From the NCBI GenBank assembly GCA_023336815.1, contig JAMBLJ010000065.1, positions 1 to 52,455 of the forward strand: a DNA stretch of 52,455 nucleotides. The letters run 5' to 3'. The DNA comes from Actinomycetes bacterium (lineage in GTDB: Bacteria > Actinomycetota > Acidimicrobiia > Spongiisociales > UBA5794). Positions 1 to 52,455 of the stretch are shown one piece after another (the first letter of the stretch is position 1; each line of letters begins with the position of its first letter). The notes under the pieces were generated by a model that was not told the DNA's origin, ran no database searches, and worked only from the letters and a program-made list of their open reading frames with translations. The position numbers and the translations under genes are program-made.

Positions 1-455
1 GACACCGATGACTCGTCTGCACTCGAGTCCGGTACACCAACTGAGTCGAGGGACCGTTGGGTCTCAGGTGAACCGTCGGTCGTGAAAAAGTCCGTCACGT
101 ACCACTCCGCCAACGCCACGGACCGCCAGTGGACCTCACTTCCAACGTCCCGTGGCTGGGCTGCCATCAGATCAGCCTCGGAAACGACGACGCCGGACAC
201 AGGTCCCGGAACTGAGGGAGCAGCCGTTGTCACATGGGCTGTGGACTCCGTTGGCGTCTGAGCGGTGGGTTGCGGTTGGGGTTGGGGTTGGGCCGCTCCG
301 CCAAGGAACCGGGACCCGAAGAAGAGAACGACGATGGCGCCAACCACGCCGAAAACCAGGTACACCCTTCGATCGACACCAGCTGGCTGTTCTGCCATCA
401 AGGACGACCAGGGTATCTGCTCGAATTCCTCTGTATCCAGTAGCTGTTCATCCAT
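1..455 (-). CDS. Single-pass membrane protein, C-terminally truncated by the window edge
   Basis: This open frame is absent from the ORF track because it runs off the left edge without a stop. It reads MDEQLLDTEEFEQIPWSSLM, then one hydrophobic segment at about residues 32-50 (VYLVFGVVGAIVVLFFG), then a Gln/Pro/Thr-rich linker (QPQPQPQPT). The outer part contains RSVALAEWYVTDFFTTDGSP. Its ATG lies inside the end of the LysM gene (ATGGATGA, 8-bp overlap), which implies translational coupling. The layout of a short cytoplasmic tail, one TM helix, a linker and an extracytoplasmic domain, with LAEWYVTDFF followed by a DGSPE-like turn, is reminiscent of TcpC/VirB8-like conjugation proteins. That resemblance is weak and is inference only. 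I do not recognise the family with confidence. Confidence 0.7.
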   Translation of the reverse strand, partial: MDEQLLDTEEFEQIPWSSLMAEQPAGVDRRVYLVFGVVGAIVVLFFGSRFLGGAAQPQPQPQPTAQTPTESTAHVTTAAPSVPGPVSGVVVSEADLMAAQPRDVGSEVHWRSVALAEWYVTDFFTTDGSPETQRSLDSVGVPDSSADESSV

Positions 456-963
456 GGGTGCCTCCGGGTATCGCAAGAACCTGTCCGGGAAGAATGAGAT
501 CGGGATCGGGACCGATAACGGTCGTATTGGCCTCGTAGATGGACCGCCAGAAGACCGACACTTCGGAACCGGACGGCACGACTCCGGACTGCGCGAGGCG
601 CTCCCTTGCGATGGCCCACAGCGAATCACCTGCCACAACGGTGTACGCGGTTGGTCCGGAGGACGACGAGAACAAGAACCGCCCTGGCCAGGACACGAGC
701 GAAGCCGATACTTCACCGGGATCATTCGTCGTGAGTACGATTCGTTCACTCGGCGGCGGAGTAACGGCTACAACTCGAGACGGCCGCACCATACCGACGA
801 GAAGCACTGCGGTGACCACTATCGCCGCAAGACGGGCAAGTGTGGGGGAAAGCAGTGACAGCACACGGACCGTAGCCCGAAGAATCGGTAGGACTTCAGA
901 CAGAGCGAATGAGAGTGCGGAGAGACCGACGACGGACCAGGCGAGGACAAGAGCGGGACTCAT
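448..963 (-). CDS. LysM domain membrane protein
   Basis: 171 aa. The N-terminal half has two hydrophobic stretches (about residues 4-30 and 40-58). A short linker leads to a C-terminal LysM motif (YTVVAGDSLWAIARERL ... LILPGQVLAIP), the fold that binds N-acetylglucosamine-containing glycans such as peptidoglycan. An insertion between the two LysM helices (GVVPSGSEVSVFWRSIYEAN) is typical of actinobacterial LysM proteins. The protein is probably membrane anchored with LysM outside. It is the upstream partner of the truncated gene at the left edge and overlaps it by 8 bp, so the pair likely works together at the envelope. The GTG/ATG start choice at the 5' end is not certain. Confidence 0.8.
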   Translation of the reverse strand: MSPALVLAWSVVGLSALSFALSEVLPILRATVRVLSLLSPTLARLAAIVVTAVLLVGMVRPSRVVAVTPPPSERIVLTTNDPGEVSASLVSWPGRFLFSSSSGPTAYTVVAGDSLWAIARERLAQSGVVPSGSEVSVFWRSIYEANTTVIGPDPDLILPGQVLAIPGGTHG

Positions 964-1012
964 GGCGCCAACATGTCAGGACACCAGACCTAATGCAATG
1001 GGTCCGTTCTAG

Positions 1013-2428
1013 CTACCTGGCGAAGAGTTTCGCGACCTGCTGTGTGTCGTACATTCCGTCTTCGACGGCTCGATCGCTCTCCACCACGCGTTCATGGAGT
1101 TTCGCGACCATGTGAGATGGAAGTTTGCACACGAAATACGTGAGACCGTTGGTTCGTGTGTAGCTGAGAGACCCGCCCATACCAACGGTGAGACTCCTCG
1201 CTATCGCAAGACCGAGACCAACACTTCCCTGGAGCAACGGCTCGTCACCTTCGTGCATGTATCGCTCGAAGAGGTTCTCGATGATCTCGTCAGGAACACC
1301 AGGACCGTCATCCATCACGAACACCGAAACCATTCCAGCTCCGTGTTCCGCGAAAACATCGATATTCGAGCCGCCGTGGTGTGCGGCGTTCGACAGGAGT
1401 GTTCGCATGATCTGTTCGAACCGTTTCGCATCTGCCTCGGCACTGAACCCCGATGATGAGACCGTGATATCAACCCCGGAACGGATATACGGCTCCACGA
1501 TCCGCGTGATAATCGGATCGATATCGATATCGGTAACTTCGAATGCGACTTTGCCGGTCTCGATCTGGCCCGCGGTGATCAGGTCGTCCACCATCCGAGA
1601 CAGCTCTCCGGCTTCGGTGATGATATGCCCCGTGAGTTCGGACGCCATGTTCGGGTCCTCGAATCCGGACTCGTCCAGCGCGAGAGCGAAGCCGTAGATA
1701 CCGGTGAGGGGTGTTCTGAGTTCATGCGACAGATTCGTCACGAACTCGTCCTTCTGTGCGTTCATCTGCATTTGATGGTCCAGCTCAGCATGGAGTTGTT
1801 CTCGCTCGCGACGCCGGCGGAAGACACGACGGAACAACAACATCGCCCCGATTGGAATCACGACAACGACGAGGAAACGCACCGCATCGGTGACCTGGAC
1901 GACGCTCTCTGCTGCGATTGCCACCTCACCGATTCGCGAATCTCTGATATCGAGAAGATCGACCACGATCGCGTCGTACGCAGCGGGGGGAACACTCTGG
2001 ACACGCGATGTTGCTCCATCTGCCGGCTCACTGAGAGCTGCGATCGTCTTCCTGGATTCCTCGATGAACGCCGCACTCGACCGGGTCACCGCATCCTGTT
2101 CAGCATCATCGAGCCGCGATACGAGGCGGTTAGCACGGAGCTGGAACTCGCTCGTAATGCCGTTGAGGGAATCAACCGCCTCCGACACGACGGACATATC
2201 GTAGAGACCACCAACACGGCCGTCCTCAAGGATCAGTGCCTGCGTCGTGGCATTGCGAACAGCCGAGACTGCGCTGAGTGTCTCTTCGGCCATGATCGCA
2301 ACCTGGCCAGCTTTCCCGACCTCGGTCGACCCCTGCTCTGTGGCTTGAATCGACACGAACACGAGCATGAGGACGAGGGCACCAGCAATCGCGAGCACAC
2401 TAAGGGTGCTTGCAATCAGGCGCCGCAT
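1013..2428 (-). CDS. Membrane sensor histidine kinase
   Basis: The ORF track begins 25 codons earlier, but the ATG at 2428 has a strong Shine-Dalgarno (GGGAGGACAAC before ATG) and starts directly on a TM helix (MRRLIASTLSVLAIAGALVL). From that start: TM1 about 5-27, an extracytoplasmic helical sensor of about 150 residues, TM2 about 184-200, then an HK catalytic core. The H-box is FVTNLSHELRTPLTGI with His at about residue 235. The N-box is LLSNAAHHGG, and the ATP-lid motifs are DDGPGVP and GSVGLGLA. No response regulator is adjacent, so it is an orphan kinase. The sensor domain resembles four-helix chemoreceptor-type bundles, but the ligand is unknown. Confidence 0.88.
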   Translation of the reverse strand: MRRLIASTLSVLAIAGALVLMLVFVSIQATEQGSTEVGKAGQVAIMAEETLSAVSAVRNATTQALILEDGRVGGLYDMSVVSEAVDSLNGITSEFQLRANRLVSRLDDAEQDAVTRSSAAFIEESRKTIAALSEPADGATSRVQSVPPAAYDAIVVDLLDIRDSRIGEVAIAAESVVQVTDAVRFLVVVVIPIGAMLLFRRVFRRRREREQLHAELDHQMQMNAQKDEFVTNLSHELRTPLTGIYGFALALDESGFEDPNMASELTGHIITEAGELSRMVDDLITAGQIETGKVAFEVTDIDIDPIITRIVEPYIRSGVDITVSSSGFSAEADAKRFEQIMRTLLSNAAHHGGSNIDVFAEHGAGMVSVFVMDDGPGVPDEIIENLFERYMHEGDEPLLQGSVGLGLAIARSLTVGMGGSLSYTRTNGLTYFVCKLPSHMVAKLHERVVESDRAVEDGMYDTQQVAKLFAR

Positions 2429-2527
2429 GTTGTCCTCCCGTTGGAGCTTTCGATACTTGTCGGCACGGCAGCCTTCAGTCTTGAGAGCCAGGTTCAAGAA
2501 CAACCGTCGAATTGCCGATAAGGGCGA

Positions 2528-3496
2528 ATGCGTCGCCTGACCCTTCGATTCACGCTTGTATACGCCATTCTCGTGGTCCTGTTCGCCGCGGTCACGGTTC
2601 CCGTATCAGCCGCGGAAAGCATCGAGTCAATTCAAGCCAAGATCGCACAGACCGTTGAGCGCGCCGAGGCGGACATGCAGAGCGTTCTCAATCGCTTCAC
2701 CGTTGACGCTATCGATGCCACAAGCCAGGGTGAACTCGCATCGCTCCGCTCACGAGCACACAACGACATCACCTCGATACACAACACAGCGATCAATCGA
2801 CTCGATGGCTTCCTGACCGTCTATCCGGAAGAGGTCGCGGGCGAGGTTGCTCAGGCTCAGAATCGCGTCGCAAGCGCCGCGAGCGGCGCCCATGGTGAGA
2901 TCGACGCTATCGCTCAACAGATCGCGCCGACCCTGCCTCCCGACGTCGAACCGACAACAACTGTGCCCGCCACCACTACGACGGCTACGACAACGACCAC
3001 GATCGCCCCGACAACCACGACTGTGCCCCGCACAACGACGACAACTGCTGCCACAACGACAACGACTGCTACTACCGATGGATCCACGACCACTACGACC
3101 TCAGCGCCCACAACGACAACAACACCCGCCGCGAGCGTTACTCCACCACCGCCGTACGGCACCGACCAGCCACCCACGGGTGGTACCCCCGATGCGATGC
3201 CGGCAACAGCGGTGTTCGACGATTCGAGTCGCTCATCCCTCAGTTTCGCCGAGGCCATGCGTGCCGACAGCGCCATGATGACAGGAAGCCTCGTTGAAGG
3301 AATGTCAGTCGTTCTTCCCCCATCCGTCGCGACTGCCGTGTTGTCTCTTCCGATAGTCATCGAGATCATTCTCGGAACTCTGTTCGATAGCGCGCAGTCG
3401 CTGTTCGTTCCTGTACTGATACTCGTAGCCGCCGGGCTCATCCTTTTCTGGCGGGAGAACAGATCGAGGGCGGTTGTTGCTCGCCAGCGGGCGTAA
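2528..3496 (+). CDS. Exported protein with Thr-rich linker and C-terminal membrane anchor
   Basis: 322 aa, unknown family. A signal peptide (LVYAILVVLFAAVTVPVSA) is followed by a helical region at about 30-135 rich in Ala, Glu and Gln. A long Thr/Pro-dominated linker (runs of TTTTT and TTTVP, about 140-205) and a low-complexity stretch come next. The C-terminus has two hydrophobic segments (AVLSLPIVIEIILGTLF and FVPVLILVAAGLILFW) before a basic tail. This looks like a surface protein tethered at its C-terminus. It is transcribed divergently from the histidine kinase with about 100 bp between starts, so it could be part of that kinase's output or a cell-wall component. No enzymatic motif is visible. 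Confidence 0.75.
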   Translation: MRRLTLRFTLVYAILVVLFAAVTVPVSAAESIESIQAKIAQTVERAEADMQSVLNRFTVDAIDATSQGELASLRSRAHNDITSIHNTAINRLDGFLTVYPEEVAGEVAQAQNRVASAASGAHGEIDAIAQQIAPTLPPDVEPTTTVPATTTTATTTTTIAPTTTTVPRTTTTTAATTTTTATTDGSTTTTTSAPTTTTTPAASVTPPPPYGTDQPPTGGTPDAMPATAVFDDSSRSSLSFAEAMRADSAMMTGSLVEGMSVVLPPSVATAVLSLPIVIEIILGTLFDSAQSLFVPVLILVAAGLILFWRENRSRAVVARQRA

Positions 3497-3499
3497 CGA

Positions 3500-3521
3500 C
3501 GGCGGTGGTTATCAGCCGCCG
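3500..3521. terminator. Weak bidirectional hairpin between convergent genes
   Basis: CGGCGG, a 10-nt loop and CCGCCG lie between the stop at 3496 and the end of moaA, whose last Gly codons form one arm. There is no T-tract, so this is only terminator-like. Confidence 0.35.
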
Positions 3522-4513
3522 ATATAGCTCATCTCGACCCTTGGAAAATCAAGTGGGGCAGCACCACGGAGTTCGGAGTAACGATCATCACGCGCTGCCC
3601 AGACACCGAGCAGGATCTCGGCGAGATCATCATCGGAGGCACCTGTACGCATCGGCAACTTGAAGTCGGTGCCACTCGATGCGAACAGACAGGTGTACAC
3701 CGTGCCGTCCGCGGCAAGTCTCAGTCTTGAGCAGTCGCCACAGAACGGTTCAGAAACAGAAGAGATGAAACCGATCTCGCCCTGGCCATCTTCGAAGCGG
3801 TAACGACTCGCGACTTCGCCCCGATATGCCTGTCCCACCGCAACGATCGGCCATTTCTGAGCGATCTGCGTGAGGAGGTCTGCTGAACGCACGACCTCGT
3901 CGGACTTCCACGAGTTCGTAGTTCCGACATCCATGTACTCGATGAATCTGACCGTATGACCGGTTCCTCTGAAATGCTCTATCAGGGGAATGATCTGGCT
4001 TTCGTTCCACCCGCGCCGTACAACCGTATTGATCTTGATCGGTCCAAGACCTGCGTCAGACGCGACATCGATCGCGTCGAGGATCGTGTCGACCGACACA
4101 TCGGTATCGATCATTGCACGGACAACCTTGTCATCGATGCCGTCGAGACTCACCGTCACCCGATCGAGGCCTGCATCAGCAAGAGCGTTCGCTTGTTTCC
4201 CAAGCAACTGACCATTTGTCGTCATCGCGAGATCACCGATCCCGTCGATGTCGCTCAGCTCTTGCACGAGTTTCTCGATCTCACGACGGAGCAGCGGCTC
4301 GCCACCCGTGAGTCGGATCTTCGCGACTCCGAATTCAGCGGCGATTCTGGCGAAGCGTGCGATTTCGCCATACGTCAGGATCTCGGAACGCGCGAGGTAT
4401 TCGTGGTCGTCGTAGATCTCGCGGGGCATGCAGTAGGTACACCGGAACGAACATCGATCGGTGACCGAGATACGAAGATCCCGCATCGGGCGGTTGAGGG
4501 TGTCAGCCTGCAT
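3512..4513 (-). CDS. moaA: GTP 3',8-cyclase MoaA
   Basis: Radical-SAM enzyme that converts GTP to 3',8-cyclo-7,8-dihydro-GTP, the first step of molybdenum cofactor synthesis. The N-terminal cluster motif CSFRCTYC gives Cys at about residues 21, 25 and 28. LTGGEPLLR is the SAM-binding GGEP motif. The C-terminal cluster is supplied by EPFCGDCSRLRL and a later TVYTC. The protein ends in the functional Gly-Gly tail (YIGG). The track starts one codon earlier at a GTG, but the adjacent ATG at 4513 is preferred. It is the last gene of the pterin operon, 46 bp downstream of folKE. Both enzymes consume GTP. No other moa gene is in the window. Confidence 0.95.
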   Translation of the reverse strand: MQADTLNRPMRDLRISVTDRCSFRCTYCMPREIYDDHEYLARSEILTYGEIARFARIAAEFGVAKIRLTGGEPLLRREIEKLVQELSDIDGIGDLAMTTNGQLLGKQANALADAGLDRVTVSLDGIDDKVVRAMIDTDVSVDTILDAIDVASDAGLGPIKINTVVRRGWNESQIIPLIEHFRGTGHTVRFIEYMDVGTTNSWKSDEVVRSADLLTQIAQKWPIVAVGQAYRGEVASRYRFEDGQGEIGFISSVSEPFCGDCSRLRLAADGTVYTCLFASSGTDFKLPMRTGASDDDLAEILLGVWAARDDRYSELRGAAPLDFPRVEMSYIGG

Positions 4514-4559
4514 CACGTAACGGTAGCGGTGTCAGACACGTGCCGTTCCGAGGATCTCT

Positions 4560-5696
4560 TTAGTTCGTGAAGTTGAGGAACTCGTTGCGGGTGAGCGCAT
4601 CGGTCTTGAACGTACCACGCATTGCACTGGTGATCATGTTGCTTTCCTGTTTCTGGACACCACGCATCATCATGCACAGGTGTTTCCCTTCCATCACGAC
4701 GCCAACGCCATACGGATCGAGAATGTCCGACATAGCGTCGGCTACCTGGTTGGTGAGGCGTTCTTGAACCTGCAGTCTCCTGGCGAAGACGTCCACGATT
4801 CGAGCGATCTTCGACAGACCGATGATCTTTCCCTTCGGAAGGTAGGCAACCGTTGCCTTGCCGAAGAATGGAAGCATGTGGTGCTCGCACATCGAGTAGT
4901 ACTCGACATCGCGAACAACAACCATCTCTGAGGCACCCTCTGCGTCGAAGATTGCATCGTTGACGACCTCATCGAGGGACGTTGTGTAACCACTCGTCAA
5001 GAAGTCCATCGCCTTTGCGACACGAAGCGGCGTGCGTGCAAGTCCCTCACGGTCGGGGTCTTCTCCGATCTCGATCAGCTGGTCGCGTACGATGGATTCG
5101 AGCCGGGGTGCATACATCCCTTCGGTGTCGTCGAAGTCTTCGGCCCCTCGTGCTGTGTACGGGGTACTGAGTTTGATAGCCATGGTGGGAAATCCCTCCG
5201 GTTGGTGGGCTGAAAGTTCATCGGCGATCACGGACGCCGTTTTTCCTGTTGACGGGTGCACCCAACGGGGAGCAACGTCAGCGACGGGGACAGCAACGTG
5301 CAGTTGGTTCTCGAGATCGGGATCGGGAAGACTCCACCCGTCGTACTCCTTCACGACATCGGCGTACAACACGATGTCCAGATCGATGGTTCGTGGGGCG
5401 TTGCGGTCATCAGAGCGAACCCGGCCGAGTTGATCCTCGATCGTGTGCAGCTCGGAGCGAAGCTCCTCCGGACTGAGGTCGGTAGTGACCAGCGCCGCCG
5501 CGTTGAAGAAATCAGGTGCGTCGTCCGGCCCACCGACCGATGGACTCTCGTAGCAATCGCTCACCGCCCGGACGTGGATCCTGGGGTGTCTGCGCATACG
5601 TCGGATCGACTCAGGCAGACACCGTTCCTTGTCAAGGTTCGATCCAGCAAGAATCACCGCTGTTACCGATGGGGCTACGATGCCCATGTCCTTCAC
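4560..5696 (-). CDS. folKE: Bifunctional HPPK-GTP cyclohydrolase I fusion (FolK-FolE)
   Basis: 378 aa in one frame. Residues about 10-165 are hydroxymethyldihydropterin pyrophosphokinase: [19 protein letters not shown], and [10 protein letters not shown] with its two metal-binding Asp. Residues about 172-378 are GTP cyclohydrolase [13 protein letters not shown], the zinc site MCEHHMLPF (Cys270, His273) and KHLCMMMRG (Cys341). Together they make the first (FolE) and the pyrophosphokinase (FolK) steps of dihydrofolate synthesis. A folKE fusion is known from Lactococcus lactis. It begins with GTG 9 bp after folB; an ATG three codons in is the alternative but its SD would be too close. An internal ATG at codon 172 has its own SD (separate entry), so free FolE may also be made. 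Confidence 0.92.
5181..5199 (-). promoter_or_regulatory. Internal ribosome binding site and ATG for stand-alone FolE
   Basis: On the minus strand GGAGGGATTTCCCACCATG lies in frame inside folKE at the exact domain junction. GGAGGG occupies 5194-5199 and the ATG starts at 5183. Initiation here would yield 207 residues of complete GTP cyclohydrolase I (MAIKLSTPY onward). The SD codes for Pro-Glu-Gly of the linker. It may be the fossil of a once separate folE start or a working second start. Confidence 0.6.
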
Positions 5697-5705
5697 CGCA
5701 CTCTC

Positions 5706-6071
5706 TTACGTTGAGGAATCAACACGCGAACGCATGATGCTGATTCCCACTGATTCAGCGTGACGCAGCGCACCGGGTTTTTCAACCGTCACTTCGACTT
5801 CGTTGACCCGTTCGTCACCTAGACAGATGTCAGCGATCTCCTGGACGAGACGTTCAACGAGCATTGGCTCACCTTCTTCGATATGCGTGATTATCCGCTT
5901 GGTGATGGTGCGATAGTTAACGGCGTCGTCGATGTTGTCGGATCGAGCGGCACGGGATGTGTCAACGTACATTTCCACGTTCACACGGATGTTCTGTTCG
6001 TTGATCCGCTCATCAGGTTTGATACCGATGATTCCCGGAACCACGAGGTCCTTTATGAGTATGCGATCCAT
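5706..6071 (-). CDS. folB: Dihydroneopterin aldolase
   Basis: 121 aa, the normal family length. It cleaves 7,8-dihydroneopterin to 6-hydroxymethyl-7,8-dihydropterin, the substrate of the FolK domain encoded next. Diagnostic features are the start MDRILIKDLVVPGIIGIKPDER, with the conserved G-x-x-x-x-E region at the active site, and VNYRTITKRI followed by MLVERLVQEIA. The C-terminal VTVEKPGALRHAESVGISI holds the conserved Lys-Pro. It lies between the PTR1-like reductase and folKE in the same direction, with only 9 bp to the folKE start. Confidence 0.94.
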   Translation of the reverse strand: MDRILIKDLVVPGIIGIKPDERINEQNIRVNVEMYVDTSRAARSDNIDDAVNYRTITKRIITHIEEGEPMLVERLVQEIADICLGDERVNEVEVTVEKPGALRHAESVGISIMRSRVDSST

Positions 6072-6130
6072 GGGGGGAAGATACTCAGGTGCACGTCTGG
6101 CAATGACGCGCGGTCTGTCGGTGCGACAAC

Positions 6131-6871
6131 TCAGGCGAGGTGCGCGCCACCATCGAGCCGAATTATCTCACCTGTGACGAAGTCATTTCTCGCCAGGTAC
6201 ACAACGGTATCGGCAACGACGTCTGCCCCACCGGCCCGTGCAAGAGGAAGCTCGGCTGCAAGCGCGCTGAGATACTCCTCCGATTCACCCGGTGGAGGAA
6301 GGATCACACCAAGCGCCACGGCGTTGACTCGAATATGCGGAGCAAGCGCGAGTGCAGCCGCCTTGGTGAGGGTGTCGACACCGCCCTTGGCGATCACGTA
6401 CGACAGATGCTGGAGGTATGGCCTGTCGGTTTTCATATCGGTCACGTTGACCACGGCACCCATCTTCTCCTTATCCATACGTTCAGCGAAGGCCTGCGTG
6501 AGGAAGATCGGTGACCCAAGCGTGAGATCCATCGTCCTGCGCCAGGCATCGACGGACACATCCTGGAGGGTGTCCGTTGGAAAGCCAGATGCGCTGTTGA
6601 CAAGAACCGACACAGGACCGAGCGCCTCGATGGCGGCATCGACGATCGAGCCAGCTGTTCTGGGATCGGAGAGGTCACCCGAACCGACGGCAGCCGTGCC
6701 ACCCGATGCGATTATCTCATCCCTGAGCTGGGCGGCCGGTCCCTCGGAACGGTTGTAGTGGATGTACACGTTCGCCCCTTCCCTAGCCAGGGCGAGGCTG
6801 ATAGCACGGCCAAGACGAACAGCTCCGCCGGTGACGATTGCGGTTCTACCATGAAGTTCCATGGTGGACAT
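6131..6871 (-). CDS. PTR1/FolM-like pteridine reductase (SDR family)
   Basis: 246 aa short-chain dehydrogenase. The dinucleotide motif is TGGAVRLGRA, the TGxxxRxG variant with Arg that marks NADPH-dependent pteridine reductases rather than the common TGxxxGxG. In place of the usual catalytic Ser there is an Asp (NVTDMK, Asp145), 13 residues before Tyr158, with Lys162 four later. This matches the Asp-13-Tyr-4-Lys spacing of Leishmania PTR1. As first gene of the folB-folKE-moaA operon it most likely reduces dihydropterin or dihydrofolate and may substitute for FolA. Substrate is inferred from motif and context. The start could also be the ATG three codons in. Confidence 0.82.
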   Translation of the reverse strand: MSTMELHGRTAIVTGGAVRLGRAISLALAREGANVYIHYNRSEGPAAQLRDEIIASGGTAAVGSGDLSDPRTAGSIVDAAIEALGPVSVLVNSASGFPTDTLQDVSVDAWRRTMDLTLGSPIFLTQAFAERMDKEKMGAVVNVTDMKTDRPYLQHLSYVIAKGGVDTLTKAAALALAPHIRVNAVALGVILPPPGESEEYLSALAAELPLARAGGADVVADTVVYLARNDFVTGEIIRLDGGAHLA

Positions 6872-6918
6872 CGTAGCGATGATGTTCTCTTCTACGGAGA
6901 CCGCCTAAGCTCTCGGGC

Positions 6919-7497
6919 GTGAGTAAAGAGGATCCCAAGCCAGGTCGTTGGATACTTCCTGTCGTCATCGTCGCGCTGATCGGCTTCACGTATGTCTTCG
7001 TGAACGCCCTTCCACCTGCCGACGTCTCGGCCTCATCGACCACGACCGTCCCAACCACCACATCCACCTCGGTGGCATCGACGACGACGTCGACACTCCC
7101 GACGGACATCTTGGCCTTCCTCGCGGAGGTTGACCGATTCGAGGCGACGGCTGCCGAACTCCTGGTTCTGCTGAATACAGTCAACGAACAGTGGGAGGCG
7201 AGGGAGATCACCCAGGAGGAGACACTCGCTGGATTCACTGAAGTCCACGATGGTGCACAAGACCTGGCGAACCAGGTCGCGGCAACAACGGTCCCGGATC
7301 CATTCTCGCCAGCATGGCCAGACACGATCACTGCCTCTCAGGACCTCGTCGTGAAGGCAGAGGCTGTCATTGAGGGACTCGAGGCACCCGATGACGGGAC
7401 CTTACGAAGGGAAGCCGTGCAGGCCTACAACGACTCATCGATCGCATTCGCCACGCAGATAGATGTCGTTCGGGGTCTCACTCCAAGTTCCGGATGA
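6919..7497 (+). CDS. Membrane-anchored protein with Thr/Ser-rich tether
   Basis: 192 aa with a GTG start. A short cytoplasmic N-terminus precedes one TM helix (WILPVVIVALIGFTYVFVNAL). A Ser/Thr-rich linker (TTTVPTTTSTSV) leads to a helical, acidic extracytoplasmic domain of about 130 residues with no Cys and no recognised motif. It is divergent from the pterin operon with 47 bp between starts. Its TGA overlaps the ATG of the next small membrane protein (ATGA), so the two are probably translated together. Family and function are not recognised. Confidence 0.7.
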   Translation: MSKEDPKPGRWILPVVIVALIGFTYVFVNALPPADVSASSTTTVPTTTSTSVASTTTSTLPTDILAFLAEVDRFEATAAELLVLLNTVNEQWEAREITQEETLAGFTEVHDGAQDLANQVAATTVPDPFSPAWPDTITASQDLVVKAEAVIEGLEAPDDGTLRREAVQAYNDSSIAFATQIDVVRGLTPSSG

Positions 7498-7646
7498 GCT
7501 GGGCGATGCTCCTTGGCATCGTGGGAGTACTCGGGATCGCAACCCTGATCGTCCTCCTCATACTCAAACTCCTGGCCCGCCGCGGTTGGCTCTACCTCGA
7601 CCGCGAAGAACCAGAAGACAGACAGCAGACAGCAGACGACAGATGA
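7494..7646 (+). CDS. Small single-TM protein ending inside a heptad repeat
   Basis: 50 codons, too short for the ORF track. MSWAMLLGIVGVLGIATLIV starts a TM helix that continues to LLILKLLARRGW, followed by a polar tail. The ATG overlaps the stop of the upstream gene (ATGA), which supports translation. The last ten or so codons (ending DRQQTADDR) are read from the 7-bp CAGA repeat array, and the stop TGA is itself part of a heptad. The repeat has evidently replaced or extended the original 3' end. Function unknown; probably a partner of the upstream anchored protein. Confidence 0.6.
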   Translation: MSWAMLLGIVGVLGIATLIVLLILKLLARRGWLYLDREEPEDRQQTADDR

Positions 7647-7781
7647 CAGAAAACAGAAAACAGAAAACAGAAAACAGACGAGGCCTGCCGACAGCTGCTA
7701 GCTGAAAGCTTCTTCCGCTAACGGCTTCTTCTGCTGATGTCTGCTGTCTGTCGTCTGCTGTCTGCTGTCTGCTGTCTGCCG
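7612..7781. repeat. Heptad inverted repeat, locus A (NNNCAGA / TCTGNNN)
   Basis: CAGA recurs at exactly 7-bp spacing ten times from 7612 to 7678, with variable triplets between (AGA, CAG, CAG, CGA, TGA, then AAA four times). The opposite arm has TCTG at 7740 and every 7 bp to 7775 (six copies), so the arms can pair. The spacer contains GCTGAAAGCTTCTTCCGCT. It separates convergent genes: the small TM protein and glnII. Confidence 0.9.
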
Positions 7782-7785
7782 ACCT

Positions 7786-8784
7786 CTATCCCAGTTTGCT
7801 ACACACCGTCTCGGTGATCATGGTTGCGACCACATACGGATCGGCGTTCGCGTTAGGGCGCCTGTCCTCGATGTACCCCTTCTTATCAACATCGACCATC
7901 CAGGGAATACGCACTGAGGCACCACGATCCGAGACGCCGTAGCTGAACTCAGACCAGGGTGCAGTTTCGTGGAGTCCTGTCAGGCGCTGCTGGATTCCCG
8001 CGCCGTAGTTGTCGACATGCTCCTGCGCCTTTTCACCAAGCGCCTCACAAGCAGCAATGATCGGGTCCCAGCTCTCACGCATGGCTTTGGTTGAGAAGTT
8101 CGTGTGCATCCCTGCGCCGTTCCAGTCGCCCTTCACCGGCTTGGGATTCAGGGTCGCCGAGATGTCGTAGTCCTCAGCAATCCTGTAGAGCAGCCATCGA
8201 GCGATCCATAGCTGGTCGCCCACCTCGACGGTGTCGACCGGTCCGATCTGGAACTCCCACTGTCCGATCATGACCTCAGCGTTGGTCCCCGAAATCGCAA
8301 GGCCAGCCTCCATACACGCCCACGTGTGGTCTTCGACAACGTCGCGGCCCCAGATCTCGTCGGCGCCGATCCCGCAGTAGTACCCACCCTGGGGTGCAGG
8401 AAATCCTCCGATCGGCCATCCGTGCGGTCTGCCGTCCTTGAAGAATGTGTACTCCTGCTCAAGACCGAACCATGGTTCCTGATCTCCGTACTGAGCAAGG
8501 GCAGCAACAGCAGCTGCCCTCGTGTTGGACTCATGAGGAGTCATGTCGGTGTTCAACACCTCGCACATGACAAGAACGTCGTCGCCACCGCGGATCGGGT
8601 CGGGAACGGTCTTCACCGGACGCAGCACACAATCCGAGTTGCTCCCTGGGGCCTGGCCGGTCGATGATCCATCGAACCCCCAGATGGGCGGCTCCAGACC
8701 ATCTCCAACGACCTTCGTCTTAGAGCGGAGCAGGGCAGTCGGTTTGCGACCGTCGATCCAGATGTACTCGGCGCGATACGGCAT
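7786..8784 (-). CDS. glnII: Glutamine synthetase type II (eukaryotic-like)
   Basis: 332 aa, the short GSII length rather than the roughly 450-470 aa of GSI. It makes glutamine from glutamate, ammonia and ATP as a cytoplasmic oligomer. Family marks are EYIWIDG at the N-terminus, PIWGFDGSSTGQA, WFGLEQEYTFF, GQWEFQIGP, the Asn-Gly-Ala-Gly-His core GDWNGAGMHTNFS, and SDRGASVRIPW near the C-terminus. GSII is typical of plants, rhizobia and some actinobacteria. It is divergent from glnA2, and the shared 186-bp promoter carries a candidate GlnR operator. The 3' end abuts the heptad repeat locus A. Confidence 0.95.
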   Translation of the reverse strand: MPYRAEYIWIDGRKPTALLRSKTKVVGDGLEPPIWGFDGSSTGQAPGSNSDCVLRPVKTVPDPIRGGDDVLVMCEVLNTDMTPHESNTRAAAVAALAQYGDQEPWFGLEQEYTFFKDGRPHGWPIGGFPAPQGGYYCGIGADEIWGRDVVEDHTWACMEAGLAISGTNAEVMIGQWEFQIGPVDTVEVGDQLWIARWLLYRIAEDYDISATLNPKPVKGDWNGAGMHTNFSTKAMRESWDPIIAACEALGEKAQEHVDNYGAGIQQRLTGLHETAPWSEFSYGVSDRGASVRIPWMVDVDKKGYIEDRRPNANADPYVVATMITETVCSKLG

Positions 8785-8839
8785 GGGTCCTCATTTCGGG
8801 CAGGATGCGTGACTCAGCAACGGCATGACACCGTTCATG

Positions 8840-8899
8840 GTCACAAGGATGGGCCATGTCCGTTTCGTACCGGTAACTGCAATGTGAACTCTGTGTTAC
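8840..8899. promoter_or_regulatory. Candidate GlnR operator between glnII and glnA2
   Basis: The intergenic region contains GTCAC (8840), GTTTC (8862), GTAAC (8873), TGAAC (8885) and GTTAC (8895). The step 8862 to 8873 is 11 bp and 8873 to 8895 is exactly 22 bp. The actinobacterial GlnR consensus is gTnAC-n6-GaAAC repeated with 11-bp steps, so these half-sites fit on one DNA face. The regulator gene lies two genes away. Assignment is by eye. Confidence 0.6.
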
Positions 8900-8970
8900 A
8901 TGACCCATCTCATCTGGCACTCGTCTCAGAAACCAATACGATGGCACCACACACATATCAGGGAGGTCCC

Positions 8971-10299
8971 GTGGACCGACAGCGGGAATACGTGCTCAGC
9001 ACCGTCAAGGAACGAGGCATTCGCTTCATTCGTTTGTGGTTTACGGATGTTCAGGGCTTTCTGAAGTCGTTTGCGATCACACCGGCGGAGCTTGATATCG
9101 CACTCGAGGAGGGCGTCTCGTTCGATGGGTCTTCCATCGATGGATTTTCGCGATCTCATGAAGCCGACATGCTCGCCAAGCCGGATCCGTCAACGTTTCA
9201 GATCCTCCCATGGAAGAGCGGAGACGCCGGAGTGGCACGCATGTTCTGCGACATCGTGACACCAGCAGGGGATCCGTTTCCAGGCGATCCACGACATGTT
9301 CTGCGACAGAACGTCACACGGGCCGCCGAACTAGGGTACTCGTTCTATGTCGCCCCGGAGGTGGAGTTCTTCTACTTCGAGGATGCCTCGCCGGACCCCA
9401 AAGTGCTCGACAAGGGTGGCTACTTCGACCTCACACCCCTCGATGTTGCGCAGGAGTACCGCAGATCTACCATCGTCGCACTCGAGAAGTTGGGTATCCC
9501 TGTTGCGTTCAGCCATCACGAGGTGTCTCCATCCCAACATGAACTTGACCTTCGCCATACAGATGCTTTGACCATGGCGGACACGATCATGACGACCCGT
9601 CTCACGGTCAAGGAGGTCGCTATGGAACACGGCATCTATGCAACCTTCATGCCCAAACCGCTGCCGAGGGTTGACGGCAGCGGCATGCATCTCCACCTGT
9701 CTTTGTTCCAGGGAGACGACAACGCCTTCCACGATCCGTCTGGCGAATACGGTCTCTCCAAGGTGGCGAAGGGTTTCATTGCTGGCCTGCTGGCGCATGC
9801 CTCCGAACTGACAGCCGTCACAAACCAGTGGGTCAACTCGTACAAACGTCTCGTCGGTGGCTTCGATGCACCGATATACGAGACGTGGGCACGAAACGAC
9901 CAAAGCGCCCTTGTCAGAGTGCCAGCGACCAGGAGGGGCAAGATCGACTCGACTCGTATCGAGTACCGATCGCCCGATGCCTCATGTAACCCCTACCTTG
10001 CGCTGTCGGTGATCCTCGCCGCGGGGCTCGCGGGCATCGCGAACAACTACGAGCTCCCACCTGAGATGGGTTCTGATGTCCTCGAGATGACATCGGCACA
10101 GCGGCGGGAAGCAGGGATCAGACACATCCCCCACAACCTCAGCGAGGCGATCACAACGATGGAGCGCTCAGAGCTCGTCAGAGACGCACTAGGTGACCAT
10201 GTTTTCGAGTGGTTCCTCAGGAACAAGAAACGTGAGTGGACCCGATACGAACAGCACGTGTCTCGATACGAGCTCGAGGAGTACCTTCCGATCCTGTGA
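8971..10299 (+). CDS. glnA2: Glutamine synthetase type I, GlnA2-like
   Basis: GSI-type enzyme of 442 aa. The ORF track extends upstream, but the GTG at 8971 gives MDRQREYVL, matching the conserved MDRQKEFVL start of mycobacterial GlnA2, and GGGAGG precedes it by 4 nt. Core motifs are RLWFTDVQGFLKSF, FDGSSIDGF, VAPEVEFFYF, HHEVSPSQHE, NQWVNSYKRLV and IEYRSPDASCNPYL. NNYELPPE keeps a Tyr at the position of the GSI adenylylation site, although no glnE is in the window. It overlaps glnR by GTGA, so synthesis of enzyme and regulator is coupled. Actual glutamine synthetase activity of GlnA2-class proteins varies between species. Confidence 0.92.
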   Translation: MDRQREYVLSTVKERGIRFIRLWFTDVQGFLKSFAITPAELDIALEEGVSFDGSSIDGFSRSHEADMLAKPDPSTFQILPWKSGDAGVARMFCDIVTPAGDPFPGDPRHVLRQNVTRAAELGYSFYVAPEVEFFYFEDASPDPKVLDKGGYFDLTPLDVAQEYRRSTIVALEKLGIPVAFSHHEVSPSQHELDLRHTDALTMADTIMTTRLTVKEVAMEHGIYATFMPKPLPRVDGSGMHLHLSLFQGDDNAFHDPSGEYGLSKVAKGFIAGLLAHASELTAVTNQWVNSYKRLVGGFDAPIYETWARNDQSALVRVPATRRGKIDSTRIEYRSPDASCNPYLALSVILAAGLAGIANNYELPPEMGSDVLEMTSAQRREAGIRHIPHNLSEAITTMERSELVRDALGDHVFEWFLRNKKREWTRYEQHVSRYELEEYLPIL

Positions 10300-10961
10300 A
10301 TCAGTCACCAACATTCGTAGGGGTCTTCCCCGAGGCGCCCTCGCCCTCGCTGACGTCAGCCTTGCTCGACGCGGGCTTCACACCTGTTCCCGTCGACGGT
10401 GTCGCCGATGCGAGAGACAAACAGCCAGAGGCTGGCTGGAGAGCCTTCGTCGTGGAGGTCGGCAGGGATCCCGACACCGCTGTAAACGTTGCATCCAAGC
10501 TCTGCGAGGACCTCGCAGCAGCTGTCCTCCTTGTCGTCGACCGCACGCTCACAGAAGATCTCATCGACCATAGGGACTTCGATGACTTCATCCTCACACC
10601 GATCGACGCCACCGAGCTACGGATCAGGCTCGCACGGATCGGTCTTCCGGCGAACACACAACGCGACGTGAACGTCATCCAACACGAGGACCTCGAACTC
10701 AACACCGATACCTACCAGGCGACGCTCGGCGGACAACCAACCGACCTCACCTACATGGAGTACGAGCTCCTCCGGTTCCTTGTCGAGAACTCACATCGTG
10801 TTTGGAGCAGAGAACAGCTGCTCTCCAGGGTGTGGGGATACGACTACTTCGGTGGCTCACGAACCGTTGATGTACACGTACGACGCCTCAGAGCGAAACT
10901 GGGCGAAGAACGCGCCTCCTGGATAACAACAGTCCGCTCCGTCGGCTACCGGTTTGGATAG
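10296..10961 (+). CDS. glnR: GlnR-like atypical OmpR-family regulator
   Basis: 221 aa, start GTG overlapping the glnA2 stop (GTGA). The C-terminal winged helix (LTYMEYELLRFLVEN ... VWGYDYFGGSRTVDVHVRRL) is very close to actinobacterial GlnR. The receiver domain is degenerate: no acidic pair at the N-terminus (FVGVFPEAP), Glu54 (FVVEVG) in place of the phospho-Asp, and no Lys at the usual site (ILTPID). GlnR proteins are known to act as orphans without normal Asp phosphorylation, and this one goes further by replacing the Asp. It sits beside two glutamine synthetase genes and is the expected regulator of both. GlnR rather than PhoP/MtrA is chosen for these reasons. Confidence 0.82.
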   Translation: MNQSPTFVGVFPEAPSPSLTSALLDAGFTPVPVDGVADARDKQPEAGWRAFVVEVGRDPDTAVNVASKLCEDLAAAVLLVVDRTLTEDLIDHRDFDDFILTPIDATELRIRLARIGLPANTQRDVNVIQHEDLELNTDTYQATLGGQPTDLTYMEYELLRFLVENSHRVWSREQLLSRVWGYDYFGGSRTVDVHVRRLRAKLGEERASWITTVRSVGYRFG

Positions 10962-10963
10962 AT

Positions 10964-11059
10964 CAGAAGGCAGACGACAGACAGCAGATGACAGAACCAC
11001 TGCCCCATCACCTGCCGCTTGTGCTCTGCTATCTGACATCTGTGCTCTGCTATCTGTCT
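10964..11059. repeat. Heptad inverted repeat, locus B (five and five units)
   Basis: CAGA occurs at 10964, 10971, 10978, 10985 and 10992. TCTG occurs at 11025, 11032, 11039, 11046 and 11053. Both arms have exactly five units with a 7-bp period, and the triplets differ. The element fills the gap between convergent glnR and the beta-propeller gene, whose TAG stop lies in the right arm's edge. Confidence 0.88.
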
Positions 11060-13091
11060 AGAACTCCACCCACTCGATCTGGTCGAGGGTGTCGATGTCC
11101 GAGGCAAGCATCCCGAGCTCTGAAATCGTGAACAGCGTGTCACCGATCACGAGCGACCGCATGATGGGGGCAGCCCAACCAGGACAACCTTCACACCCAG
11201 GATCGGTGGCGTTGGGGTGTTCTATCACACCGAGCTGCTTGACGCGCTGAGGAGATGCGCTGATGATCACAGCACCCGAGAAAGAGTCGTCCTTCTGGGT
11301 GCGCTCATCCCATGACCATCTCTGCATCGGAAGAACCGAGATGCCCTTCGGAGCCCACCACAAGAACGCGTGCGTATCCCATTCAGCCTGGGACTGCGAG
11401 TCATCGAAGGTCATCCGTGCCAGACGATGCGGGTTCGTTGGGTCCGACACGTCGAACACCGATACCTGTGTCCCCAGCGTCCGTCCCTCATCGGTTGCGT
11501 CCTGGCCAACACCGAGGAGCAGGTCTTCACCGATCGGATGGAGGTAGGCCGAGTATCCGTTGATCTTGAGTTCGCCCGTGACGGTCGGATTCTTCGGATC
11601 CGAAAGATCAACGACGTACAGTGGGTCGACCTGTCGAAAGGTCACCACGTACCCCTTGTCTGCAATGAAGCGTACGGCATAGACACGTTCGTTCTTGCCG
11701 AGACCATCAACCGAGCCGACCACGACCAGTTTCTTCTCATCTCGTTGCAGTGTCACGACCGAGCTGTCTGGTACGTCTGACGAGTTCCACCATGGTGTCT
11801 CGTTGGTCACAACGACCCTGAGCGTTCCCTCGTACTCGTCCATCGACCACTGCGATAGCAGCGTTCCCTCGACGTCGCCGGATGCCACGTACGAGGCCTC
11901 AATGGGATCGGAGATGTCGAACATGTGGATCTGGGTCGTCAAGGTCTCGGGGCGGTCGCCATCCTCAGCGAACGTTGTTATCGGCCACGCCATCCAAGGT
12001 GCCGTTGCGACATACAGACTTTCGCTCGATGCGTACACCGTTTGCCCTTCAGCAAGGAGACCGATCCCGTTCCCTGGCTCAAGACCTTCTCCGAGATCGA
12101 CCGAAAGAATGGTCAACATCGACAGACCTGAGAAGTCGTTTGGATAGCCAACCTGTCCACATCCAAGTAGTGGCCCATCGGATGTAACACCCGACTCGTG
12201 GTCTTCGAGGACGTACCAGGGGACCCAGTTTTCGAGGGTCGAGTCTTCGATGATCTTCTTGTTCGCTTCAGTGGCCTTCTGCTCGGCACGGATTCCGTTG
12301 CCTTCGGGGTAGGTCCATGCGAAACCCGTTGGCTGAGATCGCACAACAACTCTGACCGTTCCATCGGCCAGACGCGATGAGATCATCGACCCATCGAACG
12401 TCAATGTTCGAACGGCGCGCATCGACCCCGCTTCGGACACATCTACCTCGGTGAGAACTGTCCTCTCACTGTTTCCGGGATTTGTGTCTGGTGCGAATCC
12501 CCGACCGAGGAACGGTTCGATTCCGTATCCGCCACCCGATGTCATGACGAGAAGTGTGTCGCCGGAGAGAAACAGTTGCTGCCCCCAACCATCGAGGCTC
12601 ATCGAGTCCACGACCTTTGGAGTCGCTGTCGCGTCGATCCAATACAGACGACCCTGTGCGACGACGAAGATCCTGCTGCCATCCGTCTTTACGAGATCGG
12701 GTTCGTCGATTCCCGCAACCTGGACATTGGTTCCTGAGTAGTCGACACCTTCTATAGACGGTGCTGCCGACGTCCTCGTGCTCGTATCCGCGCCGCCATC
12801 CAGAGTGGCAGACACTTCGCTGAACACAAGATCGTCGGTCGCGTACCGTTTGGAGAACCCATATCCATCAAGACCGTATGGGCCAACACGCTCGATCGCA
12901 TGGTCCTTCGCATAGTCGAGGAACTCGCTACACGACGAGAACGGCTGAACAACACCAGCGGCAAAAACCCCTGCACCCGTCGACCCGAAGCCCCCCGTAT
13001 TGCGCGTATCCGTCCCCACCGGTGCACCTGCTGTACACGCCGCTACCACGATCGCAAACGTTGCAACCATAGCGATTGTGATCCGTCTCAT
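11058..13091 (-). CDS. Beta-propeller domain lipoprotein
   Basis: 677 aa. A lipobox (AIVVAACTAG) follows the signal helix, so the mature protein is probably anchored to the outer face of the membrane. The body contains propeller blades such as DLVKTDGSRIFVVAQGRLYWID, LFLSGDTLLVMT, VYAVRFIADKGYVVTFRQVDPLYVVDL and TQVSVFDVSDPTNPHRLARM. It matches the family of secreted proteins with a C-terminal beta-propeller distantly related to WD-40 (COG4880, Pfam Beta_propel). SFSSCSEF and GCEGCPGW supply Cys pairs that could form disulphides. Function of the family is unknown. Length agrees with other members. It stands alone, convergent with glnR. Confidence 0.85.
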   Translation of the reverse strand: MRRITIAMVATFAIVVAACTAGAPVGTDTRNTGGFGSTGAGVFAAGVVQPFSSCSEFLDYAKDHAIERVGPYGLDGYGFSKRYATDDLVFSEVSATLDGGADTSTRTSAAPSIEGVDYSGTNVQVAGIDEPDLVKTDGSRIFVVAQGRLYWIDATATPKVVDSMSLDGWGQQLFLSGDTLLVMTSGGGYGIEPFLGRGFAPDTNPGNSERTVLTEVDVSEAGSMRAVRTLTFDGSMISSRLADGTVRVVVRSQPTGFAWTYPEGNGIRAEQKATEANKKIIEDSTLENWVPWYVLEDHESGVTSDGPLLGCGQVGYPNDFSGLSMLTILSVDLGEGLEPGNGIGLLAEGQTVYASSESLYVATAPWMAWPITTFAEDGDRPETLTTQIHMFDISDPIEASYVASGDVEGTLLSQWSMDEYEGTLRVVVTNETPWWNSSDVPDSSVVTLQRDEKKLVVVGSVDGLGKNERVYAVRFIADKGYVVTFRQVDPLYVVDLSDPKNPTVTGELKINGYSAYLHPIGEDLLLGVGQDATDEGRTLGTQVSVFDVSDPTNPHRLARMTFDDSQSQAEWDTHAFLWWAPKGISVLPMQRWSWDERTQKDDSFSGAVIISASPQRVKQLGVIEHPNATDPGCEGCPGWAAPIMRSLVIGDTLFTISELGMLASDIDTLDQIEWVEF

Positions 13092-13156
13092 CAGGATCTC
13101 CTCTCGTTCCCTCGACCATGCGACGGTCAGAAGGTTCCGTAAGGTTCCAGAAATTC

Positions 13157-13867
13157 TTAGGTAGTTCTCACGTCATCGATCGTGGATTCGCCACGAAGCT
13201 CTACGAATACGTAATACACGACCGCTGCTTGCACGACCACGGTGATCGCAGACACGACCACACCGAGCAGGAATCCGACAGCACCTGGTGCGAATCGAAG
13301 GGTTCCGACAACCAGATTGAAAAGTGCAACGGTGACGATGATGCCAAACACGGACCACCACGATCCACGAACGAGTCGAACCGATTCCTTGAACGATGCC
13401 AGCGGGCCTCTTCTCTCGAGAAAGAAGATCGCCATGGATGGGACAAGGCTCACCGCAATCCAGATACCCGGAATGAAAAGAAGGATGAAACCGACTGTCA
13501 TAGCCACCCCTGACACCACCATGAGACCCACAAGGGGAAAGAACCTGGCGAACGTGGTGGAAACGGCGATGTTGATATCGGGGGATCCGGATCGATCTGC
13601 TTCAGCCACCAGGTTCAACATCACCGCGGTGATAACAACACCGAGGAGCACGCTCACCATGGTCCAGAGGAAAAGACCCCCATCTACTCGTGCCGCTCCA
13701 TCCGCGGCCTGATCCAACGGATCGATGTCGAGTTTGTCGAAGTACAGCACCTGAGACAACAGTCCGATCAGTTCGCTGAGGGCACCGATAGCCAGAGCAG
13801 CACCCGCAAGCGTCTGCCACTTCTCCCGTATGAAACGGACCGTCTGTCCAAGAACCTTGCCAACCAC
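13157..13867 (-). CDS. Multi-pass membrane protein, unknown
   Basis: The track ORF begins 73 codons upstream, but that extension is Cys-rich and unlike membrane protein. The GTG at 13867 with GGGAGATAGCTCA before it gives VVGKVLGQTVRFIREKWQTL, a sensible cytoplasmic start (236 aa). Five to six hydrophobic segments follow, including FVVSVLL-like and MTVGFILLFIPGIWIAVSLV. The segment FFLERRGPLASFKESVRLVRGSWWSVFGI is typical of the membrane domain found in glycerophosphodiesterase-linked and related actinobacterial membrane proteins. No catalytic motif is seen, so the substrate and role are unknown. Confidence 0.65.
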   Translation of the reverse strand: MVGKVLGQTVRFIREKWQTLAGAALAIGALSELIGLLSQVLYFDKLDIDPLDQAADGAARVDGGLFLWTMVSVLLGVVITAVMLNLVAEADRSGSPDINIAVSTTFARFFPLVGLMVVSGVAMTVGFILLFIPGIWIAVSLVPSMAIFFLERRGPLASFKESVRLVRGSWWSVFGIIVTVALFNLVVGTLRFAPGAVGFLLGVVVSAITVVVQAAVVYYVFVELRGESTIDDVRTT

Positions 13868-13907
13868 TGAGCTATCTCCCGCCGCATCGCAGGAGCAAGG
13901 ATACGAC

Positions 13908-13936
13908 GGAGCGGCGTTGCGTAGCAACGTCACTCC
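13908..13936. promoter_or_regulatory. Inverted repeat in a divergent promoter region
   Basis: CGTTGC-GTA-GCAACG is a perfect 6-bp stem with a 3-nt loop, extended by GGAG/CTCC outside it. It lies between divergent starts at 13867 and 13952. It may be an operator or an early RNA hairpin. Nothing else identifies it. Confidence 0.35.
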
Positions 13937-13951
13937 GGTGATACTGACACA

Positions 13952-14992
13952 ATGCTGGATCACAACGTCATCGGTGCAGAGTTCGCCGGAGGCAGGGACT
14001 ATTTCAACACAGCAAGTCTCGGGATCCCTCCACGCAGATCGCTGGATGCTCTTCAATCGTCGATTGCCGCGTGGCGGTCGGGACACATCGAACCTCCCGA
14101 CTTCGACAACGACGTCTCGGCCGCGCGGCGATCGTTCGCGTCGCTCCTTTCCGTCCCGGTGGAGTGGGTGGCTATCGGTAGTCAGGTATCGGCGCTCGTC
14201 GGTCTCGTCACGACGACCCTTCGACCTGGTGCAACCGTTCTCTACCCCGAGGGCGAATTCACATCGGTCATCTTTCCCTTCCTCGTTCGCGATGATCTCG
14301 ATCTCGAGGTGAAGTCAGTCCCGCTCGACCGATTGGCCGAAGCGATCGTTCCGGGAGTCGACATTGTGGCGTTCAGCGCGGTGCAGTCATCCAACGGTCG
14401 AGTCGCTGACCTTCCGTCGATCAGACAGGCCGCAAGGACCAGCGGTACCCTGACGTTGGTGGATGCAACTCAAGCAGCTGGGTGGCTTCCGATCAACGCG
14501 ACTGATTTCGATTTCGTTGTCGCAGGAACTTATAAGTGGCTACTGAGTCCGAGGGGTACGGCATTCCTCACCATCCGACCAGAGCTGCGTGACCGCATGC
14601 GTCCACTGTACGCAGGCTGGTATGCGGGCGAGGATCCATGGGAGAGCATCTACGGCGATCCACTCCGTCTCGCGGCGGATGCTCGACGCTTCGACCTGTC
14701 GCCGGGGTGGCTCGCCTGGGTCGGCACAGCACCAGCACTCGCCCTGCTTGGCTCCATCGGTGTGGAGGCGATCCACGATCACAACATCGGGTTGGCAAAT
14801 TCATTGCTGTCCCAACTTGGTTATCCATCGTCGAACTCGGCAATCGTGTCTCTCGACCTGGACCCGAACTTCCCCCAGGCGCGCCTGGACGGGCTCAGGG
14901 TTGCATACCGTGCAGGGCGCCTCAGAGTCGGCTTCCATCTCTACAACTCTGCCGGCGACGTGGCCAGTCTCGTGAGAGCTCTCACCGACTGA
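13952..14992 (+). CDS. Class V aminotransferase family PLP enzyme
   Basis: 346 aa. The fold-type I pattern is clear: YFNTASLGIPPR at the N-terminus, AIGSQVSALVGLV for the phosphate-binding region, TLVDATQAAGWLPI with the PLP-binding Asp, and VAGTYKWLLSPRGTAF with the Schiff-base Lys. This resembles the selenocysteine lyase/cysteine desulfurase/isopenicillin-epimerase branch of class V. I do not see the conserved Cys loop of desulfurases: the C-terminal part has no Cys. A desulfurase role is therefore unlikely, and an aminotransferase, epimerase or lyase acting on a small amino acid is more plausible. It converges on the ALDH7 gene with a 42-bp gap. Confidence 0.8.
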   Translation: MLDHNVIGAEFAGGRDYFNTASLGIPPRRSLDALQSSIAAWRSGHIEPPDFDNDVSAARRSFASLLSVPVEWVAIGSQVSALVGLVTTTLRPGATVLYPEGEFTSVIFPFLVRDDLDLEVKSVPLDRLAEAIVPGVDIVAFSAVQSSNGRVADLPSIRQAARTSGTLTLVDATQAAGWLPINATDFDFVVAGTYKWLLSPRGTAFLTIRPELRDRMRPLYAGWYAGEDPWESIYGDPLRLAADARRFDLSPGWLAWVGTAPALALLGSIGVEAIHDHNIGLANSLLSQLGYPSSNSAIVSLDLDPNFPQARLDGLRVAYRAGRLRVGFHLYNSAGDVASLVRALTD

Positions 14993-15034
14993 CGCCAGGT
15001 GAAGCGACCCAACAACCTGAGCTGCAGGTATCCG

Positions 15035-16546
15035 CTACGAGAAATCGATGCCCTGGGCAAGCGGAAGATCCTTCGACCAGTTGATGGTGACGGTCTGGCG
15101 ACGCATATAGGCCTTCCACGCGTCGGACCCAGACTCGCGCCCCCCTCCGGTTTCCTTCTCGCCACCGAAGGCTCCACCGATCTCGGCACCCGACGTCCCG
15201 ATGTTGACATTCGCGATACCGCAGTCCGAGCCTTCGGCCGACAAGAACAGTTCCGAGTTGCGAACTGAATCGGTGAAGATCGCTGAGGACAGACCCTGAG
15301 GCACATCGTTCTGGACGGCGATCGCTTCCTCGATCGAGTTGACCTCGATCAGGTACATGATCGGACCGAAGGTCTCCTGTTGCACGATCGGCGCTTCTCC
15401 GGGAATACGGACGAGCGTTGGCTCGAAGAAGTAGCCGGTGCCCTCCAAAGCGTTGCCTCCAGCAACAAGTGTGCCGCCCTGTTCGAGAGCGATCTCGAGC
15501 GCCGCCTTCGTGGTGTCGACCGCCTGTTGATTGACCATGGGTCCGATCAGCGTTCCGACCTCAAGTGGATCACCGATCGAGATTTGGCCATAGGCCGTGG
15601 CGAGCTTCTCAGAAAGCGCCTCGATGATGTCCGTATGGACGATCAGCCGGCGAAGCGATGTACATCGCTGACCCGTCGTACCGGCGGCGGAGAACAACGA
15701 CGCCCGAACAACAAGATCGAGATCTGCATCGTCCATGACGGTGATCGCGTTGTTGCCTCCGAGTTCGAGGAGGGAACGACCGAGCCTTTGCGCAACAACC
15801 GTACCAACCTGTTGTCCCATTCTGACGGAGCCTGTGGCGGAGATAAGCGGAAGACGTTTGTCCGCAACCATCGCTTCACCAACAGGATCTACGTCGCCTA
15901 TCGCGAGGTTGAAAACGCCTTCGAATCCCGAACCCTCCATAACCTCGTGGCAGATGTTGGTCACAGCTACGGCACTCAAGGGAGCGATCGGTGATGGCTT
16001 CCAGATCATCGAGTCACCACAAACAGCGGCGAGCATGGCGTTCCATGACCACACGGCAACCGGGAAGTTGAACGCTGAGATGATCCCGATCGGGCCGAGC
16101 GGTTGCCACTGCTCATACATGCGGTGACGCGGCCGCTCCGATGCGATCGTGAGGCCGTAGAGCTGACGCGAGAGCCCAACAGCGAAATCGACTACGTCGA
16201 TCATCTCCTGAACCTCGCCCTCGCCCTCAGCGCGAATCTTGCCTGTCTCCATCGAAACGAGAGCGCCAAGAGGCTCCTTGTAGGAACGAAGGGCTTCGCC
16301 GATCAATCGTACGTACCTCCCACGCTCGGGCGCGGGGACCATTCGCCACTCGGCGAAGGCATTCTGAGATGCGATGACTGCAGCCTCGTAGTCAGCAAGA
16401 TCAGCTTGTCTTACCGTCGCGATCGCCTGTTCGGTCGTTGGATCGATCGACTCGATGGTCGCTCCCCCGCCAGATCTCCAACCTCCCGCGTAGGCACCGG
16501 ACGTGACCGGTGAGATTCCAAGGGCATCAAGTACGTGTTCGCGGTT
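15035..16546 (-). CDS. ALDH7-family aldehyde dehydrogenase (aminoadipate-semialdehyde type)
   Basis: 503 aa from the ATG at 16546; the track start is 16 codons earlier. NAD-dependent oxidation of an aldehyde to an acid. IISAFNFPVAVWSWN is the cofactor-binding loop, LLELGGNNAI has the general-base Glu, and TTGQRCTSLRRLIVH has the catalytic Cys. GSDAWKAYMRRQTVTINWS at the C-terminus is the signature of the ALDH7 (antiquitin) group, which oxidises alpha-aminoadipic semialdehyde in lysine catabolism. Betaine aldehyde and other semialdehydes are also known substrates. No lysine aminotransferase is adjacent unless the neighbouring class V enzyme serves. RidA lies just upstream in the same direction, fitting an enamine-producing amino-acid pathway. 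Confidence 0.88.
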   Translation of the reverse strand, partial: NREHVLDALGISPVTSGAYAGGWRSGGGATIESIDPTTEQAIATVRQADLADYEAAVIASQNAFAEWRMVPAPERGRYVRLIGEALRSYKEPLGALVSMETGKIRAEGEGEVQEMIDVVDFAVGLSRQLYGLTIASERPRHRMYEQWQPLGPIGIISAFNFPVAVWSWNAMLAAVCGDSMIWKPSPIAPLSAVAVTNICHEVMEGSGFEGVFNLAIGDVDPVGEAMVADKRLPLISATGSVRMGQQVGTVVAQRLGRSLLELGGNNAITVMDDADLDLVVRASLFSAAGTTGQRCTSLRRLIVHTDIIEALSEKLATAYGQISIGDPLEVGTLIGPMVNQQAVDTTKAALEIALEQGGTLVAGGNALEGTGYFFEPTLVRIPGEAPIVQQETFGPIMYLIEVNSIEEAIAVQNDVPQGLSSAIFTDSVRNSELFLSAEGSDCGIANVNIGTSGAEIGGAFGGEKETGGGRESGSDAWKAYMRRQTVTINWSKDLPLAQGIDFS

Positions 16547-16625
16547 CATGTGGTGCCAACCTCCGGCATCGTCTTCGGTAGGTGCTGAATGCATGGATCA
16601 TCGCAGGGCAACAGCCACACTGGAA

Positions 16626-17006
16626 TCAACGAGCAGCAATGCACTCGATCTCAACATCGAAACCACCGGGAAGTGCTCCCGCCTGGAACGTCGAGCGGGC
16701 CGGTTTCGAATCACCGACGTAGATTCCGTATACCTCGTTCACCGCAGGGAAGTCAGCGATGTCTGAAAGGAAAATCGTCGTCTTCACGATGTCGTCGTAC
16801 CCGAGCCCAACGTCACCGAGAATGGCACCGATATTCTTCATCACCTGATGTGTCTGGGCAGTGACATCCCCGTCGATTGCCGCTCCCGCCGCTGGGTCGA
16901 TCGCGACCATGCCGGAACAGAACACAAAGCCGTTGGCTTCGGTGATCATGCTGTACGGACCCATGGGTTCAGGACCGCTCGGCGCGGAGTGGATAGTTTT
17001 TGGCAT
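16626..17006 (-). CDS. RidA family enamine/imine deaminase
   Basis: 126 aa from the second of two tandem ATGs (17006); GAGG lies 7 nt upstream of this one and only 4 nt upstream of the first. RidA proteins hydrolyse reactive 2-aminoacrylate-type intermediates made by PLP enzymes. Motifs are GPYSMITEANGFVFCSGMVAID, ILGDVGLGYDDIVKTTIFL, and the C-terminal ARSTFQAGALPGGFDVEIECIA with the conserved Arg and the IECIA ending. Upstream of the ALDH7 gene on the same strand (about 80 bp), it is a likely helper of amino-acid catabolism. Confidence 0.9.
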   Translation of the reverse strand: MPKTIHSAPSGPEPMGPYSMITEANGFVFCSGMVAIDPAAGAAIDGDVTAQTHQVMKNIGAILGDVGLGYDDIVKTTIFLSDIADFPAVNEVYGIYVGDSKPARSTFQAGALPGGFDVEIECIAAR

Positions 17007-17089
17007 CATCGGACCTCGTTTCGTGAGCGAAATACCTTCACGATTCTTGCAGGTTCCCGATGTCACCCGACGGTCGTCGGCCTGGGTTG

Positions 17090-17443
17090 TTAGGAGAAGC
17101 TCTTCCCACAACCACAGCTACCGGTTGCGTTCGGGTTCTCGATAGCGAACCCAGCACCAGACAGACCATCGTCTTTGAAATCGATGGTGGCACCCGAAAC
17201 CATCTCGAGGCTCGCTGCATCCACCGCAACCTTGACACCATCGGTCTCGGTGACGATATCGCTGGCGTCGATGGCTGAGTCGAAGAACATGTCGTAGGCG
17301 TAGCCTGAACAACCCGACCGCTTCACCGCAAGCCGTAGCGCCATATCGGCATCACCCTCAGCTTCGATGAGCGCCTTGACCTTTTCGGCAGCGCTCGATG
17401 TCAGTTCGACACCTTTGGTGGTTGTGAACTCGAGTGCTGTCAT
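17090..17443 (-). CDS. A-type iron-sulfur carrier (IscA/ErpA/HesB family)
   Basis: 117 aa. The start at 17443 is supported by GGAGACACGA before ATG; the longer track ORF is spurious. The three cluster-ligand Cys are visible: one in KRSGCSGYAYDMFF and two in the C-terminal GSCGCGKSF. A-type carriers pass Fe-S clusters from the scaffold to apo-enzymes. It is divergent from the Mrp/ApbC gene (108 bp between starts), so two Fe-S delivery factors share one promoter region. Whether it is ErpA or another paralogue cannot be fixed from sequence alone. Confidence 0.92.
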   Translation of the reverse strand: MTALEFTTTKGVELTSSAAEKVKALIEAEGDADMALRLAVKRSGCSGYAYDMFFDSAIDASDIVTETDGVKVAVDAASLEMVSGATIDFKDDGLSGAGFAIENPNATGSCGCGKSFS

Positions 17444-17551
17444 TCGTGTCTCCAGAATCCGCGGTAGCTTGGAACCACCATGATAGGGGAAATCCCTCGC
17501 ACTTTCGACGGATTCGTCGAAACCAGCAATCGCGGCAGATACCATCGGTCC

Positions 17552-18694
17552 ATGGTCACAGAAGCAACAGTGCGAACAGCCCTTGCGAACGTCATCGATC
17601 CGGAGCTCCATACGGACATCGTCGATCTCGGAATGGTCGGTGAGATCTCGATCTCGGACACCATCGCAACGATCGGACTTGCTCTCACTATCGCAAGCTG
17701 TCCGATGCGTGGGCAGATCGAGTCAGACATCATCCGCCGGGTTACTGCAGTGCCAGGGATCGAGGTCGTCCATATCGTGACGTCCGTGATGTCTCAGGAG
17801 CAGCGCTCGACACTCATGGGACGTGCACGACTTCGAGCTCGCGAGACCGCTACGCCCACCGCCGTCAATCCAGCCACAAGGGTGATCGCTGTCAGCAGTG
17901 GGAAGGGCGGCGTCGGCAAGTCCTCGCTCTCAGCAAACATCGCGCTTGCGATCGCCGACCAGGGACACTCCGTTGGCTTGATGGACGCCGATATCTGGGG
18001 ATTCTCAGCACCACGAATCCTCGGCGCTGGTGAGGACAGGCTCGAGGCAAATGAGGATAGAAAGATTGTGCCTACGGTTGCCCACGGTATTCACCTCGTC
18101 TCCACGGGACTTCTTCTCGACGATGAGGACACAGCACTCATGTGGCGAGGACTGATGCTGACCAAGGCTGTCGAGCAATTCCTGAAAGATGTCGCATGGC
18201 CAAACGATCTTGGCTACCTCGTCATCGACATGCCCCCAGGGACTGGCGATGTGCAGATGGCGCTCGCCAGGCTGCTCCCCCAGGCTGAGATTGTGGTGGT
18301 CACGACGCCTCAGGTCGCTGCACAGAAGGTCGCTGCACGAGTCGCAGACATGGCCAAACGTTCGCACATGCCAATCGTCGGTGTAGTGGAGAATATGGCA
18401 GGATTCACAACTGAGTCTGGAGAGCACTATGACATCTTCGGCTCGGGGGGAGGCGAAACGCTTGCAGACGATCTTGGTGTACCGCTGCTTGGTTCTGTTC
18501 CGATCGATCCGCTTGTCGCCTCAGGTGGCGATCGAGGGCATCCGATCATCATCGAACACCCGGGGTCTGCCGCAGCAGTGGCGATCACGGCGGTAGCCGA
18601 GCGGATCACAGAGGTTCTTCCGCCACTCGCCCTTGACAACTGTGTCGGACGCCTCGGTGCGCTCCTCGATGAAATCCCGGTCGTCTCGAACTGA
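17552..18694 (+). CDS. mrp: Mrp/ApbC Fe-S cluster carrier P-loop ATPase
   Basis: 380 aa from the ATG at 17552. An N-terminal DUF59/MIP18 domain (IDPELHTDIVDLGMV ... CPMRGQI) is followed by the Mrp ATPase: deviant Walker A VSSGKGGVGKSSLSANIA, switch region LMDADIWGFSAP, DMPPGTGDVQ, VENMAGF. The CxxC that bridges a cluster in many ApbC/Nbp35 dimers is absent at its usual place: VENMAGFTTESGEHYDIFGSGGG, where others have CPHC. As I recall it, Mycobacterium Mrp also lacks it. The neighbour is the IscA-type carrier, so an Fe-S role is still the best guess, but cluster binding must differ or be lost. Confidence 0.9.
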   Translation: MVTEATVRTALANVIDPELHTDIVDLGMVGEISISDTIATIGLALTIASCPMRGQIESDIIRRVTAVPGIEVVHIVTSVMSQEQRSTLMGRARLRARETATPTAVNPATRVIAVSSGKGGVGKSSLSANIALAIADQGHSVGLMDADIWGFSAPRILGAGEDRLEANEDRKIVPTVAHGIHLVSTGLLLDDEDTALMWRGLMLTKAVEQFLKDVAWPNDLGYLVIDMPPGTGDVQMALARLLPQAEIVVVTTPQVAAQKVAARVADMAKRSHMPIVGVVENMAGFTTESGEHYDIFGSGGGETLADDLGVPLLGSVPIDPLVASGGDRGHPIIIEHPGSAAAVAITAVAERITEVLPPLALDNCVGRLGALLDEIPVVSN

Positions 18695-19300
18695 GTCCCT
18701 CCGTCACATGAGTAGTTCGTCCGACCCATTTTCGGCACGCTTCGTTCAAGCTCATTTCGGGCATGCCGATGGGATTGAGACACACGAGGGAAAGACTATG
18801 CAGCCACTCCACCACGTTCACGAGAACACTGCGACCTGTTCGAGGCAATCGGGCGACTCCGACCGCGGCTCAGGGGCGATCACCTGCATCATCTGCGCCC
18901 GCCCTCTCGCAGAGCACGAGATAGGTGATCACGACATCAACGTTGTCCAGAAGATGCTGAGCATCGGATTTCCGACACCCGTCGGCGAGCGCCTTTCCTA
19001 GAGAATCAGCCAATCGCACAGTTGCTGCACCATTCAGCGCGCCTCGAAGTACGTAGAACGACTCAGAGGGAACGTGCAACAAGAAGTGGGGAGTGATTCC
19101 CGACACTCCGTGTTGCGAAGATCAACGACCGCTGACTGATCGGGGGCTGCATATGGTTCCGCCGGTTCACGCGTCCCTGCCGTTCGTACTTCGTGCTACG
19201 TACTACGTGATACAAGGCTCCGCAGCACTATCTCTTGTGGCACCAGCCTCACCTATCCGCGCGTTCTCTACGTACTTCGCAAAACGTCATACGTCATACG
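18695..19300. other. 600-bp region with no confident gene
   Basis: Two mutually exclusive small frames occur here: plus 18798-19001 (own entry) and minus 18870-19106 (MSGITPHFLLHVPSESFYVL..., 78 codons). Neither matches a family I know. The right part holds two CG-phased heptad runs (about 19045-19079, weak, and 19185-19212, clear). No tRNA or riboswitch was recognised. Confidence 0.5.
18798..19001 (+). CDS. Possible small protein with a Cys pair
   Basis: Starting at an ATG preceded by GAGGGAAAGACT, this 67-residue frame reads MQPLHHVHENTATC and later GAITCIICARPLAEHEIGDH. The CxxC and several His suggest a small metal-binding protein, and the SD spacing is good. Against it: a minus-strand frame covers much of the same DNA, and I recognise no family. 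It would be co-directional with mrp, about 100 bp downstream of it. Confidence 0.35.
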   Translation: MQPLHHVHENTATCSRQSGDSDRGSGAITCIICARPLAEHEIGDHDINVVQKMLSIGFPTPVGERLS

Positions 19301-19333
19301 TCATACGTCATACGGATGACGAATGACGTATGC
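19185..19333. repeat. Heptad repeat, locus C (CGNNNNN, CGTCATA)
   Basis: Nine consecutive heptads run from 19271 to 19333, each starting with CG: CGTACTT, CGCAAAA, four CGTCATA, CGGATGA, CGAATGA, CGTATGC. A second run of four lies at 19185-19212 (CGTACTT, CGTGCTA, CGTACTA, CGTGATA). The right end can fold back on the CGTCATA run. It marks a convergent boundary and overlaps the end of the metallo-hydrolase gene. Confidence 0.9.
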
Positions 19334-20071
19334 CTCGCCGTCTACCCGGACCAGACCGTCCTCCACGAGCTTGTGTAGCTGCACACCCACCTGATGGACG
19401 GCTGCGTGTCGCAACCCGATGGGCAAACCTTCGTACACCACATCGACGATCGTGCCGATCGACCGGGCGCCGCCGCGTACCGCATCGATGATCTGGCGCT
19501 CACGCTCAAGCCTGTGATCGATGTAGCTCGTGATGACCATCGCAGCGTTGTCCATCGAATCACCGTGTCCCGGTTCGAGCGTTCGAACATGGAGGTCACG
19601 CACCAGATACAGACTGTCGAGATAGTCTGCCGCATCCTCGATGATGACCGTCGAGCCTTCCATGATGTGGTCCCCGGTGAACAGCGTGTCACCGAGGAGA
19701 AAACACAGATGATCCGGCGTATGTCCTGGAGTGTGGATCGCGCTAAGCGACAGGGATCCGAAGTCGATCGATCCGCCATCACCCACCATGACGTCGGGGA
19801 CGAACTGTGGACCCCTCTCGTAGCCGTACACCGGGACACCGAGACGCGAACCAAGCGGGTTCGCCATAGGTGCATGATCCGGATGTGTGTGGGTAACAAC
19901 AACACCAACAGGGTCGATGCCCTTGAGTGCAGAGATGATCTCCAGGGTGTGCTCATCGATGATCGGACCCGGGTCGAGAACGAGAGCCTCACCGTTGCTT
20001 ACGAGTACATAGGTGTTCGTTCCGGGACCTGTGTACATGCTCGGATTGGGAGCGAGAAGACGCTGGATCAT
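19301..20071 (-). CDS. MBL-fold metallo-hydrolase with winged-helix C-terminus
   Basis: 256 aa. The metal-binding motif THTHPDHAP (HxHxDH) is complete, with later ligands in HTPGHTPDHLCF, TGDHIMEG and LEPGHGDSM. The N-terminal PNPSMYTGPGTNTYVL and a C-terminal winged-helix-like segment (HAAVHQVGVQLHKLVEDGLV) match the LACTB2-like branch, some members of which are endoribonucleases. Substrate is unknown. It overlaps the Nudix gene upstream by ATGA. Its last ten residues (AYVIRHPYDV) and the stop codon are encoded by heptads of repeat locus C, so the natural C-terminus appears to have been replaced by repeat sequence. Confidence 0.9.
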   Translation of the reverse strand: MIQRLLAPNPSMYTGPGTNTYVLVSNGEALVLDPGPIIDEHTLEIISALKGIDPVGVVVTHTHPDHAPMANPLGSRLGVPVYGYERGPQFVPDVMVGDGGSIDFGSLSLSAIHTPGHTPDHLCFLLGDTLFTGDHIMEGSTVIIEDAADYLDSLYLVRDLHVRTLEPGHGDSMDNAAMVITSYIDHRLERERQIIDAVRGGARSIGTIVDVVYEGLPIGLRHAAVHQVGVQLHKLVEDGLVRVDGEAYVIRHPYDV

Positions 20072-20844
20072 GTGCGTTTCTTGAACTCGACGGGAACACG
20101 CGCCCCCGAAGCAACGACATCGGCAAGTCGCTCGAGGATCGTTGGGTCATCCTGCTGGGCACCCGCTGCAGCGAAATCAGGGTCATCAGGCAGAACGATC
20201 CGTGCTTCTTCGGCGCCCACAAGGAGGCGTGGTTGGATGGGCGGAACGATGTCCATCGACGTGAGCCGATCGGCTAGCCCTGCGGCCGATGGCTCTGATG
20301 CAAGCAGTTCGAGGACGCGGCGTGTGGGGAAAGCTATCGCCCAATCGTCCGCGTCCTCGCGCTGGAGGGCATCGATTGGGGAAACCCATGTCGCACCGAT
20401 GAGTTCGTCGGGATTGAAGGCAGCAGCCTCTCCGACGGTACTGACCGCAAAGTAGAACCTCGTGTCGAACCTGATAGGGAATACCGATGGGGTGATCCAG
20501 TTCGAGAAGTAGATCAACTGATCAAGATCGATCCGATGGCTGGACTCCGCAACAGCATCAAATACATGCGACACGATCGGTAGCGTGTGCGTTCCTGTGC
20601 TCGTGAGCCAGATCCCTGTCTCTTCCATCAACTCGCGAGCAGCGGCAACCTTCCAATCAGACGAATCATCGATAGGTGCGAAAGCAGCCGGCGGACGAGC
20701 ATCCGTATCGTCCACTACGCCTCCAGGAAACACCCAAACGCCAGGCATGAAACGAGCCGTGTGCGGACGCTGCACCATCAGCACCTCGACAGTATCGAGA
20801 TCGCGAACAAGACAGACGGTAGAGGCCCTCCTGAGTTCGCTCAC
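20068..20844 (-). CDS. Nudix hydrolase
   Basis: About 258 aa. RRASTVCLVRD starts the fold, FMPGVWVFPGGVVDD gives the conserved Gly-Gly before an insertion of roughly 20 residues, and AAARELMEETGIWL carries the REUxEE core of the Nudix box. A large C-terminal extension follows. The insertion and length resemble the NUDT19-like group that hydrolyses CoA-type diphosphates, but the substrate is not established. The start is uncertain: the GTG at 20844 overlaps the fxsA stop as GTGA, a pattern used elsewhere in this window, while the ATG at 20859 would add five residues. It is in an operon with FxsA and the MBL hydrolase. Confidence 0.88.
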   Translation of the reverse strand: MSELRRASTVCLVRDLDTVEVLMVQRPHTARFMPGVWVFPGGVVDDTDARPPAAFAPIDDSSDWKVAAARELMEETGIWLTSTGTHTLPIVSHVFDAVAESSHRIDLDQLIYFSNWITPSVFPIRFDTRFYFAVSTVGEAAAFNPDELIGATWVSPIDALQREDADDWAIAFPTRRVLELLASEPSAAGLADRLTSMDIVPPIQPRLLVGAEEARIVLPDDPDFAAAGAQQDDPTILERLADVVASGARVPVEFKKRT

Positions 20845-21221
20845 CTGACGACCACCCATCGAGACGCCAGCCTGGCAACGAACCAGCCGCGCAGCCCCTC
20901 TCGCACAGCGGGAACGAGCAGCAAGAAGCCTGCGACGTCGGTCAGGAACCCCGGGGTAAGGAGGAGGGCGCCGGCGACGAGGATCATCGCGCCGTGAACG
21001 AGTTGAGCGGTTGGCTGTTGGCCCATGACGATCTCATCGCGGATTCTCACCCACGTTTGTCGACCCTGCCTTGTGACAAGCCATGAACCAGCGAAGGCTG
21101 TTGCTATAACGATCACCAGCGTCGGACCGATACCTATCACGGATCCAACGTATATGAACAGAGCGATCTCCGCGATCGGAACGAAGACGAAAGCCAGGAA
21201 CAACCAGGTTCGGATGCGCAT
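20841..21221 (-). CDS. fxsA: FxsA family membrane protein
   Basis: 126 aa. Three to four TM helices, with the family pattern FVFVPIAEIALFIYVGSVIG, GSWLVTRQGRQTWVRIRDE, MILVAGALLLTPGFLTDVAG and VPAVREGLRG. The LLLTPGFLTD motif is diagnostic. FxsA of E. coli suppresses exclusion of phage T7 by the F plasmid when overproduced; the normal cellular role is unclear. First gene of a three-gene overlapping set with Nudix and MBL hydrolases. Confidence 0.92.
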   Translation of the reverse strand: MRIRTWLFLAFVFVPIAEIALFIYVGSVIGIGPTLVIVIATAFAGSWLVTRQGRQTWVRIRDEIVMGQQPTAQLVHGAMILVAGALLLTPGFLTDVAGFLLLVPAVREGLRGWFVARLASRWVVVR

Positions 21222-21302
21222 GAGCCAAGGGTAGGCCGCACGCTCGATGAGTATCCCCGAGACATAGCGACAGACGAGCCGGATCCGACGCCACCACGCA
21301 GA

Positions 21303-22031
21303 TCAGGCCGTGGCGCTGGTCCTCGATCTCAACACGGTCGTCGTGAACGCGGCTACGTGCAGAACAGCTGCGGTCGCAACCATGCCAAGGAACCAGAACC
21401 GAAACCAGTCCGGCGGTGGGGGTTGTTTGTGAAACGACAGAGTGAAGTGGATGAACAGAAAGTACAACGTATGGAGCGAGCCAACGTAGAACACAAAATA
21501 GGCTCCCGTGTGAAGGAACTTCCACGCTGGCGCTCGCAGCGCACGTATCGCCCGGTCCGATGAGGTCGCGGCCAGCATCAATCCAACCGCAAGAGCTGAC
21601 AGCCCAAGAAGGTTCGCTAAGCCGAACCCAGGCTCCCAGCGTGCTTCACGCTCGAGTTGCGGAATGAATTCATAGCCAAAGAACCGCGACACACTCCACC
21701 GCGCCCAACCATTGAGAATGAGGACCGCGTGCAGAGAAGCAGCTATGGCGAACCAGATTCCAAGCTGTCTTCTCCACGGGAGGAATTTACGCGCTGGTTT
21801 CCACAAGGCGGCAAGGGGACCTAGGACTACGGCTGTCCACAGAAGAACGAAGCCCGCATCACCCGCTGCCTTCCAGAACCGCATGTCGGGCGACCAAGTA
21901 GAACGGCTCAGCCAGAACAACACGAACACGGCGGAGCCAAGAACGGCAGCACCGATGTGCCGACGGTACCGACGCGACCGGCGTCCCGCTTGGACGGGTC
22001 TGGCGGAATCGGCGCGCTTCGTCGATGTCAT
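21303..22031 (-). CDS. Ferric reductase-like transmembrane protein (MsrQ/YedZ-like)
   Basis: 242 aa with about six TM helices. Candidate heme-b ligands are His in AASLHAVLILN, KFLHTGAYF and VGSLHTLYFLF, the spacing seen in ferric-reductase-like membrane domains. There is no FAD or NAD domain and no msrP gene nearby, so partner and direction of electron flow are unknown. The N-terminus is very basic (GRRSRRYRRH). It is divergent from selA, 83 bp between starts. Confidence 0.72.
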   Translation of the reverse strand: MTSTKRADSARPVQAGRRSRRYRRHIGAAVLGSAVFVLFWLSRSTWSPDMRFWKAAGDAGFVLLWTAVVLGPLAALWKPARKFLPWRRQLGIWFAIAASLHAVLILNGWARWSVSRFFGYEFIPQLEREARWEPGFGLANLLGLSALAVGLMLAATSSDRAIRALRAPAWKFLHTGAYFVFYVGSLHTLYFLFIHFTLSFHKQPPPPDWFRFWFLGMVATAAVLHVAAFTTTVLRSRTSATA

Positions 22032-22114
22032 CGTGGCAGCCTATCCCGACCTGACAGATACGGGAGATGGGTGTCTGTTCGAACTGGCTCGTCGCGCGGT
22101 ACGCTCATGTCCAT

Positions 22115-23458
22115 ATGCAGCTCAGCGATCTTCCATCGATCGATGTACTCAGCACACAGCTGTGCAATGAGTTCGATCTTCCGGCGCCCATCGTGACCCT
22201 GGCATGTCGAGCAGCCGTGGATGATGCACGCACTGGTCTTTTGTCCGGTCGCGACGTTGATCCAGAAGCAGCTGCACGAACCCACCTTGAGGACATCACG
22301 GCGAGTAGACCACGATCCGTTGTTAATGCCACCGGGGTGCTTCTCCACACCAATCTTGGACGAGCACCCCTCGCATCCTCCACAACCGAGCGATCGTCCG
22401 AGATCCAGGCATCGGCGAGCAACGTTGAGATCGATATTCGAACCGGACGTCGATCGAAGCGGCACGACTACATCGCAACACTTCTCCCTCTCGTGACTCA
22501 CGCGGAGGCAGGGTTCGCTGTGAACAACAACGCCGGTGCGCTGCTTCTTGCCCTCGCAAGTGTGGCCGGAACAGGTGGACGGGTCGCGGTGAGCAGAGGG
22601 GAACTGATCGAGATCGGTGGATCGTTTCGGCTGCCGGATCTGATGTCAGCGAGCGGTGCGAAACTTGTCGAGGTAGGTACGACGAACCGAACGAGAGCTT
22701 CGGACTACGAAGCGGTCGCCTCGACCGTCGATGCGATCCTCAAGGTCCACCCATCGAACTACCGCATCGACGGCTTCCAGCAGGAGGCAAGCTACGGTGA
22801 ACTCGCCCGTGTCGCTCGAGAGGCCGGGGTCCCGTTTATCGCTGACGTGGGCAGCGGTTTGATAGACGAAACCGTTCCGTGGCTTGGCTCGAGCGACAGG
22901 TCGTGGCTGGCAGATGAACCTGGCGTGATCCAGGTCGTCGAAGCTGGCGCCGATCTCGTGTTGTTCTCAGGAGACAAACTGCTTGGCGGCCCGCAGTGTG
23001 GTGTACTCGTCGGACGATCCGACGCGGTCGACCGTGCAAAGAGGCATCCGATTGCCCGTGCCGTCCGACTGGATGGCTCTGCAATCGCTGCTGTTTCAGA
23101 TACGTTCGAGATGTACGCTGACAATCGGGTCAACGACATCCCCTTTTGGGCGATGGCGCGTGCCACTATCGATGAGATCGCTGAGCGCTGTGCGACCGTC
23201 ATCTCCGATCTTGCGATGGATATCGACATCGTCGACGGCGAATCCGTTCCCGGTGCCGGGTCCGTTCCCGGTGCAACAATTCCGTCGCGAGTCATCCGCA
23301 TACCTGGTGGTGCTGACGCCACATGGCTAGCACTCGCCAATGCACACATACCCGTTATCGGTACGCGGCGAGAGAACGCCGTGTTTCTCGATCTCAGAAG
23401 TGTCCTCCCCCACCAGGATCATGTCGTCAGACAGGCCCTGATCGACATCGCTGGTTGA
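22115..23458 (+). CDS. selA: L-seryl-tRNA(Sec) selenium transferase
   Basis: 447 aa from the ATG at 22115; the track start 16 codons upstream lies in non-conserved sequence. SelA converts Ser-tRNA(Sec) to Sec-tRNA(Sec) with selenophosphate. Conserved segments are VNATGVLLHTNLGRAPL, VNNNAGALLLAL, VSRGELIEIGGSFRLPD, LVEVGTTNRTR, IADVGSGL and the PLP-lysine motif LVLFSGDKLLGGPQCG. selB starts 1 bp after the selA stop. With selB this shows the organism decodes UGA as selenocysteine. Neither selC nor selD was found in the window. Confidence 0.96.
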   Translation: MQLSDLPSIDVLSTQLCNEFDLPAPIVTLACRAAVDDARTGLLSGRDVDPEAAARTHLEDITASRPRSVVNATGVLLHTNLGRAPLASSTTERSSEIQASASNVEIDIRTGRRSKRHDYIATLLPLVTHAEAGFAVNNNAGALLLALASVAGTGGRVAVSRGELIEIGGSFRLPDLMSASGAKLVEVGTTNRTRASDYEAVASTVDAILKVHPSNYRIDGFQQEASYGELARVAREAGVPFIADVGSGLIDETVPWLGSSDRSWLADEPGVIQVVEAGADLVLFSGDKLLGGPQCGVLVGRSDAVDRAKRHPIARAVRLDGSAIAAVSDTFEMYADNRVNDIPFWAMARATIDEIAERCATVISDLAMDIDIVDGESVPGAGSVPGATIPSRVIRIPGGADATWLALANAHIPVIGTRRENAVFLDLRSVLPHQDHVVRQALIDIAG

Positions 23459-23459
23459 C

Positions 23460-25229
23460 ATGCCGATCGTTGCAACGGCCGGTCACGTCGACCATGGGAA
23501 ATCGACCCTCGTGGAAGCACTTACGGGAAGGGATCCGGATCGTTGGGCCGAAGAAAAGCAGCGCGGTCTGACCATCGATCTCGGCTTCGCGTGGACAGAT
23601 ATCGATGGCCAAGCAGTCGGTTTTGTCGACGTACCCGGTCACGAGCGGTTCATCAAGAACATGCTCGCCGGTGTGGGTGCGGTCGATTGCGCACTCCTCG
23701 TGATCGCTGCCGATAGCGGGTGGATGCCCCAAACCGAGGAGCATGCTGCGGTCCTTGGCCTTCTCGAAACCCGAAACGGTGTCATTGCACTTACCCGAAC
23801 CGACCTCGTCGATGCCGATACGGTAGAGCTCGCGACACTTGAGATACTGGAGGAAATCGAGGGAACACCTCTGGAAACGTGGCCCATAGTCCCGGTTTCG
23901 GCGACGTCCGGTCGTGGGTTGGATCAGCTAAGAAGCGAGATCGGCGCTCGCCTCACGACGTCACCTCCCGATGAGGGACCGTTTCGCATGTGGATCGATC
24001 GATCCTTCACCATCCGAGGGGCGGGTCTGGTTGTAACTGGCTCGATCGCCGGGGGCTCGCTCAGCGTCGACGACTCCGTGGAGGTCCTACCCGTGGGTCT
24101 CACAACTCGCGTGAGGGGAATCCACCGGCATGACACATCAGTCCTGAGGGTCGGCAGGGGTGACCGGGCGGCTATCAACCTCGTGGCAGGGAGTGCAACA
24201 GATATCGAAAGAGGCCATCTGCTTGTCACACCCGGATCGGCAGCAACGACGAGTCGGTTTCTCGGATGGATACGTCCTGCGCGCATCTTCGCCGAAGTTC
24301 CCAAACGGGGTGGTTTTCACATCCATATCGGTACCGCCGACACGTCTGCAACTATCCGACGTGTCCCAGAAACGGATGGCTACATCGTCGCAACCGCTGA
24401 GCCCATTCCCGCGGCCGTCGGCGACAGGTTCATTCTGCGAGACAGTGGTCGACGTTCGGTCGTCGGTGGGGGCAGGGTGCTCGACCCTGGTGCGGGTACC
24501 GTTGCGACATCAGGTGATGTACTCCGGATGGAGGCGGTTCTCGATGCCTCGCCTGATGTGATGGCGGACGCTCTGGTCGACATGCGAGGCATCACCAACG
24601 CGGCAACCGTTGTGCTGGAGACCGGTGGTGGAAGACCGTCAGCGGCTCTTGTGGCAGGAGCGAATCTCGTTTCTGCGGCAAGCGTCCTTCGAATCGAGAC
24701 TGATGTCGAGGAGATCGTCAGCGGCTATCACACCGAGTACCCGCTCAGACCCGGCATACACAGCGCCGAGCTCGCAACGAGACTCCAGCTCGACGATGCC
24801 ATCACGGACGCTGTTGTCATCGAAAGTGACCGATTCGACTCTACCGAAGGTGCAGTACACCTCAAAGGGTTCTCGAACAGCCTCACGCCAGATCAGCAAG
24901 CCAGATGGATCCCGGTCCGCGCCCTCCTCGAAGAAACATTCGATGTGCCCCGGATGAGTGCACTCAAACTCCCAGAGGAGCTCCTCCACGCACTTCTACG
25001 ACAGGGTGATCTCGTCCAGATCGACGACGACCTCGCATTCACATACACGCAGCTGAAGTCGATCACCGCGGATGTCCGAGACCTGCCCGATGGCTTCAGC
25101 GTTTCAGCCTTCAAGGAGCACTTTGGTATGACTCGTCGACAGGCGATACCGACGCTCGAATGGCTCGACCGATCTGGCGTGACCCGGCGTGAAGGTGACG
25201 GAAGGGTCGCTAGGCGGAAACCTTCGTGA
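23460..25229 (+). CDS. selB: Selenocysteine-specific elongation factor SelB
   Basis: 589 aa. GTPase domain: AGHVDHGKSTL (G1), DVPGHERFIKNML (G3), and ALTRTDLVD at the G4 position where most GTPases have NKxD and many SelB proteins TKxD. Translation-factor beta-barrels follow, then C-terminal winged helices that bind the SECIS hairpin (VRALLEETFDVPRMSAL ... DGFSVSAFKEHFGMTRRQAIPTLEWLDRSGVTRR). Length is normal for full bacterial SelB. It follows selA with 1 bp between. The last 20 bp overlap the 3' end of the antisense whiB gene. Confidence 0.96.
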   Translation: MPIVATAGHVDHGKSTLVEALTGRDPDRWAEEKQRGLTIDLGFAWTDIDGQAVGFVDVPGHERFIKNMLAGVGAVDCALLVIAADSGWMPQTEEHAAVLGLLETRNGVIALTRTDLVDADTVELATLEILEEIEGTPLETWPIVPVSATSGRGLDQLRSEIGARLTTSPPDEGPFRMWIDRSFTIRGAGLVVTGSIAGGSLSVDDSVEVLPVGLTTRVRGIHRHDTSVLRVGRGDRAAINLVAGSATDIERGHLLVTPGSAATTSRFLGWIRPARIFAEVPKRGGFHIHIGTADTSATIRRVPETDGYIVATAEPIPAAVGDRFILRDSGRRSVVGGGRVLDPGAGTVATSGDVLRMEAVLDASPDVMADALVDMRGITNAATVVLETGGGRPSAALVAGANLVSAASVLRIETDVEEIVSGYHTEYPLRPGIHSAELATRLQLDDAITDAVVIESDRFDSTEGAVHLKGFSNSLTPDQQARWIPVRALLEETFDVPRMSALKLPEELLHALLRQGDLVQIDDDLAFTYTQLKSITADVRDLPDGFSVSAFKEHFGMTRRQAIPTLEWLDRSGVTRREGDGRVARRKPS

Positions 25230-25464
25230 GAGCGTGTCTGCGTTCGGTCTCTGTAAGACCACCCCAGATCCCGTACGGCTCCATGATCGACATGGCGTAT
25301 GCACGGCAGTCGCCCTGCACCGGACAGATCTGACATACGGCTTTCGCCCGTATCTCTCTCCGTTCTCGTTCGTCCTTGCGTTCCTGTGTGCTCGGTGGGA
25401 AAAAGAGGTGTGAATGGTTTCCGCTGCACAGCGCCGTCGGCTGCCAAGAACGATCTGTGGACAT
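25210..25464 (-). CDS. WhiB family Fe-S transcription factor
   Basis: 84 aa. Four cluster-ligand Cys are present: Cys13, Cys44, Cys47 and Cys53 (C ... CxxC ... C), followed by the turn GIWGG and a basic C-terminus. WhiB proteins are confined to actinobacteria and their phages. They bind a redox- or NO-sensitive 4Fe-4S cluster and usually act with a sigma factor. Sequence alone does not fix which WhiB group it belongs to. It ends inside the 3' end of selB on the opposite strand. The 156 bp upstream of its start is non-coding and should hold the promoter. Confidence 0.95.
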   Translation of the reverse strand: MSTDRSWQPTALCSGNHSHLFFPPSTQERKDERERREIRAKAVCQICPVQGDCRAYAMSIMEPYGIWGGLTETERRHALTKVSA

Positions 25465-25620
25465 GGCGGGTCACTTCCTACGTCAGGGGTCGATTGCTCA
25501 GTGCAGCCCAGCATCGCCGCACACCAGATCGAAAATAGTCATCATGACCGCAAAGCCGCAAGGGAAATCTCCGGATTTCGCGAACATTCTTCGCGACCTT
25601 GCACTTCCGTCGTCGACCAC

Positions 25621-26925
25621 TCAGCGTGGGTTCGGTGCGATTATGGGGTCGACCTCGAGCAAGAGACCCGTCACACCGACGATCTCAACCGGGACACCTG
25701 CCGTGATCACAACGCCCCGATCAGCCGTCGCTCTCCATCGTGCTCCGTCAACCATCACTACTCCTAGCGGATCAAGCTCAGTGACGGCAAGGCACCTTTG
25801 GCCAAGAAGATTTTCACGCCCAACGGTCGGTGTGGCGAATCGACCGCGAACGACCGTTGTCATCGAGTACCACATGAAGGTGACGCTGCCGGCGACTGAG
25901 AGCACGACCATCCACCAACTTGGGGGGTACTGAGGACGCGTCGTCGAGAACGTCAGGCCTGCAATGATCAGCAGCAGCGTCCCGAGAACCGCCCTCCAGT
26001 CCACGCGGTTCTGCACGAAACCCCATATGAGCAGTCCGATTCCAACGACGAGCGCAGCGATCGCCGGCCACCAGATCGGCAGTGTGGACAATCCATAACC
26101 AGCGAGCATGAACGACAACGAGGCAACGAAGGCCATGAGCCCTCCGCCGGCTGCGTAGAACTCGAACACAGCAAACGCTATCCCGAACAGCAGAAACAGG
26201 AAGGCAGTTTCGGGTCTCGCCCCCAGGCGTAGGAAGCGATCGAGAAGGCCAGCCTTGACGAACTTCACGGACCGGGTGGCCACAGGTACATCGACACCAT
26301 CGATCGTTTGCGTCGAGGCCGTCGAAAGCTCGAATACCATGTCACCCCGAACGACCGTCTCACCATCGAGGGAGATGATCAGCTGTCCTAGCGCCGGTTC
26401 AAGCCTGTCAACGAACCCGTAGATCGTCGGATCGTCCGGTGACACCGTGCGCGTAGTAGAGACCAGTTCGTCCTCGATGACGGCGAACCGGTCAGGTTCG
26501 TCGCCAGGCCGAACCGACGGCGGATCGTCGTAACCCTTGTGCACCGCCGGATCGAGGTACCCAATCGACGCACCGGGGGCGGCGGTGCGAACATCAGTTT
26601 GGTTGACGAGATAGGCAGAGCCGCCGTACGCCACGGCTGGATTCGGTCCAACCCACGAGATCACAGGAGCAGAAGCGTTCACGACGGCCGAGAACAGAGG
26701 TGTCAGATCGCCTGAGGACACACCAGGGCTATCGATCTTGAGGATGTACGCGTGAGCAACCTCGCCCTCGATCGCAGCGATCACATAGTCAATCGTTCGC
26801 TGGTCGAGTGGGTCGCCAACCTCGATCACAACGATCGGGTCCTCCCCGGATTGAGCGAAGGCCGTACCGACCATGACCACACCGATCACGACGAGGAAGA
26901 CGGAGACGAACCGGGACAAACGCAT
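25621..26925 (-). CDS. NfeD-family membrane protein with degenerate protease domain
   Basis: 434 aa from the ATG at 26925. A signal peptide (RFVSVFLVVIGVVMVGTAFA) precedes a ClpP/SppA-like domain (VIEVGDPLDQRTIDYV ... YILKIDSPG). Five or so TM helices follow, and the C-terminal NfeD OB-fold domain (VGRENLLGQRCLAVTELDPLGVVMVDGARW). In active NfeD proteases the nucleophile Ser sits in a SAG motif (ASAGTYI, FSAGAYI). Here the aligned segment is AVAYGGSAYL, with Gly at the Ser position. The protease may be inactive or use the shifted Ser. These proteins work with stomatin/flotillin partners; none is adjacent. Confidence 0.85.
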   Translation of the reverse strand: MRLSRFVSVFLVVIGVVMVGTAFAQSGEDPIVVIEVGDPLDQRTIDYVIAAIEGEVAHAYILKIDSPGVSSGDLTPLFSAVVNASAPVISWVGPNPAVAYGGSAYLVNQTDVRTAAPGASIGYLDPAVHKGYDDPPSVRPGDEPDRFAVIEDELVSTTRTVSPDDPTIYGFVDRLEPALGQLIISLDGETVVRGDMVFELSTASTQTIDGVDVPVATRSVKFVKAGLLDRFLRLGARPETAFLFLLFGIAFAVFEFYAAGGGLMAFVASLSFMLAGYGLSTLPIWWPAIAALVVGIGLLIWGFVQNRVDWRAVLGTLLLIIAGLTFSTTRPQYPPSWWMVVLSVAGSVTFMWYSMTTVVRGRFATPTVGRENLLGQRCLAVTELDPLGVVMVDGARWRATADRGVVITAGVPVEIVGVTGLLLEVDPIIAPNPR

Positions 26926-26946
26926 CCGGTGAGGGTAGAGGAGGAA

Positions 26947-27204
26947 CAGACGACAGCTGTCAGACGACAGACAACAGACAGCAGACAACAGAAGCAGAAG
27001 AGCGCTGTCAGCCGTCAGCCTTCAGAAGAACACGGCTGAGAGCCAACAGCTCACAGACAGCAGAGGAGGTCGGCGAGAGCGGAGTTTGTTCTCCGGGTTC
27101 CGCAGCTGACGGCTGAGGGCTTCTTCCGCTGCCTGAAGGCTGATGGCTGATGGCTTCTGCCGTCTGCTGTCTGGCATCTGCTGTCTGCCGTCTGTCCTCT
27201 GCCT
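26947..27204. repeat. Heptad inverted repeat, locus D (seven and seven units)
   Basis: The left arm 26947-26995 is seven heptads starting mostly with CAGA. The right arm 27156-27204 is seven heptads starting with TCTG, so the arms are equal at 49 bp. Inside, further 7-bp runs occur (GCTGTCA GCCGTCA GCCTTCA; CTGATGG CTGATGG). It fills the 296-bp space between divergent NfeD and the receiver gene, so promoters must lie in or beside it. Confidence 0.9.
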
Positions 27205-27221
27205 TCGTCTATTCTTACCCC

Positions 27222-27584
27222 ATGAGCACGATTCTTCTCGTTGCCGACAGTGACAGGGTCATCGATTCGGTTCACGCGGCACTCTCGCACCCTGATACGA
27301 ACGTCATCGATGAGCGCGATCCCGAAGTCGCAGCCGAAGTCGCATATGAGGAAGGCGTCGACGCCGTCGTCGTCGACATCCGTATCGGCTCCATGGGCGG
27401 GATGGCACTCGTGCACGCGGTGCGCAACGCGGGTACAGCCGATCACCGTATCCCCGTGACGGTCCTTCTCGACCGCGAAGCCGATGTGTTTCTCGCTCGG
27501 CGGTCTGGTGCTGCCAACTGGGTTGTGAAGACGGCTGCATCATCGGATCTGAGACGAACAGTCGAATCGGGACTACCTGCGTGA
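27222..27584 (+). CDS. Single-domain response regulator (CheY-like receiver)
   Basis: 120 aa from the ATG at 27222; the 24 upstream codons of the track ORF are heptad repeat read in frame. Receiver marks: ILLVADSDRV with the acidic pocket, VDAVVVDIRIGS with the phospho-Asp, PVTVLLDRE, and NWVVKTA with the conserved Lys. There is no output domain. Two orphan sensor kinases lie in this window (1.0-2.4 kb and 34.7-36.0 kb) and could be partners, but nothing in the sequence proves it. Confidence 0.9.
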   Translation: MSTILLVADSDRVIDSVHAALSHPDTNVIDERDPEVAAEVAYEEGVDAVVVDIRIGSMGGMALVHAVRNAGTADHRIPVTVLLDREADVFLARRSGAANWVVKTAASSDLRRTVESGLPA

Positions 27585-27627
27585 TCTCTGACTCGGGCCA
27601 CGAAAGTGGAAGACCGAACACCAGGCA

Positions 27628-28875
27628 ATGAGCACACAAACGTTGATCTACCTTGGTGTGCTCGCTGCCTGCACGCTCGCCTCCGGCTTCTTCTCAGGTT
27701 CTGAGACAGCACTGATAGGCATCTCACGAGAACGTGTCCATCGGTTGGCCGTTGATGACCCTCGTGGGCCAAAGCTCGAGCAACTCGTCTCACAGCCGGA
27801 ACGTATGTTGTCCACGCTTCTCGTGGCCAACAACGCGGTGAACGTTCTCTCCGCATCCGTGGCAACCATCCTGTTCGTCTCACTGATCGGCGCAACCTGG
27901 GGACCCTGGGTCGCTACGGGGGTCATGACTTCTGTCTTGCTCGTATTCGGCGAGATCACACCCAAGACCATCGCAACCAGACACCCTGAAGCCTTCTCGC
28001 TTCGCGTCGCGGGCACGATCTGGAATCTCTCGATCGTGCTCGCTCCCGTTGCGTCATTCTTCTCGGCGATCACCAAGGTGCTGCTCTCTGTCCTTCGCAT
28101 CCATACGGACGATGTTGGTGACGCCGTGACCGAGGAAGACATCATGGCGCTTGCCGACCTGGGCCACAGGGGTGGACACATCGAGGAAGCAGAACGCGAG
28201 ATCATCGATGCACTCTTCACCCTTGGCGATAGATCTGTACGAGACGTCATGACACCCCGATTGGAGATCGACACCTTGCCTCTGCCTCTGTCTGCCGAAG
28301 CGATACGCGAAGCTGTAAGCACCACAGGTCACAGCCGATTTCCCGTTTCCTCCGGTGGGCTCGATGAACTCACCGGCATCGTCCACGTCAAGGATCTTCT
28401 CCAACACCGCGACCCCGCGGAGGGACTCGATCTCGGATCGCTGATCCGCCCACCGAACTATGTGCCAGAGACGATGTCCGTGCTCGACACGATCGAGCAG
28501 ATGCGTGCAAATCGCTATGGCATGGCAGTCGTAGTGGACGAGCACGGGGGTGTCGAGGGCATCGTCACGATCAAGGACCTTGTCGCTGAACTCGTTGGAG
28601 AACTCCAGGACGAATACGATCCAGGTGTTCCGTCCGTCGTTCTGATCTCGGCTGGACTCTGGCTGGTCGACGGGAGACTTGATATCGATGATCTCAGCGA
28701 GACGATCGATTCTCAACTCGAGGAAGGACCATTCTCTACCGTAGGTGGCTACATCATGTCCTTGTTCGGCAAGGTACCTGAGGAAAGCGACAGCATCGAG
28801 CACGAGGGGTTTCGTTTTACGGTACTCACCATGGACAGACAGCGAGTCGACAGGGTTCGGGTAGAGAGGATCTGA
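27628..28875 (+). CDS. CNNM/CorC-family transporter (HlyC/CorC-like, CBS domains)
   Basis: 415 aa. The N-terminal DUF21/CNNM membrane domain (ASGFFSGSETALIGISRERV, LVANNAVNVLSAS, VFGEITPKTIA) is about 190 residues. A CBS pair follows (VRDVMTPRLEIDTL ... ELTGIVHVKDLL; YGMAVVVDEHGGVEGIVTIKDLVAELVGE). The C-terminus is a CorC_HlyC domain (WLVDGRLDIDDLSE ... GGYIMSLFGKVP). Relatives export Mg2+ or Na+. It follows the receiver gene by 43 bp in the same direction. Confidence 0.93.
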   Translation: MSTQTLIYLGVLAACTLASGFFSGSETALIGISRERVHRLAVDDPRGPKLEQLVSQPERMLSTLLVANNAVNVLSASVATILFVSLIGATWGPWVATGVMTSVLLVFGEITPKTIATRHPEAFSLRVAGTIWNLSIVLAPVASFFSAITKVLLSVLRIHTDDVGDAVTEEDIMALADLGHRGGHIEEAEREIIDALFTLGDRSVRDVMTPRLEIDTLPLPLSAEAIREAVSTTGHSRFPVSSGGLDELTGIVHVKDLLQHRDPAEGLDLGSLIRPPNYVPETMSVLDTIEQMRANRYGMAVVVDEHGGVEGIVTIKDLVAELVGELQDEYDPGVPSVVLISAGLWLVDGRLDIDDLSETIDSQLEEGPFSTVGGYIMSLFGKVPEESDSIEHEGFRFTVLTMDRQRVDRVRVERI

Positions 28876-28932
28876 TGCAAGGGATGGATCGAGCCGTCAA
28901 CGATGAGACGCCTCCATGCGTATCGTGAACCG

Positions 28933-29553
28933 ATGAGAGACGCAGCCAGATTGCTTCAGACGGAATCGATCGAGATCGTTCCGATCCTCGAATCCCTGGA
29001 CTCGCAGGATTTCAACCGCCCAACGGTTTGTGATCTGTGGTCCGTGCGCGATGTGATCGCCCACTGCGCGGCCGTGCTTCACGACCTCGGCATGGGGGAT
29101 CCTGGCGACTTCACGCCTGAAGCGAACCAACGCGGTGTCGATCTCCGCAGCACGTGGTCCCTGACGGACCTCATCACCGATCTGAGTTCTGGGTACGAGG
29201 CTGCTATCCACACCATCGACACAACGCCTGGTCGGTTCGACGGGATCGCTCGCGGCGAGTGGTTGCATGGTGGCGACATCCGTGATGCGCTCGACATGTC
29301 GGACGCCTACACCTCAGCTGGCGTTGAAATCGCTGTCGATCTCTTCCACGACCGATCAACCGAAATGAAGAAGCGTGCCATCGTTACCCGTATTGATGGC
29401 ACGCTCCGGCAGTTCGGTGCCGACACCGACCCCGTCGGTCGGCTCGCTACAGACACTGAGACCTTCGTTCGTTTGTGCGGGAACCGTCGCCCCGATCCAA
29501 GTCGATGGACAGGTGACGGAGTCGAAGCAGCGGACTTCAACCTGTACACCTGA
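28933..29553 (+). CDS. Mycothiol-dependent maleylpyruvate isomerase family protein
   Basis: 206 aa from the ATG at 28933. The N-terminal DinB-like four-helix bundle carries CDLWSVRDVIAHCAAVLHDLG, with the conserved W-x-V-x-D-x-x-x-H pattern and a metal-ligand His. A second His lies in GEWLHGGDIRDALD. The C-terminal part (TDPVGRLATDTETFVRLCGNRR) is the SCP2-like thiol-binding tail common in actinobacteria. The substrate is unknown; members act in mycothiol-dependent isomerisation or conjugation. Confidence 0.85.
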   Translation: MRDAARLLQTESIEIVPILESLDSQDFNRPTVCDLWSVRDVIAHCAAVLHDLGMGDPGDFTPEANQRGVDLRSTWSLTDLITDLSSGYEAAIHTIDTTPGRFDGIARGEWLHGGDIRDALDMSDAYTSAGVEIAVDLFHDRSTEMKKRAIVTRIDGTLRQFGADTDPVGRLATDTETFVRLCGNRRPDPSRWTGDGVEAADFNLYT

Positions 29554-29624
29554 GTCGGTTCGGGCCTCCGCCTCACCCGTCGAGTGTTCACTCGGTGCCA
29601 CGGCATGTACAATCGGGTTCCCGA

Positions 29625-29701
29625 CGGGACGTGGCGCAGCTTGGCAGCGCGCATCGTTCGGGACGATGAGGTCGTCGGTTCAAATCCGACCGTCCCGACC
29701 A
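29625..29701 (+). tRNA. tRNA-Pro (anticodon CGG)
   Basis: All arms can be drawn: acceptor CGGGACG/CGTCCCG, D-stem GCGC/GCGC, anticodon stem CATCG/CGATG with loop TTCGGGA, T-stem GTCGG/CCGAC with loop TTCAAAT. It ends in an encoded ACCA. 77 nt. It decodes CCG. Confidence 0.97.
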
Positions 29702-29726
29702 GCCCCTCCATACCCATGGAGGGGCT
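29701..29726. terminator. Hairpin terminator after tRNA-Pro
   Basis: AGCCCCTCCAT-ACCC-ATGGAGGGGCT is a perfect 11-bp stem with a 4-nt loop directly at the tRNA 3' end. The following sequence is only weakly T-rich. It could also serve the convergent enoyl-CoA hydratase gene. Confidence 0.75.
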
Positions 29727-29766
29727 CTGGTTGTTCCGACCACCGGCCGCAGAGAGCGCTGTGTGT

Positions 29767-30549
29767 TCAGGTCCCGGTGAACGTGGGGGGTCGCTTCTCT
29801 ATGAAGGCCGACACGCCTTCGTAGAAGTCATCTGTCTTGGCAGCATTCATGATGGCCTCGGCCTCTGCGTCCATCTGTGACAACGGATCTGAAGCAAGAG
29901 ACGAACGTACCAACTCGCGCGCTCGAACGTACGCAATGGTGGGCCCTCGAGACAACCGGAGAGCGAGGTTCGCAACTTCCTCGTCGAAGGTATCTCCATC
30001 CGCCACCGCGTTCACGATTCCGAGATCGAGAGCCTCGGCAGCAGACAACCTGCGATTCGTGAGGATCATCTCCATCGCCCTTCTCGTTCCAACGAGTCTC
30101 GGGAGAAAGAAGGTGCTCGACCCATCTGGGGAAACGCCGATTCCCGTGTACGCCATCGTGAACACAGCCGTATCAACCGCAACGGCGAGGTCCGTCGCCA
30201 TCGCAACACCCATCCCGGCACCCGCCACCACACCGTTGATGGCGGCGATAGTCGGGAACGGGGCAGCAAGAATCCTGGAGACTGACCCGTGCAGCCCGTC
30301 GAGAATCGCCCGCATCACATCCGTTGGGTCCTCACGATTGTCGTAGAACGCCTGGACATCGCCCCCGGCACTGAATGCCCTACCTGTACCCGTGATGATG
30401 AGAGCCCTGACGGACTCGTCCGCGCTCACACCATCCATCGCAGCGTCGAAGTCGGCTCCCATCGATGCGCTAAGCGCGTTCAACGACCCTGGATCGTTCA
30501 ATCGGATGGTCGCAACCGACTCCTCGATCGATACGACGACCTGGCTCAT
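29767..30549 (-). CDS. Enoyl-CoA hydratase/isomerase family protein (PaaG-like)
   Basis: 260 aa crotonase fold. Oxyanion-hole motifs are AFSAGGDVQAF and AINGVVAGAGMGVAMATDLAVA. IGVSPDGSSTFFLPRLVG has the Asp used by PaaG-type 1,2-epoxyphenylacetyl-CoA isomerases and related enoyl-CoA isomerases. A hydratase Glu is not seen at its usual place, so isomerase activity is more likely than hydration. Its start ATG overlaps the asd stop (ATGA), which makes it the third gene of the aspartokinase operon, an unusual location. No other fatty-acid or phenylacetate gene is beside it. Confidence 0.85.
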   Translation of the reverse strand: MSQVVVSIEESVATIRLNDPGSLNALSASMGADFDAAMDGVSADESVRALIITGTGRAFSAGGDVQAFYDNREDPTDVMRAILDGLHGSVSRILAAPFPTIAAINGVVAGAGMGVAMATDLAVAVDTAVFTMAYTGIGVSPDGSSTFFLPRLVGTRRAMEMILTNRRLSAAEALDLGIVNAVADGDTFDEEVANLALRLSRGPTIAYVRARELVRSSLASDPLSQMDAEAEAIMNAAKTDDFYEGVSAFIEKRPPTFTGT

Positions 30550-31574
30550 GCGATGAGGAGTTCGGCGAGCTCCACAGCGTTCAACGCAGCGCCTTTGCGG
30601 AGGTTGTCACCGATCGCGAACAGATTGAGCCCGTTGGGCGCACCGATCGTTTCGCGCAGTCGTCCGACGAGAACATCATCGATACCGGCGGCATCGAGGG
30701 GGGTTGGCACTTTGGTGTCATCCCACAACTGGATACCTGGGGCACCGCCGAGAACCGCAACAGCCTCATCGAGATCGACGAGGCGATCAAACCACATCGA
30801 CGCCGCGATGCCGTGGCCGACCATCACGGGGACCCTGACACACGTCGGCTCAACGGCGATGTCGGGTCTGTCAAGGATCTTTCGAGTCTCATTGACCAGC
30901 TTCCATTCCTCGTCCGTGTAGCCGCGCTCCGTGATGGAGCCCGCAAGCGGCAATACGTTGTAAGCGATCGGTCTCGTGTAGAGATCGCCACCTGGGTCCT
31001 GCCAGCGGCCGGTAGCAAGTCCATCGAGATTGTCACCAAAGTGTTCGACTTCGGAGCTCAATTGATCGATACCGGTCTTCCCTGAGCCGGAGACACTCTG
31101 GTACGACGTAGCGATCATCGATCGGAGCCCGGCAGCTTTGTGCAGAGGCCCTGCGGCCATCAATATCGTCATCGTGGTGCAATTCGGGTTCGCGACGATG
31201 CCGTTGTGCTGCTCGATCGCACCGTTGTTGACGTTCGCAACGACAAGGGGCACGTCTTCGTGCATCCTGAATGCGGACGAATTGTCGATGACTGTTGCAC
31301 CAGCCTTTGCAAACCGCGGGGCGAACTCCAAGGACCGAGCGCCACCCGCCGAGAACAGGGCTATGTCTATCCCGTCAGGGTCAGCTGTCGCAAGATCCTC
31401 GACGATAACGTCACCCCACATCGTCTTTATCGAACGGCCCTGCGATCTGCTCGATGCCATGAGTCTCAAGTTTTCGAGTGGGACGCCGCGTTCCTGGAGG
31501 ATCGAGATCATCGTTGCGCCGACGGCACCGGTCGCTCCAACGATGGCAATCCTGGGTTGGGCATACGTCTTCAT
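30546..31574 (-). CDS. asd: Aspartate-semialdehyde dehydrogenase
   Basis: 342 aa. It reduces aspartyl phosphate to aspartate semialdehyde, the second step to lysine, threonine, methionine and diaminopimelate. GATGAVG is the NADP-binding loop, FSAGGARSLEFAP is conserved, and NPNCTTM carries the catalytic Cys. The substrate-binding ATSYQSVSGSGKTGID and VPVMVGHG follow. It overlaps ask upstream and the crotonase gene downstream by ATGA each. Confidence 0.96.
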   Translation of the reverse strand: MKTYAQPRIAIVGATGAVGATMISILQERGVPLENLRLMASSRSQGRSIKTMWGDVIVEDLATADPDGIDIALFSAGGARSLEFAPRFAKAGATVIDNSSAFRMHEDVPLVVANVNNGAIEQHNGIVANPNCTTMTILMAAGPLHKAAGLRSMIATSYQSVSGSGKTGIDQLSSEVEHFGDNLDGLATGRWQDPGGDLYTRPIAYNVLPLAGSITERGYTDEEWKLVNETRKILDRPDIAVEPTCVRVPVMVGHGIAASMWFDRLVDLDEAVAVLGGAPGIQLWDDTKVPTPLDAAGIDDVLVGRLRETIGAPNGLNLFAIGDNLRKGAALNAVELAELLIA

Positions 31575-32059
31575 TGAGGATCCTCACCATCGAGTCCGAG
31601 CCCCGAGTGGAGCGTCCGGACCGCTTCATCCACTCTATCGCCCGCTATGACGCACGAGATCCTGATCGGCGATGTCGAGATCATCTGGATATTGATGCCC
31701 TGGTCGGAAAGCAGTCGAAACATCCGCGCGGCAATACCGGACTCAGTCTTCATACCGATACCGACGACGCTCACCTTTGCAATGCTCTCATCGATCGACA
31801 CACCCCCGGCTTCGACCGACGCCGCAACGCCACGAGCGATATCTCGCGCTGTTGCGATGCTCACACTCGGAACGGTGAAGCTGATATCGGTCGTCCCATC
31901 ATGGGATACATTCTGCACGATCATGTCGACGTTCACTCCGGCCGCGGCGAGAGGTTCGAACAGTGATGCGGCGACACCGGGTGTATCTGGTACCTGGTAC
32001 ACCGTCACCTTGGACTCATCGGAATTCTGGGCGATTCCGCGAACAACTGCCTCTTCCAT
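31571..32059 (-). CDS. Aspartokinase beta subunit from an internal in-frame start
   Basis: Inside ask, AAGGAGGAAACG precedes an in-frame ATG at 32059, an excellent SD. Translation from it yields 162 residues (MEEAVVRGIAQNSDESKV onward) consisting of the two ACT domains only. Alpha2beta2 aspartokinases made from such nested genes are established in Corynebacterium glutamicum, mycobacteria and Bacillus subtilis, with beta subunits of similar size. So the regulatory subunit is probably produced separately. Confidence 0.72.
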   Translation of the reverse strand: MEEAVVRGIAQNSDESKVTVYQVPDTPGVAASLFEPLAAAGVNVDMIVQNVSHDGTTDISFTVPSVSIATARDIARGVAASVEAGGVSIDESIAKVSVVGIGMKTESGIAARMFRLLSDQGINIQMISTSPIRISCVIAGDRVDEAVRTLHSGLGLDGEDPQ

Positions 32060-32794
32060 CGTTTCCTCCTTGACCCATGTTCCTTCGCCCTTGTGAAAGG
32101 ACGATCTGACGTGGATCGGAATAGTGAACCGGCGACCGAACTCGACAGAGCGCGGCATGAGTACACCTGCTCCGGCCGACGCAAGCTCCAACATCTCCTC
32201 GTACGTAACCTCATCGAGTTTCGTCGCACTCGCAACGACACGCGGATCAGCCGTGTACACCCCATCGACATCGGTGAAGATCTCACATCGATCGGCGCCC
32301 AATGCCGCAGCGAGGGCGACCGCTGTTGCATCAGAACCTCCGCGACCGAGAGTCGTCACGTCGCGAGAGTTGGGATCAACACCCTGGAAACCCGCGATGA
32401 TGACCACCTTGCCTTGATCCAGGCCATCCCGGACACGTCCTGCGCGGATCTCCAGGATCTCGGCCTGGCCGTGGCGTCCCGTTGTCAGAATCCCCGCTTG
32501 AGAGCCCGTGAAGCTCGTAGCGGGCACACCGAGATCCTCGATTGCCATCGCTACAAGGGCCATCGTGACGCGCTCCCCGGCCGTGAGCAACATGTCGAGC
32601 TCCCTGGGATGTGACCGATCCGAAACGTCCTGGGCGAGGGCGAGCAGCTCATCGGTTCGTCTACCCATCGCGCTCACAACAGCGACTACGCCGTCGCCGC
32701 CCTTGTGAACCTCGACGATTCGAGATGCAACATTGCGAATCCGCGCGGCGTCAGCAACCGACGTACCGCCGTATTTGTGAACCACGAGTGCCAT
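31571..32794 (-). CDS. ask: Aspartate kinase
   Basis: 407 aa from the ATG at 32794 (MALVVHKYGGTSVADAARI); the 84 upstream codons of the track ORF are not conserved. It phosphorylates aspartate, the first committed step of the aspartate family. The kinase domain has KYGGTS, FTGSQAGILT, GFQGVDPNSRDVTTLGRGGSDATA and TDVDGVYTADPR. Two ACT domains follow, with VGIGMKTESGIAARMF and ISTSPIRISCVI typical of feedback control by lysine and/or threonine. An internal start for a beta subunit is annotated separately. It is divergent from the cyclophilin gene with only 48 bp between starts. Confidence 0.96.
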   Translation of the reverse strand: MALVVHKYGGTSVADAARIRNVASRIVEVHKGGDGVVAVVSAMGRRTDELLALAQDVSDRSHPRELDMLLTAGERVTMALVAMAIEDLGVPATSFTGSQAGILTTGRHGQAEILEIRAGRVRDGLDQGKVVIIAGFQGVDPNSRDVTTLGRGGSDATAVALAAALGADRCEIFTDVDGVYTADPRVVASATKLDEVTYEEMLELASAGAGVLMPRSVEFGRRFTIPIHVRSSFHKGEGTWVKEETMEEAVVRGIAQNSDESKVTVYQVPDTPGVAASLFEPLAAAGVNVDMIVQNVSHDGTTDISFTVPSVSIATARDIARGVAASVEAGGVSIDESIAKVSVVGIGMKTESGIAARMFRLLSDQGINIQMISTSPIRISCVIAGDRVDEAVRTLHSGLGLDGEDPQ

Positions 32795-32842
32795 CGACGC
32801 GGGAGTGTAGGTGTATACACCTTCGACCAATACCATCGCGCA

Positions 32843-33589
32843 ATGCGCACTGGAAAACTCCCCCTCATGATCATCACGCTCGCACTCGTCGCTGCTGCAT
32901 GCTCCACTTCGACCGACAGTGAAATGGCGGCCGATGCGGCGACAGGGTCGACAACCACCTCGGCGACCACATCGACCGTTCCACCTGGGACGGTTCCCTC
33001 GGACTACGCAGGTTTTCTCCTTCAGCCAACAGCGTGCGGTGCTCAACAGCCGGCACCTGTAGTCGAGATGCAGTACGAGGCACCTGACGATGCCGGAATC
33101 GCAGCACCAACCACCGTGACCCTCACAACATCATGTGGCGAGATCGAGATCCTCCTTGACCCCCAGGTTGCACCCGAAACGGTCAATTCGTTCGTCTTCC
33201 TGGCCGAGTCCGGCTACTTCGACGGCTCGGTTTCGCACCGCGTCGTTCCCGGTTTCATGATGCAAGCAGGTGACCCGACCGCCACGGGTCTTGGAGGTCC
33301 GGGCTACAGCGTTCCCGACGAGTACCCGGACGAGAGCGACTACCGACGTGGCGTCGTGGCAATGGCGAACGCCGGACCAGGGACAACGGGTAGCCAGTTC
33401 TTCATCCTCTTTGAGGACTCGCTGTGGCTACCCCCGACCTTCTCGATCTTCGGGGAGGTGACGGAGGGTTTCGACACACTCGACCTCATCCAACAGATCC
33501 CTCTCGGCCGCGGCCCAACCAGCCCAGACAGGGAGCCCTCGACACCTGTCGAGTCACTCTTCATAGAGTCGGTAACCGTATCCGGGTAA
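32843..33589 (+). CDS. Cyclophilin-type peptidyl-prolyl isomerase lipoprotein
   Basis: 248 aa from the ATG at 32843. A lipobox (ALVAAACST) follows a short signal helix, then a Ser/Thr tether (STTTSATTSTVPPG), then a cyclophilin domain: VTLTTSCGEIEILLDPQVAPETVNSF, YFDGSVSHRVVPGFMMQAGDP, GVVAMANAGPGTTGSQFFI and FSIFGEVTEGFDTL. Catalytic residues of the HRV..FMMQ and SQFFI motifs are intact. Expected on the outer face of the membrane as a folding helper. A 55-residue basic membrane protein follows by 9 bp. Confidence 0.93.
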   Translation: MRTGKLPLMIITLALVAAACSTSTDSEMAADAATGSTTTSATTSTVPPGTVPSDYAGFLLQPTACGAQQPAPVVEMQYEAPDDAGIAAPTTVTLTTSCGEIEILLDPQVAPETVNSFVFLAESGYFDGSVSHRVVPGFMMQAGDPTATGLGGPGYSVPDEYPDESDYRRGVVAMANAGPGTTGSQFFILFEDSLWLPPTFSIFGEVTEGFDTLDLIQQIPLGRGPTSPDREPSTPVESLFIESVTVSG

Positions 33590-33598
33590 TCTTGTTGT

Positions 33599-33766
33599 AT
33601 GGCAACCGACAAGAGAGCACGTCAACGGGCCAACCGTGAAGCCAAACAGGCGGAACAGGCAAAGTCCGACAAACGAAAACATCGATTGAACCAGGTCAAG
33701 AGGTACGGGTCGTACGCCCTGTTGTTCATTGCATCCATCGTGATCCTGCGCTTCATCGCTGGCTGA
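33599..33766 (+). CDS. Small basic single-TM protein
   Basis: 55 aa, below the track's size limit. MATDKRARQRANREAKQAEQ is a strongly basic helix, followed by a TM helix (YALLFIASIVILRFIAG). The gene starts 9 bp after the cyclophilin stop. The same kind of N-terminus (T-D/E-K-R-x-R-x-R-A) is, as I recall it, found on larger peptidyl-prolyl isomerases of related actinobacteria, so this may be a split-off membrane anchor working with the cyclophilin. That is inference. Confidence 0.65.
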   Translation: MATDKRARQRANREAKQAEQAKSDKRKHRLNQVKRYGSYALLFIASIVILRFIAG

Positions 33767-33784
33767 TCCGGCACTGATCTCGCT

Positions 33785-34627
33785 GTGCGCACAGATCTCC
33801 ATCTCCATTCCACAGCATCGGATGGTGTGGACAGCCCCGCGATGATCGTCACGATGGCGGCCGAACTCGGCCTCGACGCTATCGCTCTCACTGACCACGA
33901 CACGCTTGCTGGCATGCCCGAGGCAAAGGCTGCAGCGGACAAGATGGGGCTCGGGCTCATCCCAGGAGTCGAGCTTTCCGTCAATCACCGTGGAACCAAG
34001 ATCCATATGCTGGTCTACGGCATCGAACCGGGGACCGGGCCGATTCAGGACAAGCTCGAGCATCTCAGATCCGGTCGCACCGCCAGGAACCACAAGATCG
34101 TTGCCGCGCTCGTCGATCTCGGATACGAGATCACCATGGATGACGTTCTTCGCCACGCACACGGACCATCCGTCGGCCGACCTCACATCGCAGATGCGCT
34201 GGTCGAAGGGGGATACATCGCAAGTAGAGACGAGGCGTTCGCTGATCTTCTCCACGATGGCGGTGTCGCCTACTTCCCGAGGATCCATCTCTCAGCCATC
34301 GAGGCGATAGAACTGGCCACCGAGAGCGGCGGTGTGAGCGTCATCGCTCATCCGAAGACGGTGAACCTTCGGAGTGATCCTTTCGTGGAGATGCTGAAGG
34401 AGCTTGCTTCCAAGGGTCTCGGCGGTATCGAAGCGCACCACCCGATGCACGACGCTGATCTTCGTCACCACCTGGAGGGCCTCGCTCATCAGCTCGGGCT
34501 GATCGCTACGGGAGGGTCCGACTATCACGGAATGACGCAGCGAACTTTTCGCATCGGCACGGGTACCGGAGACCTGCGTATCCCTCCTGAGGCCTTCGAT
34601 CAGATCTCGTCCCTGATTCGGCGATAG
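33785..34627 (+). CDS. PHP-domain phosphoesterase (RNase AM/YciV-like)
   Basis: 280 aa, GTG start. Metal-binding PHP motifs: MRTDLHLHSTASDG (HxH), IALTDHDTLAG, PGVELSVNHRGTKIHMLVYG, VIAHPKTV and TGGSDYHG. This set matches the YciV/TrpH group, whose E. coli member hydrolyses 3',5'-nucleoside bisphosphates and trims 5' ends of RNA. Co-directional with the small membrane protein upstream (18-bp gap). Confidence 0.9.
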   Translation: MRTDLHLHSTASDGVDSPAMIVTMAAELGLDAIALTDHDTLAGMPEAKAAADKMGLGLIPGVELSVNHRGTKIHMLVYGIEPGTGPIQDKLEHLRSGRTARNHKIVAALVDLGYEITMDDVLRHAHGPSVGRPHIADALVEGGYIASRDEAFADLLHDGGVAYFPRIHLSAIEAIELATESGGVSVIAHPKTVNLRSDPFVEMLKELASKGLGGIEAHHPMHDADLRHHLEGLAHQLGLIATGGSDYHGMTQRTFRIGTGTGDLRIPPEAFDQISSLIRR

Positions 34628-34676
34628 TCCTTTATCGGTCCCTTTTGTGCGCCGATACAACGGCTGAGGTGCGCAC

Positions 34677-35978
34677 ATGATGTCACTGCCCACGCGGGCA
34701 CCAATCGCATACGAGGATCTGCGACTTCAATACAACGCGGTACGCGGTCTTGGATCACTCCTGGTCCTCGTTGGGGTATCAGTGTTCGTTGCGACCGGGG
34801 GCGAGACTGAACTCCTCTTCATCGCGATCCCTGCGCTTGCGATCGCCGTTGACTCCGCCATCCGGATCAATCGGGGTTCGTCACCACTTGTACCTGTGAT
34901 GATCGACGCCACGGTGATCGGTGTAGCCATGTACCTGCGTGGCCCCGCGCCCGCGATTCACGCGGTGATGATCCTCTCCGTGTTCGTCATTTCTGCCCTC
35001 CTTCTTCCATTCGTTCACGCTGGACTCGTCCTGCTGTACACGGTCATCTGGTCCATCGCTATCACCGCGATCAGCAACTTCGAATCACTACCGTATCTTG
35101 GGATCATCGATGAGTCGGGCGTGGCAGTGACCGCGGACCGGATCACGATCGTGGCTGTGATCGCTGTTGTCGTCGGAATACTGTTCCAATCGGTTCTCGT
35201 CATCCTCGCCGCACAGGATCGGCAGGAGGAAGCTCTCGCTCAAGAACGGCGAGCAGTTCAACTCAAGAACGAATTCGTATCGATGGTCAGCCACGAACTG
35301 CGGACGCCATTGACCGGGATCACTGGCTTCACTGAGACACTGGTCGAATCATGGACGAATCTCCCCCCAAGTGAGGTCGACGAATTCCTCAAGATCATGT
35401 TCCACGAAACGGAACACCTGTCGAACCTCGTCGAGGACATTCTCGTCATACCGAGGCTTGAGGCAGGCCAACTGCGTCTCCACCCCGAGGACCTCGATCT
35501 CACCGTAGAAGCACATGGCGTAGCGAATGTGGTCTTCAACGATCTGGACTACAGCGTCTCAATCCCCGCCAATGTGATCGTGAGAGCTGACAGAACACGT
35601 GTACGCCAGATCATGCGAAATCTTCTCGAGAACGCCAGGAAGTACGGTGGCGACCAGGTGCTCATAGAGGGGGAACTCGCATCTCCGGGTCTCTACAAGG
35701 TTTCGGTATCGGACAACGGTCGCGGTATCGGGAGCGAGGACCAGGAACGGATCTTCAAGCACTTCGAACAACTATCGACCGGAGACGCACGGATCCAGCA
35801 AGGCGTTGGGTTGGGTCTCCCGATCGCACGAACCCTCGCCAGGGCGATGGGTGGTGACCTCTGGTACGAGAACCGCTTCCCTGTCGGCTCCAAGTTCTGT
35901 TTCACGGTCCAGATCTCGGGATCTGACCATGGGGACTCGGATGCAGACGAGCAGCCAATTACACACGCACACGTGTGA
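34677..35978 (+). CDS. Membrane sensor histidine kinase
   Basis: 433 aa. Five to six TM helices in the first 180 residues with very short loops (LGSLLVLVGVSVFV ... TIVAVIAVVVGILFQSVLVIL), so it senses within or at the membrane. The H-box is FVSMVSHELRTPLTGITGF with His206. The N-box is NLLENARKYGG; DNGRGIG and QQGVGLGLPIA complete the ATPase. The C-terminus is acidic and His-rich. No regulator gene is adjacent. An inverted repeat TGTGCGC/GCGCACA (34646-34677) spans the start region and might be an operator. Confidence 0.9.
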   Translation: MMSLPTRAPIAYEDLRLQYNAVRGLGSLLVLVGVSVFVATGGETELLFIAIPALAIAVDSAIRINRGSSPLVPVMIDATVIGVAMYLRGPAPAIHAVMILSVFVISALLLPFVHAGLVLLYTVIWSIAITAISNFESLPYLGIIDESGVAVTADRITIVAVIAVVVGILFQSVLVILAAQDRQEEALAQERRAVQLKNEFVSMVSHELRTPLTGITGFTETLVESWTNLPPSEVDEFLKIMFHETEHLSNLVEDILVIPRLEAGQLRLHPEDLDLTVEAHGVANVVFNDLDYSVSIPANVIVRADRTRVRQIMRNLLENARKYGGDQVLIEGELASPGLYKVSVSDNGRGIGSEDQERIFKHFEQLSTGDARIQQGVGLGLPIARTLARAMGGDLWYENRFPVGSKFCFTVQISGSDHGDSDADEQPITHAHV

Positions 35979-35996
35979 CGCGGTAGCGTTCACCAG

Positions 35997-36407
35997 GTGC
36001 TGCCATACAACATCCACCACACCGCGATAGCGGTGTCCGATCTCGACCGTACGCTCGAGTACTACGCCACGAACTTCAAGATCCGCCCGATCTCCATCGA
36101 AACGATCGATGACCAGGGCGTCCGTGAAGCGATGATCGCGCTCGGCGGCTCACACATTCAGCTTCTCGAGCCGCTGCATCCCGATACACCGGTCGGCAGG
36201 TTCCTTGCCAAACATGGTGAAGGTCTCCATCACATCGCGTTCGCGGTCACCGATATCGATACAGCAGTCGCTCATCTCAGGGAACAAGGAGTCAGCCTGA
36301 TCGACGAAGTACCCCGTCGTGGTGGCGGGGGTCATCGAATCGCATTCGTCCATCCGCGGGACCACAATGGGACCTTGATCGAACTCGTAGAGGTGCACGA
36401 TGGTTGA
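35997..36407 (+). CDS. mce: Methylmalonyl-CoA epimerase
   Basis: 136 aa, GTG start. Vicinal-oxygen-chelate fold: NIHHTAIAVSDLDRTLEYY, GGSHIQLLEPL, HGEGLHHIAFAVTDI and NGTLIELVEV supply the metal ligands His, Gln, His and Glu in order. It interconverts (S)- and (R)-methylmalonyl-CoA in propionyl-CoA metabolism. It overlaps the next gene by 8 bp. No mutase gene is in the window. Confidence 0.94.
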   Translation: MLPYNIHHTAIAVSDLDRTLEYYATNFKIRPISIETIDDQGVREAMIALGGSHIQLLEPLHPDTPVGRFLAKHGEGLHHIAFAVTDIDTAVAHLREQGVSLIDEVPRRGGGGHRIAFVHPRDHNGTLIELVEVHDG

Positions 36408-36633
36408 CAACATCGAGATCAGAGGCGGTGCCGGCGCCGAGGAGGCTGCCGCGATCGCAGCAGTTGTTGCACGAATCGGCGCGGACGAACTCGCCGCAGC
36501 TGCGGTCAGACCCCACCCGATCCACAAGAGCCAGTGGGTACAGGCGGGTCGACCGCTCGACCACATGGCACCGGTGCCACCCGAGGAGTACGACAAACAG
36601 CCAGAGAGACTCTCATCCGACCCCTCTCGCTGA
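36400..36633 (+). CDS. Acyl-CoA carboxylase epsilon-like small protein
   Basis: 77 aa. IEIRGGAGAEEAAAIAAVVARI resembles the start of actinobacterial acyl-CoA carboxylase epsilon subunits (a beta strand with R-G followed by an Ala-rich helix). A C-terminal part with SQWVQAGRP follows. Epsilon subunits stabilise acetyl/propionyl-CoA carboxylase complexes. No alpha or beta carboxylase gene is next to it, but overlap with methylmalonyl-CoA epimerase fits propionyl-CoA metabolism. Assignment rests on a short resemblance. Confidence 0.6.
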   Translation: MVDNIEIRGGAGAEEAAAIAAVVARIGADELAAAAVRPHPIHKSQWVQAGRPLDHMAPVPPEEYDKQPERLSSDPSR

Positions 36634-36699
36634 TCATCTTGCCCCCCACCAGCAGGCCTGCCTGTAGCATTCGGGTGTCGCGACGATGAAAGGACGGCA

Positions 36700-37878
36700 A
36701 TGAATCCCGTCATCTGTTCGATCGCACGAACACCGATCGGTCGTTTCAACGGTTCCTATTCACCGCTATCAGCAATGGACCTCGGCGGCATCGCCATCGC
36801 CGAAGCTCTGCAGCGTTCGAACCTCGAACCGACAAAGGTCGATGAGGTCATCTTCGGCCACGTACTTCAGGCAGGTCAGGGTCAGATCACCGCACGCCAG
36901 GCCGCTGTGAAGGGCGGGATACCCATGTCGGTCCCGGCTGTGACGATCAACAAGGTCTGTCTGTCCGGTATGACATCGATCGCCGAGGCAGCGAATCACA
37001 TTCGCCTTGGCGAGTCTTCCTTTGTTGTCGCAGGCGGAATGGAGTCGATGACGAACGCTCCCTACGTTCTTCCAGGCGCCAGGGCCGGGTATCGAATCGG
37101 GGACACAACGCTGGTTGACTCGATGATGCACGACGGGTTGTTCTGCTCCTTCGACTCGTGCATGATGGGTGACAGCTCCGACCGCAAGAACGATCAACTC
37201 GACGTCAGTCGACAGGACCAGGATGGCTGGTCGGCACGCTCACACGCTCGCGCAGCAGCTGCGACGGATTCGGGCATCTTTGCAAGAGAGATCGTTCCTG
37301 TCGAAGTGCCCCAAAGAAGGGGAGATGCCATCGTCGTGTCACAGGACGGCGGTATTCGAAGAGATACAACGGCAGAATCCCTCGCCGATCTACGGCCAGC
37401 GTTCAATAGCGACGGATCGATCACGGCAGGCAACGCATCCCAGATCTCGGACGGTGCGGCTGCGGTCATAGTCGCCGACCGTGGGGCAGCGGAACGCGCA
37501 GGGCTACCGATCCTCGCCGAGATCGTCTCGTACGGTCAGGTTGCTGGGCCCGATGCGACGCTCCACGAGCGTCCTGCCGAAGCGCTTCGCGTGGCCATGA
37601 CGAAGGCCTCGCTCGATGTGGACGATCTCGATCTCTTCGAGATCAACGAGGCATTCGCGTCAGTTGCACTCTGGTCGACACACATGCTTGGCGTTGACCC
37701 GAACAAGGTGAACATCCATGGCGGTGCTGTTGCGCTCGGGCATCCCCTCGGAGCCACCGGCGCTCGAATCGTCGTGACATTGATCAACGCTCTCAAAGAA
37801 ACTGACGGAACGTATGGAGGGGCGTCACTCTGCGGAGGAGGCGGCCAGGGTGATGCACTGATCGTGAAGGTGGTCTGA
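36700..37878 (+). CDS. Acetyl-CoA C-acetyltransferase (thiolase)
   Basis: 392 aa. Catalytic residues in the standard order: TINKVCLSGMTSI (nucleophile Cys), FEINEAFASVA, VNIHGGAVALGHPLGATGAR (His) and SLCGGGGQGDAL (second Cys). CxG at the C-terminus and the N-terminal ARTPIGRFNG fit biosynthetic/degradative thiolases of two acetyl-CoA units. It lies downstream of the epimerase/AccE pair and 3 bp before glpX. Confidence 0.93.
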   Translation: MNPVICSIARTPIGRFNGSYSPLSAMDLGGIAIAEALQRSNLEPTKVDEVIFGHVLQAGQGQITARQAAVKGGIPMSVPAVTINKVCLSGMTSIAEAANHIRLGESSFVVAGGMESMTNAPYVLPGARAGYRIGDTTLVDSMMHDGLFCSFDSCMMGDSSDRKNDQLDVSRQDQDGWSARSHARAAAATDSGIFAREIVPVEVPQRRGDAIVVSQDGGIRRDTTAESLADLRPAFNSDGSITAGNASQISDGAAAVIVADRGAAERAGLPILAEIVSYGQVAGPDATLHERPAEALRVAMTKASLDVDDLDLFEINEAFASVALWSTHMLGVDPNKVNIHGGAVALGHPLGATGARIVVTLINALKETDGTYGGASLCGGGGQGDALIVKVV

Positions 37879-37881
37879 GAC

Positions 37882-38868
37882 ATGCAAGTTGCGAGTTATC
37901 TACCGAACAGGAACCTGGCGCTCGAGCTCGTACGGGTCACCGAAGCAGCGGCGATCTCCGCGGCACGTGAGCAAGGACGCGGGGACAAACACCTCGTGGA
38001 CCAGGCAGCAGTCGACGCCATGCGCGCCGTGCTGTCGAGAACCGATCTCGACGGGATTGTCGTCATAGGCGAAGGCGAAAAGGACGAGGCTCCGATGCTC
38101 TACAACGGAGAACGCGTTGGAAACGGGAACCCCCCACAGGTCGATGTAGCGGTTGACCCCGTTGATGGGACCAGACTCACAGCAGAGGGCAAGGGCGGAG
38201 CCCTTGCCGTGATCGCACTCGCTGAGAAGGGGTCGATGTACGCGCCAGGAAGCCTCGTCTATATGGACAAGATCGCTGTCGGGGAAGAAGCCGCAGGGAC
38301 GATAGACATCGATGCACCGGTTCTCCACAATCTCAAACAGGTCGGAAAGGCAGTCGGCAAGGAGATCAACGAACTCACCGTCGTGATCCTCGAGCGACCG
38401 CGCAACAACGACTACATTCGCCAGGTACGCGAGGCAGGTGCGCGTATCTCCCTCATCGCTGATGGCGACATCCAGGGAGCGATAACCACCGCGATCAGAG
38501 GCAACGGCATCGACCTCATGCTTGGCATCGGCGGTTCACCGGAGGCTGTAACGACCGCATGCGCCATGGCGGCGCTTCGTGGCGAGATCCAGTGCAAGCT
38601 GTGGCCACGAGACGATGTCGAGCGAACGTACGCTCGCGAACACGGACACGACCTCAACCGGGTGCTCACCACAAAGGATCTTGTCGACTCGGACAACACG
38701 TTCTTCGCCGCAACGGGTGTCACGACAGGTGCGTTGCTGCGTGGTGTCCGCTTTGGTGGAATCCACACATCAACACACTCCGTCATCATGCGTTCAGAAT
38801 CCGGAACCGTTCGATTCATCGAGGCGGACCACAGGGTCGAATGGGTTGAAGGTGCGATAAAGCCATAG
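37882..38868 (+). CDS. glpX: Fructose-1,6-bisphosphatase class II
   Basis: 328 aa. GlpX signatures: RGDKHLVDQAAVDAMR, VIGEGEKDEAPML, VAVDPVDGTRL with Li+/Mg2+-site acidic residues, GGSPEAVTTACAMAALRGEI and FAATGVTTGALLRGVRF. Dephosphorylates fructose 1,6-bisphosphate in gluconeogenesis. Start ATG lies 3 bp after the thiolase stop. The gene ends immediately before the heptad repeat locus E. Confidence 0.96.
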   Translation: MQVASYLPNRNLALELVRVTEAAAISAAREQGRGDKHLVDQAAVDAMRAVLSRTDLDGIVVIGEGEKDEAPMLYNGERVGNGNPPQVDVAVDPVDGTRLTAEGKGGALAVIALAEKGSMYAPGSLVYMDKIAVGEEAAGTIDIDAPVLHNLKQVGKAVGKEINELTVVILERPRNNDYIRQVREAGARISLIADGDIQGAITTAIRGNGIDLMLGIGGSPEAVTTACAMAALRGEIQCKLWPRDDVERTYAREHGHDLNRVLTTKDLVDSDNTFFAATGVTTGALLRGVRFGGIHTSTHSVIMRSESGTVRFIEADHRVEWVEGAIKP

Positions 38869-38870
38869 GG

Positions 38871-38899
38871 CAGACGACAGACAACAGACGGCAGACAGC
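38871..38899. repeat. Heptad repeat half-element, locus E (four units)
   Basis: CAGA occurs at 38871, 38878, 38885 and 38892 with triplets CGA, CAA and CGG between. There is no matching TCTG arm; instead two compact hairpins follow. It begins 2 bp after the glpX stop. Confidence 0.85.
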
Positions 38900-38900
38900 G

Positions 38901-38943
38901 GGAACGCCAAAGGCGTTCCTTGGGAGTTCGCTTTGCGAACTCC
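38901..38943. terminator. Two tandem hairpins between convergent genes
   Basis: GGAACGCC-AAA-GGCGTTCC (38901-38919) and GGAGTTCGC-TTT-GCGAACTCC (38923-38943) are both perfect. They can terminate glpX and the opposing glycosyltransferase transcript. Their loops AAA and TTT mirror each other. Confidence 0.7.
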
Positions 38944-38958
38944 AGTCCGGTCCGAGAA

Positions 38959-40053
38959 TCAGATGGCCGCAGCGAGCTCGGCGAGCACCTTGTCATAGGT
39001 TGGGGCGATGGTTGACCAGTCGTAGATGGTCGTTGCCCGTCTCGCTCGTTCGCTCACATCGCGTTCGAACGCATGTCTGATCAGGTCGACGGCGGTGGAA
39101 GGCGAGTCGTAGAGGATCGTGCCGGCATCGAAATCGAGGGCTGAAACTCGCTCGGGATAGACGAGGCGATCTGGCAGAACGGGGTGGGCACCAGCAGCGA
39201 CCGCTTCGATTACGCCGATACCGAAGAACTCTTGCTCGGCAGTCGAAAGGACAACGGTGGCTTCGCTCAGAAGGGCCGCGTAGTCCGCCGGTTCGGCCCA
39301 GCCCTCATGGACCAACCGATCGCCGAGCAGGCTGGTGATCGCCGCGAATGTGGATGGCACGGATACAAAGACCTCGCCACACATCGCCATTCGGAAGTCG
39401 GCGCCATGTTCGATGAGTCCACCCACGATCGCCAGCAGATCCTTCGGTCCCTTGTCATGCTCCCAGCGATGGTTCCAGACCACCAGCGGTATGTCAGACC
39501 TCACGACCTGCCGGTGCTGGAGTGCTTGGAGATCGATGCCGACGGGCAGCACGACCGAGCGATCGATCACACCATCCACTTTGTGAACATGTTTGTACTC
39601 GGGGAACTGGTTGAGGAATCGTGCTGCTTCCCTACGAAATACATCCCGGTGGAACACCGAATTGAAGACGACGAGATCGGCGATCGATGCGCTCGACCAG
39701 TTCTTCATCGGGTACGTCGCATCTGCTCGATCCGCCGGTGACAGCGGGTACGTGAACTGGCTCTCATGGAAGTACACAGCGATCGGCACTTCAGGGGCCA
39801 TGTGTCTCACTGCACCCGCAAATGCGGCTACGTCCATCATGGACGAGACCAGCAGGACGTCAGGTCGATCCCCTGTAGCGATCTGCCCCTTGAGTTCTTC
39901 AGCAAGCGTGAGGAAGGCACCATGCATTCGCCACTTCCAGAATCGCGCCTCGTGGGAGACAATCGAGACGTCGTGGTTCGAATGCGATGCGTATCCATCT
40001 GCCCATGCGCGGTGTGACCCGCCGTAGTACGGCTCAACGAGGGTGACGCGCAT
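38959..40053 (-). CDS. Glycosyltransferase of the tRNA-queuosine mannosyltransferase (QTMAN/DUF3524) family
   Basis: 364 aa. The N-terminal pattern VTLVEPYYGGSHRAWADG ... ARFWKWRMHGAFLTLAEEL is diagnostic of DUF3524, the family of human GTDC1/QTMAN, which adds mannose to queuosine in tRNA-Asp. The GT-B C-terminal half has PLVVWNHRWEHDKGP and VVLSTAEQEFFGIGVIEAVAAGA, the nucleotide-sugar E-x7-E motif. ATG at 40053 overlaps the recR stop (TGATG), so it is coupled to recR. No queuosine synthesis or salvage gene is in the window. In bacteria the substrate is not established from this sequence. Confidence 0.85.
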   Translation of the reverse strand: MRVTLVEPYYGGSHRAWADGYASHSNHDVSIVSHEARFWKWRMHGAFLTLAEELKGQIATGDRPDVLLVSSMMDVAAFAGAVRHMAPEVPIAVYFHESQFTYPLSPADRADATYPMKNWSSASIADLVVFNSVFHRDVFRREAARFLNQFPEYKHVHKVDGVIDRSVVLPVGIDLQALQHRQVVRSDIPLVVWNHRWEHDKGPKDLLAIVGGLIEHGADFRMAMCGEVFVSVPSTFAAITSLLGDRLVHEGWAEPADYAALLSEATVVLSTAEQEFFGIGVIEAVAAGAHPVLPDRLVYPERVSALDFDAGTILYDSPSTAVDLIRHAFERDVSERARRATTIYDWSTIAPTYDKVLAELAAAI

Positions 40054-40646
40054 CACAATTCGGTTCTGCCAACCAGAGCCCTTCCGACCGTTATCTCGTC
40101 GGCATAGTCGATATCGCCGCCGACAGGAAGACCCGATGCCAGCCTCGTCACCGTGACGCCCAGGGGTTTCAGCGAGCGAGCGAGGTACATGGCTGTGGTA
40201 TCACCCTCGAGATTCGGATTCGTCGCGGCGATGATCTCGACGATGTTCTCCGTCTCGATCCTCGTCTGGAGTTCCTTCATACGAAGCTGCTCAGGGCCGA
40301 TGCCCGCTATCGGTGAGATCGCACCCCCAAGGACGTGGTACCGGCCGCGAAACGCCTGAGTTCTTTCTATCACCGGAATGTCCTGAACTCGTTCGACGAC
40401 ACACACGATCGTCGTGTCCCTTCGCAGGTCCTGACAGATCGCACACTCATCATCGGCCGTGACATTGAAACATCGTGCGCACAGATGCACCGACGTACGC
40501 ATATCTGTTATGGCCTCAGAGAGCCTGCTCGCATCGGCCTCCTCTGCATTGAGGAGATGAAATGCGAGCCGCTGGGCACTCTTGGTTCCGATTCCAGGAA
40601 GACGCGCGAACTCATCGATGAGTCGCTGTACCGGTGGCTCGAACAT
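40053..40646 (-). CDS. recR: Recombination mediator RecR
   Basis: 197 aa, the normal length. HhH region ([17 protein letters not shown]), the four-Cys zinc finger ([16 protein letters not shown]), and the Toprim domain ([29 protein letters not shown]). The conserved [22 protein letters not shown] closes the protein. RecR with RecF/RecO loads RecA at gaps. It overlaps ybaB by one base (TGATG). Confidence 0.97.
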
Positions 40647-40960
40647 CAGCCGAGCATACCGCCCATATCCATCCCGCCCATCGAACCTTCGGCATCTGCG
40701 CTCATCGCGCCGAAAGCCAGGTTCAACGCGGCAACAACGAGGTCGCCAGCCATCTCGGGATCGTTGGGATCCAGAACCTCGGGTTCGAACACTACTGACA
40801 GCACCTCACCCGAACCTTTCACGACAACCGTGACAGCCCCGCCGCCAGCGGTTCCCTCGTACGTCTTTGCAGCGAGCGTCTCCTGCGCTGCCATCATCTG
40901 TTGCTGCATCTGTTGGGCCTGCGCCATCAACTGCTGCATATCTTTTGGCATTCGTGACAT
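40646..40960 (-). CDS. ybaB: Nucleoid-associated protein YbaB/EbfC family
   Basis: 104 aa from the ATG at 40960 ([23 protein letters not shown]); the next ATG three codons in is possible. A Gln/Met-rich helical N-terminus is followed by [28 protein letters not shown], the family core. It forms DNA-binding dimers. It precedes recR in the usual way, but dnaX, normally upstream in the same operon, is here transcribed in the opposite direction across repeat locus F. Confidence 0.93.
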
Positions 40961-40979
40961 GAGCAAGATGGTAGCTGTC

Positions 40980-41080
40980 AGATAAGAGACAACAGACAAC
41001 AGATTCCAGACACAATCCGAGCCCTCACCGATCGGCCACAGCTGTCTGTGTTCTGTTGTCCGTGCTCTGATGTCTGCAAC
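40980..41080. repeat. Heptad inverted repeat, locus F (five and five units)
   Basis: CAGA at 40980, 40994, 41001 and 41008, with GAGA at 40987 in phase. TCTG at 41045, 41052, 41066 and 41073, with TCCG at 41059 in phase. Each arm has five units and one point-mutated unit. It occupies nearly the whole gap between divergent ybaB and dnaX. Confidence 0.85.
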
Positions 41081-41100
41081 CCGTCTACTGTTCCGAACGA

Positions 41101-42939
41101 ATGAACTATCAAGCTCTGTACAACAAGTATCGACCGCAACGGTTCGATGAGGTCATCGGCCAGGACCATGTCACGACCACCCTCGCACGCGAGGTCGTCG
41201 ACGCCAAGGTTGCCCATGCGTACCTCTTCACTGGACCGAGAGGAACGGGCAAAACCACCTCTGCGAGGCTTCTCGCAAAGTCGCTGAACTGTCCAAACAG
41301 GGCATCCGATGGCGAACCGGACAACACATGTCCCTCATGTATCGCTATCACTGAGGGGACATCACTCGATGTGATCGAACTTGATGCGGCGTCACACAAC
41401 AAGGTTGAGGACATCCGCGAGATCCGGGTGAACGTATCGACCGTAGCAGCAGCCGCCGGAGCACGGCGTATCTACATCCTCGACGAGGCACACATGCTGT
41501 CGCGAGCTGCAAGCAACGCCCTCCTCAAGACACTGGAGGAACCGCCAGAACATGTGGTGTTCGTCCTGGCAACGACCGAGCCCTACAAACTATTGGACAC
41601 CATCAGATCGAGAACACAGCGATTCGACTTTCAACCTGTCGGTACCGAGACACTGATCGCGTACCTTGCCATGATCTCCGCCAAGGAGGGTTTCGACTAC
41701 GACCACGCAGCACTCGGTGCCGTGACGTCACACGCAGGTGGATCCGTGCGAGACGCGATGAGTCTCCTCGAACAGGTTGCCGCTCTAGGTGCAGGGACGG
41801 TCTCAAGCGCAGGGGTTGCCAGAGCCCTAGGCCTTGCTGATGCAGAAGCGTACGGAAGGCTTCTCGGCGCAGTGCACGACAACGACGCTCCAAGCGCCCT
41901 CACACTTGTCTCCGAGCTTGCAGCCCAGGGTGCCGACCTTCGTCGATTCGTGGCCGATGCGATCAGCTACCTGCGGGGAGTGTTTCTCACCCAGTACACG
42001 ACGAACATCGAAGAGGTAGCTGACGAGAGCACAGAAACGATCGAGGAATGGAAACTCCAGGCAACCAAGCTCACCAGCTCCGAGGTCCTCCGCTCTATCG
42101 ATGGACTCTCGGAGGCACTGACCCAACTCCGGGAAGGGCGCGAAGAGCGGCTGGTTGTCGAGCTCGCTGTCCTGAAACTCGCCCGACCCGAAACGTCACC
42201 AGATCTCGACTCGATCACAGTTCGTCTGGACCGTGCCGAACGAGAGATCAGGGAACTGAAGCGCGGAGTTCCATCCGTCGCCAGTCCGCCGGTCGTGCAG
42301 AAACCGGACATCCCGGAGCAGCCAGATCGTCCCTTTACGACTCCCCAGAACCCGACCCGCAGGGATACCGAACCGACATCCGTGGACGGTCCTAAGCCGA
42401 ACGATGCCTCCACGACAGCTCCACAACGAGAGCCGGACCCTGATCAGTCGTCAGCCGATACCGGACCAGAGACGCCTGTTGCCTCCACAGACGGGGCCCG
42501 TCAGCGGCCGTCAGAAGGAGATCTTGCCTTCGAGGATTTCGAACGAGCCTGGCCCGCTATCGTCGCAACCATTCGTCAGGATGTCGGTCCCCGGCGCCAT
42601 GCGCTCCTCAGGGAAGCAACGCCGTTTGCGATCGAGGGGAACACGGCGGTGTTCGTCGTTGCGGCTCACATGCATTTCCACCTCGAGCAGCTGAAGACGG
42701 ACGCAGGTATCACGGATGCGATCGTCGCAGCGACCACTGATCAGCTCGGTAAGACCATCGAGGTCTCCTTCCGATCCGCGGGGAACGACGAGCGACCGAT
42801 ACCAGAGGAAGCCGAAACCGTGCCGGACAAGGATGATCTGATCGAGGCAGGTGACGAGGCTGCTACCGACCCTGCCGATATCGTCCTCGACATCCTCGGC
42901 GGGGAGATCGTCAGCGACACCAGTGGATCGGCTACCTGA
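41101..42939 (+). CDS. dnaX: DNA polymerase III subunit gamma/tau
   Basis: 612 aa. AAA+ clamp loader: YNKYRPQRFDEVIGQDHV, Walker A GPRGTGKTTSAR, the zinc-binding CPNRASDGEPDNTCPSC, Walker B YILDEAHML, and sensor motif TTEPYKLLDTIRSRTQRFDF. A Pro/Thr/Asp-rich linker at about 400-480 leads to a C-terminal tau-like domain (FEDFERAWPAIVATIRQDVGPRRHALL). I saw no A-rich slippery heptamer, so a programmed gamma frameshift is not evident. It starts 20 bp after repeat locus F. Confidence 0.96.
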   Translation: MNYQALYNKYRPQRFDEVIGQDHVTTTLAREVVDAKVAHAYLFTGPRGTGKTTSARLLAKSLNCPNRASDGEPDNTCPSCIAITEGTSLDVIELDAASHNKVEDIREIRVNVSTVAAAAGARRIYILDEAHMLSRAASNALLKTLEEPPEHVVFVLATTEPYKLLDTIRSRTQRFDFQPVGTETLIAYLAMISAKEGFDYDHAALGAVTSHAGGSVRDAMSLLEQVAALGAGTVSSAGVARALGLADAEAYGRLLGAVHDNDAPSALTLVSELAAQGADLRRFVADAISYLRGVFLTQYTTNIEEVADESTETIEEWKLQATKLTSSEVLRSIDGLSEALTQLREGREERLVVELAVLKLARPETSPDLDSITVRLDRAEREIRELKRGVPSVASPPVVQKPDIPEQPDRPFTTPQNPTRRDTEPTSVDGPKPNDASTTAPQREPDPDQSSADTGPETPVASTDGARQRPSEGDLAFEDFERAWPAIVATIRQDVGPRRHALLREATPFAIEGNTAVFVVAAHMHFHLEQLKTDAGITDAIVAATTDQLGKTIEVSFRSAGNDERPIPEEAETVPDKDDLIEAGDEAATDPADIVLDILGGEIVSDTSGSAT

Positions 42940-42942
42940 ACG

Positions 42943-43491
42943 ATGCGTCTGGGAATCGACCTCGATGGTGTTGTCGCCGACTTCAACGCTGGTTGGATGG
43001 AGCGCTACAACCAGGAGAACGGAACCGAACTTGTTCCCGATTTGGTCACGACATGGGATGCCATGCTCCCGCTCACCCGATTCTCCTCGATCGACGAGTT
43101 CTGGCAATGGGCTCGCAATGACGGCGGAAGCGGATTATTCCGCGATCTCCCTGTCTTCCCTGATGCCGTAGAAACCCTCACACGTCTCTACCGACACCAT
43201 GAGATCGTGATCATCACAACCAAACCCCCCTGGGCGAACGCCGAAACCTTCTCGTGGATCGGAGAGCATGCCATCCCGACTCGCGAGGTCCACATCATCG
43301 GAGAGAAATGGCGGGTCGATTGCGATGTATACCTCGACGATGGACCACACAATCTCGAATCACTTGTTCTCGAACGTCCGGACAGAACCGTATGTCGATT
43401 CGTTCGACCGTGGAACCGGCCAGTCCCTGGTGTCGTCGACATCACGGACTGGCACGCATTCGAATCTCTCATCGACAAGAAGCATCGCTGA
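42943..43491 (+). CDS. HAD-family 5'(3')-deoxyribonucleotidase-like phosphatase
   Basis: 182 aa, starting 3 bp after dnaX. Motif I LGIDLDGVVADFN (the DxDxV nucleophile pair), motif II VIITTKP, and motif III/IV CDVYLDDGPHN are those of the 5' nucleotidase deoxy (Pfam NT5C) family. Members remove phosphate from deoxynucleoside monophosphates. Its place next to dnaX fits nucleotide-pool control. The exact substrate is inferred. Confidence 0.85.
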   Translation: MRLGIDLDGVVADFNAGWMERYNQENGTELVPDLVTTWDAMLPLTRFSSIDEFWQWARNDGGSGLFRDLPVFPDAVETLTRLYRHHEIVIITTKPPWANAETFSWIGEHAIPTREVHIIGEKWRVDCDVYLDDGPHNLESLVLERPDRTVCRFVRPWNRPVPGVVDITDWHAFESLIDKKHR

Positions 43492-43527
43492 AAGAACTCC
43501 GCACCTCGCAATCAAGTAACATGACTC

Positions 43528-43543
43528 GTGGTTGGGGAACCAC
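43528..43543 (+). promoter_or_regulatory. Small hairpin in the phnD leader
   Basis: GTGGTT-GGGG-AACCAC lies 28 bp before the phnD start. A very strong SD (GGAGGGAGATAAACA before ATG) follows. It may be a 5' stabilising hairpin; no riboswitch architecture was recognised. Confidence 0.35.
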
Positions 43544-43571
43544 ACGGTTACCTGCCGGAGGGAGATAAACA

Positions 43572-44738
43572 ATGCGAAGGCGAAATATCGTCTCGTTGGT
43601 GATTGCACTCATGCTGGTTCTCGCGGCTTGCGCGTCGACAGGATCAGATGACACAACAACAACAGCCGCAGATTCGGGCGGCGAGGCAACAACAACAACA
43701 GCCGCAGATTCGGGCGGCGAGGCAACAACAACAACTGCAGCAGCGACGACAACCACAGCGGACCCGAAGGCCGATTGGCCTGAGACGCTCCTCTTTGGTT
43801 TCATCCCGTCGGAGAAGCAGGAGAAGCTCGCTGACACGGTCCAACCGTATATGGACTATCTGACGGAGCAGATCGGTATCACGTTCGAAGGCATCATCAC
43901 GGCCGACTACAACGGACTCGTTGTGGCCATGGGTGCAGGGAACGCGGATCTCGGCGCTTTCGGTCCGTTTGGTTACGTTCAGGCCCAGGAGCAGTATCCA
44001 GGGATCGGTGTGTTGATCCAGTCAATCCGTTTCGGCTCCGATCTGTATCACGGTCAGTGGTTCACAAACGATGCTTCTATCTGTGAAGAAGAACCGGTCG
44101 TTGGTGCGTTCGAATGGGTCGATGGTGTTCCCACGATCCTCGATCCCACCGAGGTACCTGCACTCCAGGTCGGTTGGGCTTACAACGATGGTGAACTCGG
44201 AGCAGAGGTCCTCGACGACGGTCAAGCCGTTGCCCAGGGTCTCGTATGCAACGCTCCACTCGAGTCTGTGGTTGGCAAGAACATTGCCTTCACGAGCGCA
44301 ACGTCCACATCGGGCGGAGTGTTCCCACAGCTCCAGCTGTTCAACCTCGGCATCGACATCGAGGAAGACCTCGACTATTCGTACCTGACGTCGCACGACG
44401 CAACGGTGGCAGCTGTCTACAACGGTGACTTCGACATCGGCCTCAGCTTCGACGACGCTCGTCGTACGCTCCGCAAGGAGAAGACTGATGTCGGGCAGAA
44501 GGTGATCGTTTTCAACATCACCGATGACATCCCGAATGATGTTGTTGCTGTCCGCGAAGGTTTGCCGGAGGACCTCCAGCTTGCGATCTTCGACGCAACG
44601 AAGGCGTATCTCGGTACCGAAGAGGGCGAGGCAGTCTTCGATGAGATCTACGGATGGACTGACATCCGCCTCGCACGCGACGAAGATTTCGACGTCGTAC
44701 GCGAAGCAGCAGTCAAACTCGGCGTAGCCGACGAATAA
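43572..44738 (+). CDS. phnD: PhnD-like substrate-binding lipoprotein
   Basis: 388 aa. Lipobox LVLAACAST, then a Thr-rich tether containing a 12-residue tandem duplication, then the PhnD fold: LFGFIPSEKQEKLADTVQPY, ITADYNGLVVAMGAGNADLGAFGPFGYVQAQE, ITFTS-like IAFTSATSTSGGVFPQL and DIGLSFDDARRTL. The family binds phosphonates, phosphite or related oxyanions. First gene of an importer with phnC and two phnE genes. No C-P lyase or other phosphonate-degrading gene is present, so the natural ligand is open. Confidence 0.9.
   Translation: MRRRNIVSLVIALMLVLAACASTGSDDTTTTAADSGGEATTTTAADSGGEATTTTAAATTTTADPKADWPETLLFGFIPSEKQEKLADTVQPYMDYLTEQIGITFEGIITADYNGLVVAMGAGNADLGAFGPFGYVQAQEQYPGIGVLIQSIRFGSDLYHGQWFTNDASICEEEPVVGAFEWVDGVPTILDPTEVPALQVGWAYNDGELGAEVLDDGQAVAQGLVCNAPLESVVGKNIAFTSATSTSGGVFPQLQLFNLGIDIEEDLDYSYLTSHDATVAAVYNGDFDIGLSFDDARRTLRKEKTDVGQKVIVFNITDDIPNDVVAVREGLPEDLQLAIFDATKAYLGTEEGEAVFDEIYGWTDIRLARDEDFDVVREAAVKLGVADE
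43653..43724 (+). repeat. Perfect 36-bp tandem duplication in phnD
   Basis: Two identical 36-bp units encode TTTTAADSGGEA twice, followed by a partial third (TTTTA). It lengthens the tether between lipid anchor and binding domain by whole codons. Identity at every base suggests recent duplication. Confidence 0.92.
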
Positions 44739-44750
44739 GGCGTAGTGATC

Positions 44751-44780
44751 GTGGGGGCTGGTCCCAGGACCAGCCCCCAC
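44751..44780 (+). terminator. Strong intercistronic hairpin between phnD and phnC
   Basis: GTGGGGGCTGGTCC-CA-GGACCAGCCCCCAC is a perfect 14-bp inverted repeat with a 2-bp centre and no T-tract. It begins 12 bp after phnD and ends 13 bp before phnC. Such hairpins often protect the binding-protein mRNA or attenuate the transporter genes. Confidence 0.8.
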
Positions 44781-44793
44781 CACTACCTCACCC

Positions 44794-45558
44794 ATGGGCT
44801 CCATCGAATTCACAAACACGTCCGTCACCTATCCGGGCGGTCTCGTCGCACTCAAAGATGTGTCTCTGAGCATCGATGAAGGCGAGTTCGTCGTTGTCGT
44901 CGGGCTCTCGGGAGCCGGAAAGTCCACGATGCTCCGTGCGATAAATGGTCTCGTGCCGGTATCGGGCTCCGTTATGGTCGATGGCCGCGAGGTCGTCGGT
45001 GCGTCGCAGAGCGAGCTGCGAGCCATCCGCTCCGATGTGGGCATGATCTTCCAGACCTTCAACCTCGTCAACCGGTCGCGCGTGGTCAACAACGCCCTCA
45101 TGGGGAGACTTTCGAAGATCCCGCGCTGGCGCAGCCTTCTCGGCCTGTGGCCTGCCGAGGACAAGGAGATCGCGCTTCAGTCGCTTGAGCGTGTGAACAT
45201 CGTTGAGAAGGCGTACGTGCGGGCCTCGGATCTCTCCGGTGGTCAGCAGCAGAGGGTTGGTATCGCTCGGGCACTCGCACAGGAGCCTCAGATCATCCTT
45301 GCAGATGAACCCGTTGCATCCCTGGACCCTGTTACGTCTCACATGGTGATGCGCGATCTCCAGAGGATCAACCGCGATCTTGGGATCACGACCCTCATCA
45401 ACCTGCATTTTCTGGACCTGGCCAGACAATATGGCCGGCGTCTCATCGGTCTGAACGACGGCAGAGTCGTATTCGATGGCGATATCGCCGATGTCGACGA
45501 CGAGGTATTCCGCGGTATCTACGGCCGAGCGATCACACCAGACGACCTGCTCGACTAG
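44794..45558 (+). CDS. phnC: PhnC-like ABC transporter ATPase
   Basis: 254 aa. Walker A VGLSGAGKSTML, Q-loop MIFQTFNLVNRS, signature LSGGQQQRVGIARAL, Walker B IILADEPVASLDP and switch His in INLHFLDLARQY. The Q-loop region and VNNALMGRL are typical of PhnC. It couples ATP hydrolysis to import through the two PhnE-type permeases encoded next; the first begins 2 bp after the phnC stop. Confidence 0.94.
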   Translation: MGSIEFTNTSVTYPGGLVALKDVSLSIDEGEFVVVVGLSGAGKSTMLRAINGLVPVSGSVMVDGREVVGASQSELRAIRSDVGMIFQTFNLVNRSRVVNNALMGRLSKIPRWRSLLGLWPAEDKEIALQSLERVNIVEKAYVRASDLSGGQQQRVGIARALAQEPQIILADEPVASLDPVTSHMVMRDLQRINRDLGITTLINLHFLDLARQYGRRLIGLNDGRVVFDGDIADVDDEVFRGIYGRAITPDDLLD

Positions 45559-45560
45559 AG

Positions 45561-46919
45561 GTGAACACCTTCGCGCCGGAAACCCAGGTACGGCCCACCG
45601 AACCACCGCGTGCGGTCCGGTACCTCACACCACTGGCGGCTGGGATCGCGGCTACCGGTGTAATTGGCCTCGCCGGTCCGGTGGGTCCTCTGTGGGGAAC
45701 ACTCGTCGGGTTGGTCACATTCGGCGCACTCTTCTGGGCAGACATCACGAGACGTATCCTCGACGCTGGCATCCTCGTCGCTGCCGGTATCGCAGGAATG
45801 TCCTATTTCGACTGGGTGCTTGCAGGACGTTCTGGTCCGATCGACTTCAAACTCTCGCTCATCGCTGCTGTGGGTTGGGTTGTCTACGGTGCGGGCACCG
45901 GGTTCGTGATCCACAGGGCACAACCCAGCTATCGCAGAACCATCATCGGCGCCCAGGCTGTCGCATGGGGCGGTGGCGCCACCCTGGCGCTTTTTACCGC
46001 GACCGCGATGGGCGTGCTTGCGCCGCTCAACGCACGCCAGATCAGCAACGGAGACATCCAGGAACTCACGATCGGTCTGTTCATCGTCACGGGTCTTGCG
46101 GCTGCGGGCGTTGGGCTTGGTGCCAACTTCTCGTTCGCCACACGGCTCCCGTCTTTGTTCGCCAGCGGTCTCGTGCTCGTCGTGTCGGTGATGGCGTACA
46201 ACGAGATCAAGTTCTCAACAGCAGCGATCGCGACACAGTTGGGCCGCATCGGTGAGATCGCCGATGATTTCTGGCCACCGGTGTGGAAGTGGCCAAAGAG
46301 CCTCGGGCAACCGGATACGTTCAACATCATCGAACCGTTCATCGAGACCCTCCAGATCGCGATCATCGGTGCGGTGACCGGCAATCTGCTCGCGCTACCC
46401 CTCGCGTTCTACGCCTCCAGGATGACCGCACCCTCGAATGTTGCGTATCGCATCGCCAAGGGATTCCTCAACGTTGTGCGGACTATCCCCGATCTCGTCT
46501 GGGGTATCTTCTTCGCCACCGCTGTCGGCTTCGGGAACCCCTTCGCCGGTGCCCTTGCGATGATCATGTTCTCCCTGGCAATCATGGCGAAACTCCTGTC
46601 CGAGACTGTCGATGCGATCGATATCGGTCCCCTCGAGGCTGGAAGGGCTGCAGGCGCACGCCATACCCAGGTGATCCAGTATGGAGCATTCCCCCAGGTC
46701 AAACCGAACTATGTGGCGTATGCGCTCTACATATTCGAACTGAACATCCGTGCCTCGGTGGTGATCGGTTTCGTCGGAGCAGGGGGAATCGGGCGGCTGC
46801 TGAATGAGCGACGCAACTTCTTCCAATGGGATCAGGTCATGGCGATCGTCCTCGTCATCTTCGTTTCGGTGCTGCTCATTGAGTGGTTCTCGATCTGGGC
46901 GAGGAGGAAGCTGGTATGA
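45561..46919 (+). CDS. PhnE-like permease with an extra N-terminal membrane domain
   Basis: 452 aa, GTG start, much longer than a usual PhnE of roughly 260-300 residues. The first 190 residues contain about six additional hydrophobic segments (YLTPLAAGIAATGVIGL ... ASGLVLVVSVMAY). The C-terminal half is a normal PhnE permease: FIETLQIAIIGAVTGNLLALPLAFYASR, VRTIPDLVWGIFFATAVG and the EAA loop EAGRAAGARHTQVIQYGAFPQVKP. It overlaps the second permease by ATGA. Confidence 0.88.
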   Translation: MNTFAPETQVRPTEPPRAVRYLTPLAAGIAATGVIGLAGPVGPLWGTLVGLVTFGALFWADITRRILDAGILVAAGIAGMSYFDWVLAGRSGPIDFKLSLIAAVGWVVYGAGTGFVIHRAQPSYRRTIIGAQAVAWGGGATLALFTATAMGVLAPLNARQISNGDIQELTIGLFIVTGLAAAGVGLGANFSFATRLPSLFASGLVLVVSVMAYNEIKFSTAAIATQLGRIGEIADDFWPPVWKWPKSLGQPDTFNIIEPFIETLQIAIIGAVTGNLLALPLAFYASRMTAPSNVAYRIAKGFLNVVRTIPDLVWGIFFATAVGFGNPFAGALAMIMFSLAIMAKLLSETVDAIDIGPLEAGRAAGARHTQVIQYGAFPQVKPNYVAYALYIFELNIRASVVIGFVGAGGIGRLLNERRNFFQWDQVMAIVLVIFVSVLLIEWFSIWARRKLV

Positions 46920-47821
46920 CCGTACCCGACCTCACCCCGGATCAGCAGATGCAACAGCTCCGACCAAAGGAACCACTCGCACCGAGAGTGATCCGATGGA
47001 TCGTGGGAATTCTGATCGTCATCCCATTCATCTGGGCCACCATTGGGCTCGAGATCTCGCCCGAGCGTATCTGGCGCGCACCCGCAGAGATCTGGGTGCT
47101 CCTCACGGGGATGTTCCCACCCGATTTCGAGGACAGCGGAAGGATCGTCGCAAAGCTGCTGGAGTCCGTGTACATCGCATGGATCGGAACGATGATGGGC
47201 GCCGTATTCTCGTTCCCGCTCGGGTTCATGGCGGCAACCAACGTCGCCCCCCGATGGATCGCCATACCGACACGCGGTATCTTGAGCGCGATCAGGGCGT
47301 TCCCCGAACTCATCCTCGCTGTGATCCTGATCGTGCCCTTCGGACTCGGACCATTCACGGGTGCACTGGCAATCGGTCTCCACTCGATCGGAACACTTGG
47401 CAAGTTGTCCTCCGAGGTCATCGAAGGAGTAGACGGTGGCCCCATCGAGGCGATCGGCTCTGCCGGTGGCACGTTGCCCCTTCAGATGCGATACGGCATC
47501 GTCCCCCAGGCGATGCCGACGATCGTCTCGTACTGGTTGTACCGGTTCGAGATCAACATCCGTGCCTCTGCGGTACTCGGCCTCGTTGGAGCCGGCGGAA
47601 TCGGTGCGGAAATCGTCGCACGACTCTCGTTCCGGGCCGATTGGCCGAAAGCCGGAGCCGCACTCCTAGCAACGATCGCAGTCGTCCTCATCGTCGACGC
47701 GGTGTCCTCATCAATCAGACGACGGATCATCACAGGTCAACCGTCAACAAGTCTGCTGTCGAAGGGAATGACCGCCCTCACCGGTGCGGGAAGGCCTCCG
47801 AGCACCGAACTCGAGGCTTGA
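46916..47821 (+). CDS. Second PhnE-like permease
   Basis: 301 aa from the ATG at 46916, overlapping the first permease stop (ATGA). Six or so TM helices; LLESVYIAWIGTMMGAVFSFPLGFMAATN and IRAFPELILAVILIVPFG match PhnE. The EAA-type loop is EAIGSAGGTLPLQMRYGIVPQAMP. A pair of different permeases implies a heterodimeric channel. Its stop overlaps the dgt start (TGATG), so the transporter and dgt are translationally linked. Confidence 0.9.
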   Translation: MTVPDLTPDQQMQQLRPKEPLAPRVIRWIVGILIVIPFIWATIGLEISPERIWRAPAEIWVLLTGMFPPDFEDSGRIVAKLLESVYIAWIGTMMGAVFSFPLGFMAATNVAPRWIAIPTRGILSAIRAFPELILAVILIVPFGLGPFTGALAIGLHSIGTLGKLSSEVIEGVDGGPIEAIGSAGGTLPLQMRYGIVPQAMPTIVSYWLYRFEINIRASAVLGLVGAGGIGAEIVARLSFRADWPKAGAALLATIAVVLIVDAVSSSIRRRIITGQPSTSLLSKGMTALTGAGRPPSTELEA

Positions 47822-48822
47822 TGTCCGAGTTCCGACTCCGTACCAGGGAGTCGGCAGAAGCACGGGAGCTCGACTCATTGGCGCCAGGGGCAACACTGTC
47901 AGCAGAATCCCGGGGACGGGTGTCCTTCGAGGAACCAGACATGTGGCGAACGGCATTCGAGCGCGACCGCGACCGCATCCTCCACGCCAAGGCCTTTCGG
48001 CGGCTCAAACACAAGACACAGGTCTTCATGAACCCCGAGGGGGACCATTTCGTCACCAGGATGACCCACACCCTTCAGGTCACCCAGATCGGCGGAGCGA
48101 TCGCTCGGTCACTCTCGCTCAACGACGATCTGACCGAGGCAGTATGCCTCGGTCACGACGTAGGACACTCACCGTTCGGTCACACCGGTGAGGATGCGCT
48201 GTCCGAATTCGTCGATGGCGAGTGGAGACATTCGGACCAATCGGTTCGCATCTTCAGCGTCCTCGAACCACTCAACCTCACCTGGGAGGTTCTTGATGGC
48301 ATTAGGGCACATCCCTGGAAGGTGGAGGATCCCGCGTCAACACACGAGGGGAACATCGTTCGCTTCTCCGACCGAATCGCGTATCTCGCTCATGACGCCC
48401 TCGATGCCCTCCGCGCGTCAGTTCTTGATGAGGGCTCGCTGCCAGCGGGCGTTGTCGCGACCCTCGGCGCACCCGGGCGTGATTGGGTGGATGTGATGGT
48501 GCAATCGGTCATCGATGAGTCCTATCGCCAGGGCCATATCACCATGGAGCCCTTCATCCTCGAAGCAATGCACACACTGCGAGATTTCATGTTCGCACAC
48601 GTCTACCTACGTGCAGATGCTGAACCTCAGCGACGCCGGGCGCAGCAGATCGTGCGCGAGCTCGTCGAGTACTACCTCGAACACCTCGAGGAGTTGCCAG
48701 ACTCGTATCTCCACGCGGAAGCAGACGACCTGACCCAGGTACTCGACTATGTCTCAGGGATGACGGATCGGTATGCCATCCGTGTCCACGACGAACTGTT
48801 CCGACCACGCCTGTTCGAGTAG
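47821..48822 (+). CDS. dgt: dGTP triphosphohydrolase-like HD protein
   Basis: 333 aa from the ATG at 47821; the ORF track entry adds a long spurious N-terminus. HD-domain metal motifs: FRRLKHKTQVF, FVTRMTHTLQVTQIG (His), CLGHDVGHSPFGHTGE (His-Asp and the dGTPase-specific GHSPFGH) and VRFSDRIAYLAHD (second Asp). Converts dGTP and possibly other dNTPs to nucleoside plus triphosphate, controlling dNTP pools. Translationally coupled to the second permease gene, an unexpected partner. Confidence 0.94.
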   Translation: MSEFRLRTRESAEARELDSLAPGATLSAESRGRVSFEEPDMWRTAFERDRDRILHAKAFRRLKHKTQVFMNPEGDHFVTRMTHTLQVTQIGGAIARSLSLNDDLTEAVCLGHDVGHSPFGHTGEDALSEFVDGEWRHSDQSVRIFSVLEPLNLTWEVLDGIRAHPWKVEDPASTHEGNIVRFSDRIAYLAHDALDALRASVLDEGSLPAGVVATLGAPGRDWVDVMVQSVIDESYRQGHITMEPFILEAMHTLRDFMFAHVYLRADAEPQRRRAQQIVRELVEYYLEHLEELPDSYLHAEADDLTQVLDYVSGMTDRYAIRVHDELFRPRLFE

Positions 48823-48823
48823 C

Positions 48824-49000
48824 GAGACGTTTACCGTTTACCGTTTACCGTTTACCGAGCCGTATCAGAAGCCGATGTTTTGCGGATCCGGACCGTCGAA
48901 CGACGCCGTCGAAGGTCAATCGACGCACCGCTGAACCTCAGATATGCGGCGCTGGCCACCTACACCCTTCTTGCGGTAAACGGTGAACGGTAAACGTCTC
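48824..49000. repeat. Heptad inverted repeat, locus G (CGTTTAC)
   Basis: Left arm: GAGA then four CGTTTAC heptads (48828-48855). Right arm: GTAAACG, GTGAACG, GTAAACG (48976-48996) then TCTC. The outer 11 bp (GAGACGTTTAC/GTAAACGTCTC) pair perfectly, and 27 bp pair with one mismatch. The 117-bp interior shows no gene or repeat. It separates convergent dgt and the nitroreductase gene. Confidence 0.9.
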
Positions 49001-49007
49001 CGCCGAC

Positions 49008-49667
49008 TCAGCCTTGAGCTGTCGGCTTCCAGAGGGACTCGTCTACTGACCAGCCGGGTGATGTTCCCCATCGCTCTTCGTAGACGACATTCTGGACAGG
49101 TGCCCGTTTCGCAAGACCCCACTTCCCGAGCGGGTACCCGCATGTGATCGCCGCCGCGTTCTGCCAACCTTTGTCAGGGGGGACACCAAGGAGGTCAGCG
49201 ACTTCCTTCTGCTTGAAGATGCCAAGGACGGTCGTCAAGGTGGTTCCTACGTTGTGAGCACGTGCCGCAAGCATCATGCTCCAGACGCCGGGATATATCG
49301 ACGCCCCACTTGGATCATTGCGGAAGAACGGGAAGACAACAAGCGGGACCTTCTCGAAGTTGTCGGCGAGCCATTGCGACGAACTCAATACCCTCTTCGT
49401 CGCCTCATCTCCCCGCTCCTCCGCGGCCTCCTTCTTACCCTTGTAGAACGTCTCGTTCAGTTCCACCCACGCCTCTGCATACAGCTCACCCAGGACACCA
49501 ATGGCCGAACGGTCGGTGACGGTCAACCACCGCCAATTCTGCGAGTTACCGCCAGACGGTGATCTGATCGCCGCATCGAGCATGGAACGCACCACGTCGC
49601 CGGGGATAGGGTCGGAGGACACACGGCGCATGGCGCGTGTCGTGTACAGGGCTTCGAATATTTCCAT
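49008..49667 (-). CDS. Nitroreductase family flavoprotein
   Basis: 219 aa. FMN-binding N-terminus LYTTRAMRRVSSDPIPGDVVRSMLDAAIRSPSGGNSQNWRW, central PGVWSMMLAARAHNVGTTLT, and C-terminal NAAAITCGYPLGKWG are the three conserved blocks. These enzymes reduce nitro groups, quinones or enones with NAD(P)H; the natural substrate is unknown. Its 3' end lies 8 bp from the repeat locus G. Confidence 0.9.
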   Translation of the reverse strand: MEIFEALYTTRAMRRVSSDPIPGDVVRSMLDAAIRSPSGGNSQNWRWLTVTDRSAIGVLGELYAEAWVELNETFYKGKKEAAEERGDEATKRVLSSSQWLADNFEKVPLVVFPFFRNDPSGASIYPGVWSMMLAARAHNVGTTLTTVLGIFKQKEVADLLGVPPDKGWQNAAAITCGYPLGKWGLAKRAPVQNVVYEERWGTSPGWSVDESLWKPTAQG

Positions 49668-49685
49668 GAGGTGACGTTAGACCGG

Positions 49686-50096
49686 TCAGGCAGTCAGTGA
49701 GGCCACAACGGCGATGGCAACGAGATTGAACGCAGTCCAGGTCACACAAACGACGACGTACCGACGTATGAACACAAGCCAGTCGCCTGACCCCCGCGCG
49801 AGAGCTACGCCGAGGATGTACCAGATTGGGAAGCTGGTCACGATCCCGAATACCAGAACGGTGAACCTGGTCACATCGATGAAACTGAACGAGAGAACCC
49901 AGGCGGTTGGTGCAGCGATGAGGAACAGGACGGACGCCGCGAGTGTCGCAGCGAACTCGCCCATGTCTCCCGCTCTCCGGAACCCAACCGATAGAGAGAT
50001 CGCCGTGAGGAGAACCGGATAGGAGATACCAATGAACCCACCGATCAGCGGTGAGATGCCATGCCTCCTGGGAGCGAATGAAACGTCCTTCTTCAC
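49686..50096 (-). CDS. Four-TM membrane protein, unknown
   Basis: 136 aa, GTG start. Hydrophobic segments at about 15-37, 50-75, 78-100 and 112-134 (ISYPVLLTAISLSVGF, LAASVLFLIAAPTAWVL, TVLVFGIVTSFPIWYILGVAL, VCVTWTAFNLVAIAVVASL). Charged residues are few and lie in loops. Not recognised. It lies upstream of the nitroreductase (18-bp gap) on the same strand and is divergent from dodecin. Confidence 0.6.
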   Translation of the reverse strand: MKKDVSFAPRRHGISPLIGGFIGISYPVLLTAISLSVGFRRAGDMGEFAATLAASVLFLIAAPTAWVLSFSFIDVTRFTVLVFGIVTSFPIWYILGVALARGSGDWLVFIRRYVVVCVTWTAFNLVAIAVVASLTA

Positions 50097-50164
50097 GGGG
50101 ATGCAGCGTACCCTGCTGGATGACCATCGCGCTGATGCGGCTACGATTCTGTTCCGGAGGTCAT

Positions 50165-50383
50165 ATGCCAGATCGACTCGACACGAGCGCTCTCAAGATC
50201 ATCGAGATCATGGGTGTCTCTACGAAGAACTATGAGGACGCCCTCGAACACGCCGTCGCAAAGGCGTCAGAAAGCATCAAAGGCATCACGAAAGTCGAGT
50301 TGATCGACCAAACGGCCTCCGTGCGCGATGGGAAGATCGTGCGCTACGAGGTGAGAGTAAAGCTCTGGTTCGTCGTCCACTGA
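50165..50383 (+). CDS. Dodecin family flavin-binding protein
   Basis: 72 aa from the ATG at 50165, preceded by CCGGAGGTCAT. The one-helix, three-strand dodecin pattern is clear: KIIEIMGVSTKNYEDALEHAVAKASESIKGITKVEL followed by two strands (GKIVRYEVRVKLWFVV). Dodecins form 12-mers that store or buffer flavins and are small and monocistronic, as here. Confidence 0.93.
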   Translation: MPDRLDTSALKIIEIMGVSTKNYEDALEHAVAKASESIKGITKVELIDQTASVRDGKIVRYEVRVKLWFVVH

Positions 50384-50501
50384 ACATCTAGCCACTCGCG
50401 GTGTACCTCGTTTCCCGTGCTCACACGGTGGACCGGCACCGTGGGATAACACATCGTCACACCGCGCTATCCGGACAGCCACACTACGCTGCTGGTTCCG
50501 C

Positions 50502-51596
50502 ATGAAAAATCTGATCACGTATCGTGCTCTCCTTCCGTTGCTCCTCCTCGGGCTCCTCGCCGTGGCGCCTATTCCCGCGTCCGCACAAACGTCAGGTGAT
50601 GTGTCGAGAGCCAAAGAGGCAGAAGAGCAGGCGTACCTGGAACTGCTTGCGGCAGATGCGAAACTGATAGAGGGCCTCGAGGAACTCGAACGGATCCAGG
50701 GCAAGATCTACAACCTGAACTGGCGTATGGATCGGTTGGAGGAAGCCCTCACCGAATATGGCGACAACGTCGACTCGCTCAATGAGCGTGCCCGATTGCT
50801 CGTCTTTGAGGCGTACACGGCCGGTGGACGCAATCTGGTCACAACTGCGTTCAGCGCAAACAACATCCAGGACCTCATCACCAGTCAGGCACTCTTCGAT
50901 GAAGCATCGACACGAAACTCCAGCCAGCTCGACCAGCTAGCTGCGGTGAACAGACAGATGGACCGTTTGACTGAGGAACTCACGGAGAAGGAAGCAGAGG
51001 TCCAGGTGCTCAAGGTCCAGCAGGACGCGGTGAACGCACAGCTCGTCGATGACCGCGAACATGCGGACGAGCTTCACGCCAGGGCACAGAAGAATTATTC
51101 AGCGGCATTTGCACGTTACGAGGCGGAGAAGCGGAGACTGGCAGCCGTTGCTGCAGCGAAGGCTGCAGCACGCACGGGTGGCGCAGCAGGTGTTCCCGCT
51201 GCCACCAATGGAGTCAACTGTCCGATCGCTGGAAGCAACTACTTCATCGATACCTGGGGATATCCGCGGTCTGGCGGACGAACACACAAGGGCACAGACA
51301 TGATCGCAGCCCGCGGAACGAAACTCGTTGCAATGCGCTCCGGAACGGTTCGACTGAACTCACATCCACTCGGCGGCCGGCAGGTGTACGTTTTCGGCGA
51401 TGACGGCATCACCTACTACTACGCACACCTCTCGAGTTACCCGTCCGGTCTGTCGACCGGAAGCCGCGTGGGTCAGGGTGACGTCGTAGGTTTCGTGGGA
51501 AGCTCAGGAAACGCAACCACGAATGTGCTCCACCTCGGCATGATCGTCGGCGGAAGGTACGTCAACCCGTACCCGACCGTCCGCCGAGCCTGCTGA
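50502..51596 (+). CDS. Coiled-coil M23 (LytM-like) peptidase-domain protein
   Basis: 364 aa. Signal peptide (LLPLLLLGLLAVAPIPASA), then a long coiled coil at about 35-225 rich in Glu, Gln, Leu and Ala, then an M23 domain. THKGTDMIA carries the first zinc His and Asp, and YYYAHLSSY the active-site His. In the final motif HxH the sequence is NVLHLGMIV: the zinc-binding second His is kept but the first, catalytic one is Val. It may be a non-catalytic activator like EnvC/NlpD or weakly active. Expected to act on peptidoglycan outside the cell. Confidence 0.88.
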   Translation: MKNLITYRALLPLLLLGLLAVAPIPASAQTSGDVSRAKEAEEQAYLELLAADAKLIEGLEELERIQGKIYNLNWRMDRLEEALTEYGDNVDSLNERARLLVFEAYTAGGRNLVTTAFSANNIQDLITSQALFDEASTRNSSQLDQLAAVNRQMDRLTEELTEKEAEVQVLKVQQDAVNAQLVDDREHADELHARAQKNYSAAFARYEAEKRRLAAVAAAKAAARTGGAAGVPAATNGVNCPIAGSNYFIDTWGYPRSGGRTHKGTDMIAARGTKLVAMRSGTVRLNSHPLGGRQVYVFGDDGITYYYAHLSSYPSGLSTGSRVGQGDVVGFVGSSGNATTNVLHLGMIVGGRYVNPYPTVRRAC

Positions 51597-51622
51597 CCGA
51601 GCACCAGCGAACGTTCGGCGAA

Positions 51623-52177
51623 TCACTCGTCTTCGTCGTTGACAATCTCAACATCGAGTTCCTCGACAACAACATCGTCGATGTTGCCATCACCAGTTGT
51701 GTCGAGGCCGTAGAGACGTACGCCGCTCGCTTCCACGTCGGAGAGTGTCCCATCCTCGCCTGGCTCGATTCCTGAAGCCGTGATGACCTCGGTTCGGGTT
51801 ACATCAGGCTCTCCGTCACCATCGATGTCATAGGCGACGGTGCGGACTTCGGTGATCTCGACACTGTCGATCGTGCCATCACCTGTGAGGTCCATCTCGG
51901 TTTCCGATGTCTCGACTGTGGTTATGACGTCGATGACGCCGTCTCCATCGACGTCGACAACAGTCTCCTCGATCCTCACAGTTTCGATGATGTCGGCAAC
52001 TCCGTCTCCATCGATGTCAAGTTCTCTGACCTCCGTGTAGACCGTCCGTGCGCCGTCTGGCTCGCCGTCTCCGGTGATATCGATCTCGCTGTACGTGGTC
52101 TCGATCACGGCATCATCAGCCGCGTCAGGTGAGGCCAGATCGCCGTTCGCGCCAGTATCGACATCGTCAGTGTTCAC
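51623..52177 (-). CDS. Acidic protein of seven 21-residue Ca-loop repeats
   Basis: 184 aa, no signal peptide. Residues 33-179 are seven consecutive repeats of exactly 21 residues, each opening with a D-x-D/T-G-D-G-x-x-D loop (DITGDGEPD, DIDGDGVAD, DVDGDGVID, DLTGDGTID, DIDGDGEPD, a degenerate EPGEDGTLS, DTTGDGNID). Each is followed by alternating Val/Thr/Glu strand-like sequence. The loop is that of dockerin/thrombospondin type 3 calcium sites. It is extremely acidic with almost no Lys. Function unknown; convergent with the M23 gene. Confidence 0.85.
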   Translation of the reverse strand: MNTDDVDTGANGDLASPDAADDAVIETTYSEIDITGDGEPDGARTVYTEVRELDIDGDGVADIIETVRIEETVVDVDGDGVIDVITTVETSETEMDLTGDGTIDSVEITEVRTVAYDIDGDGEPDVTRTEVITASGIEPGEDGTLSDVEASGVRLYGLDTTGDGNIDDVVVEELDVEIVNDEDE

Positions 52178-52206
52178 AGATCATCCTTCGTAGAGTGGTT
52201 TCATCG

Positions 52207-52266
52207 TAGCGACCAGCCGGCACTGGGTCTTCTGCGAGTAGCCAGGATAAAAGCCAGCGGTCGCGC
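52207..52266. terminator. Long imperfect stem between two minus-strand genes
   Basis: GCGACC (52209-52214) pairs with GGTCGC (52259-52264), with smaller CCAG/CTGG pairings inside. It lies just after the MFS-like stop and before the Ca-repeat gene. No T-tract; terminator function is a guess. Confidence 0.3.
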
Positions 52267-52267
52267 T

Positions 52268-52455
52268 CTACATCGCAACGGCTGGTGTGTCGGCTCGGGC
52301 GACGACACGCAGGCTCTCGACGCTGACGACCATCACGACGGCGAGTAGGAAGAGCACGGGTGCAATGGTCAGTGGTCCGGAGGTGTTCACAAGAAGACCG
52401 ATCAGCGCGGGTATCACGGCTATCGCCACCATCGCTGCCGACAACTGATACCCGA
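52268..52455 (-). CDS. C-terminal end of an MFS-like transporter
   Basis: This frame is open from the right edge and so is not in the ORF track. It ends with two TM helices: YQLSAAMVAIAVIPALIGLL and a second reading IAPVLFLLAVVMVV, then a short cytoplasmic tail ending DTPAVAM. The Gly/Pro-spaced helix (A-x-x-P-x-L-x-G-L-L) is typical of the last pair of helices in major facilitator transporters. The substrate cannot be judged from 62 residues. Confidence 0.65.
   Translation of the reverse strand, partial: GYQLSAAMVAIAVIPALIGLLVNTSGPLTIAPVLFLLAVVMVVSVESLRVVARADTPAVAM

Follow-up and report, generated by a model that had tools for sequence, protein, structure and literature searches.

The array of nine CG-initial heptads at 19271–19333 of the window (the whole stretch of 52,455 bp that was analysed, contig C65 of the source genome G000, a 3.0-Mb draft of 299 contigs with 94% completeness) is one of many heptanucleotide arrays that are spread through the non-coding DNA of this genome. 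As in heptanucleotide repeats of bacteria generally, the excess is at exactly 7 nt and the arrays are dispersed and mainly non-coding. They are a multi-word variant of these known repeats, and what is added here is that several words, none of them G-rich, are found together in a single genome and also at a single boundary. The features of the window are collected in Table 1; genes were called by a simple codon-usage script.

Table 1. Heptad arrays and neighbouring features, with positions in the window
Position	Strand	Feature
7612..7678		CAGANNN array, left arm of inverted pair
7734..7779		NNNTCTG array, partner of 7612..7678 as right arm
10964..11056		Complete CAGANNN (10964–10995) / NNNTCTG (11025–11056) pair, occupying the whole of a convergent gap of 96 bp
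17480..18694	+	Iron-sulphur carrier ATPase of the Mrp/NUBPL type, convergent neighbour on the left
19045..19065		Three heptads, left arm, complementary in sense to 19185–19212
19045..19282	+	Copy of a ~240-bp dispersed element, non-coding, whose heptad arms are inverted
19185..19212		Four heptads, right arm of inverted pair within the dispersed element
19271..19333		Main heptad array, CGTACTT CGCAAAA (CGTCATA)4 followed by inverted CGGATGA CGAATGA CGTATGC; fold-back hairpin
19301..20071	-	Protein of the metallo-beta-lactamase fold with a winged-helix tail, convergent neighbour on the right
26946..27206		Nested inverted arrays: outer CAGANNN, inner TCAGCCN/CTGANGG, outer NNNTCTG
38864..38899		CAGANNN array without partner array, then two strong hairpins
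40979..41076		CAGANNN / NNNTCTG pair
48828..48991		(CGTTTAC)4 with inverted CGGTAAA partner at 48974–48991

The boundary downstream of the Mrp gene

The initial annotation had described nine unbroken heptads at 19271–19333, four at 19185–19212 and a weak run near 19045, and direct reading found all three to be exact. The four heptads read CGTACTT CGTGCTA CGTACTA CGTGATA and the weak run, at 19045–19065, CGAAGTA CGTAGAA CGACTCA, while Tandem Repeats Finder reported 4.4 perfect copies at 19284–19314. The heptads at 19045–19333 are not a product of chance. When the spacing was set to other values from 3 to 21, no run of CG within the window was longer than seven, and the CG frequency predicts ~9e-5 runs of nine for the window at a given spacing; the self-match in 19185–19333 was 0.514 at lag 7 and 0.154–0.181 at lags 5, 6 and 8. 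The second half of the main array is, in sense, the reverse complement of the first and the heptad phase carries through the centre, since CG is self-complementary. Its proposed ability to fold back agrees with a predicted hairpin at 19256–19340 (-27.9 kcal/mol, z -3.2).

The boundary is convergent, as had been stated, with the Mrp/NUBPL-type ATPase gene ending at 18694 on the forward strand and the gene of the metallo-beta-lactamase-fold protein at 19301 on the reverse strand. The last ~10 codons and the stop codon of the latter fall within the heptad array; in an alignment the protein matches its orthologue up to residue 241 and then departs, and its terminal residues, AYVIRHPYDV, are translated from the array.

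The locus at this boundary is composite, with one copy of a dispersed element (19045–19282) as well as the hairpin array (19271–19333). Partial copies of this element, 72–86% identical with the non-heptad sequence included, were found on contigs C164, C184, C63, C69 (twice) and C287, and its core is essentially restricted to G000 among the 37 genomes compared. Part of the period-7 signal at 19045–19213, which had been put down to arrays of a second word, belongs to an element copy and not to a freshly formed array, although the heptads themselves are there. The partial copies, together with a polarity that is fixed for each word, could be read as signs of a dispersed mobile or REP/MITE-like element, the arrays then being the arms of a non-autonomous element copied round the genome. 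Such an origin is improbable for the arrays in general; elements of the CAGA type have only their arrays in common, with unrelated spacers, the core of the 19045–19282 element hardly occurs outside G000, and neither a Y1 (REP-associated) transposase nor a reverse transcriptase was found in the G000 assembly. The search for the Y1 transposase (PF01797), negative in this genome of 94% completeness, was positive in five control genomes. A REP/BIME system with a RAYT was rejected since G000 has no Y1 transposase, and a MITE with conserved interior was rejected for the CAGA elements on account of their unrelated spacers.

In relatives, including the congener G002, an M23-peptidase gene is located directly after the lactamase-fold gene and abuts Mrp wherever the next gene shares the contig. 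This gene is missing at 18694–19301 in G000, where the element copy and the hairpin of heptads occupy the gap, and M23 matches elsewhere in the genome are weaker (at most 47% identical); the arrays therefore sit at the scar of a gene loss.

After the same Mrp gene, three genera carry arrays: G000 with CGTCATA, G010 with CAGAAGT/CCGATGA over 158 bp and G008 with a hairpin of AGCTGCA...CTTGAAG. The words are unrelated and the period is identical, and the arrays turn over between genera at one site. No heptad array was found at this boundary in G004, G005, G006, G007, G012, G014 and G022. Three arrays at ten Mrp boundaries is close to what the convergent gaps of G000 would lead one to expect, so the site is not special.

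Period seven across the genome

Genome statistics were taken from ~636 kb of G000 stretches, some of which had been picked for carrying arrays or element copies; the comparison of lags is independent of this choice while array densities are not. Array counts are low estimates, because the genome is a draft and some arrays lie at contig ends. It had been proposed that the period and not the sequence is the conserved property, to be judged by whether intergenic autocorrelation at lag 7 exceeds that of neighbouring lags, and in this sample the intergenic self-match was 0.290 at lag 7, 0.259 at lag 6 and 0.252 at both lag 5 and lag 8, with lags 14 and 21 also elevated as harmonics of 7. The proposal is upheld by several words within G000 and other words in its relatives as well as by the three words at the Mrp boundary.

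Strong intergenic arrays in the same sample numbered 32 at lag 7 and 0–2 at lags other than 7 and its multiples, while in coding DNA the remaining lag peaks were multiples of 3, as expected. All strong lag-7 arrays taken together, 32 of the 49 were intergenic; of the 17 that fell in called ORFs, roughly half overlapped an ORF end. The window itself holds five strong lag-7 segments, and others only at lags 14, 21 and 28 besides a single one at lag 3 and another at lag 6. A pattern search with CAGAC gave 149 matches spread over many contigs of G000; its mirror-image control was uninformative as the pattern is its own mirror. The control of the CGTANNA pattern gave zero matches.

Arrays were found in 15 of 56 convergent gaps and in 26 of 225 other gaps (p = 0.0097). 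The convergent location claimed for them thus corresponds to an enrichment, but the preference, though real, is moderate. Divergent gaps in the ~636 kb showed no preference. Some arrays start only a few bases from a stop codon, and this together with the convergent enrichment and the pairing of CAGA and TCTG cores in predicted folds could mean that RNA or single-strand hairpins are under selection, as bidirectional terminators or 3'-end protectors, with helices of 4 bp and internal loops of three bases giving the period. A hairpin, however, does not need tandem repetition within its arm, and arrays without any partner exist. In tandem gaps the bias of arrays toward the upstream stop codon was not significant (p = 0.22), for which reason a terminator role is weakly supported; we consider selected hairpins a quite improbable explanation of the arrays. 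Among known RNA families only a tRNA was found in the window.

Words, unit structure and distribution

Several words of period 7 coexist in G000, namely CAGANNN, CGTANNA/CGTCATA, CGGTNNA, CAGCNNT and CAGTNNN, and the cores include CAGA, CGTA/ACGT, CGGT, CAGC, CAGT and CTGA. CAGA is dominant, with 50 arrays of at least four units compared with 0–1 at spacings of 5, 8, 10 and 11. When mismatches were counted along the heptad, typical values were 0, 0, 0, 0, 2, 3 and 2, and the variation within the unit is uneven (chi2 302 on 204 df, p = 9e-6), being concentrated in about three positions; the unit thus consists of about four fixed and about three free bases.

Pairs of a CAGA array and its complement within 300 bp numbered 19 in the polarity CAGA...TCTG, and none had the opposite polarity, TCTG...CAGA. 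The sequences between the arms are unrelated, and most of the inverted-pair elements fold better than shuffled sequences (z from -1.1 to -7.7), although arrays without a partner array also occur (e.g. 38864–38899). Copying between the arms by fold-back was rejected, as the variable bases of paired arms are barely more alike (38%) than those of arms from different elements (33%).

Such a unit may also be read by a protein. A DNA-binding protein, e.g. a ribbon-helix-helix protein similar to Omega, would recognise the 4-base core once per 7 bp, and the arrays would be operators, nucleoid sites or segregation sites. The four fixed and three variable bases in a 7-bp register and the fixed polarity in spite of unrelated spacers would suit this, and there is a precedent in Omega/ParB, where one dimer binds per contiguous 7-bp WATCACW repeat (PMC9499535). 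In G000, however, at least five unrelated cores would demand several proteins, the words differ between congeners, and a search for the Omega family gave no match, though it matched in none of the control genomes either. We find it unlikely that recognition by protein accounts for the arrays.

Arrays of lag 7 with other words were found in the relatives G003, G005, G008, G010, G014, G020 and G023, the heptad word differing between congeners as well as between genera. Arrays of four CGTANNA units were identified in at least 118 stretches of a species-representative collection, where ~0.03 are expected by chance (22 fixed bases, 257 Gb). The hosts comprise Acidobacteria, Chloroflexi, Bacteroidetes, Proteobacteria, Planctomycetes, Deinococcota, Streptomyces and others. 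With CGTANNA masked, 90 further arrays appeared at lag 7 and at most 15 at any other lag that is not a multiple of it, among the matches listed; also among these, 80 inverted pairs were counted in the 118 stretches, and the purine polarity was not universal. A universal purine-rich first arm was accordingly rejected, since it holds for CAGA in G000 but fails across phyla (43 against 33). It is possible, as a tentative reading, that fold-back elements with a period of 7 bp form a wide class across bacterial phyla, with a fixed core of about four bases, about three free bases and an arm polarity specific to each genome, made or kept by a putative factor that steps or binds by seven and leaves the word free.

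As a separate observation, CGTANNA arrays were also seen in viral contigs, in four IMG/VR stretches (L235:925, L236:13218, L237:3070 and L238:1548). A contig of the Campylobacteraceae (L149:171) holds a heptad array of ~328 bp with TAGGAAT and CGTANNA units in one run.

Proposed origin and relation to known heptamers

We give about an even chance to an origin in which the arrays are born locally by slippage in steps of 7 nt, favoured by fold-back, and are kept between genes. Strand misalignment during DNA synthesis, with 7 nt as the preferred step, would create the arrays in place, most easily where a strand can fold back on itself. Arrays arising in coding DNA would cause frameshifts and be eliminated, hence their survival between genes, and convergent gene ends would tolerate the resulting hairpins, which may act as two-way transcript ends. 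Slippage of this kind is favoured because the intergenic excess is at lag 7 only, because the word changes between congeners and genera with three words at one boundary, because the inverted pairs, 19:0 in one polarity, fold (z down to -7.7) and have unrelated spacers, and because the same design recurs around CGTANNA arrays in many phyla. It is further favoured by the lack of any reverse transcriptase or Y1 transposase among the genes found in the G000 assembly, and by prior reports, as cited elsewhere, on the frequency of heptanucleotides and a polymerase-contact hypothesis (see below). Telomerase-like or retron addition was rejected, no reverse transcriptase having been found in the assembly.

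Plain slippage with point mutation is disfavoured, because it predicts even variation while the variation is concentrated in about three positions, does not predict the 19:0 polarity and does not prefer 7 over 6, 8 or 9. Slippage alone would therefore be insufficient, and a further factor would be needed for the step of seven and the approximately four fixed bases; candidates are a polymerase contact, or a register of protein or hairpin that needs a 4-base core.

In Xanthomonas and Nostoc, heptamers of GGGAATC and GGGGA(C/T)T form units of (GGGANTN)n with positions 1–4 and 6 conserved, occur as 70–75 inverted pairs of convergent orientation per genome, are ~90% intergenic, and form long arrays at different genes in related species, for which G-quadruplexes were given as explanation (Rehm et al. 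2015, PMC4692102). The arrays of G000 resemble the GGGAATC heptamers of Xanthomonas in their 7-bp unit, four conserved bases, convergent inverted pairs, intergenic location and lack of synteny, but whereas those genomes have one G-rich word each, G000 has several words, none of them with a GGG tract. G-quadruplexes were rejected as the cause, the array words having no G-tracts, and cannot explain the class as a whole. The direct repeats of TAACTGA in marine Beggiatoaceae, of which one genome has 169 sets and whose distribution across phyla is patchy, are likewise intergenic heptamers, but their word is single and fixed, they mostly lie shortly before start codons and only one repeat is indirect (MacGregor 2015, PMC4679880); TAACTGA is not among the words of G000 or its relatives, and the arrays of G000 do not prefer divergent gaps.

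Among long simple sequence repeats, heptanucleotides are the commonest of those of 5–11 nt, and it was suggested that 7 nt is the contact length of a polymerase (Mrazek et al. 2007, as cited in PMC4679880). With these repeats, as they are cited there, our arrays share a preference for non-coding units of 7 nt, and parts of the multi-word picture may already be in the tables of that work. Heptanucleotides of Calothrix are also on record (as cited in PMC4692102); in the cited form neither account mentions inverted polarity or a 4+3 unit. Tandem repeats of constant size and variable sequence in Bacillus (Subirana and Messeguer 2021, PMC8161180) have in common with our arrays that the length is conserved and the sequence not, and that several families of the same length share a genome, but their lengths are 52 and 20–21 nt instead of 7. 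The parS of pSM19035, on which Omega/ParB requires at least four contiguous 7-bp WATCACW repeats for full activity (PMC9499535), has like our arrays contiguous units in direct and inverted orientation; it is however found on one plasmid with a fixed word and a dedicated RHH protein, and WATCACW is absent among the G000 arrays, the word list containing TATCACG variants that are one base short of it.

Earlier heptamers were described word by word (GGGAATC, TAACTGA) and with word-specific explanations, G-quadruplexes or regulator sites. Such explanations cannot be general, given that unrelated words have the same anatomy, both within a single genome and at an orthologous boundary. It is the length of seven that needs explaining, and the old remark on polymerase contact length becomes a testable question. 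Dispersed heptads can also lengthen reading frames and mark the scars of gene loss, and probably add to breaks in short-read assemblies.

Some other repeats were noted. Beside the CAGA array ending at 38899, two adjacent strong hairpins, GGGAACGCCAAAGGCGTTCC and GGAGTTCGCTTTGCGAACTCC, occupy 38899–38945, and as closely similar variants recur at L016 (~715) and L017 (~7592) they look like a dispersed terminator-like unit. A higher-order repeat at L108:2978–3142, with a unit of ~55 bp containing CAGACGACAGATTCCAGATCGCTCTGCTTCAGAGCACAGACCGG in about three copies, adjoins a TCTG array. At 43653–43743, within the ORF 43572–44738, a 36-bp repeat is present in 2.5 copies (96%), and with a period that is a multiple of three it is probably a protein linker.
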